Assembly (NCBI GenBank): GCA_004293445.1
Contig: RDYP01000022.1
Span: 1 to 42,083, forward strand
Length of the DNA stretch: 42,083 nt
Reading direction: 5' to 3'
From: Verrucomicrobiota bacterium
GTDB lineage: Bacteria; Verrucomicrobiota; Verrucomicrobiia; Verrucomicrobiales; Akkermansiaceae
The position numbers were made by a program, and so were the translations under genes. The notes under the pieces are model-generated. The model searched no databases. It saw nothing but the letters and a program-made list of their open reading frames with translations, and was not told where the DNA came from. Shown here piece after piece: positions 1 through 42,083 of this stretch (position 1 is the stretch's first letter; each line of letters starts with the position of its first letter).

Positions 1-108
1 ATCTTTTTTTCATAGCAGAAACGAGCCTGACAGGTCGCTTCAACCCTTTCAACGCCGCCGGACGGAAACGCCGCGCAGCGGCTCTGTTCAACAAGCCGCG
101 ACATTACA

Positions 109-193
109 ACCACTACCAGCCGTTCTCCTGCGATGTTCTCCCGTAACCAGAATCCCAACCCTGTGATCGACGTGCGCCCACGCTGGTAGTGGT
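109..193. repeat. 12-bp perfect inverted repeat upstream of the first gene
   Basis: ACCACTACCAGC at 109-120 is the exact reverse complement of GCTGGTAGTGGT at 182-193. The arms enclose 61 bases, and the right arm ends two bases before the ATG at 196. Folded in mRNA, the right arm would pair away the bases where a ribosome-binding site would lie. It could also be an operator or a recombination relic. No core sites of an integron attC were seen around it. Confidence 0.55.
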
Positions 194-195
194 GC

Positions 196-927
196 ATGCG
201 CTCTACGTTCGACAAATATATGCATCCAATTCTACAGCGCCTTCTCTATGGACTCGTAATCCTCTTTCTGGCTACACAGGCACTTACGATAGGACTGCTG
301 TTCTACACAGATCATCCGATACTGATACCGAAGTGGAGAGCAATCGCAGGACTATTGGCGCTTCTGGCTGTCACTGCTGCTGTCTTCCGCAAGAACGACA
401 AGGGGATTATTGACGAGGGCTTGGTGGCATTGGGGTTTTGTCTCGCATTTATTTCAATGTTTTTTGAGGGATCGCATCCCATGCACCAATATGCGGCTGT
501 CCGCCACGTAACCGCTGACGGCTTCATCGAATCCGATGAGGTGTATCGTCGCTCCGCACCTGTGGTCAGAATGCTTGAATCGGAAGGATCCAGGGTGTCT
601 AAAACTGGAGGGAGCTTTAGTATAGAACGCTATCTATACAGTCCTCGAATCGGAATCCTACTCGGGAAATCTCTCGGAGAAGGAAAAGGCTCCCCAGACA
701 TGGGCTATGAAACATTTGGAGTTTCCGCATGGTTGTTTGGTATAAGAGTCGCGTGTGAAGAATTTGTGTTCTTCGCCATCAATCTTTCTCCACTTCTTTT
801 TGCATATGGACTCTACTGCCAGTGGAAATCGAAGCCTCTCAAAGACTCACTTGCTATTGAGCCTATAAAGGCACTATTTCTTACAGGTCCCTTCGCGATT
901 GGATTGATACCCCTTATCGGAACTTAA
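196..927 (+). CDS. Hypothetical multi-pass membrane protein
   Basis: The product is 243 aa and I do not recognise its family. Hydrophobic segments are visible at about residues 14-36, 48-62 and 76-92, then a hydrophilic central part (about 95-180), then two more hydrophobic stretches at about 190-208 and 225-242. An inner-membrane location is therefore likely. The ATG start sits immediately after the right arm of an inverted repeat (182-193), and no clear Shine-Dalgarno is visible. The gene is visibly richer in A and T than the genes after position 3250, which suggests recent acquisition. It is followed by a gene-free stretch with hairpins and then by defence-gene relics, so it may be a passenger of an accessory island. 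No function is proposed. Confidence 0.6.
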   Translation: MRSTFDKYMHPILQRLLYGLVILFLATQALTIGLLFYTDHPILIPKWRAIAGLLALLAVTAAVFRKNDKGIIDEGLVALGFCLAFISMFFEGSHPMHQYAAVRHVTADGFIESDEVYRRSAPVVRMLESEGSRVSKTGGSFSIERYLYSPRIGILLGKSLGEGKGSPDMGYETFGVSAWLFGIRVACEEFVFFAINLSPLLFAYGLYCQWKSKPLKDSLAIEPIKALFLTGPFAIGLIPLIGT

Positions 928-1366
928 CAATGAACAACAAAGTCGAACCCCAAAGATAGGTTCGGGCGTTAGCCCCGAACTTATCGGTTGTTGGACAGGC
1001 TCAGGCGGGTCGGGCGGGCGCGCTGGCTATCGCTCTTGCGGTTTCAATCCGCATCTCAGGGCCAACGACTTGCCGTGAGGAGACGGCACTGGCGCCGCGA
1101 ACGATGGCCTCCGCGGGAGCCGCGGGGCGTATCGCAGGGCGATTCGCCCGCCGCCGGGCGGGTCGGCAGCGGATTGGTGGTTGCTCTCCGGTAAGCGCTC
1201 CACCGTAAGCGTGGTCCCTGCCGCCTCCCGGTCTTTCTCCGCTGCATAGCGTAGCGTTGATAGCGTCGCGTCGTATGAATGCTACGCACGACTCCCTTGT
1301 ACTGGGGTGTGTCGTTTTCTTTTCATGGTGAGAGTCGGACCCGGCTCGCGCCGGGGACTCTCATAG
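928..1366. other. Gene-free stretch rich in inverted repeats
   Basis: No convincing gene is present. Visible structures are a hairpin at 960-980 (GTTCGGG, 7-base loop, CCCGAAC) nested inside AACAAC (933-938) and GTTGTT (987-992); an inverted repeat GCGTAGC (1249-1255) / GCTACGC (1281-1287); and a strong hairpin at 1330-1362. TTAACAA right after the preceding gene together with GGGCGTTAG at 964-972 recalls integron attC ends, but the internal arms do not pair as an attC should. The stretch probably holds decayed mobile DNA. Confidence 0.4.
1330..1362. repeat. Strong two-part hairpin
   Basis: GAGAGTC (1330-1336) pairs with GACTCTC (1356-1362), and inside it CCCGGC (1340-1345) pairs with GCCGGG (1350-1355) around a TCGC loop. 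The only flaw is a 3-base bulge at 1337-1339. It lies just before the Abi_C relic. No T run follows, so it is not a typical intrinsic terminator. Confidence 0.5.
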
Positions 1367-1585
1367 CAGACGGTTCAATCTCCGGGGACCACGCCAATCA
1401 CGCGAATCCTCAGCAACCTCTCCACCGTCGGCCATGGCTTGGCCGAACTCCGGCGACTCTACGGCACCGGCCACGGCCAGCACGGCTCCACTAGCGGACT
1501 CACCCCACGCCACGCCAAACTCGCTGCCGGTGCCGCCGCCACGCTGGCCATCTTCCTCTTTGAAACCCACGAGCAGACAAAGTGA
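1367..1585 (+). pseudogene. C-terminal relic of an Abi_C (abortive infection) protein
   Basis: In the frame ending at TGA 1583-1585 the sequence reads as the C-terminal domain of abortive-infection proteins. Key segments are GHGLAELRRLYGTGHG, then LTPRHAKLAAGAAATL, then IFLFETHE, which follow the family pattern (GTGHG, RHA, alanine-rich helix, FLxET). A stop codon lies at 1364-1366 and there is no ATG in this frame, so the N-terminal part is gone. Homology is convincing from about 1391 onwards. The relic lies directly upstream of the AAA/DUF4143 gene and near a broken hsdR, which marks the region as a decayed defence island. The assignment is by remembered family pattern. Confidence 0.7.
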
Positions 1586-1608
1586 AGACAGAGAACCGCT
1601 GAATTCCA

Positions 1609-1644
1609 CCTTGAAATTTCGGAACGCATTCCTTAATTTCAAGG
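1609..1644 (+). promoter_or_regulatory. Hairpin covering the ribosome-binding site of the AAA ATPase gene
   Basis: CCTTGAAATT (1609-1618) pairs perfectly with AATTTCAAGG (1635-1644). Inside, GGAA (1621-1624) pairs with TTCC (1629-1632) around a CGCA tetraloop. The distal arm includes the AAGG of the likely Shine-Dalgarno sequence, four bases before the ATG at 1649. If formed in mRNA it would block initiation. It could instead be a palindromic operator. Confidence 0.6.
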
Positions 1645-1648
1645 AACC

Positions 1649-2812
1649 ATGATTCCACGCCAACTCACCGCGATCCTGCTCAAGCGCCTTCGTCAATCGC
1701 CGGCGGTGGCTTTGCTGGGCTCGCGGCAGGTGGGGAAAACAACTTTGGCCAAGGCGCTGGATTGGGGGAAATCAGCACACTATCTCGATTTGGAGCGCCC
1801 GTCGGATCTGGCGAAGCTTACGGATCCAGAGCTTTATCTTTCGAGCTTCGCGAATCAATTGGTGATCCTTGATGAGGTCCAGCGCCTGCCAGATCTCTTT
1901 CCCGTGCTGCGCAGCCTGATCGATGAGCGGCGGCGCGCGGGAGAGAAAGCGGGGCAATTCCTGCTTCTCGGGTCGGCCTCGCCGGAGCTGCTCGAGCAAA
2001 GCTCGGAAACGCTGGCCGGCCGGATCAGCTATCTGGAACTCACTCCGCTGCAGGTTGTAGAACTTCCTGATCCGGCTGCCTCGATGACCACCCTCTGGGA
2101 GCGGGGCGGTTATCCCGAGAGCTTTCTGGCGGCGGATGAGGAGACATCGCTCCAGTGGCGGGAGGATTTCATCACCAGCTATGTCGAGCGCTACCTCCCC
2201 CAACAGAGCATCAACGCCACACCGATTCTCTTGCGGCGCTTTTGCAGCATGCTGGCCCATCAACAGGGGGCGACCATCAATCTCAGCAAGCTGGCTGGCT
2301 CACTCGGCATCGACGGCAAGACCGCACGCCGCTACCTCGATCTCCTGGAGGGGCTTTACCTCGTGCGTTCCCTGCCGCCATGGACGCGCAACGCGGGCAA
2401 ACGCCTGGTGAAGTCCCCCAAAGTCTATTGGCGGGACAGCGGGATCCTGCATCGCCTCGCCGGTCTGCCATCCCTGGAGCACGTGCTCGGCCATCCCTTA
2501 TGCGGCGCGTCCTGGGAGGGGTTTTGCCTGGAACAAATCCTCACCTGCCTACCGAAAGACACGACGGCCAGCCACTACCGCACCCACGCAGGGGCCGAAG
2601 TGGACCTCGTTATCGAGCGAAGCAACGGCGAGATTCTTGCCATCGAAATCAAGCGTACCCTCTCGCCCAAACTCACCCCCGGTCTGCTCGAAAGCATGGA
2701 AACGCTGCAAGCAGATCGCGGCGTGATCGTCATCCCTGAAGGCGAAGCGTATCCTCTCTCCAAGACCGTGAGTGCCCAGGGCTTGCTTTCATTCCTCCAA
2801 ACCATTGCCTAA
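1649..2812 (+). CDS. AAA family ATPase with DUF4143 domain
   Basis: The product is 387 aa, the usual length for AAA_14-DUF4143 ATPases. Walker A is GSRQVGKTTLAKAL (about residues 24-37) and Walker B is LVILDEVQRLP (about 71-81), followed by an arginine-containing SASPELL segment. The C-terminal half is the DUF4143 region with the nuclease-like motif AEVDLVIE and EIKRT near residues 310-335. These proteins are widespread in bacteria and archaea, often in accessory regions, and their cellular role is not settled. The ATG at 1649 has AAGGA just upstream, inside a hairpin. It is flanked on both sides by defence-gene relics and appears intact, so it may be the surviving functional gene of the island. 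Confidence 0.9.
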   Translation: MIPRQLTAILLKRLRQSPAVALLGSRQVGKTTLAKALDWGKSAHYLDLERPSDLAKLTDPELYLSSFANQLVILDEVQRLPDLFPVLRSLIDERRRAGEKAGQFLLLGSASPELLEQSSETLAGRISYLELTPLQVVELPDPAASMTTLWERGGYPESFLAADEETSLQWREDFITSYVERYLPQQSINATPILLRRFCSMLAHQQGATINLSKLAGSLGIDGKTARRYLDLLEGLYLVRSLPPWTRNAGKRLVKSPKVYWRDSGILHRLAGLPSLEHVLGHPLCGASWEGFCLEQILTCLPKDTTASHYRTHAGAEVDLVIERSNGEILAIEIKRTLSPKLTPGLLESMETLQADRGVIVIPEGEAYPLSKTVSAQGLLSFLQTIA

Positions 2813-2816
2813 GCCG

Positions 2817-3187
2817 ATGTCCTTCAACGAACTGAACAGCGTCGAGCACTTCATCATCGAGAAGCTGAGTGGCACGAACCTGAATGCCGCTCAGGCGCGG
2901 AACTGAACCGGCCGACCGACCATCGGCTGCTGGAGGGCGATTTGCGGGAGGCGCTGATCCGCATCAACCCGGAGATCAGCGCAAACCCGGCCCTCGCCGA
3001 CGAGGTGATCTACAAGCTGCGGGCCATCTTCGTGACCGCCCACCAGACCGACCTGGTCCGGGCGAACGAGGAATTTCACGCCTTGCTCACCGGCGAGAAG
3101 ACGATGCCCTTCGGTGAGAACAACCGCCACGTGCCGGTGCGTCTGATCGATTTCGACACCCCCGGCAACGAACTGCTCGTGCGCTAA
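2817..3187 (+). pseudogene. hsdR: Broken 5' end of a type I restriction hsdR gene
   Basis: ATG 2817 opens a frame reading MSFNELNSVEHFIIEKLSG, the typical N-terminus of one HsdR subfamily. It stops at TGA 2904-2906. Homology resumes in another frame from about 2919 with LLEGDLREALIRINPEI, ALADEVIYKLRAI and MPFGENN, and ends at TAA 3185-3187 after about 120 residues of an enzyme normally over 900 aa long. The central nuclease, helicase motor and C-terminus are absent. A deletion or frameshift plus truncation therefore inactivated it. It starts 4 bases after the stop of the AAA gene. It is a different HsdR subtype from the intact gene at 37003-39921. Confidence 0.75.
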
Positions 3188-3254
3188 ATGCAGCTGCTGG
3201 AAACCTACGAGTGGTTTGTGAAAACTTTAGAATCAGACGGCAGCCCCTCCCCCA

Positions 3255-3836
3255 TCAAGCGAACCAAGCCGGCTCGTTTCCCGGCTTCCACTTGATATTG
3301 CAGCCGCTGCTCGGGAAAGGCCGGACCGGCGGCTCCTCACCCGCCAGCATCGCTTTCACCGCCGCACGCAAATCATCACCGGTGGGAGCTTGCCCACTCC
3401 GAGGCCGCGTCGAGTCGAATTGCCCCGCGTAGTAGAGCCGCAACTCCCGATCGAACAAAAAGAAATCCGGCGTGCAGGCCGCGCCATAGGCCTTCGCCAC
3501 TTCCTGCGTCTCGTCGAAGAGATAAGGAAAGTTCCAGCCGTGCTTCGCCGCAAAGACACCCATCCACTCCGGGGCATCGGCGGGATGCTTCTCGATGTCG
3601 TTCGAAGAAATGGCCACTGTCGCCACCCCATCCGCCTCCATCTCCCCCGCTAGGCAGCCCATGGCATCCGCCAGATGGACCACGAAAGGGCAATGATTGC
3701 AGGCGAAGACCACCAGCAGTCCCTCATTGCCACGCAAGGCAGAGAGTTCGTGGAACACGCCATCCGCTGCCGGTAAGCGGAACGATGGTGCCGCGTCACC
3801 CGGACGGAGAGAAAAGGTCGATTGAACTTCTGCCAT
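3255..3836 (-). CDS. Thioredoxin/peroxiredoxin-like protein (AhpC/TSA fold)
   Basis: The product is 193 aa with a thioredoxin-fold core. The N-terminal part reads as an AhpC/TSA domain with CNHCPFV at residues 46-52, a CxxC redox centre. A second cysteine segment (CTPDFFLFD, about residues 121-129) includes the cis-proline region, and the C-terminus ends with PSSGCNIKWKPG, which is typical of this conserved soluble peroxiredoxin-like group. No signal peptide is seen, so it should be cytoplasmic and act in thiol redox or peroxide defence; the substrate is unknown. GGGAGGGG just upstream of the ATG is a good ribosome-binding site. It is divergent from moeB, with about 83 bases between them. Confidence 0.88.
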   Translation of the reverse strand: MAEVQSTFSLRPGDAAPSFRLPAADGVFHELSALRGNEGLLVVFACNHCPFVVHLADAMGCLAGEMEADGVATVAISSNDIEKHPADAPEWMGVFAAKHGWNFPYLFDETQEVAKAYGAACTPDFFLFDRELRLYYAGQFDSTRPRSGQAPTGDDLRAAVKAMLAGEEPPVRPFPSSGCNIKWKPGNEPAWFA

Positions 3837-3919
3837 GCCCCTCCCTCCCCCCTCCGGCCACCAGCGTCAAGGCAAAGCTCGGTTGCCATCCGCCCCGCGC
3901 CCGCTAGCCTCCATCCCCG

Positions 3920-5047
3920 ATGCCCGAACTGCCGCCGCTTTCCAATGAAGAACGCCAGCGCTACGCCCGCCACCTCAGCATCCCGGGCGTTGGCGAAGAA
4001 GGTCAGAGGAAATTGAAAAATGCGTCCGTTCTCATGATCGGCTGCGGTGGACTCGGCTCGCCTGCCGCGCTCTACCTCGCCGCCGCAGGCGTCGGCAGGA
4101 TCGGCCTCGTCGATCCCGATCGCGTGGATCGCTCGAATCTCCAACGCCAAATCCTCCACGGCGAATCCTGGGTCGGGCAATCCAAGCTCGAAAGCGCCGC
4201 CGCGCGACTCAGAGAAATCAACCCGCACATCGAGCTCGATCTCCACCCCAGCCGCTTCAGCCCGGACAACGCCCTCGACCTCGTCTCCCGCTACGATCTC
4301 GTCCTCGACGGTTGCGATAACTTTCCCACCCGCTTCCTCTCCAACGACGCCTGCTTCCTCCTTCGAAAACCCTGCGTCTATGGGTCGATTTTTCGCTTCG
4401 AAGGCCAACTCAGCGTTTTCGCCCCCCACCTCGGAGGCCCCTGCTACCGCTGCATGCTCCCCACCCTCCCGCCGCCCGGGGCCGCCCCTTCCTGCGCCGA
4501 AGCCGGCGTCCTCGGCGTTCTTCCCGGCGTGATCGGATCCCTCCAGGCGATGGAAGCCATCAAACTCCTCCTCGGTCTTGGCCAGCCACCCACCGGCACC
4601 TTGATCTGCTACGACGCCCTTCGCACAAGCTTCCGCAGCCTCCGACTACGCCGCGACCCCGCCTGCCGCCTCTGCGGCGACAAGCCCGACATCCACTCCG
4701 TTCACAACACCGAAACCATGGCCACATCCTCCTGTTCCCTTCCCGATCCCGCCCTGCCATCCATCGGCGTCGATGCCCTCGCCGCCCGCCTCGACTCCGG
4801 AGAAACGCCCTTCATCCTCGACGTCCGCCAGCCCGAAGAAGAAGCCGAAGGCCGTATCCCCGGCGCCCTCCTCATTCCCCTCGCCACCCTCCCCAACCGG
4901 CTCGGGGAACTTCCCATCGATCGCGAAATCCTGGTTCACTGCAAAGCCGGGGGCCGCTCCGCACGCGCGGTGGCATTCCTCCATCAGCAAGGCTTCGCCC
5001 AAGCCGTCAATGTCAGCGGCGGCATCGATGCCTGGAACGCCCGCTGA
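3920..5047 (+). CDS. moeB: MoeB/ThiF-type adenylyltransferase fused to a rhodanese domain
   Basis: The product is 375 aa. The N-terminal E1-like domain has the nucleotide-binding loop GCGGLGSPAALYLAAAGVG and the RxxxR-type motif DRSNLQRQILH. Zinc-binding CxxC pairs are visible as CYRC and CRLC. From about residue 285 a rhodanese domain follows, with active-site loop HCKAGGRSAR (Cys341). Such enzymes adenylate the C-terminal Gly of a ubiquitin-like sulfur carrier (MoaD or ThiS type) and can supply persulfide sulfur through the rhodanese. No carrier or other molybdopterin or thiamine gene is adjacent, so the exact pathway cannot be told here; MoeB is the usual name for this architecture. It is convergent with rodA, with no space between the two stop codons. 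Confidence 0.88.
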   Translation: MPELPPLSNEERQRYARHLSIPGVGEEGQRKLKNASVLMIGCGGLGSPAALYLAAAGVGRIGLVDPDRVDRSNLQRQILHGESWVGQSKLESAAARLREINPHIELDLHPSRFSPDNALDLVSRYDLVLDGCDNFPTRFLSNDACFLLRKPCVYGSIFRFEGQLSVFAPHLGGPCYRCMLPTLPPPGAAPSCAEAGVLGVLPGVIGSLQAMEAIKLLLGLGQPPTGTLICYDALRTSFRSLRLRRDPACRLCGDKPDIHSVHNTETMATSSCSLPDPALPSIGVDALAARLDSGETPFILDVRQPEEEAEGRIPGALLIPLATLPNRLGELPIDREILVHCKAGGRSARAVAFLHQQGFAQAVNVSGGIDAWNAR

Positions 5048-6229
5048 TCACTCCTTCGACTTCTCCTCCACCACCGGCCGTTCCTCCCGCCGGTGCACCC
5101 ACACCCCCTGCACCAAGCCCAGCAGGAACATGCAAATCACCACGAAGGTTCCCGAATAACTCACCAGAGGAAGGGGAATCCCGGTGATCGGCATCAGCAA
5201 AATGCACATCCCGATATTTTCAAAAATGTGCGCGAACAAAATCGCCACCGTGCCGCCAACGATCAGGCGCCCCATCGGGTCACGAGCATAGGTCCCGATG
5301 AACAGACAAAGGACCAGCAAAAGCGCGAACGCCGTCACCAGCAGCAAACTCCCACGAAAACCCTGCTCCTCGGCAATCACAGCGAAAATGTAGTCGTTGT
5401 GCGCGGTCTCCTTCGGGATGAAGCCCATCGCATGCAGCGAAGTCCCTGCCGAACTGTCCGCATTCCACCCCGTGCCACTCCAGCCGGCCTTGCCCACCGC
5501 GAGCGAGATCCGATGCGCGGCGTATCCCTCGTTCTGCACGTCCACCTCTTTGCCGTGCAGCATCCGCCAGTAAGTGTCCAGCCGCTCCGGACCGCGCTCG
5601 GAGACCTCGGGCAGCACGATGTAAAACGCGATGGGCAACAAGGCGGTCCCCACCAGACCGATCGCCGACAGATAGCGAAACGGAATACCGCCCACCAACA
5701 GCAGCACCCCCGCCAAGGGCAGCCAGACGATTGCCGAGCCCATGTCACCCTTCCCCATCACCACCAGAAAAGACCCGCCGGCAATCACCCCCACCAGCGC
5801 GATCTTTAAAAATGGCGCATCCAGCAACCAGCCCACCTTGGGAATTTTCCTCCCCAGCCGCGGCAGATCCTGCAGCAAGCTACCGATAAGGAGCAAGCCA
5901 CCCGCTAGGATCATCTGCGCCGGCTGGAACGAGATTCCGCCCATCGTCACCTGACCCACGCCGGACGAAATCGACATCAAACCCAAGCCCGCCAACCACA
6001 AGGGCAAACCCAGCCAACGCAACCATCGGTAATCGATCAGCGCCGCGCCGAAATACACCGCCGAGCCGATCAAAATCCATGTCTTCTGCTTGTCAGCGAA
6101 CCATGCCCCTCCATTCGGCAAATGCCGAGCCGCGCTTTCGATTGAAAAAACGCCGAACACCAGCAGCCCGTACATCGTCAGCACGAGCGGCCAGTTCAAC
6201 CCGAGCAATTTCCGGAACAGCGGCGTCAT
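5048..6229 (-). CDS. rodA: Rod shape-determining protein RodA (SEDS glycosyltransferase)
   Basis: This is a SEDS-family polytopic membrane protein of about 393 aa with around ten hydrophobic segments. It polymerises lipid II into peptidoglycan strands during elongation together with a class B PBP. Family marks are GLLVFGVFSIESAA near the N-terminus, the extracytoplasmic GWSGTGW segment, FIPKETAHNDYIFAVIAEE (the classic PExxxDFIFA-like signature) and the C-terminal GIPLPLVSYSG. The start was placed at MTPLFRKLLGL (6229) because other RodA proteins begin there; an upstream ATG at 6277 would add 16 polar residues. No mreBCD or PBP2 gene lies beside it. Confidence 0.92.
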   Translation of the reverse strand: MTPLFRKLLGLNWPLVLTMYGLLVFGVFSIESAARHLPNGGAWFADKQKTWILIGSAVYFGAALIDYRWLRWLGLPLWLAGLGLMSISSGVGQVTMGGISFQPAQMILAGGLLLIGSLLQDLPRLGRKIPKVGWLLDAPFLKIALVGVIAGGSFLVVMGKGDMGSAIVWLPLAGVLLLVGGIPFRYLSAIGLVGTALLPIAFYIVLPEVSERGPERLDTYWRMLHGKEVDVQNEGYAAHRISLAVGKAGWSGTGWNADSSAGTSLHAMGFIPKETAHNDYIFAVIAEEQGFRGSLLLVTAFALLLVLCLFIGTYARDPMGRLIVGGTVAILFAHIFENIGMCILLMPITGIPLPLVSYSGTFVVICMFLLGLVQGVWVHRREERPVVEEKSKE

Positions 6230-6360
6230 CGAAGCCCCGCGACCTTCCCGACCCAAACGACACTTGGCAAGCGCCATGAAAATTCACCCACACCGTGCAC
6301 AAGTGCCCGACCTTGCGGATCGACCTCTCCGACACCACTCTCGCGGACACGAGTCCCGCC

Positions 6361-6873
6361 ATGCGCCGCCCGCTCATCCTCGCACTCCTCCTGATCGCTC
6401 TCGGTAGCGCCTTCGCCGCCTGGTGGCTCCAACCGGAAAAAATCATCGCCCGCCGCTTCGCAAAACTTTGCGCCTCAGCCACCGTCACCCCCGACAGCAG
6501 CTCACTCACCCGCAGCACCCGGGGCATGGCGATCGAAGATTTCCTCGCCCCCACCCTTACACTCCTCGGACCGGAAAGCAGCGATCCCGAATTCTACGGT
6601 ACCCAATCCCGCGACACCATCACATCGCTTTACAGCTACCTCGCAAAGGAATCCCGCCGCATCTCATTGGAGAAACCCACGATCCACGAGATCAATGTCA
6701 CCCAAAACCACGCCCGCGCGACTGCCAGTGTCGACGCCATCCTCGAACTGCCCGATGGCCGCCGCCCCAGCGACGGCATCCAGCATCTCACCATGACTTG
6801 GCGGAAGATCGAGAAACACTGGCGCCTCGAAACCCTTCGCTGGCACGAAGAAGCCCGCCCAGCACCCTTTTGA
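6361..6873 (+). CDS. Hypothetical membrane-anchored protein
   Basis: The product is 170 aa from the ATG at 6361; a GTG at 6295 in the same frame would add 22 residues without hydrophobic character. An N-terminal hydrophobic segment ([22 protein letters not shown]) is a signal anchor. The remainder is a small soluble domain with an alternating helix and strand pattern ending in [18 protein letters not shown], reminiscent of NTF2-like or DUF4440 folds. I do not recognise a named family. It is probably inner-membrane attached and facing the periplasm. It lies between divergent rodA and rpsP, about 105 bases before rpsP. Confidence 0.7.
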
Positions 6874-6979
6874 GCTTTTCTGTCTTTTCCCCGAGTTTCT
6901 GCTTGGCAAGCCCCCCCCGACTCCCTCAGTTTCCCCGCCCTCCCGTCACCCGACGGGCACTCTCACCGAATCCACGCAC

Positions 6980-7231
6980 ATGGCCGTCGCTCTCCGCCTC
7001 AACCGTCAGGGAACCAAAGACCGTCCCTACTACAAGATCGTCGCCGTCGACAGCCGCAAGCGCCGCGACGGACGCTACATCGAGCAGGTCGGCACCTACG
7101 ACCCGCTCAAGGAAGGCGTCAACTACACCGTCGACCTCGAAAAGGCCGAAAAGTGGGTCGGCGTTGGTGCTCAGGTCTCCGAGACCGTGAACAGCATCCT
7201 TCGCAAGGCCCGCACCGCCGCCAAGGCTTAG
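6980..7231 (+). CDS. rpsP: 30S ribosomal protein S16
   Basis: The product is 83 aa with the S16 signature [17 protein letters not shown], then [20 protein letters not shown]. This is normal length for bacterial S16, an assembly protein of the 30S body. In many bacteria rpsP leads an rpsP-rimM-trmD-rplS operon; here it is closed by an intrinsic terminator (7252-7285) and followed by prfA, so it appears to be transcribed alone or with the upstream gene. Confidence 0.97.
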
Positions 7232-7251
7232 TCCCCCGGAACGGATTTCCC

Positions 7252-7285
7252 AAAGCCGCGTCTCCTACCGAGGCGCGGCTTTTTC
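7252..7285 (+). terminator. Intrinsic terminator after rpsP
   Basis: AAAGCCGCG (7252-7260) pairs perfectly with CGCGGCTTT (7274-7282). The stem extends inward through TCTC/GAGG (with one G-T pair) to a five-base loop, about 13 bp in all, and runs into a T tract at 7280-7284. It lies 21 bases after the rpsP stop. Confidence 0.9.
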
Positions 7286-7313
7286 GTGTTTTCACCCCGT
7301 CCGCCACTCCGCC

Positions 7314-8390
7314 ATGGATTACTCCGACCTCATCGCCCAACGACGACGCCGCCTTGGCGAGATCGACGACATGATCGCCGAGCCCAGTTTCTTCGGCGAC
7401 CCCAAGCGGGCCTCGGAAGTGATGCGCGAACACCGCCGTATCAAGCAAACCCTCGATCTCTCGGACCGCCTCGATCGCACACGTCGCGAACTCGCGGAAA
7501 ACGAGGAGCTGGCCAAAAGCGACGACCTCGAACTCGCCGCGATCGCCCGCGAGGAAATCCCCGCCCTCCAAGCCAGCATCCCGCAGCTCGCCGAAGATCT
7601 GCAATACGCCCTCCTCCCCGCCGATCCGAACGAAGACCGCGACGCTATCATTGAAATCCGAGCCGGCGCTGGAGGGGACGAGGCCTCCCTCTTCGCCGCA
7701 GAACTCCTCCGACTCTACCAACGCTACGCGGACCTCCGCGGCTGGAAAACCGAACATCTCTCCAGCAGCCCCTCCGACGTCGGTGGTTTCAAGGAGGTAT
7801 TCCTGCGGGTTACCGGCGACGAGGTTTTCCGCACGCTCAAATACGAATCCGGCGTCCACCGCGTGCAACGCGTTCCCGCCACCGAAACGCAGGGCCGCGT
7901 CCATACGTCCACCGTCACCGTCGCCGTGATGCCAGAAGCCGAGGAAGTCGACGTCGAACTCAAGCCCGATGACCTTCGCATCGAAGTCTGCCGCGCCGGC
8001 GGTGCAGGCGGCCAACACGTCAACCGCACCGAATCCGCCGTCCAAGTCTTCCACCTTCCCACCGGCCTCTACGTCCGCTGCGAAGACGGTCGCTCCCAAG
8101 GACAAAACAAAGAACGCGCCCTCCAAATCCTCCGCACCCGCCTCTACGAAATGAAAGTGCGCGAGGAGCAGGAAAAACACAGCGCCCATCGCCGCGCCCA
8201 AATCGGCTCCGGCGACCGATCGGAAAAAATCCGCACTTACAACTTTCCCCAGAGCCGCATCACCGATCACCGCATCGGCCACACTTCGCACAATCTCGCC
8301 GGAATCATGGCCGGCGACCTCTCGGAATTCACCGCCGAACTCCAAAAAGCCGAAATGGCCGAGCGCCTCAGCGCCGCGGGCATCCGCTAG
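7314..8390 (+). CDS. prfA: Peptide chain release factor 1
   Basis: The product is 358 aa, standard for RF1. The peptidyl-tRNA hydrolysis motif GGQ is in GAGGQHVNRTESAV (about residue 230), and the codon-recognition tripeptide PAT is in RVPATETQGRVHTS, which marks RF1 (UAA/UAG) rather than RF2 (SPF). The catalytic domain is preceded by AGAGGDEASLFAAELL. It starts 29 bases after the rpsP terminator. No prmC (hemK) follows, unlike many genomes; the next gene is convergent sixA. Confidence 0.97.
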   Translation: MDYSDLIAQRRRRLGEIDDMIAEPSFFGDPKRASEVMREHRRIKQTLDLSDRLDRTRRELAENEELAKSDDLELAAIAREEIPALQASIPQLAEDLQYALLPADPNEDRDAIIEIRAGAGGDEASLFAAELLRLYQRYADLRGWKTEHLSSSPSDVGGFKEVFLRVTGDEVFRTLKYESGVHRVQRVPATETQGRVHTSTVTVAVMPEAEEVDVELKPDDLRIEVCRAGGAGGQHVNRTESAVQVFHLPTGLYVRCEDGRSQGQNKERALQILRTRLYEMKVREEQEKHSAHRRAQIGSGDRSEKIRTYNFPQSRITDHRIGHTSHNLAGIMAGDLSEFTAELQKAEMAERLSAAGIR

Positions 8391-8394
8391 CGAC

Positions 8395-8871
8395 TCACTC
8401 GACGATCATCGACGGCGGAATGTGGAAAAGCAGCCGCGCGTGCCAGGCCGGCGGATGCACGACCAAACCCGTCAAGCTCGCCTTCTTCACCTCCACCGAG
8501 CTCCCGGCGCAGCCCAGCAACCACTCGATCAGGGACGACAAATCCGGCTCGTGACCGACAATCGCGACCCGCTCGAAATCGCTGAAAGCCACCAGCTCGC
8601 GGATCGCCGTCTCAGGATCCATCCCGCAGGCCAACCAGCCCTGCACCACCGGCCCCGGAATCTCCGCCGCCGCACACAGCGCCTCCGCGGTCTGACGCGC
8701 CCGCACCAGCGGGCTCGTCAGCACCACATCCGGACAACGCTCCACCTTTTTCAGCAGTCGCCCGACCCGCGCCGCTTGATCATGCCCCTTTGATACCAGC
8801 GCACGCGCCGCGTCTCCCTGCGGATGACCATGCCCCTCGGCCTTGGCATGACGGATAACGAGAAGTTCCAT
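8395..8871 (-). CDS. sixA: Phosphohistidine phosphatase SixA-like
   Basis: The product is 158 aa of the histidine phosphatase superfamily. The catalytic RHA (RHAKAEGHG, His8) stands at the N-terminus, SPLVRARQTAEAL carries the second conserved Arg, and VGHEPDLSSLIEWLL supplies the C-terminal catalytic His. This pattern and length match SixA, which removes phosphate from phosphohistidine in phosphorelay or PTS proteins. The substrate cannot be deduced here. fabG lies 13 bases upstream on the same strand, so co-transcription is likely. Confidence 0.88.
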   Translation of the reverse strand: MELLVIRHAKAEGHGHPQGDAARALVSKGHDQAARVGRLLKKVERCPDVVLTSPLVRARQTAEALCAAAEIPGPVVQGWLACGMDPETAIRELVAFSDFERVAIVGHEPDLSSLIEWLLGCAGSSVEVKKASLTGLVVHPPAWHARLLFHIPPSMIVE

Positions 8872-8884
8872 GGCAGGAAAAAAC

Positions 8885-9631
8885 TCACATCGTCATCCCG
8901 CCATCCACCGCAAGCACTTGGCCGGTCACGTAACGCGCCTCCTTGCTCGCCAAAAACAACACCGCCGAAGCAATGTCTTCAACCGCGCCAAAACTTCCCA
9001 AAGGAATCTTCGCCAACACCTCCTCGCGAACCTTTTCCGGCAGCTCGCTGGTCATGTCCGTGGTGATGAAGCCCGGCGCCACCGCATTGCAAGTCACTTG
9101 CCGCCCCGAAAGCTCCCGCGCCACCGACTTCGTGAAACCGATCAAGCCCGCCTTGGAAGCGGCATAATTCGCCTGGCCAGCGTTCCCGATCAGTCCGATC
9201 ACCGACGCGATATTGATAATCCGCGGGTCTTCCGCCTTCATCAGCACCCGCATGAAAGCCTTCACCGTGTTGAAGGCGCCCTTGAGATTCGTGTCCAGCA
9301 CCGTGCTCCAGTCTTCCTCCTTCATCCGCATCAACAAACCATCGCGAGTCACTCCGGCATTATTGATCAAAATGTTCACCGTGCCGAAGTCCCCAACGAT
9401 CCGCTTGCCAAGCTCCTGCACCGCCTCGTGATCCGCCACGTCGACCGCATAGGCCTTGGCACTTCCGGGAAAACTCAGATTGATCTCTCCCGCGGTCTTC
9501 CCACAGCTCGCTTCACTGCGACTCACCACCGCCACCTTCGCCCCCTCGGCGGCGAAAGCCAGGGCGATCGACCCACCGATTCCACGGCCACCACCCGTGA
9601 CCACCACCGTTTTTCCTGCGAAACGCTGCAT
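8885..9631 (-). CDS. fabG: 3-oxoacyl-[acyl-carrier-protein] reductase
   Basis: The product is a 248-aa short-chain dehydrogenase. It has the NADP-binding TGGGRGIGGSIALAF near residue 10, the NNAG motif, catalytic Ser in IINIASVIG, YAASKAG with catalytic Tyr and Lys, and the FabG-type ending FLASKEARYVTGQVLAVDGG. It reduces 3-oxoacyl-ACP in fatty acid elongation. The start MQRFAGKTVVVTGG (9631) was chosen because FabG begins there; in-frame extension to 9703 adds a polar stretch without homology. Other fab genes are not adjacent. Downstream sixA probably shares the transcript. Confidence 0.92.
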   Translation of the reverse strand: MQRFAGKTVVVTGGGRGIGGSIALAFAAEGAKVAVVSRSEASCGKTAGEINLSFPGSAKAYAVDVADHEAVQELGKRIVGDFGTVNILINNAGVTRDGLLMRMKEEDWSTVLDTNLKGAFNTVKAFMRVLMKAEDPRIINIASVIGLIGNAGQANYAASKAGLIGFTKSVARELSGRQVTCNAVAPGFITTDMTSELPEKVREEVLAKIPLGSFGAVEDIASAVLFLASKEARYVTGQVLAVDGGMTM

Positions 9632-9793
9632 ACGCGGAGCCTGCGACGCGAGGGACCGCTTTGCCAACTTGGAAAATCCGCGGAAACCCGAACCGCGCCC
9701 CACAAGCGATCCTCCCGATTTGGAGAAGCCCGGCCCGCGTGAATACCGCGCTTTGCTCTTCCGCTAGGAGACGATTCCGCATTAGTTCCAACC

Positions 9794-10402
9794 ATGCGAT
9801 GCCCGTTTTGCCGGACACGACTGACCGAGCACACGGCTGCCTGCCCTGCGTGCCACCTCACGCGGGATCGAGTCAGCATCCTCCTTGGTCGCGCCGACCC
9901 ACTTGCAAGTGCCGTCACGGATCACTGCAAGCAGCTCACCCACAGGGAGATCTCGAAGCTCGAGAAAAGGATCCAGCGCATGAGTTCCACTCTGCCCCAG
10001 GTCCGATTCCGCGTCGTACTCCAGACGTTCCCCGCAGAGCACCCCTTCGACCTCCACATCTTCTGGCTCTTCAATTGCGGAGGCTTGCCCACCGACGGCA
10101 AACCACCAGGAGAAAACCGGAACATCCTCCTCGCCCTCGACCCCAGCCTCGGCCGATCGGCACTCATGCTCGGATACGGGCTCGAGCCCTTCATTGCAGA
10201 CGATGCCTTGGACCACTTGCTCGAGTCCGCAGAACCCGCTTGGGTCACAGGCGACTGGAGCGGTGGCATTCTCCGGATCACCGATGCCCTGCAAACGCTA
10301 CTAAAAGACACGGTCCGCGAAATCAGCGACCGCTTCGGACTCCACAGCAGCCACCCGGAAGACAAACGCCCCGCCCGGCGCTCGCTCAAGCAAACGCATT
10401 GA
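9794..10402 (+). CDS. Zinc-ribbon protein with TPM-like domain (paralogue 1)
   Basis: The product is 202 aa. It opens with CPFC and CPAC (about residues 3-6 and 17-20), a zinc ribbon. A helical linker follows, then a TPM-like domain: ILLALDPSLGRSALMLGYGL is the family's conserved strand-loop-GYGLE element, and WVTGDWSGGILRITDAL matches its closing helix. There is no signal peptide or membrane segment, so it should be cytoplasmic, unlike classical TPM proteins of the thylakoid or envelope. The same order occurs in the gene at 26619-27236. Its last 17 bases overlap the convergent holB. Function is unknown; TPM domains have been linked to phosphatase or chaperone roles. Confidence 0.78.
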   Translation: MRCPFCRTRLTEHTAACPACHLTRDRVSILLGRADPLASAVTDHCKQLTHREISKLEKRIQRMSSTLPQVRFRVVLQTFPAEHPFDLHIFWLFNCGGLPTDGKPPGENRNILLALDPSLGRSALMLGYGLEPFIADDALDHLLESAEPAWVTGDWSGGILRITDALQTLLKDTVREISDRFGLHSSHPEDKRPARRSLKQTH

Positions 10403-11402
10403 GGAAACCCACCTCCAACACGAGTTGCTCCTGGGCATTGGTCTCCAAATTCGCACGCATCTCGCCTAGAGCCTCCATCCGACGGAGCAGCCGGTTGAGA
10501 TCCTCAGACTGCGCTAGGCGCTCCGTCAGGGCCGCCGATTCCGGAAAATCCAATCCGCCGCCGCCCGTCTTGCCGCGCAAAATATCCGCCATCCACGACT
10601 GAATGACGTCGAACAACTGAGTCCGCTCTTCGATATACTCCGATTGCGCAGTCGCCTTCAAAACCTCATCCCGCCGCTTCAGCCAGTCTCCCTCGAAGCC
10701 TTTATTGAGCGCCTTCTCTTCCTCTTTCAAAATCTCTTCCGCCGCCGCGAGCGCGGCACTCTTGCTCTCTTCCAGCATCGAGTGAAACACCGTCTTCAAA
10801 CCCAGCGCCACCGTCGGAGACCCAAATCCCAGCTCCGCCGCCCGCTTCAGTGCGTTCAGCATCGCCAAACGCGATCCCTCCAGCAGGTCCCCCTGGCCCA
10901 GCAGCGGCAGCCTCACACAGCGCGATAGCACGGTTGGCAAAAGACCACCCGGATTGGCGGTCAAAAGCAGCAAGAGCGTGCGGGCAGGGGGCTCTTCCAA
11001 GGTCTTTAAAAAGGCATTCTCCGCCTGCGGCATCATCCGATCCGCCTCACAGATAACGCCGACCTTCCAAGTCTTCGGCCCGGATGCCACGTAGAGCCCC
11101 TTCTCCAAGTCACGGATGGAGTCCACACCGATCCGGCGCGACTTCATTTGCGGCCGCACGATCCGAACCCACTCGCCCGCCACGTCATCCAAGTCAGGGA
11201 CCTCTTCCGCCACCGGCTCTCCGAAAAGATCAAAGCCCCCCGAGTTCCCCCCACCGCTTGAGTCGAGCATCTTCACGATCCGCGCCGCCAGCCTCTCCTT
11301 GCCGGAACCCAGAGGACCGCTGATCAAAAAAGCATGGGCCAGCCGCCCCCGCTCGTGGGCCGATTTCACCAGTTCAAATGCATGATCGGGCAAGAAAGCC
11401 AT
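10386..11402 (-). CDS. holB: DNA polymerase III delta' subunit (clamp loader)
   Basis: The product is about 338 aa. The N-terminal AAA+ part has Walker A SGPLGSGKERLAARI, a KLMPQAENAFLKTLEEPP-like sensor region (MMPQAENAFLKTLEEPP) and LTANPGGLLPTVLSRC, the SRC motif typical of clamp-loader subunits. Low similarity beyond that and the short length favour delta' over DnaX. It acts in loading the sliding clamp. The start MAFLPDHAFELV (11402) is preferred; an upstream ATG (11441) would add 13 residues. It overlaps the 3' end of the convergent zinc-ribbon gene by 17 bases. Confidence 0.85.
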   Translation of the reverse strand: MAFLPDHAFELVKSAHERGRLAHAFLISGPLGSGKERLAARIVKMLDSSGGGNSGGFDLFGEPVAEEVPDLDDVAGEWVRIVRPQMKSRRIGVDSIRDLEKGLYVASGPKTWKVGVICEADRMMPQAENAFLKTLEEPPARTLLLLLTANPGGLLPTVLSRCVRLPLLGQGDLLEGSRLAMLNALKRAAELGFGSPTVALGLKTVFHSMLEESKSAALAAAEEILKEEEKALNKGFEGDWLKRRDEVLKATAQSEYIEERTQLFDVIQSWMADILRGKTGGGGLDFPESAALTERLAQSEDLNRLLRRMEALGEMRANLETNAQEQLVLEVGFLNAFA

Positions 11403-11549
11403 CGCCCCGCCATGCTGCCCGCTCCACCCCTTCGCTTCCAATTTCTAAATTTCAAAATCCAAAAATCGGGCCAATAAAGCATCGCGCATAAAACATTTGC
11501 CCTGATTTTTAAATTAGGTTAACAAATCGGCCGTCTCAGCCCGAAATTT

Positions 11550-13574
11550 ATGAAAAATCAACTCAGGAGAATTCCCGCTCTCTGCGTTGCAACCCTCGCC
11601 TTCTCCACCCTTATCCCCGATTGCCTCGCCGTTGCGCCCGCGCAGACGACGAATCCGATCGGCCGGGTGGCCAGGCTTTTCAACCGCACCCTCGTCGAAG
11701 TGGAGGAGCGCATCGCTTGGCTGAAATGCCGGCTCGATTACCTCGCGGTCTTCACCGAAAAACCCTTGAAGGAGCAAGTCGGTTGGCGCTGTGGCCGGAT
11801 CGACGCAAGCGCCGGAGATCCTTGGATCGCGCTCGACCTCGGCCGTGAACTCGCGCTGGGGGACGTCTTTTTGGTCCCAGCCCAACGCCAAGCAGGCGAC
11901 CCCTTGGACCTCTTCCCCCACCGCTTCACCCTCGAAGCTGCCACCCGCGAGGATTTCTCCGACGCCCGACGCATCTTCACCACCGGCCGCACCCCCTTCC
12001 CCTCGCCCGCAGGCTTTCCCGTTCGCCTCCCCGGCGACCAACTCCCAGCTCGCCACATCCGGCTCATCCTCGAAGAAGGCCATCATTGCGGGATGACCGG
12101 CGTCTGCGCGCTGTCAGAAATCTTCGCCTTCTCCGGCTTCGATTGCGTCTCACTCGGCGCCAAAGTCACCGCCAGCCAATCCGTCGACATACCGGGCATG
12201 TGGGAACCGCCCTTCCTCGTCGACGGTAGAACCCCTCTGGGCCACTGGGAGGGCGGACTCTGGACCCTCTCCCGCGGACACTGTCTCGACGTGCCAGCCG
12301 ATCATCAAGAGACCGAATGGGTGATCGACCTCGGAAAAGCCCACAAGCTCGACCGCCTCGTCCTCTTCCCCTACGCCCTGCCCGAACTTTCCGGTCCCGG
12401 TGTGGTTCCCCCGCGTCTCCGCGTCGAAATCGCAGACAATCCGGAATTCAAAAACGCGACCACGATCGCCTCCAATGGCGAAAGAGACCTGCCGGTGGAC
12501 CTCACCACGCCAGTCATCCTTCACACCCGGCCTCACGCAGGCCGACACCTCCGCATCGTCTCTGAAAGAGCCTGGCGTCTCGGCAACCGACACCTCCAGT
12601 CACTCGGCGAAATCGAAGTCTGGGCGGGCAGCCAGAACCTCGCCGCCGATCTTCCCGTCATGGCACGCAACGGTGGCCTCGAACACCCCGTCCAAGAACT
12701 CACCGACGGGTCCACCGGCGGAAAACAGATCCTCCCGATCAACGCCTGGCTCAACCAACTAGCCGACCGCGCGAAAATTGAACGCGAACTCGCCGAACTC
12801 GACGGACGAGGTGCCAGCATGGCCGCCAAAAGCGAACTCAACACCACCTGGGGAGCCGCCATTGCCCTTGGGCTCACCTTTCTCATTCCCGTCGCCATCG
12901 TCGAACGCCGCCGCCTGATCTCGCGCACTCAACTCGACAAACTGCGCAAACGCATCGCCTCCGACCTCCACGACGACATCGGCAGCAACCTCGGAAGCAT
13001 CTCGATCATCGCCCGTTCTGCCAAACGAGACCTCGAACGTCTGCACGGTGCCGACGAAATCACCAGCGACCTCGGCGAAGTCGAAACCATCGCCCGCGAA
13101 AGCTCCCTTGCCATGCGGGACATCGTCTGGCTGCTCGAACGACGACAGGACACCATCGGCGACCTCGTCCAGCGGATGCGCGACTGCGCTGCAAGACTGC
13201 TCCGGGAAACCGAATACTCCCTCCTCTGCCAGTCGTCCAAAACCGCCGCCAAACTGACTCTCGACGCCAAACGCCACCTCTTTCTTTTCTACAAGGAAGC
13301 CCTCCACAACGTCGTCAAACACGCACGCGCCACCAAGGTCACCGTCCGCCTCTACGACGTTCGCGACCGCTTGCTGCTCGAAGTCAGCGACAACGGCATC
13401 GGCCTCCCCCGCCGCGAAGGCGAACAGGTCACCGCCGTCAAAAAACTCAGCGATCGCGCACGCGTGCTGGATGGCGAACTACACGTCGAATCCACTCCCG
13501 GTGCCGGCACCACCCTGCGACTCTCCGTGAAACGCGCCAACCTGATGGCCACCAAGAAGACCGCACATGAATGA
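11550..13574 (+). CDS. Sensor histidine kinase with tandem discoidin-like sensor domains
   Basis: The product is 674 aa. A signal peptide (about residues 1-27) is followed by a long periplasmic region that reads as two galactose-binding or discoidin-like (F5/8 C) repeats, each with a WIALDLG / WVIDLG strand and an RHIRL / RHLRI strand (about 60-205 and 215-375). A transmembrane segment lies near 430-450. The kinase core is HisKA_3 type, with phospho-acceptor His474 in SDLHDDIGSNLG, then the N box ALHNVVKHA, the G1 box VSDNGIGLP and the GAGTTLRL end. It should autophosphorylate and pass phosphate to the regulator encoded next, overlapping by 8 bases. The ligand is unknown; a carbohydrate is a reasonable guess from the fold. 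Confidence 0.88.
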   Translation: MKNQLRRIPALCVATLAFSTLIPDCLAVAPAQTTNPIGRVARLFNRTLVEVEERIAWLKCRLDYLAVFTEKPLKEQVGWRCGRIDASAGDPWIALDLGRELALGDVFLVPAQRQAGDPLDLFPHRFTLEAATREDFSDARRIFTTGRTPFPSPAGFPVRLPGDQLPARHIRLILEEGHHCGMTGVCALSEIFAFSGFDCVSLGAKVTASQSVDIPGMWEPPFLVDGRTPLGHWEGGLWTLSRGHCLDVPADHQETEWVIDLGKAHKLDRLVLFPYALPELSGPGVVPPRLRVEIADNPEFKNATTIASNGERDLPVDLTTPVILHTRPHAGRHLRIVSERAWRLGNRHLQSLGEIEVWAGSQNLAADLPVMARNGGLEHPVQELTDGSTGGKQILPINAWLNQLADRAKIERELAELDGRGASMAAKSELNTTWGAAIALGLTFLIPVAIVERRRLISRTQLDKLRKRIASDLHDDIGSNLGSISIIARSAKRDLERLHGADEITSDLGEVETIARESSLAMRDIVWLLERRQDTIGDLVQRMRDCAARLLRETEYSLLCQSSKTAAKLTLDAKRHLFLFYKEALHNVVKHARATKVTVRLYDVRDRLLLEVSDNGIGLPRREGEQVTAVKKLSDRARVLDGELHVESTPGAGTTLRLSVKRANLMATKKTAHE

Positions 13575-14220
13575 TTCCAAGAAGCCGGTCCGCATCTGGA
13601 TTTGCGAAGATCACGTCAACTTCGCCAAGCAAATCTCACGTCTCATCGCCGGAGAAGACGACCTCGTCTGCGAAAAAGCTTTCAACCACCCGGACGACCT
13701 GATGGCGGAGTTCGGCTACTGCGCCGCACCTCCCGACCTGCTCATGCTCGACCTCGGCCTACCCGGCAAGGACGGCCTGCAAGTGCTCCGCGAAGTCAAA
13801 GCCAAGCTCCCCGAACAACGCATCGTCATTCTCACTTCCTTCGACGACCGCGAACGCGTGTACCGCGCAATCTGCAACGGGGCCTCCGGTTACTTGCTTA
13901 AAACCGCCGATCCCGACGACATTCTTTCCGGCATCCGCGACGTCATGAACGGCTCCGCCGCGCTCAGCAGCCCGATCGCCAACATGATCCTCGAAGGCTT
14001 CGCAAAGCACGGTCCGGTCGAGGAAACCGAACCCCTCACCGGCCGCGAAGAAGAGGTCCTCCGCCTGCTGGTGAAAGGCTTCATCAAAAAGGAAATCGCC
14101 GACCAGCTCGACATCTCGCAGCACACCGTCGACATGCACCTGCGATCGGTCTACCGGAAGCTTCAGGTCCGCACCCAGACGGAAGCCGTCTCCAAGGCCC
14201 TCCGCAAAGGGCTCGTCTAA
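13567..14220 (+). CDS. NarL/LuxR-type response regulator
   Basis: The product is 217 aa. The receiver domain has the acidic pair ED (residues 14-15), phospho-acceptor Asp62 in LLMLDLGLPGKDG, the conserved Thr/Ser in VILTSF and Lys in YLLKTADP. The C-terminal LuxR-type helix-turn-helix begins at LTGREEEVLRLL, with recognition helix SQHTVDMHLRSVYRKLQV. It is a DNA-binding transcription factor controlled by the kinase whose gene overlaps it by 8 bases, consistent with translational coupling. Its targets are not evident from neighbours, since birA downstream is convergent. Confidence 0.94.
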   Translation: MNDSKKPVRIWICEDHVNFAKQISRLIAGEDDLVCEKAFNHPDDLMAEFGYCAAPPDLLMLDLGLPGKDGLQVLREVKAKLPEQRIVILTSFDDRERVYRAICNGASGYLLKTADPDDILSGIRDVMNGSAALSSPIANMILEGFAKHGPVEETEPLTGREEEVLRLLVKGFIKKEIADQLDISQHTVDMHLRSVYRKLQVRTQTEAVSKALRKGLV

Positions 14221-14230
14221 GCTCCCCCGC

Positions 14231-14977
14231 TCAAGGCAGCACCCGGACCTCGTCCGCCTGCACGATCTTTCGCAGGCCACTGGCGTCGCGGAGCAAAAGC
14301 TCCCCGCCATCGCCAATCCCGGCCACCTCTCCGGACAAAACCACCCCTCCGGCATTCATCCGGACCCGCTTGCCCGTCAAGGCACAGCGCTCGCGCAGTC
14401 CACGCAACAACTCGTCGAAGCGTCCGCCGATGCACGGTGCCCATACCTGCAGGCGCTCAAGCACTGCCGCCAACACCGCAACCCGCGGCGGTGCCTCACC
14501 CCGCTCGATCGCCATCGACGTAGCAGACTGATCCAAGACGCCGGGAAATTCGCGAACCCCCACGTTGATCCCAATCCCCGCGACCACGAAGTCCTCTCCC
14601 GCCTCCACCAGAATCCCACAAATCTTCCGCCCGCCAACCCAGATGTCATTCGGCCACTTCACCTCCGCCGACAACCCGAAGCGCTCCAAGGCCTCAGCCA
14701 CCGCCAAGCCCACCGCCAAAGACAGACGCGGCCACAAGGCCTTGCCCTCCTCCGGTCGCAGAAGGACGGAAAAGGCCAGACCCTCCCCTGCAGGACAAAC
14801 CCAAACCGCACCGCGTCGACCTCGACCCGCCGCCTGCCTCTCCGCCACCAGCACCCATCCCGCCTCCACCCCGGCGCGACCCGCCTCACGCGCCTCGTCG
14901 TTGGTCGATTCCACCGTCTCGCGGAACTCCAAGCGATAGCCGACGGGCAACTCAGCCTCCTCCCACTCCCCGCTCAT
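14231..14977 (-). CDS. birA: Biotin--[acetyl-CoA-carboxylase] ligase, short form
   Basis: The product is 248 aa. Catalytic motifs are ESTNDEAREAG, the biotinyl-AMP loop AAGRGRRGAVWVCP, FSVLLRP, KWPNDIWVGGRKICGILVE and GIGINVG. The C-terminal small domain (VVLSGEVAGIGDGGELLL) is present. The N-terminal winged-helix DNA-binding domain of E. coli BirA is absent, so this is a type I ligase without repressor function. It attaches biotin to the carrier lysine of carboxylases. Its start overlaps the nadC stop by 4 bases (ATGA), which indicates coupled translation in a nadC-birA operon. Confidence 0.94.
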   Translation of the reverse strand: MSGEWEEAELPVGYRLEFRETVESTNDEAREAGRAGVEAGWVLVAERQAAGRGRRGAVWVCPAGEGLAFSVLLRPEEGKALWPRLSLAVGLAVAEALERFGLSAEVKWPNDIWVGGRKICGILVEAGEDFVVAGIGINVGVREFPGVLDQSATSMAIERGEAPPRVAVLAAVLERLQVWAPCIGGRFDELLRGLRERCALTGKRVRMNAGGVVLSGEVAGIGDGGELLLRDASGLRKIVQADEVRVLP

Positions 14978-15825
14978 TCCCGCTCGACGAAGTCCAAGGC
15001 CAAATCCAATGCCATCACCGAATGCGTGATCGCCCCCACCGAAATGAAGTCCACCCCGGTCGCGGCGATTCCCGCCACCGTCTCCAAAGTCACCCCTCCA
15101 CTCGCCTCCAACAGAGGTGAAGCCCGCTCCCCACGCATCGCCACAGCCTCTCGCAAATCCGCCAACTTCATGTTGTCGAGCAGCAGGTAATCCACCCCCG
15201 CCATGCCCAGGAAATCCGCCACCTGATCCAAGCGATCCGCCTCAAGCTCCACGCCCACTTCAGGATGCTCGGCCTTCAATCGCAAGATCGCCTCGGCCAG
15301 CTCGTCCAGCCGCCCCTCCGCAACCAAGTGATTGTCCTTCACCATCACCCGATCATAGAGGCCCATCCGATGGTTGCTGCCGCCGCCGTCACGCACCGCG
15401 GCTTTGTCCAGCCAACGCCACGCGGGGATGGTCTTGCGAGTGTCCAAAATGCGCGCCCGCGTCCCACGGACCGCGTCCACATAGCGCCGCGTCGCACTCG
15501 CCACGCCACTCATCCGCTGCATGAAATTCAGCGCCACCCGCTCTGCCGTCAGCATCGACCGCGCCGATCCCTCCACCTTCATCAGATACGCGCCCGCGGA
15601 AATCCGATCTCCATCCGACACCAGAAAACTCACCTCAAGTTCGGGATCCACCCGCCGGAAAACCTCGGCCGCCACCACACCGCCCGACATCACCCCACCC
15701 TCGCGCGCCACAATGAAGGCCGTTGCCCGACGCTCCGCAGGAACGAAATACAAGGACGTGAGGTCCCCGGAACCAATGTCCTCAGCCAGCGCCTGATCGA
15801 TCAGCCATTCCACGGATGCTTCCAC
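14974..15825 (-). CDS. nadC: Nicotinate-nucleotide pyrophosphorylase (quinolinate phosphoribosyltransferase)
   Basis: The product is 283 aa, standard for NadC. Conserved elements are ALAEDIGSGDLTS at the N-terminus, AERVALNFMQRMSGVA, ILDTRKTIPAWRWLDKAAV with substrate-binding Arg and Lys, GGGSNHRMGLYD, MVKDNH, and VELEADRL. It converts quinolinate and PRPP to nicotinate mononucleotide in de novo NAD synthesis. Other nad genes are not present in the window. birA follows with a 4-base overlap. The yebC gene upstream on the same strand ends 61 bases before its start. Confidence 0.96.
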   Translation of the reverse strand: MEASVEWLIDQALAEDIGSGDLTSLYFVPAERRATAFIVAREGGVMSGGVVAAEVFRRVDPELEVSFLVSDGDRISAGAYLMKVEGSARSMLTAERVALNFMQRMSGVASATRRYVDAVRGTRARILDTRKTIPAWRWLDKAAVRDGGGSNHRMGLYDRVMVKDNHLVAEGRLDELAEAILRLKAEHPEVGVELEADRLDQVADFLGMAGVDYLLLDNMKLADLREAVAMRGERASPLLEASGGVTLETVAGIAATGVDFISVGAITHSVMALDLALDFVERE

Positions 15826-15886
15826 GCGACGAACCTAGAACAATGCTCTCCGCCCGATCAATCCACGAATCCAACCGATCCGCGGA

Positions 15887-16597
15887 TCATGCGAGGTTCG
15901 TAAACACCACCTGCACGTCGTCGTCCTCTTCGACCTTCTCCAAAATCACTTCGACCTCCGCCATCTGTTCTTCGGTAAGCTCGATCGGCTGGGTCGGGAT
16001 TCGCTCCAGCCCGGCCTTCTTGGGCGCGATGCCCAGCTTCTCGAAACCCGCCGTCAGACTCGCAAAATCGGTGTAGTCCGCAATTGCCCGGGCCACGCCG
16101 TCCTCCACTTCCAATTCCTCCAAGCCGGAATCGATCAGCTCCAGCTCGATCTCCTCCGCGCTCATCTCAGCCGTCAACTCGAACTCCACCACGGCCTTCC
16201 GCGTGAACATGAAGTCGAGCTGCCCGCTATTCACGATCTGCCCGCCATTCTTGTTGAAGATGGTCTTCATGTTGACCACCGAACGGTTGGTATTGTCCGT
16301 CGCGCACTCGATGTAAAAGAGCGAGCCGTGCGGTCCCTTCCCCTCATACACGACCTCGACGATGTCCGCGGCATCCTTCCCGGCAGCCCGCTTGATCGCG
16401 GCATCGATCTTATCCTTCGGCAAATTCTGCCCCTTCGCATTCGCGATCGCCAAGCGCAACGGCGCGTTGGCAGCAGGATCCGGACCGCCATTTTTAGCAG
16501 CCATCGTGATCGATTTTGCCAGCTTGGGAAATACCCGCGACATCGTGTCCCAGCGGGCTTCCTTGGCTCGGCGTCGGCATTCAAAAGCGCGTCCCAT
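15887..16597 (-). CDS. YebC/PmpR family protein
   Basis: The product is 236 aa. The N-terminus MGRAFECRRRAKEARWDTMS is the variant YebC type, followed by FPKLAKSITMAAKNGGPDP and NAKGQNLPKDKIDAAIKRA. The acidic middle and C-terminal domains end in LEKVEEDDDVQVVFTNL. YebC-family proteins have been described as DNA-binding regulators and, for some members, as ribosome-associated factors that relieve stalling; which applies here cannot be told. ruvC, the usual YebC neighbour, is absent. It lies between an MFS transporter gene and nadC on the same strand. Confidence 0.92.
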   Translation of the reverse strand: MGRAFECRRRAKEARWDTMSRVFPKLAKSITMAAKNGGPDPAANAPLRLAIANAKGQNLPKDKIDAAIKRAAGKDAADIVEVVYEGKGPHGSLFYIECATDNTNRSVVNMKTIFNKNGGQIVNSGQLDFMFTRKAVVEFELTAEMSAEEIELELIDSGLEELEVEDGVARAIADYTDFASLTAGFEKLGIAPKKAGLERIPTQPIELTEEQMAEVEVILEKVEEDDDVQVVFTNLA

Positions 16598-16668
16598 GGT
16601 GTGAAATCAGTTGCTGGCCCGGATTGAAGCCATTCCGCGCCAACCCGCAAGCGACAAACCTCGCCAGC

Positions 16669-17883
16669 TCAGTCCCGCTTCGCCACCGCCACCCCTTGAT
16701 AGAAAAACGCCAGCACCGGCACCGTCAAAGCGATGCAAGCGGCCTGCACCCACCAGTATGTCGTCCAGCCACCCTGCCCACCCAGCACTGTGAACTGGTG
16801 CAATCGACTCGCGATCAGCGTTCCTAACAGCGAGCCCAAACCATTGCTGGCCAGCGACAACAAACCCTGCGCTTGGCCACGCATCCCGGGCTCGACCCGA
16901 CGATCCAGAAAAAGCTGACCGGTGATGAAATACAGCGTGTAGCACATCCCGTGGAGCCCGATCCCCCACAGCAGCCAATTCATCGACCCGCATATCCCCG
17001 ACACCGCATAGAACCCATAGCGCACGGCAGAAAGCACCAGCGCGACCATCAATACCGTTTTCACCCGGAAGCGATTCATCACCAGGGGCATCAAGAGCAT
17101 TGCTCCGATCTCGCTGATCTGCCCGATCGTCATCGTCGCCGCCGCGGTTCGATTTCCCATCGCCTGCAGATAAAGCGGGGTGTGCAAGAAGAAGGCCGCC
17201 AGCGGGATGCTCAGCATCACAGTAACGGAAAAAAACACCAAGTGGTCGCGCTCCTTCAAGAGGCGGAAAGCGTCCAGCCCCAGCAGACTCCGCAACGAGC
17301 GGGCGCTGCCCATCGGCGGAGTATGCGGAAGGAAAAACGACACCAAGCCGCCGACAAATCGAGTGGCGGCCGCGGCGTAACCGGCGACCGCGGATTGATC
17401 GGCGTGCAGCACGTGACTCGTCATGAATCCAGCCGCCATCCAACCCAGCGTCCCTCCCAAGCGGACCAGCGGAAATTCCCGCTCACCCGACTTCAAGTGA
17501 ACCATCGAAATACTCGCCAACATCCCCCACATCGGCGCGGCAACGATCGAACTGGCAGTCAAAAGTCCGATGAACCACCACGGCGATCCTCCATGATCAA
17601 GCGTCCAAAAAGCCCCGGCAAGCAGCACCGCACTGATCAGCCCGATCCACCCGAAAACCTTTTGGGCGGGGTAATGATTGTCAGCCAGCGCCCCCAGGCA
17701 AAGCGGCGAAACCAATGATGCTACCGGCCCGGCGAGAAAGGCCCAGCCCGCCCACTTGGCGGCCAAGCCCTTCGCCACGAGGATGTTCGACAAGGCCGGG
17801 ATGTAATAGCCCGGCGACATTCCCAACATGAAAAACACCCCAAACAGCCCCGCGACGACCATCGGCAGCGTTCGGGGCGACAT
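16669..17883 (-). CDS. MFS transporter, nucleoside:H+ symporter-like
   Basis: The product is about 404 aa with twelve hydrophobic segments. It begins TLPMVVAGLFGVFFMLGMSPG and has the loop ADNHYPAQKVFGWIG between early helices, MWGMLASISMVHL, RLGGTLGWMAAG and a C-terminal half with GLHGMCYTLYFITGQLF and MRGQAQGLLSL. The GTLGW and R/Q-rich segments resemble the nucleoside:H+ symporter (NupG/LacY-like) branch of the major facilitator superfamily. The substrate is uncertain. The start at MSPRTLP (17883) fits the family; an upstream ATG at 17955 would add 24 residues. proA begins the minus-strand run just upstream, 75 bases away. Confidence 0.82.
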   Translation of the reverse strand: MSPRTLPMVVAGLFGVFFMLGMSPGYYIPALSNILVAKGLAAKWAGWAFLAGPVASLVSPLCLGALADNHYPAQKVFGWIGLISAVLLAGAFWTLDHGGSPWWFIGLLTASSIVAAPMWGMLASISMVHLKSGEREFPLVRLGGTLGWMAAGFMTSHVLHADQSAVAGYAAAATRFVGGLVSFFLPHTPPMGSARSLRSLLGLDAFRLLKERDHLVFFSVTVMLSIPLAAFFLHTPLYLQAMGNRTAAATMTIGQISEIGAMLLMPLVMNRFRVKTVLMVALVLSAVRYGFYAVSGICGSMNWLLWGIGLHGMCYTLYFITGQLFLDRRVEPGMRGQAQGLLSLASNGLGSLLGTLIASRLHQFTVLGGQGGWTTYWWVQAACIALTVPVLAFFYQGVAVAKRD

Positions 17884-17958
17884 GGAGGCGGGCACGCGGG
17901 CGACGCTACCCGCAGCCCTCCACGAGGCAAGCGCGGCGCACAGCCCGGCCAGCAAAAG

Positions 17959-19224
17959 TCACGAACCCTTGGTCTGACCCGAGCCGCGAACCCGATACTG
18001 ATAGCTCGTCAACTCACGCAAACCCATCGGCCCGCGAGCGTGGAGTTTGTCCGTGGAAATTCCGATCTCCGCACCAAAGCCGAATTCCTCCCCATCGGCC
18101 AAGCGCGTCGAGACATTGTGGAAGACACAGGCGGAATCACAGCCCGCCAGAAAGGCATCCGCCGCGGCCTCGTCGTCACTGACGATGCACTCGGTGTGAT
18201 GGGAGCCATGGGCATTGATGTGCTCAACCGCTTCTTCCAGCGAATCGACGATTTTCACGGAAAGGATAAGGTTCAGGTATTCGGTCACCCAGTCCTCCTC
18301 AGTCGCAGGCACGGCATCGATGATCGCGCGGGTCCGCTCGCAGCCGCGCAGCTCGACACCCTTTTCTCGCAAAGCCGCGGCAATCGCTGGCAGGTGGCTT
18401 TCCGCCACAGTGGCATGAACCAACAAGGTCTCGAGGGCATTGCAAACGCCGGTCTTCTGGGTCTTGGAATCGACCGTCAGCTTCACCGACATGGGGAGAT
18501 CTGCGGCTTCATCCACGAACAGATGGCAGATCCCGTCGTAGTGCTTGATCACCGGCATCCGCGCCTGCGAGACGACCGTCTCGATCAAGCCCTTGCCCCC
18601 GCGCGGAATGATGAGATCAAGCCACTTGTCCATCTGGCACAGCGCGCTGACGCTGGATCGGTCGGTGAAAGGAACGAGTTGAATCGCGTTCGCCGGCAAG
18701 CCCACCCGCTCACCGCCACCTTGCAAGGCCGCGGCGATCGCACGATTGCTATGGATGGCCTCCGACCCACCGCGCAGGATCGTCGCATTCCCAGTCTTGA
18801 AACAAAGCACAGCCGCATCGCTGGTAACATTCGGCCGACTTTCGAAAATGATCCCGATGGTGCCAATTGGCACCCTCACCTGCTGCAAACGCATGCCGTT
18901 CGGACGGCTCCACTCTTCCATCACCTCGCCCACCGGATCGGGCAGCGCGGCGACTTGCTCGATGCCCCCCGCCATGGCGTCGACCTTTTTTTCGTCTAGC
19001 TTGAGTCGCTCCAGCATCGGCTTCGACAGGCCCTTCGCCTCGCCCGCTGCGAGATCGAGGGCGTTGGCGGCCAGAATTTCCGACGTGCGAGCCCGCAACT
19101 CGGCGGCCATCGCGAGAAGGATCGCGTTCTTGGTCCCGGTCGACAGTTGGGAAAGCCGGTGCGCTGCCGCACGGGCATTGCGGGCAAGGATTTCCACGGC
19201 AGAGAAAACTTCAGCGTCGGTCAT
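17959..19224 (-). CDS. proA: Glutamate-5-semialdehyde dehydrogenase
   Basis: The product is 421 aa, as usual for ProA (gamma-glutamyl phosphate reductase). Conserved segments are GTIGIIFESRPNVTSDA, FKTGNATILRGGSEA, IIPRGGKGLIE, VIKHYDGICHLFVDE, the catalytic Cys in KTGVCNALETLLVH, and AHGSHHTECIV near the C-terminus. It reduces gamma-glutamyl phosphate with NADPH in proline synthesis. The start at ATG 19224 (MTDAEVFSAVEIL) was chosen because ProA homology begins there; an open frame extends to 19407 without homology. proB is not in the window. It lies downstream of the rplQ terminator and so has its own promoter. Confidence 0.95.
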   Translation of the reverse strand: MTDAEVFSAVEILARNARAAAHRLSQLSTGTKNAILLAMAAELRARTSEILAANALDLAAGEAKGLSKPMLERLKLDEKKVDAMAGGIEQVAALPDPVGEVMEEWSRPNGMRLQQVRVPIGTIGIIFESRPNVTSDAAVLCFKTGNATILRGGSEAIHSNRAIAAALQGGGERVGLPANAIQLVPFTDRSSVSALCQMDKWLDLIIPRGGKGLIETVVSQARMPVIKHYDGICHLFVDEAADLPMSVKLTVDSKTQKTGVCNALETLLVHATVAESHLPAIAAALREKGVELRGCERTRAIIDAVPATEEDWVTEYLNLILSVKIVDSLEEAVEHINAHGSHHTECIVSDDEAAADAFLAGCDSACVFHNVSTRLADGEEFGFGAEIGISTDKLHARGPMGLRELTSYQYRVRGSGQTKGS

Positions 19225-19412
19225 AGGATCGAAGGGTCTGGCAGAGGAGGGTGGGATCAGCGGGCAACACGCGGCGGCGGACACTTCCCATCGCTTGCCA
19301 CCGGCCCGATGGCAACCGCCGTTTTTCAAAGAGAGCACGGGATCGGAGGGAAGATGGCGATGCCGGATTCGGAGCACACCCTCTCGCGGGGGCAAATCGC
19401 CCGCCATCCCAC

Positions 19413-19448
19413 AAAAAAAGCACCCGACGGATCAAACCGCCGGGTGCT
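19413..19448 (-). terminator. Intrinsic terminator after rplQ
   Basis: On the minus strand AGCACCCGGCGG (19448-19437) pairs with CCGTCGGGTGCT (19430-19419) around a six-base loop. The stem is 12 bp with a single G-T pair, and a run of Ts follows (19418-19413). It lies about 26 bases after the rplQ stop and closes the rpoA-rplQ transcript. Confidence 0.93.
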
Positions 19449-19473
19449 CGCAAAACTCAGGTTCCGTGTCGGA

Positions 19474-19923
19474 TTACTCCGCCACAGCGGCCTCCGCATT
19501 CTTCTCAGCGGGGGCTTCCGCTTCGCTCGCGGCAGCCGGCTCAGCGTCGACCACTGCCGTATCGGCGGGCTGATCGACCCACTCGATGATCGCCATGAGC
19601 GCGGAATCCGTCATGCGGGCTCCGAGCTTGGTGATCCGGCAGTAGCCACCCGGGCGGTCCTTCGACAGCGGGGCGACTTCGTCGAAAAGCTTCTTCGCGA
19701 TGTCCTTCTGGCGAAGGAAGGCGACAGCCTGGCGGCGAGCGTGGAGATCTCCCCGCTTGCCGAGGCCGATCATCTTCTCAGCGACCGGGCGGAGAGCCTT
19801 GGCCTTGGCGAGCGTGGTGCGGATGCGACCGTGCTCGATCAGGCTGCAGGCGAGGTTGGCAAGCAGCGAGCGCCGGTGTGAGGCGGTGCGCTTGAGCTTG
19901 GTGGTGTTGCGGCGATGTCTCAT
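19474..19923 (-). CDS. rplQ: 50S ribosomal protein L17
   Basis: The product is 149 aa. The L17 core [42 protein letters not shown] and VRPVAEKMI-like [16 protein letters not shown] are clear. Unlike the usual 115-130 aa protein it carries an acidic, alanine-rich tail ([21 protein letters not shown]), which is common in some phyla and probably flexible. It starts 21 bases after rpoA and is followed by an intrinsic terminator. Confidence 0.96.
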
Positions 19924-19944
19924 CGGGTGCGTTCCCTTTCTTAA

Positions 19945-21027
19945 TTAGTCGTCGAGGTTCTGGGCGATCAGGTCGGCAAGACCCACTGGGGCGTCGTCTT
20001 CCACGCCAAGGCGCGGTCCGCGAACGGCCGGGGCCGGTCCGGAAAGCAGCGAGGCATCGAGGGACATTCCGAGGCCGAGGCCCAGTTCGGAAAGCTTGTC
20101 CTTGATCTCGTTGAGCGATTTCTTGCCGAAATTGCGATACTTGAGCATCTCGGCCTCCGACTTGAGGGCCAATTGGCCGACGGAGGTGATGTTCGCGTTG
20201 TTGAGGCAGTTGGCGGCACGGACCGAAAGCTCGATCTCGTTGACCGACATGTTGAGGAGCTTTTTGAGCGCGGCGTTCTCCTCGTTGGACTCGGTCGGCG
20301 CTTCCTCGAAGTCGACGGCGTTCTCGTCGTAATTGACGAACACGTCGAGGTGATGGCGAAGGATCGCGGAAGCCTGCAAAAGCGCGTCTTGCGGGGTGAT
20401 GCGACCATCGGTCCAGATGTCGAGCACCAGCTTGTCGTAGTCAGTCATCTGGCCGACGCGGGTGGTGTCCACCGCATACTTGACCCGGGTGACGGGCGAG
20501 AAGATCGAGTCGATGGCGATCACGCCGATCGGCTGGTCCTTGCGCTTGTTCTCGTCACCGGTGGAGAAACCACGGCCGACGCGGACTTCGAACTCGCAGT
20601 CGAACTTCACCTTCTTGTCGAGGGTGCAGATGACTTGGTCCTTGTTGACCACTTCGTAGATGTTGTCGCCTTGGATATCACCGGCGGTGATGACGCCCTC
20701 TTTTTCGACCTTGATGGTCAGAATGCGGGGCTCCTTGTCGTGGTGGAGAAACTTCACCTTCTTGAGGTTCAGCACGATGTCGGTGACATCTTCGACCACG
20801 CCGGGAAGGCTGGAAAATTCATGCTGCACGCCGGCGATGCGGACGGACGTGATGGCGGCGCCTTCAAGGGAACCGAGAAGCACGCGGCGCAGCGAGTTGC
20901 CGAGGGTGTGCCCGTAACCGCGCTCGAATGGCTCGGCGGTGAACTGGGCGAAGGTCTCGGTGGCGGTGTCCTCGTGCTTGACGAGGCGGTTGGGGAGCTC
21001 GAATCGAGCAAGTTTGGTGGTGGACAT
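19945..21027 (-). CDS. rpoA: DNA-directed RNA polymerase subunit alpha
   Basis: The product is 360 aa, slightly longer than the common 310-340. The N-terminal assembly domain contains PFERGYGHTLGNSLRRVLL, VRIAGVQHEFSSLPGVVEDV and NLKKVKF. The C-terminal domain begins near residue 255 with MSVNEIELSVRAANCLNNAN and LKSEAEMLKYRNFGKKSLNE. A further 35-residue tail (SGPAPAVRGPRLGVEDD and beyond) follows. rplQ is 21 bases downstream. The ribosomal genes usually upstream (rpsM, rpsK, rpsD) are absent; a 243-base gap without genes and then a plus-strand gene lie there, so a local promoter must drive it. Confidence 0.97.
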   Translation of the reverse strand: MSTTKLARFELPNRLVKHEDTATETFAQFTAEPFERGYGHTLGNSLRRVLLGSLEGAAITSVRIAGVQHEFSSLPGVVEDVTDIVLNLKKVKFLHHDKEPRILTIKVEKEGVITAGDIQGDNIYEVVNKDQVICTLDKKVKFDCEFEVRVGRGFSTGDENKRKDQPIGVIAIDSIFSPVTRVKYAVDTTRVGQMTDYDKLVLDIWTDGRITPQDALLQASAILRHHLDVFVNYDENAVDFEEAPTESNEENAALKKLLNMSVNEIELSVRAANCLNNANITSVGQLALKSEAEMLKYRNFGKKSLNEIKDKLSELGLGLGMSLDASLLSGPAPAVRGPRLGVEDDAPVGLADLIAQNLDD

Positions 21028-21270
21028 GCGTTGGTTTGGTTGCCGGGTTACCCTCCTGCGAGCAAGGCACCGACGCTTGCGCGGAAGTGCCTGGAGGACC
21101 GACGGCGGCTTTGCAGCGCTCGCGGGGGCGCGGACTTAACGGGATCACCCGCGGCTTGGCAACGAATTTTTTATGGCAAACGGAAGCCACGAAAGCCCGC
21201 AAATCGGCTCTACGACCCAGGCTACCCTGCATGGCCCCAACAAAAATCGGTTGGCCAAGGAAGGGAATCG

Positions 21271-21573
21271 ATGGCACTTTCTTCCATGAATAGCGTTGAT
21301 ACCTCGCCTTCCATGAAATCGAAGCGCAACCTGACCAGATTCACCTACGAAAACACCGCCTTCCAAGGATGGCGGCTATGCGTAAGCCGCGCGGGGGTGA
21401 CCTTCACCAAGTATTTCTCCGACAAACAATACGGAGGGGGCCGCAAATCCTTGGAAGCCGCCGAAAACACCCTTGCCGAGCTGAAGGCTCTCCTGGAAGG
21501 GGCGCGGCGCGTGAACGGCAAGCTCAGCAACGTCACTCTCAAAAAAGCGGAAAAGCTTCTGGCCAGCCACTGA
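21271..21573 (+). CDS. Small AP2-like DNA-binding protein
   Basis: The product is 100 aa. The central part (GWRLCVSRAGVTFTKYFSD, then YGGGRKSLEAAENTLAEL) has the three-strand plus helix layout of AP2-type DNA-binding domains, as found in phage HNH endonucleases and integrases and in stand-alone bacterial proteins. The N-terminal 22 residues are low complexity; the C-terminal part is basic. The ATG at 21271 follows AAGGAAGGGAA at a proper distance, which decides the start. A second in-frame ATG lies at 21286. It is divergent from rpoA. It could be a small transcription regulator or a relic of a mobile element; the assignment rests on pattern only. Confidence 0.65.
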   Translation: MALSSMNSVDTSPSMKSKRNLTRFTYENTAFQGWRLCVSRAGVTFTKYFSDKQYGGGRKSLEAAENTLAELKALLEGARRVNGKLSNVTLKKAEKLLASH

Positions 21574-21617
21574 TCGCGTCACCCGGCTTGCACGGCGGCC
21601 TAGGGCGTCTTTCTTAG

Positions 21618-23048
21618 ATGCAAATGTCCGCATCCTTCCGCCTGGCGATTCACTGGTTCCGTCGAGATCTCCGGATTCTCGACAATTCCGCGCTCCATGC
21701 CGCGTCCAAGGCTGCTGAATCGGTGCTCCCGGTTTTTGCCGTCAGCAACTGGCGCTCTGAGCACGCTTGGACCGGCCCCAAACGGCAAGCCTTCCTCTGC
21801 CGTAGCCTCGCCTCCCTTGCGAAAAATCTCGAAACCATCCAAGGCCGCCTGCTCATCCGCAGCGGCAAGGCGGACGAGGTATTGGAGCAATTGGTGAAGG
21901 AATCCGGTGCGGATGCGATTTTCTTCAATCGCGACCCCGACCCCTTCGGCCGCGAAATGGAAACCAAGGTGGAGGCCATGGCTGCGCGACTCGGCATTGC
22001 CTGCCGGGGATTCCACGATGTCACTCTGCACGATCCCAACGAGGTGCTGACCCAAGACGGCCGCCCCTACCGGGTTTACACCCCCTACAGCCGAAACTGG
22101 CTCTCACTCGAAAAACCCCAGCCCCACCCGAAGCCCGCGCCGCTTCACAGCCCGGCCGACATCATCTCACAGCCCCTTCCGACACTCGCCCACTGGGGCC
22201 TTGCGGAACCGAGCGAATCCATCGCCGAGGCGGGCGAGCGCGCCGCGTTGGAACGCTTGCGCCAAGCCTGCGAAGGGCGAATCCAGCACTACGGACAGAA
22301 GCGCGACTCTCCCGCCGAAACGGGCACCTCCCGCCTGTCGCAAGATCTGCGATTCGGCCTCTTGTCCGTCCGCACCATCCACGCCCGAGCGATGCAAGCC
22401 AGGGCCAACGCCTCCCACGCCGAAGCACGGGCAAGCATCGATATCTTCATCAAGGAACTGGCCTGGCGGGAGTTCTACATGGCCATCCTCCATCATTTCC
22501 CCATCGTCCTCGACGAGGAATTCAATCCCGACTGGCGCGGCCTTCAGTGGCAGGAGCCCGATGCGAACTTCGAAGCCTGGCAGCAGGGTCGCACCGGATT
22601 CCCGATCGTCGATGCCGGTATCCGCGAACTCCTCGCCACCGGCCACATGCACAACCGGCTGCGCATGATCGTGGCGATGTTCCTCACCAAGGACCTCCAC
22701 ATCGATTGGCGTCACGGCGAGCAATTCTTCATGCGCCACCTGATCGACGGCGAAATCGCATCCAACAACGGTGGCTGGCAGTGGAGCGCCGGGACCGGAG
22801 CCGATGCCGCGCCCTACTTCCGCATTCAAAATCCATGGTCTCAGGCAAAACGCCACGATCCCGATGGCGTTTACACCAAACGCTGGCTGCCGGAATTGGC
22901 CGGAGTGCCCGCCGCCCGACTGCTGGAAGCCCCCAAAGACGGCCGTCCCATCACTCCAGGTTACCCCTTACCCTGCGTCGACCACCAGACCGAACGCGAT
23001 CGCACCCTCGCGATGTTCAAGCGCCACCGCGAGCAGTCCGGCCTCTGA
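21618..23048 (+). CDS. phrB: Deoxyribodipyrimidine photolyase
   Basis: The product is 476 aa, of the class I CPD photolyase and cryptochrome family. The N-terminal alpha/beta antenna-binding domain starts with LAIHWFRRDLRILDNSAL. The FAD domain has KELAWREFYMAIL, TGFPIVDAGIRELLATGHMH, RMIVAMFLTKDLHIDWR and NNGGWQWSAGTGADAAPYFR, which include the tryptophans used for electron transfer and the Asn-Asp pair of photolyases. It repairs UV-induced cyclobutane pyrimidine dimers with blue light. No Shine-Dalgarno is obvious; a second ATG lies at 21624. It is convergent with the protease-like gene, with no bases between them. Confidence 0.94.
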   Translation: MQMSASFRLAIHWFRRDLRILDNSALHAASKAAESVLPVFAVSNWRSEHAWTGPKRQAFLCRSLASLAKNLETIQGRLLIRSGKADEVLEQLVKESGADAIFFNRDPDPFGREMETKVEAMAARLGIACRGFHDVTLHDPNEVLTQDGRPYRVYTPYSRNWLSLEKPQPHPKPAPLHSPADIISQPLPTLAHWGLAEPSESIAEAGERAALERLRQACEGRIQHYGQKRDSPAETGTSRLSQDLRFGLLSVRTIHARAMQARANASHAEARASIDIFIKELAWREFYMAILHHFPIVLDEEFNPDWRGLQWQEPDANFEAWQQGRTGFPIVDAGIRELLATGHMHNRLRMIVAMFLTKDLHIDWRHGEQFFMRHLIDGEIASNNGGWQWSAGTGADAAPYFRIQNPWSQAKRHDPDGVYTKRWLPELAGVPAARLLEAPKDGRPITPGYPLPCVDHQTERDRTLAMFKRHREQSGL

Positions 23049-24059
23049 TCAAGGGCCGGCAGCGGGCTTCAAGCGATCGATCACCGCCCGCAATTCCCCG
23101 GCCGGAATCGCGAAAGTTTCGCTCCGGTTCGCCCGCGCGATGTTCATGCCGTGGCATCGACCATCGATCCCCAGCAGCGGACCACCCATGCCCGCGGCGT
23201 TGGCGAGAATGTCGTGCTGGATGATCCGCGGAAATCCACTGCGCCGCTCCGAGAATCGACCGCTCATCTCGTCGTTCCGGGTCTTCTCTTCCCCGAAAAG
23301 ATCAGCCCGCCCCGAGACGCGGACCTGCAGGTCCAATCGCTCGCCCGCACGTTCGACGACGAGCTTCAATTCATCGCCGACACGCAGCTTGGCGAGACGC
23401 TCATCCAGCGCTTCCCGATCCTTCATCTTCGCTTCTCCCACCGCCACGATCCGATCCCCCGCACGAAGACCAGCCAGCTCGGCACCGCTGCCCTCGTGCA
23501 CCTTCGTCACGACCCAACGATCTCGCTTTTCATCGAGCGTCACCCCGAGCACGACACCGCCCGCCGCCGGAATTTCCCGGGCACTTGCCGAGACGATGCC
23601 GACCTGAACTCTGCGCCGGATCCGAGTGGTCGCCCCATTCGCCACCACCCAAGTCCCACGCGGCAGATCCACATCGCTCTCCACCAAATTCACCGGCTCC
23701 AAGCCCGACGCAGGAACTCGCAACAGCGCGACATCCCACGCCAGATCGACCCCAAGCAGCTCGGGTGAGTCATAAGTCTTCGACCCCACCGTCACCCGAA
23801 GCCCCTCGGCACCATCGATCTCGCTGGCCTTCGTCGCGATCAAACCGTCCGCCGAAAAAACCGTGCCGTAAGCAATTTTCTTCGAACCCTGAAGAATCAC
23901 CGCACTGCTGCGCTGCAAAACCTCCCGTGCCGGTTCGAAGCAAGCGTGCACCGCCAAGCCGTTCGTTCGTCGCGAAGACTCCAGGGTCTGCGCCCACCCC
24001 ACACCGGCGGTCAAGCAGGCCCACAGGACCACCAACATCATCTTCCGATCAACGCTCAC
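23049..24059 (-). CDS. HtrA-like pseudoprotease with inserted PDZ domain
   Basis: The product is 336 aa with a signal peptide (about residues 7-23). A trypsin-like fold is recognisable: DGLIATKASEI replaces the usual DGxILTAAHV, so the catalytic His is Ser79; AWDVALLRV keeps the Asp (Asp109); AAGMGGPLLG replaces GNSGGPLL, so the nucleophile is Met291. A PDZ domain (about residues 165-250) stands before the Ser-site strand instead of at the C-terminus. Catalysis should be impossible, so a scaffold, substrate-sensing or partner role is likely. The GTG start overlaps the upstream active protease gene by 11 bases; an ATG at 24041 is an alternative start. It should be periplasmic. Confidence 0.8.
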   Translation of the reverse strand: MSVDRKMMLVVLWACLTAGVGWAQTLESSRRTNGLAVHACFEPAREVLQRSSAVILQGSKKIAYGTVFSADGLIATKASEIDGAEGLRVTVGSKTYDSPELLGVDLAWDVALLRVPASGLEPVNLVESDVDLPRGTWVVANGATTRIRRRVQVGIVSASAREIPAAGGVVLGVTLDEKRDRWVVTKVHEGSGAELAGLRAGDRIVAVGEAKMKDREALDERLAKLRVGDELKLVVERAGERLDLQVRVSGRADLFGEEKTRNDEMSGRFSERRSGFPRIIQHDILANAAGMGGPLLGIDGRCHGMNIARANRSETFAIPAGELRAVIDRLKPAAGP

Positions 24060-25041
24060 CGAGACGAAGTGTTAGAGTTTCCGATCGACCACTACGAAGG
24101 AAGTCGAAGCGCACCCGATCATCCGGCGCCTTCTCCTTCAGCAATTCCTGAAACTGCTCCTTCGTCGTCAAATCCACGCCATCCATCTTCAGCAGGACGT
24201 CGCCCGCCTTCAATCCCGCCTTCTCCGCCGGAGACTCGCGACCGATCCTCTCAACCTCCAAACCGCCCTCGTCGCGCGCTACGGTGCCCACTCCCAGAAA
24301 ACCTTTCCCCTTTTCCGGCCGCTTCGCGAAGGGCCCTTCGCCGATGAACTCACCTTGAGACATCTCATCCCAGTGCTCGAGAAACTCGCGCAACGGCACA
24401 TGCATGTTCTCCTGAATCCGCTCGCCCACCCGCGAGTGAATGCCGATCAATCGTCCCCTCAAATCAAAAAGCGGACCACCCGAATCCCCGCCAATCAACG
24501 AGCAATCCGACTGCAAGGAATCACTCGCCAGCCGCACCACCCGCCCGAGTCTCACCACCACGCCACGCGCGGCATCAAAGCCCCCGGAATGCCCGAGCGA
24601 ATACACCCAGTCGCCCAGCCGGAAAGAATCCTCACGATCCAACTCCACATGCGGCCACTCGCCGCCCTCCGTAATCCTCGCCATGGCGCAATCACTGTCG
24701 GCGACCAGCCCGAGCGACTCCGCCTTCACCTTTTTCCCGTCTTCAAAAATGACCGTAAGCTCCCTGCCGACACCACCCGTCACGTGCGCCGCGGTTAGGA
24801 TCAAACCGTCCGCCGACACCACAACCCCACTGCCCGATCCCTCGCCCAGGTCGATGCACACCGTGGCACGACGACTCCCGGCCAGAGCCTCCGTGAGATG
24901 CTTTTGAATCACCTCGAGATCGTGCCGATCCTCGGGCACTTGCTTGTCATTGATGTAAGGCCGATCCACCTCGCCCAACGCCATCGCCGGAATCAGCACG
25001 GCGAAAAGAACGGAAGAAATGGCAGTGAAAGAAAACATCAT
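24049..25041 (-). CDS. HtrA/DegP-like serine protease with C-terminal PDZ
   Basis: The product is 330 aa with an N-terminal signal peptide (residues 1-23). The trypsin-like domain has the full catalytic triad: His86 in LTAAHV, Asp117 in ADSDCAMARI and Ser187 in GGDSGGPLF. A PDZ domain occupies about residues 245-328 (FLGVGTV, ESPAEKAGLKAGDVLLKMDG). It should act in the periplasm as a quality-control or signalling protease. It lies in a minus-strand run with a methyltransferase gene 15 bases upstream and a catalytically dead relative overlapping its end by 11 bases, which suggests that the two proteases work together. Confidence 0.88.
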   Translation of the reverse strand: MMFSFTAISSVLFAVLIPAMALGEVDRPYINDKQVPEDRHDLEVIQKHLTEALAGSRRATVCIDLGEGSGSGVVVSADGLILTAAHVTGGVGRELTVIFEDGKKVKAESLGLVADSDCAMARITEGGEWPHVELDREDSFRLGDWVYSLGHSGGFDAARGVVVRLGRVVRLASDSLQSDCSLIGGDSGGPLFDLRGRLIGIHSRVGERIQENMHVPLREFLEHWDEMSQGEFIGEGPFAKRPEKGKGFLGVGTVARDEGGLEVERIGRESPAEKAGLKAGDVLLKMDGVDLTTKEQFQELLKEKAPDDRVRFDFLRSGRSETLTLRLGER

Positions 25042-25056
25042 GAGGTTCGCGGCAAA

Positions 25057-25695
25057 CTAAGCAGCACCCGATGGCTCCGCAACCTCCGGATTCCCCGGAC
25101 TCCTTCGCCGGAAAACCACCCGCCACTCCCGCCCCTCCCTCCCGGGATAAGCCCTCGAAGGCACACGCTCCGACAGCCGTTCGAAGAACGGAGCAAATAG
25201 CGCCTCGATCTCCTCCCGCCGCGACTCGAAAGGCGGCCCCTTCGCCTCCTCACCCTCGTCCCACGGCGTGAGAAAGAACAGGCCCACCAGATGACCACCC
25301 GGCGGCAGGATCTCCGCCATCGCCGCCGCGTAGGAAGACCGCAAGGAGGGGTCGATCGCACAAAAACAGGTGTGCTCCCAGATGGCATCGAAGTCGCGCC
25401 CGACCCGCCACCCGCGCGCGAACAAATCACCCGTCACGTAATCCTCCCCACCCACCCGCGCCACGGCACGGGCCCGCTCGATCGCCGTCGGCGACAAGTC
25501 CAGCCCTGTCGCCGGGATCCCGCACCGCGCCAATTCCCGCACGTCGTGACCACTGCCACAACCGGGGACCAAAACCCGCCTCGCCCCCAGCAAAACGCAA
25601 GCAGGATCCTCCAGATACTCGCTCAAGGGCGGCGCCCCATAACCCTTGTCCCAGGGAGTATCCGAAGCACGCCAGCGTTGTTCCCAATCCGTCAT
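25057..25695 (-). CDS. TPMT-family SAM-dependent methyltransferase
   Basis: The product is 212 aa of the thiopurine S-methyltransferase family. It has the N-terminal WEQRWRASDTPWDKGYGAPP, the SAM-binding VLVPGCGSGHDVRELA, then GLDLSPTAIERA and the family's FDAIWEHTCFCAIDP. Bacterial members methylate small thiols, halides, selenium or tellurium compounds; the substrate here is unknown. It is cytoplasmic. It sits 12 bases downstream of a membrane protein gene and 15 bases upstream of an HtrA-like protease gene, so it belongs to a five-gene operon of mixed content. Confidence 0.88.
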   Translation of the reverse strand: MTDWEQRWRASDTPWDKGYGAPPLSEYLEDPACVLLGARRVLVPGCGSGHDVRELARCGIPATGLDLSPTAIERARAVARVGGEDYVTGDLFARGWRVGRDFDAIWEHTCFCAIDPSLRSSYAAAMAEILPPGGHLVGLFFLTPWDEGEEAKGPPFESRREEIEALFAPFFERLSERVPSRAYPGREGREWRVVFRRRSPGNPEVAEPSGAA

Positions 25696-25707
25696 GGCTT
25701 CATCGCG

Positions 25708-26622
25708 TTACAGACCCAAATCATCCGGCACCTCACTGCGCTGCGCCGATGGAGACAGAGTGCTACTCCCGAAGGAAATCTCCGCACCGATCCCCGCGGC
25801 ATAATCCCCGCCGAGCCGCGACGGGATATCGATCACCGGAAACGCGAACGTCGTCCGCCGCCGCATGACCGCGATCGCCCCCCCCACGATCACCAAAGCA
25901 CCGAGCACGATCCCACCCGGCACCCCATAGCGCGCTCCCCACTCCTTTGCCGAAGCAAGCGCGGCAGAATCCCCCTTCTTCACCGGTGCCTCCACCCGCG
26001 TCCCCCGAGACACGAGCCCCTTGTCCACATCGTCCACCAGACCGGCCTCTCGCTCCATCCAGTAGGTGCCGATCGATAGCTGGACGCAAAAAGCCTCGAA
26101 CTGCCCGAAAGCATCGATCTTCCCGCCCGCCGCTTCGATCGCGGCGTTCAGTTCCCGCCTGCGATCCTCCGCCGAGACCAACTCCGCAAGCCGCGGACTG
26201 ACCTGCATCTCCGATTTCTCCGGAGCACCGAGATAATAAAACACCAACACCGCCGGTTTCCCCTCGCCGAAAAACTTCGCCGCCAAGTCTTCGCCACGCA
26301 GCGACTCCGGGAGCACCCGAGGGCCATCAAAGAGGTAGATGAACAAATCGATCTCCGAATCCCCGGCGTGATAGCTCAAAAACTCCTCCCGCTCTCGCGC
26401 GTCCCGCGACCCGAGCAATCCCTGTGGATCGACCAAAAACCGGGAAGGCCGCTTGCCGAAATAAGCTCGCGCCAAGCCCGCGGGAAACTCCGCGACCCCC
26501 GATTCCTCCCTCTCCAACTTCGACGATGCAGCCGCCCCTGATGCACGATCAAGGACCGGCTCTGCGATCACCGACGCCATCAAAGCCAGCGACAGGCCCC
26601 CAAAATAGTGCCGCAGGCTCAT
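25708..26622 (-). CDS. Hypothetical exported membrane protein, partner of TPM protein
   Basis: The product is 304 aa. There is a signal peptide at residues 1-22 and a single hydrophobic segment near 232-253 (GVPGGIVLGALVIVGGAIAVM), then a 50-residue tail with PSRLGGDYAAGIGAEISFGS. The central domain contains DLFIYLFDGPRVLP and AVLVFYYLGAPEKSE, suggesting an alpha/beta fold; I do not recognise a named family, though the tail recalls TPM-type membrane proteins. The ATG start (26622) overlaps the stop of the zinc-ribbon TPM gene by 4 bases and has GGAGG upstream, so the two are translationally coupled and probably interact across the membrane. Confidence 0.72.
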   Translation of the reverse strand: MSLRHYFGGLSLALMASVIAEPVLDRASGAAASSKLEREESGVAEFPAGLARAYFGKRPSRFLVDPQGLLGSRDAREREEFLSYHAGDSEIDLFIYLFDGPRVLPESLRGEDLAAKFFGEGKPAVLVFYYLGAPEKSEMQVSPRLAELVSAEDRRRELNAAIEAAGGKIDAFGQFEAFCVQLSIGTYWMEREAGLVDDVDKGLVSRGTRVEAPVKKGDSAALASAKEWGARYGVPGGIVLGALVIVGGAIAVMRRRTTFAFPVIDIPSRLGGDYAAGIGAEISFGSSTLSPSAQRSEVPDDLGL

Positions 26623-27236
26623 TCCGCCACCTCCCGATTCCTTCGACCCGGCTGCCCAATGGCAGAAGGTGGCGCCATCCTCCGCTCGAATCGCCCCGGA
26701 TCCCGCCGCGCCTGCGCCGACCGCTTGGCAAGGATCAGCCCGAGCTGCTCCACCAAACGCAGGATGCCATCGGCGAAATTCCCATCGATCCAATACGAAT
26801 GAGCCCGACTCAGGCAGAGGAAGCTATCCTCCTCGCTCAAATAAGGATCCAGCCGATACCCCCAAGTGAGCGCAGCCGACTTGGATCGGGCATCGATCAC
26901 CAACAAAATTCCCGCATCATTTCCCTTGCCCGCCACATCCTCGAAACGAGCACGATTGAGCAACCAAAAACCAAACTGCCGCAGTTGCCCATCGGCCTGC
27001 CCTGACGTGGTGCGCACCGCGAGAAACAATTGCGGGAAACGCCGCGCGAAAGCATCCAGCGCCTCCTCCACCCGCATCCGCTCCCGACTCTTCATCAGCC
27101 CGGCTCCGTCCGACATCCTGCGCAAGACCTCCGACCCCGCGCCATAACGCGCGACCGCCTCCGTCATCCCGAACCCGCAATGCGGACACAAGTCGGCCCC
27201 ACGGTGGATCACTTGCACGCAACGAGGGCATTTCAT
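26619..27236 (-). CDS. Zinc-ribbon protein with TPM-like domain (paralogue 2)
   Basis: The product is 205 aa and opens with CPRC and CPHCGFG, a zinc ribbon (residues 3-6 and 17-23). After a helical linker it has a TPM-like domain with GILLVIDARSKSAALTWGYR followed by LDPYLSE and WIDGNFADGILRLVEQL. The architecture is the same as the gene at 9794-10402, so they are paralogues. No membrane segment is seen, so it is cytoplasmic. The start at MKCPRC (27236) matches the other paralogue; an upstream start at 27275 is possible. It is the first gene of a five-gene unit and overlaps the exported membrane protein gene by 4 bases. Confidence 0.78.
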   Translation of the reverse strand: MKCPRCVQVIHRGADLCPHCGFGMTEAVARYGAGSEVLRRMSDGAGLMKSRERMRVEEALDAFARRFPQLFLAVRTTSGQADGQLRQFGFWLLNRARFEDVAGKGNDAGILLVIDARSKSAALTWGYRLDPYLSEEDSFLCLSRAHSYWIDGNFADGILRLVEQLGLILAKRSAQARRDPGRFERRMAPPSAIGQPGRRNREVAE

Positions 27237-27351
27237 CGACCGGAAAAAACTACGAATCCCGCCGCTTAGCGTCAAAACGAAACATCCCTTGAAACTTCGA
27301 GGACTCCAACAGCTTGAAAAAAAGTCCTACCTGCCGCTTACCGCGAAGCTC

Positions 27352-29877
27352 TCAAGCCCCGGATCGCGCAGCCTCCAAACGACCGAACATCATCCGCTTC
27401 AAGCTCTCGCTCGCCCCGAGGTAAAGCAGTGTGATCACGATCACTGAAAGCAAGAAATACCAGGGCAATGGCAGCAATCCGAAGACGGGACCCAGCGCGG
27501 TGAACGGCAACAGAATCGATACCCCGCAGACCAGCAGCGCGACCCATGACAGCATCCGCCCCGGCCGACTCCGAAACAGCGGACGCCGGGTCCGGATCAC
27601 CAGGATGATGAACAACTCGGTCATCAAGGATTCCAAAAACCACGCCGTCTGGAACTCCCCCTCACTCGCCTTGAGAAAGCACAGCAAAACCCAGAAAGTG
27701 AGCGCATCGAACAAGGAACTGAGCAGACCAAAGGCGATCATGAATCGCCGGATGAAGTGTTGATCCCAACGACAGGGCCGCTCGATTTGCTCGGGATCGA
27801 CCGAATCCGCGGCAATCGCCAGTGCCGGCAGATCGGATAGGAAGTTGTTGAGCAGGATCTGCTTCGGCAACAAAGGCAGGAATGGGAGAAACAAGGACGC
27901 CACCGCCATGCCGAACATGTTGCCGAAGTTCGCGCTGGTGGTGATGTGAAGATACTTGAGCGTGTTCGCAAAGGTGAGCCGCCCATTCCTCACACCCCGC
28001 GCCAGGACGCCGAGATCGCGCCGCAGCAACACGATATCCGCAGCCTCTTTCGCGACGTCCACCGCACCATCCACGGAAATCCCCACATCCGCGGCATGGA
28101 GGGCCGATGCGTCATTGATACCGTCGCCCAGATAGCCGACCACGTGACCCGCTTTTTTCAAGGCGATCAAAATCCGCTCCTTCTGGCTCGGCTCGATCTC
28201 CACAAACAGGTCCACCCGCCCGACCCGGCCGACCAGCGCGGCGTCCTGCATCCGATGCACGGCATCACCCGTGAGCACGACGGGGTGGGCGAGCCCGAGT
28301 TGTTCGGCCACGCGCTCCGCAACCACCCGATGGTCTCCGGTGATGACCTTGAACCCAACCCCCAGGCGCCCCAACTCCGCCAGCGCCGCAGCCGCGCCCT
28401 CCTTCGGCGGATCTTCGAAAAGCAGGAACCCCTCGAAACACATCTCACGTTCGTCCTCCTGACGGAGCCCGCCACCCGCAGCCACTTCACGGGTCGCCAC
28501 ACCCAGCACCCGATGCCCGGCTCGTCCGTGCTCGACGAAACGTCGCAGCAACTCCACCCGCATCGCATCCATCGGCAGAACCCCATCCGCCGTGGCCACG
28601 TGGCTGCACACCTCCAAGACCTTCGCAAACGCACCCTTCGTGATCATCAAACGCATCGGATCATCAGCATCACGCCCGACCACCACGCTCAGCCGCTTCC
28701 GCATGAAATCATAAGGCACCTCGTCGAGCTTCACATAGGCCCCGACCTCCAGCCCGGACTCCCGCCGCAAAGCATCGTCGATCGGGTTTCCAAAGCCGCT
28801 CTCAAAGCGGGCATTCAGCACCGCATGCAAGCGGACCGTCTCACTCGGATACCCCTCCGCATCCAAGGCCCCCAGCAAGCCCACGCGCCCTTCGGTCAGC
28901 GTCCCGGTCTTGTCCGAGCACAACACATCCATGCAGCCGAAGTCCTCGATCGCCGAGAGCCGACGCACGATCACATGCTCCGCTGCCATCCGCCGCGCCC
29001 CCCTTGCCAAGGTGATGCTGACGATCGCCGGCAAAAGTTCCGGCGTGATGCCCACCGCCAAGGCCAACGCAAACAGAAACGCTTCCGGCACCGGACGTTC
29101 GAGAAAGACGTTGATGGCAAAAATCGCGATCACGAACACCAGAGTGACCCGCAGCAACATCTCGCCAAAACGCCTCAGCCCTGCCTCGAATTCGGTCTCC
29201 GGCGCCCTCAGACGCAGCCTCCGCGAAATCCCGCCAAACTCGGTGTCGCGCCCCGTCCTCAGCATCAGCGCCCGGGCCGTGCCACCCACCACATGTGTGC
29301 CATGAAACACACGGGCAGGACGCCCGATGCCCACCAATCCCTCCGCGGCGAGAGCGACACGCTTCTCCGCCAGCTCACTCTCGCCCGTCAGCGAGGACTC
29401 GTCGACGAAGAGGTGCTTCGATTCCAACAAAACCCCATCCCCGGGAATCGTGTCCCCGGCGGAAAGCACCACGACATCGCCAGGCACCACCTCAGCGACA
29501 TCGACCTCCAGCGTTCGACCGCCACGCAACACGCTCGCCTTCACACGAATCACCGCCAGCAAGGCCACCACCGCATCCGCTGCGCGGGACTCCTGCCAAA
29601 AACCCACCAGCGTGCTCATCAACACCACCCCCAGCACGATCCATGCTTCCATCCGATCTCCCACGCAAAGCGACAGCAGCATCGCCACCAGCAACAGCGC
29701 AACCAGCGGGCTCCGAAACTGATGCAAGAACAGACTCCACCTGCCACATTGCCGATCCTCATCGCGAGTCTCCGCCCCTCGCGCCAAACGCCTCGCCGCC
29801 TCGTCCGCACTCAGTCCTTCCATCCGCGAATCCACCCATCGCAACGCTTGCTCGATCGATTCCGGCCCCTCTTTCAT
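27352..29877 (-). CDS. mgtA: Magnesium-translocating P-type ATPase (MgtA/MgtB type)
   Basis: The product is 841 aa, the size of P3B-ATPases. The actuator domain contains DESSLTGES, the phosphorylation site is CSDKTGTLTEG (Asp near residue 321), and the hinge motif is GYLGDGINDASALHAADVGISVDGAVDVAKEAAD (shown by GDGINDA). Four N-terminal and six C-terminal hydrophobic segments are visible, and the C-terminal block ILLNNFLSDLPALAIAAD is typical of MgtA. It should import Mg2+ or related ions across the inner membrane. It starts 3 bases after the ACP gene and is the last gene of the acs-pdh operon, an unusual location. No MgtC or Mg2+-leader is evident. Confidence 0.9.
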   Translation of the reverse strand: MKEGPESIEQALRWVDSRMEGLSADEAARRLARGAETRDEDRQCGRWSLFLHQFRSPLVALLLVAMLLSLCVGDRMEAWIVLGVVLMSTLVGFWQESRAADAVVALLAVIRVKASVLRGGRTLEVDVAEVVPGDVVVLSAGDTIPGDGVLLESKHLFVDESSLTGESELAEKRVALAAEGLVGIGRPARVFHGTHVVGGTARALMLRTGRDTEFGGISRRLRLRAPETEFEAGLRRFGEMLLRVTLVFVIAIFAINVFLERPVPEAFLFALALAVGITPELLPAIVSITLARGARRMAAEHVIVRRLSAIEDFGCMDVLCSDKTGTLTEGRVGLLGALDAEGYPSETVRLHAVLNARFESGFGNPIDDALRRESGLEVGAYVKLDEVPYDFMRKRLSVVVGRDADDPMRLMITKGAFAKVLEVCSHVATADGVLPMDAMRVELLRRFVEHGRAGHRVLGVATREVAAGGGLRQEDEREMCFEGFLLFEDPPKEGAAAALAELGRLGVGFKVITGDHRVVAERVAEQLGLAHPVVLTGDAVHRMQDAALVGRVGRVDLFVEIEPSQKERILIALKKAGHVVGYLGDGINDASALHAADVGISVDGAVDVAKEAADIVLLRRDLGVLARGVRNGRLTFANTLKYLHITTSANFGNMFGMAVASLFLPFLPLLPKQILLNNFLSDLPALAIAADSVDPEQIERPCRWDQHFIRRFMIAFGLLSSLFDALTFWVLLCFLKASEGEFQTAWFLESLMTELFIILVIRTRRPLFRSRPGRMLSWVALLVCGVSILLPFTALGPVFGLLPLPWYFLLSVIVITLLYLGASESLKRMMFGRLEAARSGA

Positions 29878-29880
29878 CCC

Positions 29881-30150
29881 TCAGTCCCTCCCCCGCTGGC
29901 CTCGCCCACGCGCGGCCTTCGTGATGTATTCCGACATTGTTTCCAAAGTGGTCACGCAGCCGTAATCGGCCTCCGGCACCTCGACTCCCGTCGCTTCGCC
30001 AAGCTCGATGAGGAAGCGCAGAAAATCGAACGAATCGAGATCAAGCGCCGCCCTCAAATTCGCCTTGGGATCGAGACTGGCAAGATCGGCCTCCGGGGCG
30101 ATTCGGGCCAGCCCGTCGAGGATCGCGTCTCTGATTTCGGAGTCGGTCAT
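29881..30150 (-). CDS. Acyl carrier protein
   Basis: The product is 89 aa. The phosphopantetheine attachment site is Ser40 in [15 protein letters not shown], a DSFDF variant of the common DSLD. The four-helix ACP pattern and acidic character are clear, but it is not the fatty-acid AcpP sequence. The start overlaps the E2 gene by 4 bases (ATGA), and the P-type ATPase gene follows after 3 bases. Its location in a pyruvate dehydrogenase operon suggests that it carries an acyl or acetyl group from this complex or from the acetyl-CoA synthetase; this is inference. Confidence 0.86.
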
Positions 30151-31229
30151 GGTTTCTGAAGCTGCTGATTGAGGGCATCGAGAAAGCGCGCACCCACCCG
30201 CCCGTCACTCGCGCGATGATCACCCGCCAGCGTCGCACACAGGACCTGCCGCACGCCCAGCATCCCGTTTTCCGCCCAGGGCTGCTCGGCCACTCGTCCG
30301 AATCCGACAATCGCGACCTGCGGTGGATAAATCACACCCCACACCCGCTCGACCACCGACTCCCCGAGATGGGTCACGGTGATCGTGCCTTCCGTCAGTT
30401 CGGAACTCCGCAACCGACCAGCACGAACACGCGGTACCAAATCGTTCAAGTCGGCCATGATCTCATCATGCGACTTACGATCCACATCGTGGATCGCCGG
30501 AGTGATCAAGCCACCACCACGCAGCGCAATCGCGAAATTGATGTGGATCCGCTCGGAACGCTGCAATCGCCCGTCGCGCCAAACGCCATTCAGATCCGGT
30601 TCGACCCGAAGCGCCCCAGCCACGGCTTTCAAGAGCAACACCGCGGGCAAGAGCCGCGCCTGAATCACTCGAAGTTCGTTCTCCCGCGCCAACCATGCAA
30701 GGGCGGAAGTCATATCGATCGTAGCGTCGAGATGATAGTGCGGGATCTCACGATTGGATTTCTCCATCGCCGCAGCAATCGCACGCCTCAAGGGAGCCGT
30801 CCCCGCCTCCTCCGCCGAGGCCTCCACGGGATGAGACGCCGCCCGCTCGACGTCCGCTTTTTCAATCGCCCCACCTGGTCCGCTGCCCTCGATACCCGAA
30901 AGCTCGACCCCCAGTTCCGCGGCGATCTTCCTCGCCAGCGGCGACACTCTTCGCCGCTGCACGGCTGGAATCACCGCAGGCAACGGCGCGGTCCCCGACT
31001 CTCGAATCCTCGCCAAGACGGCACCCACCGGCAACTTCTCGCCGATCCCTGCAACCAATTCCTCGACCGTGCCGTCCTCGAAAATCTCGATCTCGATCAG
31101 CCCCTTGTCGGTCTCCACCTCCGCCACGACATCACCACGCTTCACCCCATCGCCCGGCTTTACCCGCCACCGCATCATCGTGGCTGCCGCCATGTCGGCT
31201 CCAAGACTGGGCATGGTGAAATCACTCAT
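30147..31229 (-). CDS. pdhC: Pyruvate dehydrogenase complex E2 (dihydrolipoamide acetyltransferase)
   Basis: The product is 360 aa. A single lipoyl domain (residues 1-77) carries Lys42 in [12 protein letters not shown] peripheral subunit-binding domain follows (about 92-126, [19 protein letters not shown]). The catalytic domain (about 140-360) has the acetyltransferase His-Asp pair in [18 protein letters not shown]. It transfers acetyl groups from lipoamide to CoA. The overlaps with E1beta (8 bases) and ACP (4 bases) show a compact operon. No dihydrolipoamide dehydrogenase (E3) gene lies nearby, so a shared E3 encoded elsewhere must serve the complex. Confidence 0.92.
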
Positions 31230-32211
31230 GGCCGTGAATCAGTTCGCGGGCGATTTCCAGGATGCCCTCCACCTGCGGCAGCGCCGCGTGTTCCAATTGC
31301 GGCGCATACGGAATCGGCACCTCCACACCGCACAAGCGCGCCACCGGACGATCAAGCTGATAGAAAGCCTGCTCCATGATCCGCATCCCGATTTCCGCCG
31401 CGATGCCCCCACTGCGCCAGCCTTCGTCGACGATCAGCACGCGATGAGTCCGCGCGACCGATTCCACGATCGTCGCATCGTCCAGCGGACGCAGCACGCG
31501 CAGGTCGATGACTTCTGCATCGATTCCCTCTGCTGCCAAAGCCTCCGCGGCGGCCAGCGATTTCCATAAGCCCGCACCGTAGGCCACGATCGTCAAGTCA
31601 CGGCCGGGGCGCTGGATTTTCGCGCCATGGATCGCCACGGCACCGGCATCCTCCGCCAGCTCACCTTCCCTATTGTAAAGCGTCTGATGCTCGAAGATCA
31701 GCACCGGATCCGGACACTCCAAAGCACCCGCCATCATGCCCCGTGCATCTTGCAAGGTCGCCGGTACCAGCACCCGGATCCCCGGAACATGCGCATACCA
31801 TCCCTCCAAACTGTGAGAGTGCTGAGCCGCCAGTTGCTTGCCACCACCCGTCGCCATCCGGATCACCAGCGGAACGGAAAATTGTCCGCCCGACATGTGA
31901 AGCAAGGTCGCGGCAGTGTTCACGATCTGGTCCGCCGCCAGCAGGCTGAAATTGCAGGTCATCACCTCCACGATCGGCCTCATCCCACCGAGCGCGGCAC
32001 CGATCCCAGCCCCGACAAAGGCGGACTCGGAGAGAGGCGTATCGCGCACACGCTCCGGACCGAATTCCTCAAGCATGCCTCGACTGACCGCAAAGCACCC
32101 ACCATAGGCCCCCACGTCCTCACCCATTAGAAAAACCCGAGGATCGCCGCGTAGCGCCTCGACCATCGCCTCACGCAAGGCCTCCCGGTAAGTGACTTTA
32201 CGCGCGTTCAT
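31222..32211 (-). CDS. pdhB: Pyruvate dehydrogenase E1 component, beta subunit
   Basis: The product is 329 aa. Conserved segments of E1 beta are [53 protein letters not shown], the [19 protein letters not shown] region, and the C-terminal [14 protein letters not shown] and [15 protein letters not shown]. Together with E1 alpha it forms the thiamine-diphosphate-dependent decarboxylase. The substrate could be pyruvate or acetoin, because acetoin dehydrogenase subunits are very similar; the acetyl-CoA synthetase in the operon favours pyruvate. The start overlaps E1 alpha by 4 bases. Confidence 0.92.
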
Positions 32212-33185
32212 GAGGTTTCAGAGGTGACGAAACGAGTCAGGTCGGCGACCGGCTCCCATTGCCCCGCTTCGGCAAACTCCACCGCGGCGCCGATCACTTC
32301 GTCCGCTGCCAGTTCAAGTTCCGCGCGCAATTTCTCACCCGACCGGCCGATCGATTCCAAGCCGGCCGCGAGTTGCGAAATCGGATCCCTCGCCTTCCAT
32401 TCCTCCACCTCGCTCTTCGGCCGATACAGCTCGGCATCGAACATCGAGTGCCCGCGAAAACGATAAGTCCGGCATTCTAACAAAAAGGGCCCGGTCCCGC
32501 TGCGAACCCGCTCCAGCGCTCCTCGCGCCGCTCCTTCCACCGCCAGCACGTCCATGCCATCGACGCTGTCCGAAGCGATCCCATACGCATCCGCCTTCCG
32601 CGACACCCCATCCACCGCATGCTCATGCGCGAGGGCCGTGCCCATTGCGTAAAGGTTGTTCTCACAGAGAACCAGCAGGGGCAACCTCCACAGTGCTGCC
32701 AGATTCATCGTCTCGTGGAACTCCCCTTCGGCCATCGCACCCTCGCCAATCACGCAACAGGTGACGCGAGCGTTTCCCCGCATTTTGTCAGCAAGCGCCA
32801 AGCCCAGGGCCAAGGGCAATCCGCCGCCGACAATCGCATTCCCGCCATAAAAACGCGTCGCCGCGTCAAACAAATGCATCGAACCACCACGACCACCCGC
32901 GCAGCCCTCCCGCTTGCCATACAGCTCCGCCATGATCGCCCCCGGCGCGATCCCACGGACCAGCGCGTGACCGTGCTCCCGATAAGTCGAAACCACCGCC
33001 TCATCCGCAGCCAAAAGCCCCAGCGCGCCCACCGCCACCGCTTCCTCGCCAATGCAGACATGCAGGAAACCCCGGATCTTCTGCCCGGCATAAAGCTCGA
33101 CGCATTTTTCCTCAAAGCGCCGAATCAGAATCATCTGTCTCAGCAGGTCGATGCCGTGATCGGCATTCTGAAGTTCCAGTTTCAT
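32208..33185 (-). CDS. pdhA: Pyruvate dehydrogenase E1 component, alpha subunit
   Basis: The product is 325 aa. It starts [21 protein letters not shown] and has [15 protein letters not shown], then [10 protein letters not shown] and the thiamine-diphosphate motif [20 protein letters not shown] ending at the Asn, followed by [24 protein letters not shown] is the regulatory-loop region of E1 alpha. It decarboxylates pyruvate (or acetoin in AcoA-type relatives) with E1 beta. The gene starts one base after the acetyl-CoA synthetase stop and overlaps pdhB by 4 bases. Confidence 0.93.
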
Positions 33186-34958
33186 CTAGTCTTCAAGAGT
33201 GGACAGATCTCCCTCCGCCAAGCCCAGTTCACGCGCCCGCAGCAAACGCCGCATGATCTTCCCACTGCGGGTCCGCGGCAGGCCCTCACTGAATGCGATT
33301 TCTTTCGGCGCGACCGCCGAACCCAGCCGCTTGCGGGCGAAGCCAAGGATCGATCTCCGCAGCTCCTCCGTCGGCAAGCAGCCTTCTTTCAAACTGACAA
33401 ATGCCTTCACCACCTGGCCGATCAGCGGATCCGGCTTGCCGATCACTCCGGCCTCGGCGACCGCCGGATGCTCCATCAGCACACTCTCGACCTCGAACGG
33501 ACCGACCATGTGCCCCGCCGTTTTGATGATGTCGTCCCCTCGTCCCACGAACCAGTAGTAGCCCTCGGCATCCCGCTTCGCACGGTCCCCACTGAGATAC
33601 CACCCCCTCGAGAAACATTTCCGGTAACGCTCATCGTCATGAAGATAAGCGCGAAACATCGACGGCCAGTTCGCCCGCAAGGCCAGCTCACCTTCAATGC
33701 CCGGTTCCTCGATTTCCTCCACGCCGTTCTCACCGACACGCACAATCGCCGCCTCGATCCCCGGCAAGGGCAAGCCCATCGACCCCGGCCGGATCTCACA
33801 GGCGGGGAAGTTCGCGATCATGATCCCACCGGTCTCCGTCTGCCACCAGTTATCCCGGATCGGCACCCCAAACGTCCGCTCGCCCCAGCGCACGGCCTCG
33901 GGATTCAAAGGCTCTCCAACGCTGAGGATCAAACGCAGCGCGTCCAAGTCATGCCGTTCACGCGGATCCCCGCCTAAACGCATCAATCGCCGAATCGCGG
34001 TCGGCGCGGTGTACCACACGCTCACCCGCTGCTCGGCAAGCACGCGATACCAACGCTCGGCATCGAAGTCCGCCTCGTCGACCACCATCGTCACCCCATG
34101 CAACAAGGGCGCAATGATCCCATAAGACGTACCGGTGACCCAACCCGGATCGGCGGTACACCAGAACACATCATTCGAATGAAGATCCAACACATCGCGA
34201 CCCGTGGCATAATGCAGCAGCACCGCCTGATGCACATGCACCGCCGCCTTCGGCGGACCCGTCGTGCCACTGGTGAAATGAAGCAAGGCCATGTCCTCAG
34301 GATCCGTCGGCGGAATCCGAAACACCCCGCTCGCCTCCGCCATCAGCCTCGGCAGCGAGAGCACCTTGCCATCCCAATGATCCGGCGCATCCGTCAGTAA
34401 CAGCGCTCTTAGCTCCGGCAGCTGATCGATCACCCCCGCGACCTTCTCCCGATAGAGTGCCGACGAAGTCACCAGCACCCGCCCGTTCCCACGAACCAGT
34501 CGTTCCACGATCGGCCCGGGACCGAAAGCGGGGAACAAGGGACAAAACACACTCGTGTTCTTCAAGGTGCCAAGGGCCGCGATGTAGAGTTCCGGCACCC
34601 GCCGCGACAAACTGAACACCCTCTCACCACGCCCGACCCCAAGCGCCCGCAAGACATTCGCGAAGCGATTGCTTTCAACCGCCAGCTCGGCAAAGGAAAG
34701 CTCACGACGATCGCCCATCGCCCCCAAGCAGCGGATCGCCACCCGATCCCGGAATCGTCCTCGCGCATGACGATCCACCGCCTCGTGCGCGATGTTCAAG
34801 CCACCTCCCGGCAATCCGTCCAACTCGGCAAGCACCGACTCCCACGAAAAGGACCGACACGCCGCGGCATAATCCGGCAAATTCGGACGCACCCACTGCG
34901 CTGCCGTGGAATCGATAAAAGGAATCATGGCGGCAGCATCGGACCTACCACCGACCAT
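33186..34958 (-). CDS. acsA: Acetyl-CoA synthetase (AMP-forming), short AcsA type
   Basis: The product is 590 aa. Adenylate-forming signatures are [18 protein letters not shown] (P-loop-like), [34 protein letters not shown] with the tryptophan that limits the pocket to acetate, [20 protein letters not shown], and the catalytic Lys in [12 protein letters not shown]. It resembles Bacillus AcsA more than the longer enteric Acs. The ATG at 34958 has AGAGGGA at a suitable distance upstream, which decides the start; ATG 34928 is the alternative. It is the first gene of a six-gene operon with E1 alpha, E1 beta, E2, ACP and MgtA. The promoter must lie in the 104 bases shared with the divergent gene. 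Confidence 0.9.
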
Positions 34959-35062
34959 CCAGTCCCTCTATTGGTGGATTCCCCTATCCATCATCCGTAC
35001 CTTCCCCACTGCTGACAGTCTTTCCCGCTGGGAATCGTCCGATCCCCGCGTATCATCCCGCC

Positions 35063-35332
35063 ATGCCGAGCAAGAAGGAACTCCTCGACCTCCACTTCAT
35101 GGACGCGCGCTGCAAACTGATCGACCTCGCCGCCTTCCTCGATCGCATCGAACGGCACCCCGGCGAGCCCGACTTCCGCTTCGAAGGCCTCAAAAAAGCC
35201 CTGCCCATCCTTCTTTCCGAGCAACCCGGCCGCGCGAAGGCCATCCTCGAATCCCTCTCCGACCACAGCACCGAACCCGCCGAAAAAGCGACCTTTCAAG
35301 GTGCCTTCGGCGCTCCCGGTTTCCAGTCTTGA
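35063..35332 (+). CDS. Small conserved-looking helical protein, unknown function
   Basis: The product is 89 aa and mainly helical by composition, with LLDLHFMDARCKLIDLAAFL and LKKALPILLSEQPGRAKAIL as amphipathic stretches. There is no signal peptide, membrane segment or cysteine pair. It precedes the EboB-like TatD gene by 32 bases on the same strand, so the two probably form an operon; by position it may act in the same pathway. I do not recognise the family. It is divergent from the acs-pdh operon. Confidence 0.7.
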   Translation: MPSKKELLDLHFMDARCKLIDLAAFLDRIERHPGEPDFRFEGLKKALPILLSEQPGRAKAILESLSDHSTEPAEKATFQGAFGAPGFQS

Positions 35333-35364
35333 GCCTTCCGTCCCCCAAGCCACCCGTCTCTCCC

Positions 35365-36168
35365 ATGAAATACATCGAGCCCCACGCCCACATGGTCAGC
35401 CGTACTACGGACGACTATGAAAAGCTCGCCCTCGCCGGTTGCGCCGCGCTTTGCGAACCCGCCTTCTGGGCAGGCTTCGACCGATCCTCCCCCGCCGGTT
35501 TTTACGACTACTACCGCCAGCTCACGGACTACGAGCCAAAGCGCGCCGCGAAGTATGGTATCCCGCATTTCTGCTGGCTCTGCATCAATCCAAAGGAAGC
35601 CGAAGATGCCGGCTTCGCCCGCGAGGTCATGGCGATCATCCCCGAGTTCCTCGACAAGCCGACCGTGCTCGGCATCGGCGAGATCGGATTGAACAAGAAC
35701 ACCAAAAGCGAACTCGCGATCTTCGAGGAGCACGTCCAGCTCGCCCTCGACCGCGATCTGCCCGTCCTGATCCACACTCCGCACCTGGAGGATAAACTCA
35801 AAGGCACCCGGTTGATCCTCGATTCACTGGCGAACTTCTCGAATCTCGACCGCGGCAAGGTGATCATCGATCACGTCGAGGAACATACGGTGAACCTCGT
35901 ACAAGAGCAGGGTTACTGGGCCGGCATGACGCTGTATCCGGAGAGCAAGTGCACCCCGAACCGGGCGATCGACATGCTGGAGACCTGCGACGCCAGCCGC
36001 CTGTGGTTGAATTCAGCCTGCGACTGGGGCGTCTCCGATCCCCTCGCCGTCGTGAAGTGCGGCTTCGAGATGAAGCGCCGCAAGCACACGCCCGCCGAGA
36101 TCGACACCATCCTCTACGAAAACCCGAAACGTTTCCTCAGCCAGTCGAAGAACTTCGTGCTGCCCTGA
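35365..36168 (+). CDS. TatD-family metal-dependent hydrolase, EboB-like
   Basis: The product is 267 aa. The TIM-barrel metal site is visible: EPHAHMVSRTTDDYE near the N-terminus (His-x-His), GIGEIGLN with the metal-bridging Glu, LIHTPH, IIDHVEEHT, and NSACDWGVSDPLAV with the final Asp. SRTTDDYE, EPAFW and INPKEA are hallmarks I know from EboB of the ebo/edb cluster, which serves scytonemin-type precursor export in cyanobacteria and occurs in other phyla. The other ebo genes are not in the window. The start at ATG 35365 was chosen because homology begins at once. TatD nuclease activity is an alternative but less likely given these motifs. Confidence 0.86.
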   Translation: MKYIEPHAHMVSRTTDDYEKLALAGCAALCEPAFWAGFDRSSPAGFYDYYRQLTDYEPKRAAKYGIPHFCWLCINPKEAEDAGFAREVMAIIPEFLDKPTVLGIGEIGLNKNTKSELAIFEEHVQLALDRDLPVLIHTPHLEDKLKGTRLILDSLANFSNLDRGKVIIDHVEEHTVNLVQEQGYWAGMTLYPESKCTPNRAIDMLETCDASRLWLNSACDWGVSDPLAVVKCGFEMKRRKHTPAEIDTILYENPKRFLSQSKNFVLP

Positions 36169-36219
36169 GTCCTGGCCTCGAATGATTGCCGCGAACCACA
36201 AAGAAGGTGGACTTTGTCC

Positions 36220-36420
36220 ATGAAACTCAACGCAATCATCCACGAGGTGGAGGAAGGCGGCTTCTGGGCGGAAGTGCCTGCCCTGCCGGGCTGCGTCACG
36301 CAGCGTGAAACCGTCGAAGAGCTGGAACAGAACCTCCACGAGGCGATCGAAGCCTGGCTGCTCGCCGCCGACCCCGCGGACCCGGGACCTTCGGGCCGCT
36401 TGCTGGAAGTGGCCGTATGA
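36220..36420 (+). CDS. hicB: HicB family antitoxin
   Basis: The product is 66 aa. MKLNAIIHEVEEGGFWAEVP, then ALPGCVTQ and the helix TVEELEQNLHEAIEAWL form the partial RNase H-like HicB fold. No C-terminal DNA-binding domain is visible, so this is the short HicB form. AAGGTGG sits nine bases upstream of the ATG. Antitoxin-first order (hicBA) is common. The downstream hicA starts at ATGA overlapping the hicB stop, but that reading frame is broken, so this antitoxin may be an orphan. Confidence 0.85.
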   Translation: MKLNAIIHEVEEGGFWAEVPALPGCVTQRETVEELEQNLHEAIEAWLLAADPADPGPSGRLLEVAV

Positions 36421-36622
36421 AAGTGGTCGGAGGCAAACGCCCGGCCAAGCTCGCGGAGCAGAAGGGGGGCGACTCGCCCGGGTCAGCGGCAGCCACCATG
36501 TCGATGCCAAAGAAGGCCGGATCGAGCGGGTCGTGATCCCGGTCCACGGGAACACGGCCCTGAAGATCGGCCTTCAACGGGCGCTCATGAAAATCATCCC
36601 AGTTTCAGAAGACGAGCTTTGA
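36417..36622 (+). pseudogene. hicA: Frameshifted HicA toxin gene
   Basis: ATG 36417 overlaps the hicB stop (ATGA) and opens the typical HicA start MKVVGGKRPAKLAEQKG. After six consecutive Gs (36464-36469) the frame changes: homology goes on in another frame as RLARVSGSHHVDAKEGRIER with the catalytic His of the dsRBD-like toxin fold, down to the stop at 36620-36622. One missing base, which would restore the expected Trp codon after KG, explains the break. The reading frame from the ATG ends early at 36535-36537. Either the toxin is dead, or the G run is a sequencing error, or it is slippery. Confidence 0.78.
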
Positions 36623-36653
36623 CCAAGCCTCCGCCAAGGCGTTCGCGCTTTCA

Positions 36654-37013
36654 TCAGCCACGGTCCTTCGGAAACCCTGCCGGCAACCGGGCCGCCAGCG
36701 ACTCCCATTCCCCGAGGTGGGCCCGCATCAGGCTTTTCCACAGCCTGCCGTGGTTCGGCACCGAGAAGTGCAGCAGCTCGTGGACGATCACGTAGTCGGC
36801 CAGTTCCCGGTCCAACACCAGGAGCTCGTCATTGAAGCTCAGCGTCCCGGCCGTCGAGCATGACGCCCACTTCCGGCTCATCGGCCGGATGAAAATCGAA
36901 TGGGCATCCACCTCCAGCTTGCGCGCCCACTCCAGAACGCGTGCCTTGAACTCGTCCCTGCTCCATCCAATCGCTGTCGTGCCAATGCTCACGGATGACG
37001 GATCACTTCGCAC
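36654..37013 (-). CDS. YgjP/DUF45-type zinc metallopeptidase
   Basis: The product is 119 aa. The zinc motif HELLH is in YVIVHELLHFSVPNHGRLW, with the third ligand His in NHGRLW, and RPMSRKWASCS is the conserved upstream strand of the DUF45/YgjP (M48-like, SprT-like) family. It is a short member. It starts with GTG 37013 after GGAAGAGG and overlaps the 3' end of hsdR by 11 bases. Such peptidase genes are frequently found directly after type I hsdR, but their role in the restriction system is unknown. Confidence 0.86.
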   Translation of the reverse strand: MRSDPSSVSIGTTAIGWSRDEFKARVLEWARKLEVDAHSIFIRPMSRKWASCSTAGTLSFNDELLVLDRELADYVIVHELLHFSVPNHGRLWKSLMRAHLGEWESLAARLPAGFPKDRG

Positions 37014-39921
37014 CTCTTCCAGCTTTCTCCAATAGCGAAAAAAGCGACTCCACCGTCGCAGTCACCTTCTCCAGATCGTCCTCCGCCGAAAACACCGCGA
37101 AAGTCACCGCCTTGCGCAGCTCCCGCAGCACGCCGTCGCTGTCTTTCCAGCCGGGATGCTTGACGAAGGCCTCGCGGATCCTGCCGCTCACCGCCTCGGC
37201 GTCGGGAATCCCGTCGTCGGTCAGCTTGCACAGCACGAAGTAGCTCAGGCCGTCGAGCCCCTTCTCCGCCTGCTCCTGCTTGCGCCTCGTGTTCTTCTCG
37301 ATCTCCGTGAACAGGTCCGCCAACGCCTTCTCGGTGGTACTCTGCCGCGCTTCGAAGGCCTCCTGCACCGCTTTCGCCCGCTCGGCCATCGCCACCAGGA
37401 AGGGATCGTCGCTCTGCTCGTCGGCGCTCTTCTCGATCGCCTTCACCAGGTTGATGACCTTGGTCGCCTTGCCCTCGTCCTTGGCCGCAATGGCCTCCAA
37501 GGTCCGCTTGTCGATGAAGACGTAGGGCGTCTCGGGCTCGCTCAAGGTCGTGCCGATGTGCGCCTGCACCAGCTCGTTCGTCTTCTTTTGGAAATCCCGG
37601 TCCACATACACCCGCTTGGTGTAGGCCTTGCGGACCACGTCGTAGATACGGCTGAGCGTCGTGTAGTCCCCGATGAAGGGCCGCAGGTAGGCGTCCGGCG
37701 AGATGATCTCGTAGAGCATCTCGATTTCCTTGTACTCCTTGAAGAACTCCTTCCGCCGCTCCTTGTCGCGGAAGTGCTCGATCAGGCCGTCCACGTCCTT
37801 GTCGTTGAAACCGTGGACGATGAGTTTCAGCCACCCCGGCACCCGGTCCTCCATCTTCGCCTTGAACAGCGCCTTGAGCAGGCCGATGTCCTTCACGATC
37901 GCGTTGATCTCCGCGCTGTCGAAGGCCAGTGCCTTTTCCAGCTTGTCGAAGATGCCCACGAAATCGAGCACGAAGCCGTGCGGCTTCACCATCTCTTGGG
38001 CTTCGTTCTCGTAGGGGCGGTTCACCCGGGCGATGGCTTGCAGCAGCGTGTGGTCGCGCATCGGCTTGTCCAGATACATCGCGTAGAGCACCGGCGCGTC
38101 GAAGCCGGTGAGCAGCTTCTCCGTCACGATCAGGATTTTGGGCATCTGGTCCAGCTTGCCGAAGCTCTTGCGGATCTGCCGTTCCTTCTTTGGATCGAGG
38201 TGGAATTCCTTCAGAAGCTTCGAATCATTGTTGCTGCCGGTGTAAACGACCTCGGAATACTCCGGCGGCAGGAACTGATCGAGCGCGTGCTTGTAGTGCG
38301 CACAGGCCTCGCGATCCACGCCTACCAGAAACGCTTTGTAGCCCAGCGGCTCGACGTTCTCCTTGTAATGCTTCGCCACGAACTCCGCCACCTGCTGGAT
38401 GCGCTTCTTGCCCTTGAGGAAATTCTTCAGGTTCACCGCCCGCTCTAGGATCTTGTTCAGCTCCTCGATGTCCGCCACGCCCTCGGCTTCCGCCAGCGAG
38501 AGGAATTCCTTATCCAGCACCTCGTGCGGCACCAGCATCTCGTTCGGTGCAAGCTGATAGTAGAGCGGCAGCGTGGTCCCGTCGCCGATGCTGTCCGCGA
38601 TGGAATACTTGTGCAGGTAGCCCTCGTCGTCATCCACGCCGAAGGTCTTGAAGGTCCCCTTGCCGAAGGCCGTCTTGTCCACCGGCGTGCCGGTGAAGCC
38701 GATGTAGCTCGCGTTGGGCAGACCGGCCATCAGGAAGTTCCCGAGATCGCCGCCGGTCGTCCGGTGCGCCTCGTCGATGAGCACGTAGATGTTCTTCCGC
38801 AGGTTCAGGTCCGCCGGCATGTCGCGGAACTTGTGGATCATCGTCACGATGATGCCCCGGTAATCGTTCTTCAGCAGCTCGTTCAGCCGCCGGATGCTGC
38901 TGGCGTGTTCCAGATTCCCCAGCCCCAGCGCCACCAGGTTCTTGAGCATCTGGTCTTCCAGCTCGTTGCGGTCGATCATCAGCAGCACCGTCGGCTTGTC
39001 CGCTTCCGGCGCGCGGAAAAGCATCTCCGCCGTCTTGATCATCGTGAAGGTCTTACCGCTGCCCTGCGTGTGCCAGACCAGCCCGCGCCTGCGCTTTCCG
39101 TCCAGCGCCCGCGCCACCACCTTCTCCACGCCATCCGTCTGGTGCTGGCGCAGGATGTATTTGTTCAGCTCCTCGTCCTTCTCTGCGAAGATGATGTATT
39201 CCTTCAGGAAGGCCAGCACCCGCGGGATCGTGCAGAAGCTCTTGATCTTCGCCTCCAGCTTGCCGACCTCGTCGTGCTTCCAGTGAAAAATATTCCGCCG
39301 CACCGTGTTCCAGGTCACCCCGTAGGAAAACCCGATCGCATCCGTGGCTGTGAAAAGCTGCTGCGGCACGAAAAGCTCCGGCGTTTCCTCGTGGTAACGT
39401 CGGATCTGGTCGATCCCCAGCGCGATCCCTTCATCCTTCGTCGCGTTCTTGCACTCGATCACCAGCACCGGGATGCCGTTGATGAGGAGCACCACATCCT
39501 GCCGCGTCCCGTAGTGGCCGTTGTGATAAGCAAACTCCTCGGTCACCTCGTAAACGTTCCGCTCCGGATGCTCGTAATCGATTAGGAGCAGGTCCCGCTC
39601 GCGCTTCTCCTCGTGGTCGAAGAACTTCCCCCGGTTCCGCAGGTGCTCCACGAATTCCCGGTTGCCGTAAATGTCCGTGTGCAGATGCCGGAACTTCCCG
39701 GGCAAAGCCCCCTCCGCCTCCGCGTAACGCGGGTTGAACTCCCGCACCTTGGCATCCAGCAAATCCTCGAAAAACAGACTCCCTTTCCCAATCTCGAATT
39801 TCGAATCCCCAATCCCTCTCCGCTTCTCCGCTTCTTCCCGCGACACCAACGTCCAGCCGATGGCCTCGGCGTATTCGAGGATCCGGGCTTGGACGGTTTT
39901 GTGTTCGGTGGGCTTGCTCAT
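37003..39921 (-). CDS. hsdR: Type I restriction enzyme, R (helicase-nuclease) subunit
   Basis: The product is 972 aa. The N-terminal nuclease domain has the PD-(D/E)xK-like VLLINGIPVLVIECKNATK (about residues 148-166). The SF2 motor has Walker A in HTQGSGKTFTM (about 285), DEAH in VLIDEAHRTTGG (about 383), GFTGTP and the C-terminal helicase motifs LIVTEKLLTGFDAP and QAIARVNRP. It translocates DNA and cleaves unmodified foreign DNA together with HsdM and HsdS, which are not in the window. It carries an in-frame stretch of 7-base repeats near codon 40, and its first codons are duplicated at 41223-41272. No good ribosome-binding site precedes the ATG. Confidence 0.95.
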   Translation of the reverse strand: MSKPTEHKTVQARILEYAEAIGWTLVSREEAEKRRGIGDSKFEIGKGSLFFEDLLDAKVREFNPRYAEAEGALPGKFRHLHTDIYGNREFVEHLRNRGKFFDHEEKRERDLLLIDYEHPERNVYEVTEEFAYHNGHYGTRQDVVLLINGIPVLVIECKNATKDEGIALGIDQIRRYHEETPELFVPQQLFTATDAIGFSYGVTWNTVRRNIFHWKHDEVGKLEAKIKSFCTIPRVLAFLKEYIIFAEKDEELNKYILRQHQTDGVEKVVARALDGKRRRGLVWHTQGSGKTFTMIKTAEMLFRAPEADKPTVLLMIDRNELEDQMLKNLVALGLGNLEHASSIRRLNELLKNDYRGIIVTMIHKFRDMPADLNLRKNIYVLIDEAHRTTGGDLGNFLMAGLPNASYIGFTGTPVDKTAFGKGTFKTFGVDDDEGYLHKYSIADSIGDGTTLPLYYQLAPNEMLVPHEVLDKEFLSLAEAEGVADIEELNKILERAVNLKNFLKGKKRIQQVAEFVAKHYKENVEPLGYKAFLVGVDREACAHYKHALDQFLPPEYSEVVYTGSNNDSKLLKEFHLDPKKERQIRKSFGKLDQMPKILIVTEKLLTGFDAPVLYAMYLDKPMRDHTLLQAIARVNRPYENEAQEMVKPHGFVLDFVGIFDKLEKALAFDSAEINAIVKDIGLLKALFKAKMEDRVPGWLKLIVHGFNDKDVDGLIEHFRDKERRKEFFKEYKEIEMLYEIISPDAYLRPFIGDYTTLSRIYDVVRKAYTKRVYVDRDFQKKTNELVQAHIGTTLSEPETPYVFIDKRTLEAIAAKDEGKATKVINLVKAIEKSADEQSDDPFLVAMAERAKAVQEAFEARQSTTEKALADLFTEIEKNTRRKQEQAEKGLDGLSYFVLCKLTDDGIPDAEAVSGRIREAFVKHPGWKDSDGVLRELRKAVTFAVFSAEDDLEKVTATVESLFSLLEKAGRGAK
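39863..39912. repeat. 50-bp direct repeat, copy A (inside hsdR start)
   Basis: Bases 39863-39912 match 41223-41272 with one mismatch (T at 39875 against G at 41235). They encode residues 4-19 of HsdR on the minus strand. The offset between the copies is exactly 1360 bp. Confidence 0.9.
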
Positions 39922-40308
39922 GGTTGAAAATGGAATTGCTTGGTGACTCGCGTCAGATCACCATCCGGAAGTTCTCCGCCAGTGGCGACAGAGCCAACAA
40001 AGGCCCCCGCAGAGCCAGCCTGGTCAAATCTGCGGTATTTTTTTGCCCTCACTTCATTCATCTTTGCCGGCGCGTGAAATCTGAATTGGAGTCTTGGACA
40101 TTTCATGCGATGAATCTTCCCGGACTGGGAATTCTTGGTCGGAAGGCGGTTTCTGGTTTTTCCCGGAGCCGCCTTTTTCGCGACCAGGCCCGCCGTTGAA
40201 AATCCGGATTGCGTTCCAAGGCCCGCCCGTCCATAGTCCAACCAATCCGCTAAGCGGAGGTGGATCGCCCGCAGGGGCGAGCGTGAGGGGGTCTCGAAAG
40301 AGGCCCCC
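39922..40308. other. Gap between DUF3800 gene and hsdR
   Basis: No gene is seen in these 387 bases. On the plus strand AAGGCGG (40143-40149) pairs with CCGCCTT (40169-40175) and runs into a T tract, a terminator-like shape with no gene in front of it. Close to the DUF3800 stop are two GC-rich hairpins (40265-40308). The hsdR promoter must lie in this gap unless hsdR is read through from upstream. Confidence 0.5.
40265..40308 (-). terminator. Tandem hairpins directly after the DUF3800 gene
   Basis: GGGGGTCTC (40287-40295) pairs with GAGGCCCCC (40300-40308) around a GAAA loop, starting one base after the DUF3800 stop. Next to it TCGCCC (40265-40270) pairs with GGGCGA (40275-40280). No T run follows on the minus strand, so termination is plausible but unproven. 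Confidence 0.5.
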
Positions 40309-41145
40309 TTATTCTTTGGGGAAAAGCACGGTTCCATAGCCTTCGATTCGTCCGTTGTAGAGGTGTTGGTTGAATTTGCCTTCCACGGTCTTGAGCACCC
40401 GCTGGGCAAACGGTGCCAATTCACCTTCCAGCAGCCCGTGATTCTTCAACACCCACTGCTTGACCGGGTGTCCCAGCAGATCCGCCAGTTGCAGACCCGA
40501 GATGTTGGCGTGCTTGTTCTTCAGCTTGAGCTGGCAGGAACTCAGCGCTCCCTGAAAGCTGCTCGCGTGCGTCTGCCAGACTCCGCGCTCATACACCCGC
40601 GAGTAGGATTCCTTCAGCAAGCGATCCTCCACGCCTCCCCGGGACTCCGCCATTAGATCCCCGGTGCGGTTGATGTGATTCAGATAACCGGCATACCGCT
40701 GCAATAGGAATCCCAGCCCGAGATGGTAGGGATGCGCCGCCGCCTCGCCGTAGGATTTGCGCAAGGCCAGCTTGTCAATCACCACCGCCACGACTCTGAA
40801 TTCCGCGGCGCTCATCACCTCAAGCAATCCCTCATCCCATTCCTTCCGCACTGCCGGATCACGCAGCGCCTTGAATTCCTTCCGTGCGTTCAGCATGTCC
40901 TCGCGGTGCAGCACCACCGGATCATCCGGATGGTGGGGCAGCAATCGGGACTTCAGCTCCTCCAGGGCCTCGTGGAATTTCAGGTAGTCCGGATTGCGGA
41001 ACCAACAGCCCAGCAGGCACAAATACCGGTGCGCCGGTTCCATCACATCCCGGAACACATGATCGCCGGATTCATCCAGATACAGACGGAACCGGTCCTC
41101 GAAACCCGATGGCCGCGCCGGGTTGGCTGCCACACCTTCACTCAC
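40309..41145 (-). CDS. DUF3800 domain-containing protein
   Basis: The product is 278 aa. The family mark is the N-terminal acidic motif FRLYLDESGDH (about residues 19-29), followed by YLCLLGCWF and, near the C-terminus, ISGLQLADLLGHPV with a second acidic site. DUF3800 proteins have an RNase H-like acidic pattern and are frequent in defence islands and mobile DNA; their activity is mostly uncharacterised. The GTG start overlaps the end of a short reading frame (41138-41281) by 8 bases, which indicates translational coupling. The gene lies between two copies of a 50-bp repeat, a sign of insertion by duplication. Confidence 0.87.
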   Translation of the reverse strand: MSEGVAANPARPSGFEDRFRLYLDESGDHVFRDVMEPAHRYLCLLGCWFRNPDYLKFHEALEELKSRLLPHHPDDPVVLHREDMLNARKEFKALRDPAVRKEWDEGLLEVMSAAEFRVVAVVIDKLALRKSYGEAAAHPYHLGLGFLLQRYAGYLNHINRTGDLMAESRGGVEDRLLKESYSRVYERGVWQTHASSFQGALSSCQLKLKNKHANISGLQLADLLGHPVKQWVLKNHGLLEGELAPFAQRVLKTVEGKFNQHLYNGRIEGYGTVLFPKE

Positions 41146-41281
41146 GGTTCACCTCCCTCGACCTGAGATCCTCACCTTCTTCCCCAATGTCCAATCTCCA
41201 ATTCCCAATATCCCTTCCTTCCGCCTCGGCGTATGCGAGGATCCGGGCTTGGACGGTTTTGTGTTCGGTGGGTGTGGGCAT
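41138..41281 (-). pseudogene. Duplicated hsdR 5' end forming a 47-codon reading frame
   Basis: ATG 41281 opens a frame whose residues 4-20 (PTEHKTVQARILAYAEA) repeat the start of HsdR with one change. It then runs into four tandem 7-base units (ATTGGGA, ATTGGAG, ATTGGAC, ATTGGGG) and an unrelated tail. The stop lies inside the DUF3800 start region, an 8-base overlap. It begins 3 bases after the herA stop. It may serve as a leader peptide for DUF3800, or it may be a pure relic. Confidence 0.72.
41223..41272. repeat. 50-bp direct repeat, copy B (in the short frame before DUF3800)
   Basis: This is the second copy of the repeat at 39863-39912, with one mismatch. It keeps the same codon phase relative to its own ATG, so recombination between the copies would yield an in-frame hsdR directly behind herA. 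Confidence 0.9.
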
Positions 41282-41284
41282 GTG

Positions 41285-41965
41285 TTAGCCAGCCATTCGA
41301 TTAGCGATTTCTGCGATCTCCGCTTCAGCTAGACGGTCTAACGTCCAGCCTTTGGCAAACTTGGCAGTCTCCGACTTCGGAAGTTGCTCAGCTGTCAGAT
41401 CCCGAATGCGAACCCTCGCTGGCATAGCCGCACCCTCTCCGACAAAAATTGCCTCCTGCTGTGCCAAATTGGGCAAAGCTTTTGTCATCCCGGACAAGCC
41501 GTCCGGCAAGAAGCGAGAAACATGCTGTTGATCGGCCGCATTCGTCAGTCTCAGAACAAGCCATGTGCCACACTGCGAAATCACGGTGCTCTCAACATCC
41601 GCCGGCCTCTGACTAACCAGCATCAGACCAATTCCGTATTTTCGACCTTCACGGGCGATTCTACGAATGGCTGTTTGTGCGGCGGCGTATTCAGCTTCAC
41701 CGCGGTCAGGAACGTATCGATGAGCTTCTTCACATACGAGGACGACAGGATCGCGTTTCCGCTCTTCTGTCGTTTGGTAGACTTTATACTGGAATAGCAG
41801 ACGGGCGAGCATGGCGGCCAGCGGCCCAGCAACTTCGTTCGGGAGGCCAGAAATATCCAGAATCCGAATATCCCGATCAATGGCCCCGTCGCCTTGGATC
41901 TGTCCGACCAACTGGGCGATGATGTGCGCAAGTGAGGGACTCTGGTCGTTCCATTCACGCATCAT
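41285..41965 (-). CDS. HerA-like ATPase, C-terminal part (partial at window edge)
   Basis: The 226-aa reading frame matches the C-terminal half of HerA/DUF87 DNA-translocating ATPases. It has the Walker B region DPVVLVCEEAHRYVP, then IAREGRKYGIGLMLVSQRPAD, ESTVISQCGTWLVLRL and LPNLAQQEAIFVGEG. Walker A and the HAS-barrel are missing. Homologous-looking residues (DRFSDPRIRFMMREW) extend upstream of the ATG at 41965 until an in-frame TGA at 42047-42049, so the gene is either frameshifted or continues in another frame beyond the window. HerA ATPases work in DNA end resection or in defence systems with nucleases. The stop lies 3 bases before the duplicated hsdR start. Confidence 0.82.
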   Translation of the reverse strand: MMREWNDQSPSLAHIIAQLVGQIQGDGAIDRDIRILDISGLPNEVAGPLAAMLARLLFQYKVYQTTEERKRDPVVLVCEEAHRYVPDRGEAEYAAAQTAIRRIAREGRKYGIGLMLVSQRPADVESTVISQCGTWLVLRLTNAADQQHVSRFLPDGLSGMTKALPNLAQQEAIFVGEGAAMPARVRIRDLTAEQLPKSETAKFAKGWTLDRLAEAEIAEIANRMAG

Positions 41966-42083
41966 GAAGCGAATCCGAGGATCGCTGAAGCGGTCCCGCG
42001 AAACGGAGCCAGAGAGCTTGTTGTGATGTGGTAGGCTCGGGAGGCGTCAGCCAACCGAAAACGTGAAGAGAAAGAGAAGAACA

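Follow-up and report, generated by a model that had tools for sequence, protein, structure and literature searches.

Broken second starts of hsdR suggest how genes may be slipped into a type I restriction operon

Upstream of hsdR in one type I restriction family, we found broken second copies of the hsdR start, which suggest themselves as the mark of a gene slipped in front of hsdR and as a clue to how defense operons gain genes. In the best explanation, to which we assign a probability of roughly 0.6, the spot right before hsdR would serve as an exchangeable slot for accessory genes (cargo), often defense- or toxin-like; new cargo would enter through a crossover in hsdR codons 5–16 and leave a piece of the older hsdR start, a scar, behind. 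The starting point was the window, the whole stretch of DNA analyzed, which comprises 42,083 nt of contig RDYP01000022.1 from assembly GCA_004293445.1 (Verrucomicrobiota bacterium, Akkermansiaceae). L numbers (e.g., L010) are labels of related hsdR loci.

All window features described here lie on the minus strand. The hsdR gene (37003–39921) encodes a type I restriction subunit of 972 aa (TIGR00348) with HSDR_N and SWI2/SNF2 domains above cut-off, and it is followed by a gene for a YgjP-like metallopeptidase (36654–37013), a relative of which is present at 78 of 80 related loci. The DUF3800 cargo gene (40309–41145, 278 aa, PF12686) ends 387 nt before hsdR, with three hairpins at its 3' side (40238–40309, z −4.05). 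The older neighbor, herA (41285–41965), is represented by its C-terminal 226 aa only, being truncated by the contig end at 42083; HerA homology continues until near 41983. An earlier note, made from the sequence alone, had pointed to a 50-nt direct repeat of the hsdR start around DUF3800. This repeat is seen directly (98% over 41223–41272, offset 1360 bp) and extends to 60 nt at 92% identity with a spacing of exactly 1360: copy A (39863–39922) contains codons 1–20 of the intact hsdR, and copy B (41223–41282) is the putative scar of an older hsdR start. These are the only two places in the genome at E<=0.001. As the note had also claimed, the two copies share one codon phase, because their ATGs lie at 39921 and 41281, and copy B closely follows herA: the stop of herA ends at 41285, and the copy-B ATG comes 3 nt later. 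Joined in silico, copies B and A yield an open hsdR start, MPTPTEHKTVQARILEYAEAIGWT, right behind herA. Copy B also initiates a 47-codon open reading frame (41138–41281) whose end shares 8 nt with the DUF3800 start, a possible case of translational coupling. The hairpin sequence is also found behind DUF3800 in L050 and L131; we rejected it as a repeat family, as it is single copy in its own genome. The ATTGGG-like tail of copy B was likewise rejected as a genome-wide repeat (one exact place and three with two mismatches). Matches to N6_Mtase in this genome lie on contigs other than that of the window.

The older order was proposed in the note to be herA-hsdR, and three loci support this: in L010, L071, and L045, which are not close kin of the window genome, a HerA 79–93% identical lies directly before hsdR without DUF3800. 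Copy B adjoins herA in the way that the hsdR start does in these loci, and its best match is L010 (89.6% over 76 nt, of which 15 nt belong to the herA end). The DUF3800-free herA-hsdR order and the copy B-herA junction therefore make it very likely, on sequence comparison, that DUF3800 was inserted together with a duplicated hsdR start. This hsdR was found in none of five same-genus genomes, and no close relatives with and without the insertion were found. A search for other genes bracketed by duplicated starts, which the note had recommended, showed the layout again in L050, where it surrounds DUF3800, and elsewhere with other genes enclosed. The note had further held that DUF3800 without the repeat would speak against an insertion of this kind, and L131 partly answers to that description: no scar was found in front of its DUF3800 gene (70% identical), whereas a weak one lies behind it (E 0.015, 13 codons).

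Scars are not confined to the window. Among 74 related loci, fetched regardless of scars, 15 carry a same-strand hsdR 5' piece upstream of an intact hsdR (nhmmer, E<=0.01); the scars of the window and L122 are counted in addition, and L032 has two. Genes usually intervene between the scar and the intact hsdR. In a control that used each locus's own protein, residues 1–120 matched upstream in 11 of 73 loci and the other seven hsdR segments in none of the 73, while downstream all eight segments gave 0/72 and antisense matches numbered 0. Both the nhmmer scan and this control detected almost no displaced pieces from segments beyond the 5' end. No scars were detected in 56 further HsdR of the phylum, all from outside this HsdR family. 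The scars end anywhere from about codon 13 to codon 108; in those that retain the start, homology begins between 4 nt before the ATG and a few codons inside. Across seven or more phyla, insertions concentrate at the start of hsdR; going by their titles, the scar loci named here are metagenome bins. A sign of coupling, namely, a scar frame that ends near the cargo start, was present in 8 of 12 scars tested and absent in L007, L009, and L058, which were outside this 12-scar test.

The cargo in front of hsdR turns over. Genes adjacent to scars include HipA, Fic, YhcG, and RhuM; hsdS was identified by Pfam in L011 and L023, and L074 has hsdM and hsdS by resemblance only. The nearest gene ends −10 to +15 nt from hsdR in 53 of 76 loci. 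Judging from the hsdR-body tree, the gene before hsdR hardly tracks hsdR phylogeny (38 changes of cargo label versus 39.3 when shuffled; equally low in 53/200), the exceptions being cargo groups Fic_a and c13, which cluster on the tree. DUF3800 had no match in PADLOC and none in viral contigs, and its 45 plasmid records are all below 60% identity. Plasmids and phages gave no match to the hsdR N-terminus, and 14 hsdR relatives were retrieved from viral contigs. A fold prediction for DUF3800 from two sequences gave no usable model (pLDDT 43.5), and the best match to solved structures was no better than E 0.69.

The hsdR 5' end holds a codon pattern that bears on how cargo may enter: codons 2–4 track the gene in front of hsdR, and codons 5–16 do not. 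We compared loci sharing the same cargo; every group with at least two members was used, which gave 17 groups with 51 rows and 70 pairs. Such pairs gave z 6.1 for codons 2–4, 0.0 for codons 5–16, and 0.1 to 1.8 further down. As caveats, codons 2–4 amount to just 9 nt, and we picked the codon windows after looking. Restricting the comparison to the 48 pairs whose hsdR bodies have diverged gave 4.7, −1.2, and −2.1 to 0.6, respectively. Codon by codon, z is 3.1–6.1 in codons 2–4 and at most 1.9 in codons 5–16; codons 20 and 24 likewise track cargo (z 2.5 and 3.1). Over wider windows the hsdR 5' end showed no excess, the result being positive for codons 2–4 only. Earlier runs omitted L051 and L081 along with four cargo groups (hsdS, Fic_b, c9, and c10); repeating the test with all groups had the same outcome. 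When scars were compared with their own hsdR, the mean percentile among all hsdR was 0.54 for codons 2–4 (n=15), 0.78 for codons 5–16 (n=15), and 0.84 from codon 17 on (n=14); with three added scars, these values were about 0.53, 0.79, and 0.82 (n=16, 16, and 17). On average, the likeness between a scar and its own hsdR sets in at codon 5 and is lacking in codons 2–4. Three of the 13 scars having both values (L122, L011, and L052) show the opposite trend, and beyond codon 16 the window scar is hardly nearer its own hsdR (percentile 0.62).

From this we infer a recombination route in which the incoming DNA would consist of cargo and the start of another hsdR. At the right end of this DNA, a crossover with the resident hsdR would take place within the conserved codons 5–16, so that codons 1–4 would arrive with the cargo. 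The left end would join the resident hsdR further downstream, and the resident start with the first stretch of hsdR would therefore remain, duplicated, as the scar, positioned between the old neighbor and the new cargo. On this reading of the window, herA would be the old neighbor, copy B the scar, DUF3800 with its hairpins the cargo, and copy A the start of the intact hsdR; the scar frame terminates within the cargo start in this case and may link translation of the cargo to the upstream gene. Homology-facilitated illegitimate recombination, with one homologous and one illegitimate end, is known from transformation tests. The proposed route has the same two kinds of ends, but its anchor in hsdR would be natural and recurrent, and the target is duplicated.

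Cargo might instead have been ligated, without homology, into hsdR after a staggered break in its start, which would be duplicated on both sides; we consider this unlikely. On the one hand, a scar's own hsdR is the best match for 8 of 17 scars and stands high in the ranking beyond codon 4, and the accessible parts of PMC3031569 and PMC1643837 describe such insertions for restriction-modification genes. The insertion with long target duplication cited there (Nobusato 2000) resembles our loci, as far as those parts show, in that long and variable direct repeats of the target stand on either side of the insert. Our loci differ in that the insertion has happened within a restriction operon, repeatedly at one spot, and in that the first hsdR codons seem to be cargo-borne. 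On the other hand, plain target duplication predicts identical codons 1–4 in scar and hsdR and common sequence upstream of the ATG, whereas homology starts at or near the ATG, and codons 2–4 track cargo and match at chance level on average, although those of scars L032a, L033, L039, and L122 do match their own hsdR. A flanking direct duplication is present, but on average the copies are not alike from the first duplicated base.

Somewhat more doubtful is a cassette in which cargo is carried by homologous recombination into any empty hsdR of the family, with the scar and the hsdR start serving as a pair of arms or with a circle forming between the two. Cargo does move between hsdR lineages, the HipA-type cassettes of L009 and L011 have a common scar/cargo junction despite different upstream genes, and recombination at the window repeat would yield an intact hsdR. 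However, a cassette predicts that the far part of the scar tracks cargo, whereas that part is mostly similar to the resident hsdR; the left junctions of DUF3800 also differ among the window, L050, and L131. The note's idea of excision or phase switching, with RecA or a recombinase toggling between coupled herA-hsdR and separate expression, found no support and is most improbable: the in-phase direct repeat gives an intact product on paper, but no recombinase is among the four locus genes scanned, inverted repeats are only weak (18 nt at 89% or poorer), and the direct homology is just 50 nt with one mismatch, although slow deletion between the window repeats is possible. We give as little credence to a site-specific integrase using the hsdR start as its attachment site, which would fit the gathering of insertions there in several phyla, but no integrase was found among 20 neighboring proteins scanned, scar ends vary, and synonymous conservation is not unusual (best 5' window ranks 134/635).

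Defense genes embedded in type I operons are themselves already known. The part of PMC12255303 available to us names the hsdS-hsdR gap a potential recombination hotspot. In the EPEC RRDM island and guilt-by-embedding work, genes lie between hsdS and hsdR, as they may in our loci, and a metallopeptidase gene comes after hsdR, as it does here, but the accessible portion describes neither scars of the hsdR start nor a route of entry. We found no scars in three E. coli operons that carry genes in the hsdS-hsdR gap and belong to other HsdR families. The PrrC/RloC-type accessory genes, in the available part of PMC12707154, are similar in that a toxin-like gene is nested in a type I locus; in contrast, the cargo here is of many families and turns over. 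We found no account in the literature of how embedded genes enter a type I operon, and the scar signature appears to be new.

Embedded genes serve the discovery of defense systems, and a scar provides a sequence tag for finding captured genes. Scars also give insertion points in order and a likely anchor, making the process testable by transformation. We would tentatively go further, at somewhat less than even odds: scars may be an ordered record of the genes captured by one operon, and codons 5–16 of hsdR may be a universal homologous landing pad through which unrelated defense genes cross phyla without a transposase.

The start of the intact hsdR gene (copy A, 39863-39922, minus strand) and a second hsdR start beside herA (copy B, 41223-41282, minus strand) form a 60-nt repeat with 92% identity; as the earlier note had described, 50 nt within it are 98% alike and the spacing between the copies is exactly 1360. 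Copy A opens with ATGAGCAAG. On the minus strand, the order is herA (its C-terminal part, at the contig end), copy B, a DUF3800 gene, hairpins, hsdR, and a YgjP-like metallopeptidase gene. Copy B starts 3 nt past the herA stop and, also as described, in hsdR phase. The search of the organism's own 3.35-Mb genome found no third copy of the repeat, and no support was obtained for the proposed excision or phase switching of the locus. The final 100 nt of the contig (41984-42083) depart from HerA homology, perhaps because of an assembly edge. From codon ~36 on, the copy A hsdR contains a repeat-like ATTGGG sequence (39783-39830), and the copy B tail (41172-41222) is similar to it.

The best 80 of 203 hsdR relatives were fetched as DNA stretches of other genomes (L handles). 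Among these, L010, L071, and L045 encode a HerA that is 79-93% identical to that of the window, followed within a few nucleotides by hsdR (window after herA, GGCTGGCTAACACATGCCCACACCC; corresponding L071 stretch, GGCCGGCTAAATCCATGCCCACACCC). A herA-hsdR order without DUF3800, proposed in the note as the older one, is present among these hsdR relatives. The best match of copy B is L010 (89.6% over 76 nt, herA end included), and the window's own hsdR ranks 7 of 74; on these grounds we take copy B to be the older start, linked to herA.

Six of the 80 stretches were dropped, either because they had under 300 nt upstream (L003 and L046) or because the best match lacked an hsdR start (L044, L074, L078, and L079). 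Searched with a profile built from the first 330 nt of hsdR at the nucleotide level (nt 1-330, E<=0.01), 15 of the remaining 74 loci showed a same-strand upstream hsdR 5' piece, which we refer to as a scar (L007, L009, L011, L015, L023, L031, L032, L033, L036, L039, L040, L050, L051, L052, and L058). The window and L122 are also positive but were chosen with the repeat already known; with these two, L131, and L132 included, the count is 17 of 78. L032 has two scars, and in L051 the scar adjoins hsdR with no gene in between. Further pieces, weaker than the cut, occur in L043 and L131 (13 codons, E 0.015). The scar-bearing loci span at least seven phyla. The L007 scar (6001-6387) holds several short in-frame inserts, repeat-like in look, and the L039 hsdR start has a different insert near the place matching the ATTGGG-like region of the window. 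Pieces with no intact hsdR found after them, possibly remains of lost operons, were seen in L128 (G726), L129 (G790), L130 (G645), L123 (G115), and L024, where the piece lies ~1.5 kb after hsdR.

As a control, seven other 330-nt hsdR segments on both flanks, together with the first segment downstream, gave two matches, one in L024 on the downstream side and one in L132 (segment 2310-2640, E 1.5e-4). When each locus's own HsdR protein was used, residues 1-120 matched upstream in 11 of 73 loci, and every other segment, side, and strand was without a match. Sixty further stretches, not selected by cargo, yielded 56 other HsdR genes of the phylum (TIGR00348, enough upstream DNA; three stretches were too short and one was the own genome). 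In none of the 56 was the gene's start repeated upstream, even at a laxer cut, and none matched the window HsdR N-terminus. No description of hsdR-start scars turned up among the open PMC papers listed in our literature searches. A section of one paper places DarTG2 in the gap from hsdS to hsdR, followed downstream by a metallopeptidase gene, and names this gap a potential recombination hotspot (PMC12255303); target-duplication insertions are described in parts of two others (PMC3031569, PMC1643837).

The accessory genes, or cargo, that follow scars are varied: HipA (L009 by Pfam; L011, L023, L040, and L052 by sequence group), Fic (L015 and L043 by Pfam; L032 by sequence group), YhcG/DUF1016 (L031; L036 by sequence group), RhuM (L032 and L122), deaminase-HATPase (L033; L039 by sequence group), AAA/DUF4143 (L058), and DUF3800 (the window by Pfam; L050 by tblastn), with an additional DprA-like gene in L023. 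Before the scar lie hsdS (L011 and L023), a reverse transcriptase (L036), a UvrD-type helicase (L051), HerA (the window), and matches below the cut-off to KwaB (L009) and SMC (L007, with a look-alike in L058). Across 76 loci, the gene closest upstream of hsdR, taken as the longest ORF with its end no more than 450 nt away (some assignments being rough), falls into 39 sequence groups, and its stop is -10 to +15 nt from hsdR in 53. In L074:6001-9723 and L125:1915-6006, the hsdR coding region contains, in frame and near residue 217, an IS200-like transposase domain (PF01797, Y1_Tnp).

In L131, a DUF3732 gene comes first, then DUF3800 with the same hairpins and, behind them, a weak hsdR scar, which further ORFs separate from hsdR. 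DUF3800 occurs there with no scar in front, which speaks against a strict scar-before-cargo rule; on the earlier note's question of DUF3800 without the repeat in relatives, the front copy is missing and a weak scar stands behind. Three consecutive hairpins follow DUF3800 in different bacteria (window 40238-40309, L050 ~5880-5960, L131 ~2825-2900); those of the window have a z of -4.05 and are single copy in their genome. The window DUF3800 had no PADLOC match and no real match among solved structures. Its residues D23, E24, D123, and D221 are kept in five aligned relatives and would presumably suit an RNase H-like nuclease.

The copy B ORF runs 8 nt into the DUF3800 gene, that of the L050 scar closes with an ATGA overlap, and the L031 scar is an in-frame fusion of the first 13 hsdR codons to YhcG. 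Of 12 scars, 8 have an ORF whose stop lies between -12 and +32 nt from the cargo start, a range set after viewing the data; shuffling the spacers gives an expectation of 3.8 (P 0.0004). Given this choice and the misses beyond the 12 (L009, 66 nt; L007, 161 nt; L058, where the ORF overruns the cargo start by 224 nt), translational coupling of the scar ORF to the cargo gene is suggestive only.

On a FastTree tree of 73 HsdR proteins (first 100 codons removed; 5 of 78 excluded because of stops or their length), the 48 rows in 17 cargo groups require 38 changes vs a shuffled mean of 39.3, a value as low being reached in 53 of 200 shuffles. Two groups cluster on the tree, Fic_a (2 changes vs 3.9) and c13 (1 vs 2). 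The L074 HsdR is 88-90% identical to that of the window in two segments, and its cargo, with ThsB-TIR as the last gene, differs. A first test with wider windows showed no 5' excess of hsdR likeness in same-cargo loci. A finer test, with codon windows chosen after inspection of the data, covered every group with at least two rows (17 groups, 51 rows, 70 same-cargo pairs). Likeness within same-cargo pairs was raised in codons 2-4 (0.779 vs 0.633 shuffled, z 6.1), codons 5-16 had no excess (z 0.0), and later windows gave z 0.1 to 1.8. For the 48 pairs with hsdR bodies <=86% identical, z was 4.7, -1.2, and -2.1 to 0.6, respectively. Per codon, the signal lies in codons 2-4 (z 3.1 to 6.1), and smaller maxima stand at codon 20 (2.5) and codon 24 (3.1). 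For codons 2-5, an earlier run on 15 hand-picked groups had a z of 5.8 with 38 pairs; the value was 4.8 when only the 23 diverged pairs were used and 3.25 (18 pairs) once two groups with shifted starts were removed.

The scars themselves appear to go with the resident hsdR. When all hsdR starts are ranked against a scar, that of the same locus has a mean percentile of 0.54 for codons 2-4 (n=15), 0.78 for codons 5-16 (n=15), and 0.84 from codon 17 on (n=14). For the scars of L040, L043, and L052, ranked separately, the values beyond codon 16 are 1.0, 1.0, and 0.12. The percentile from codon 17 on exceeds that of codons 2-4 in 10 of 13 scars with both values, the exceptions being L122, L011, and L052. 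In copy B, codons 5-16 are closest of all to the own hsdR (1.0) and codons 2-4 match it poorly (0.19), while little can be read from its short tail (0.62). The percentiles across the scars and the cargo-linked codons jointly fit an exchange in which one end of the incoming DNA would cross over within hsdR codons 5-16 and the other would join farther down the resident hsdR. Cargo genes, as judged from sequence comparison, appear to move between hsdR lineages, and the first hsdR codons appear to move along with them.
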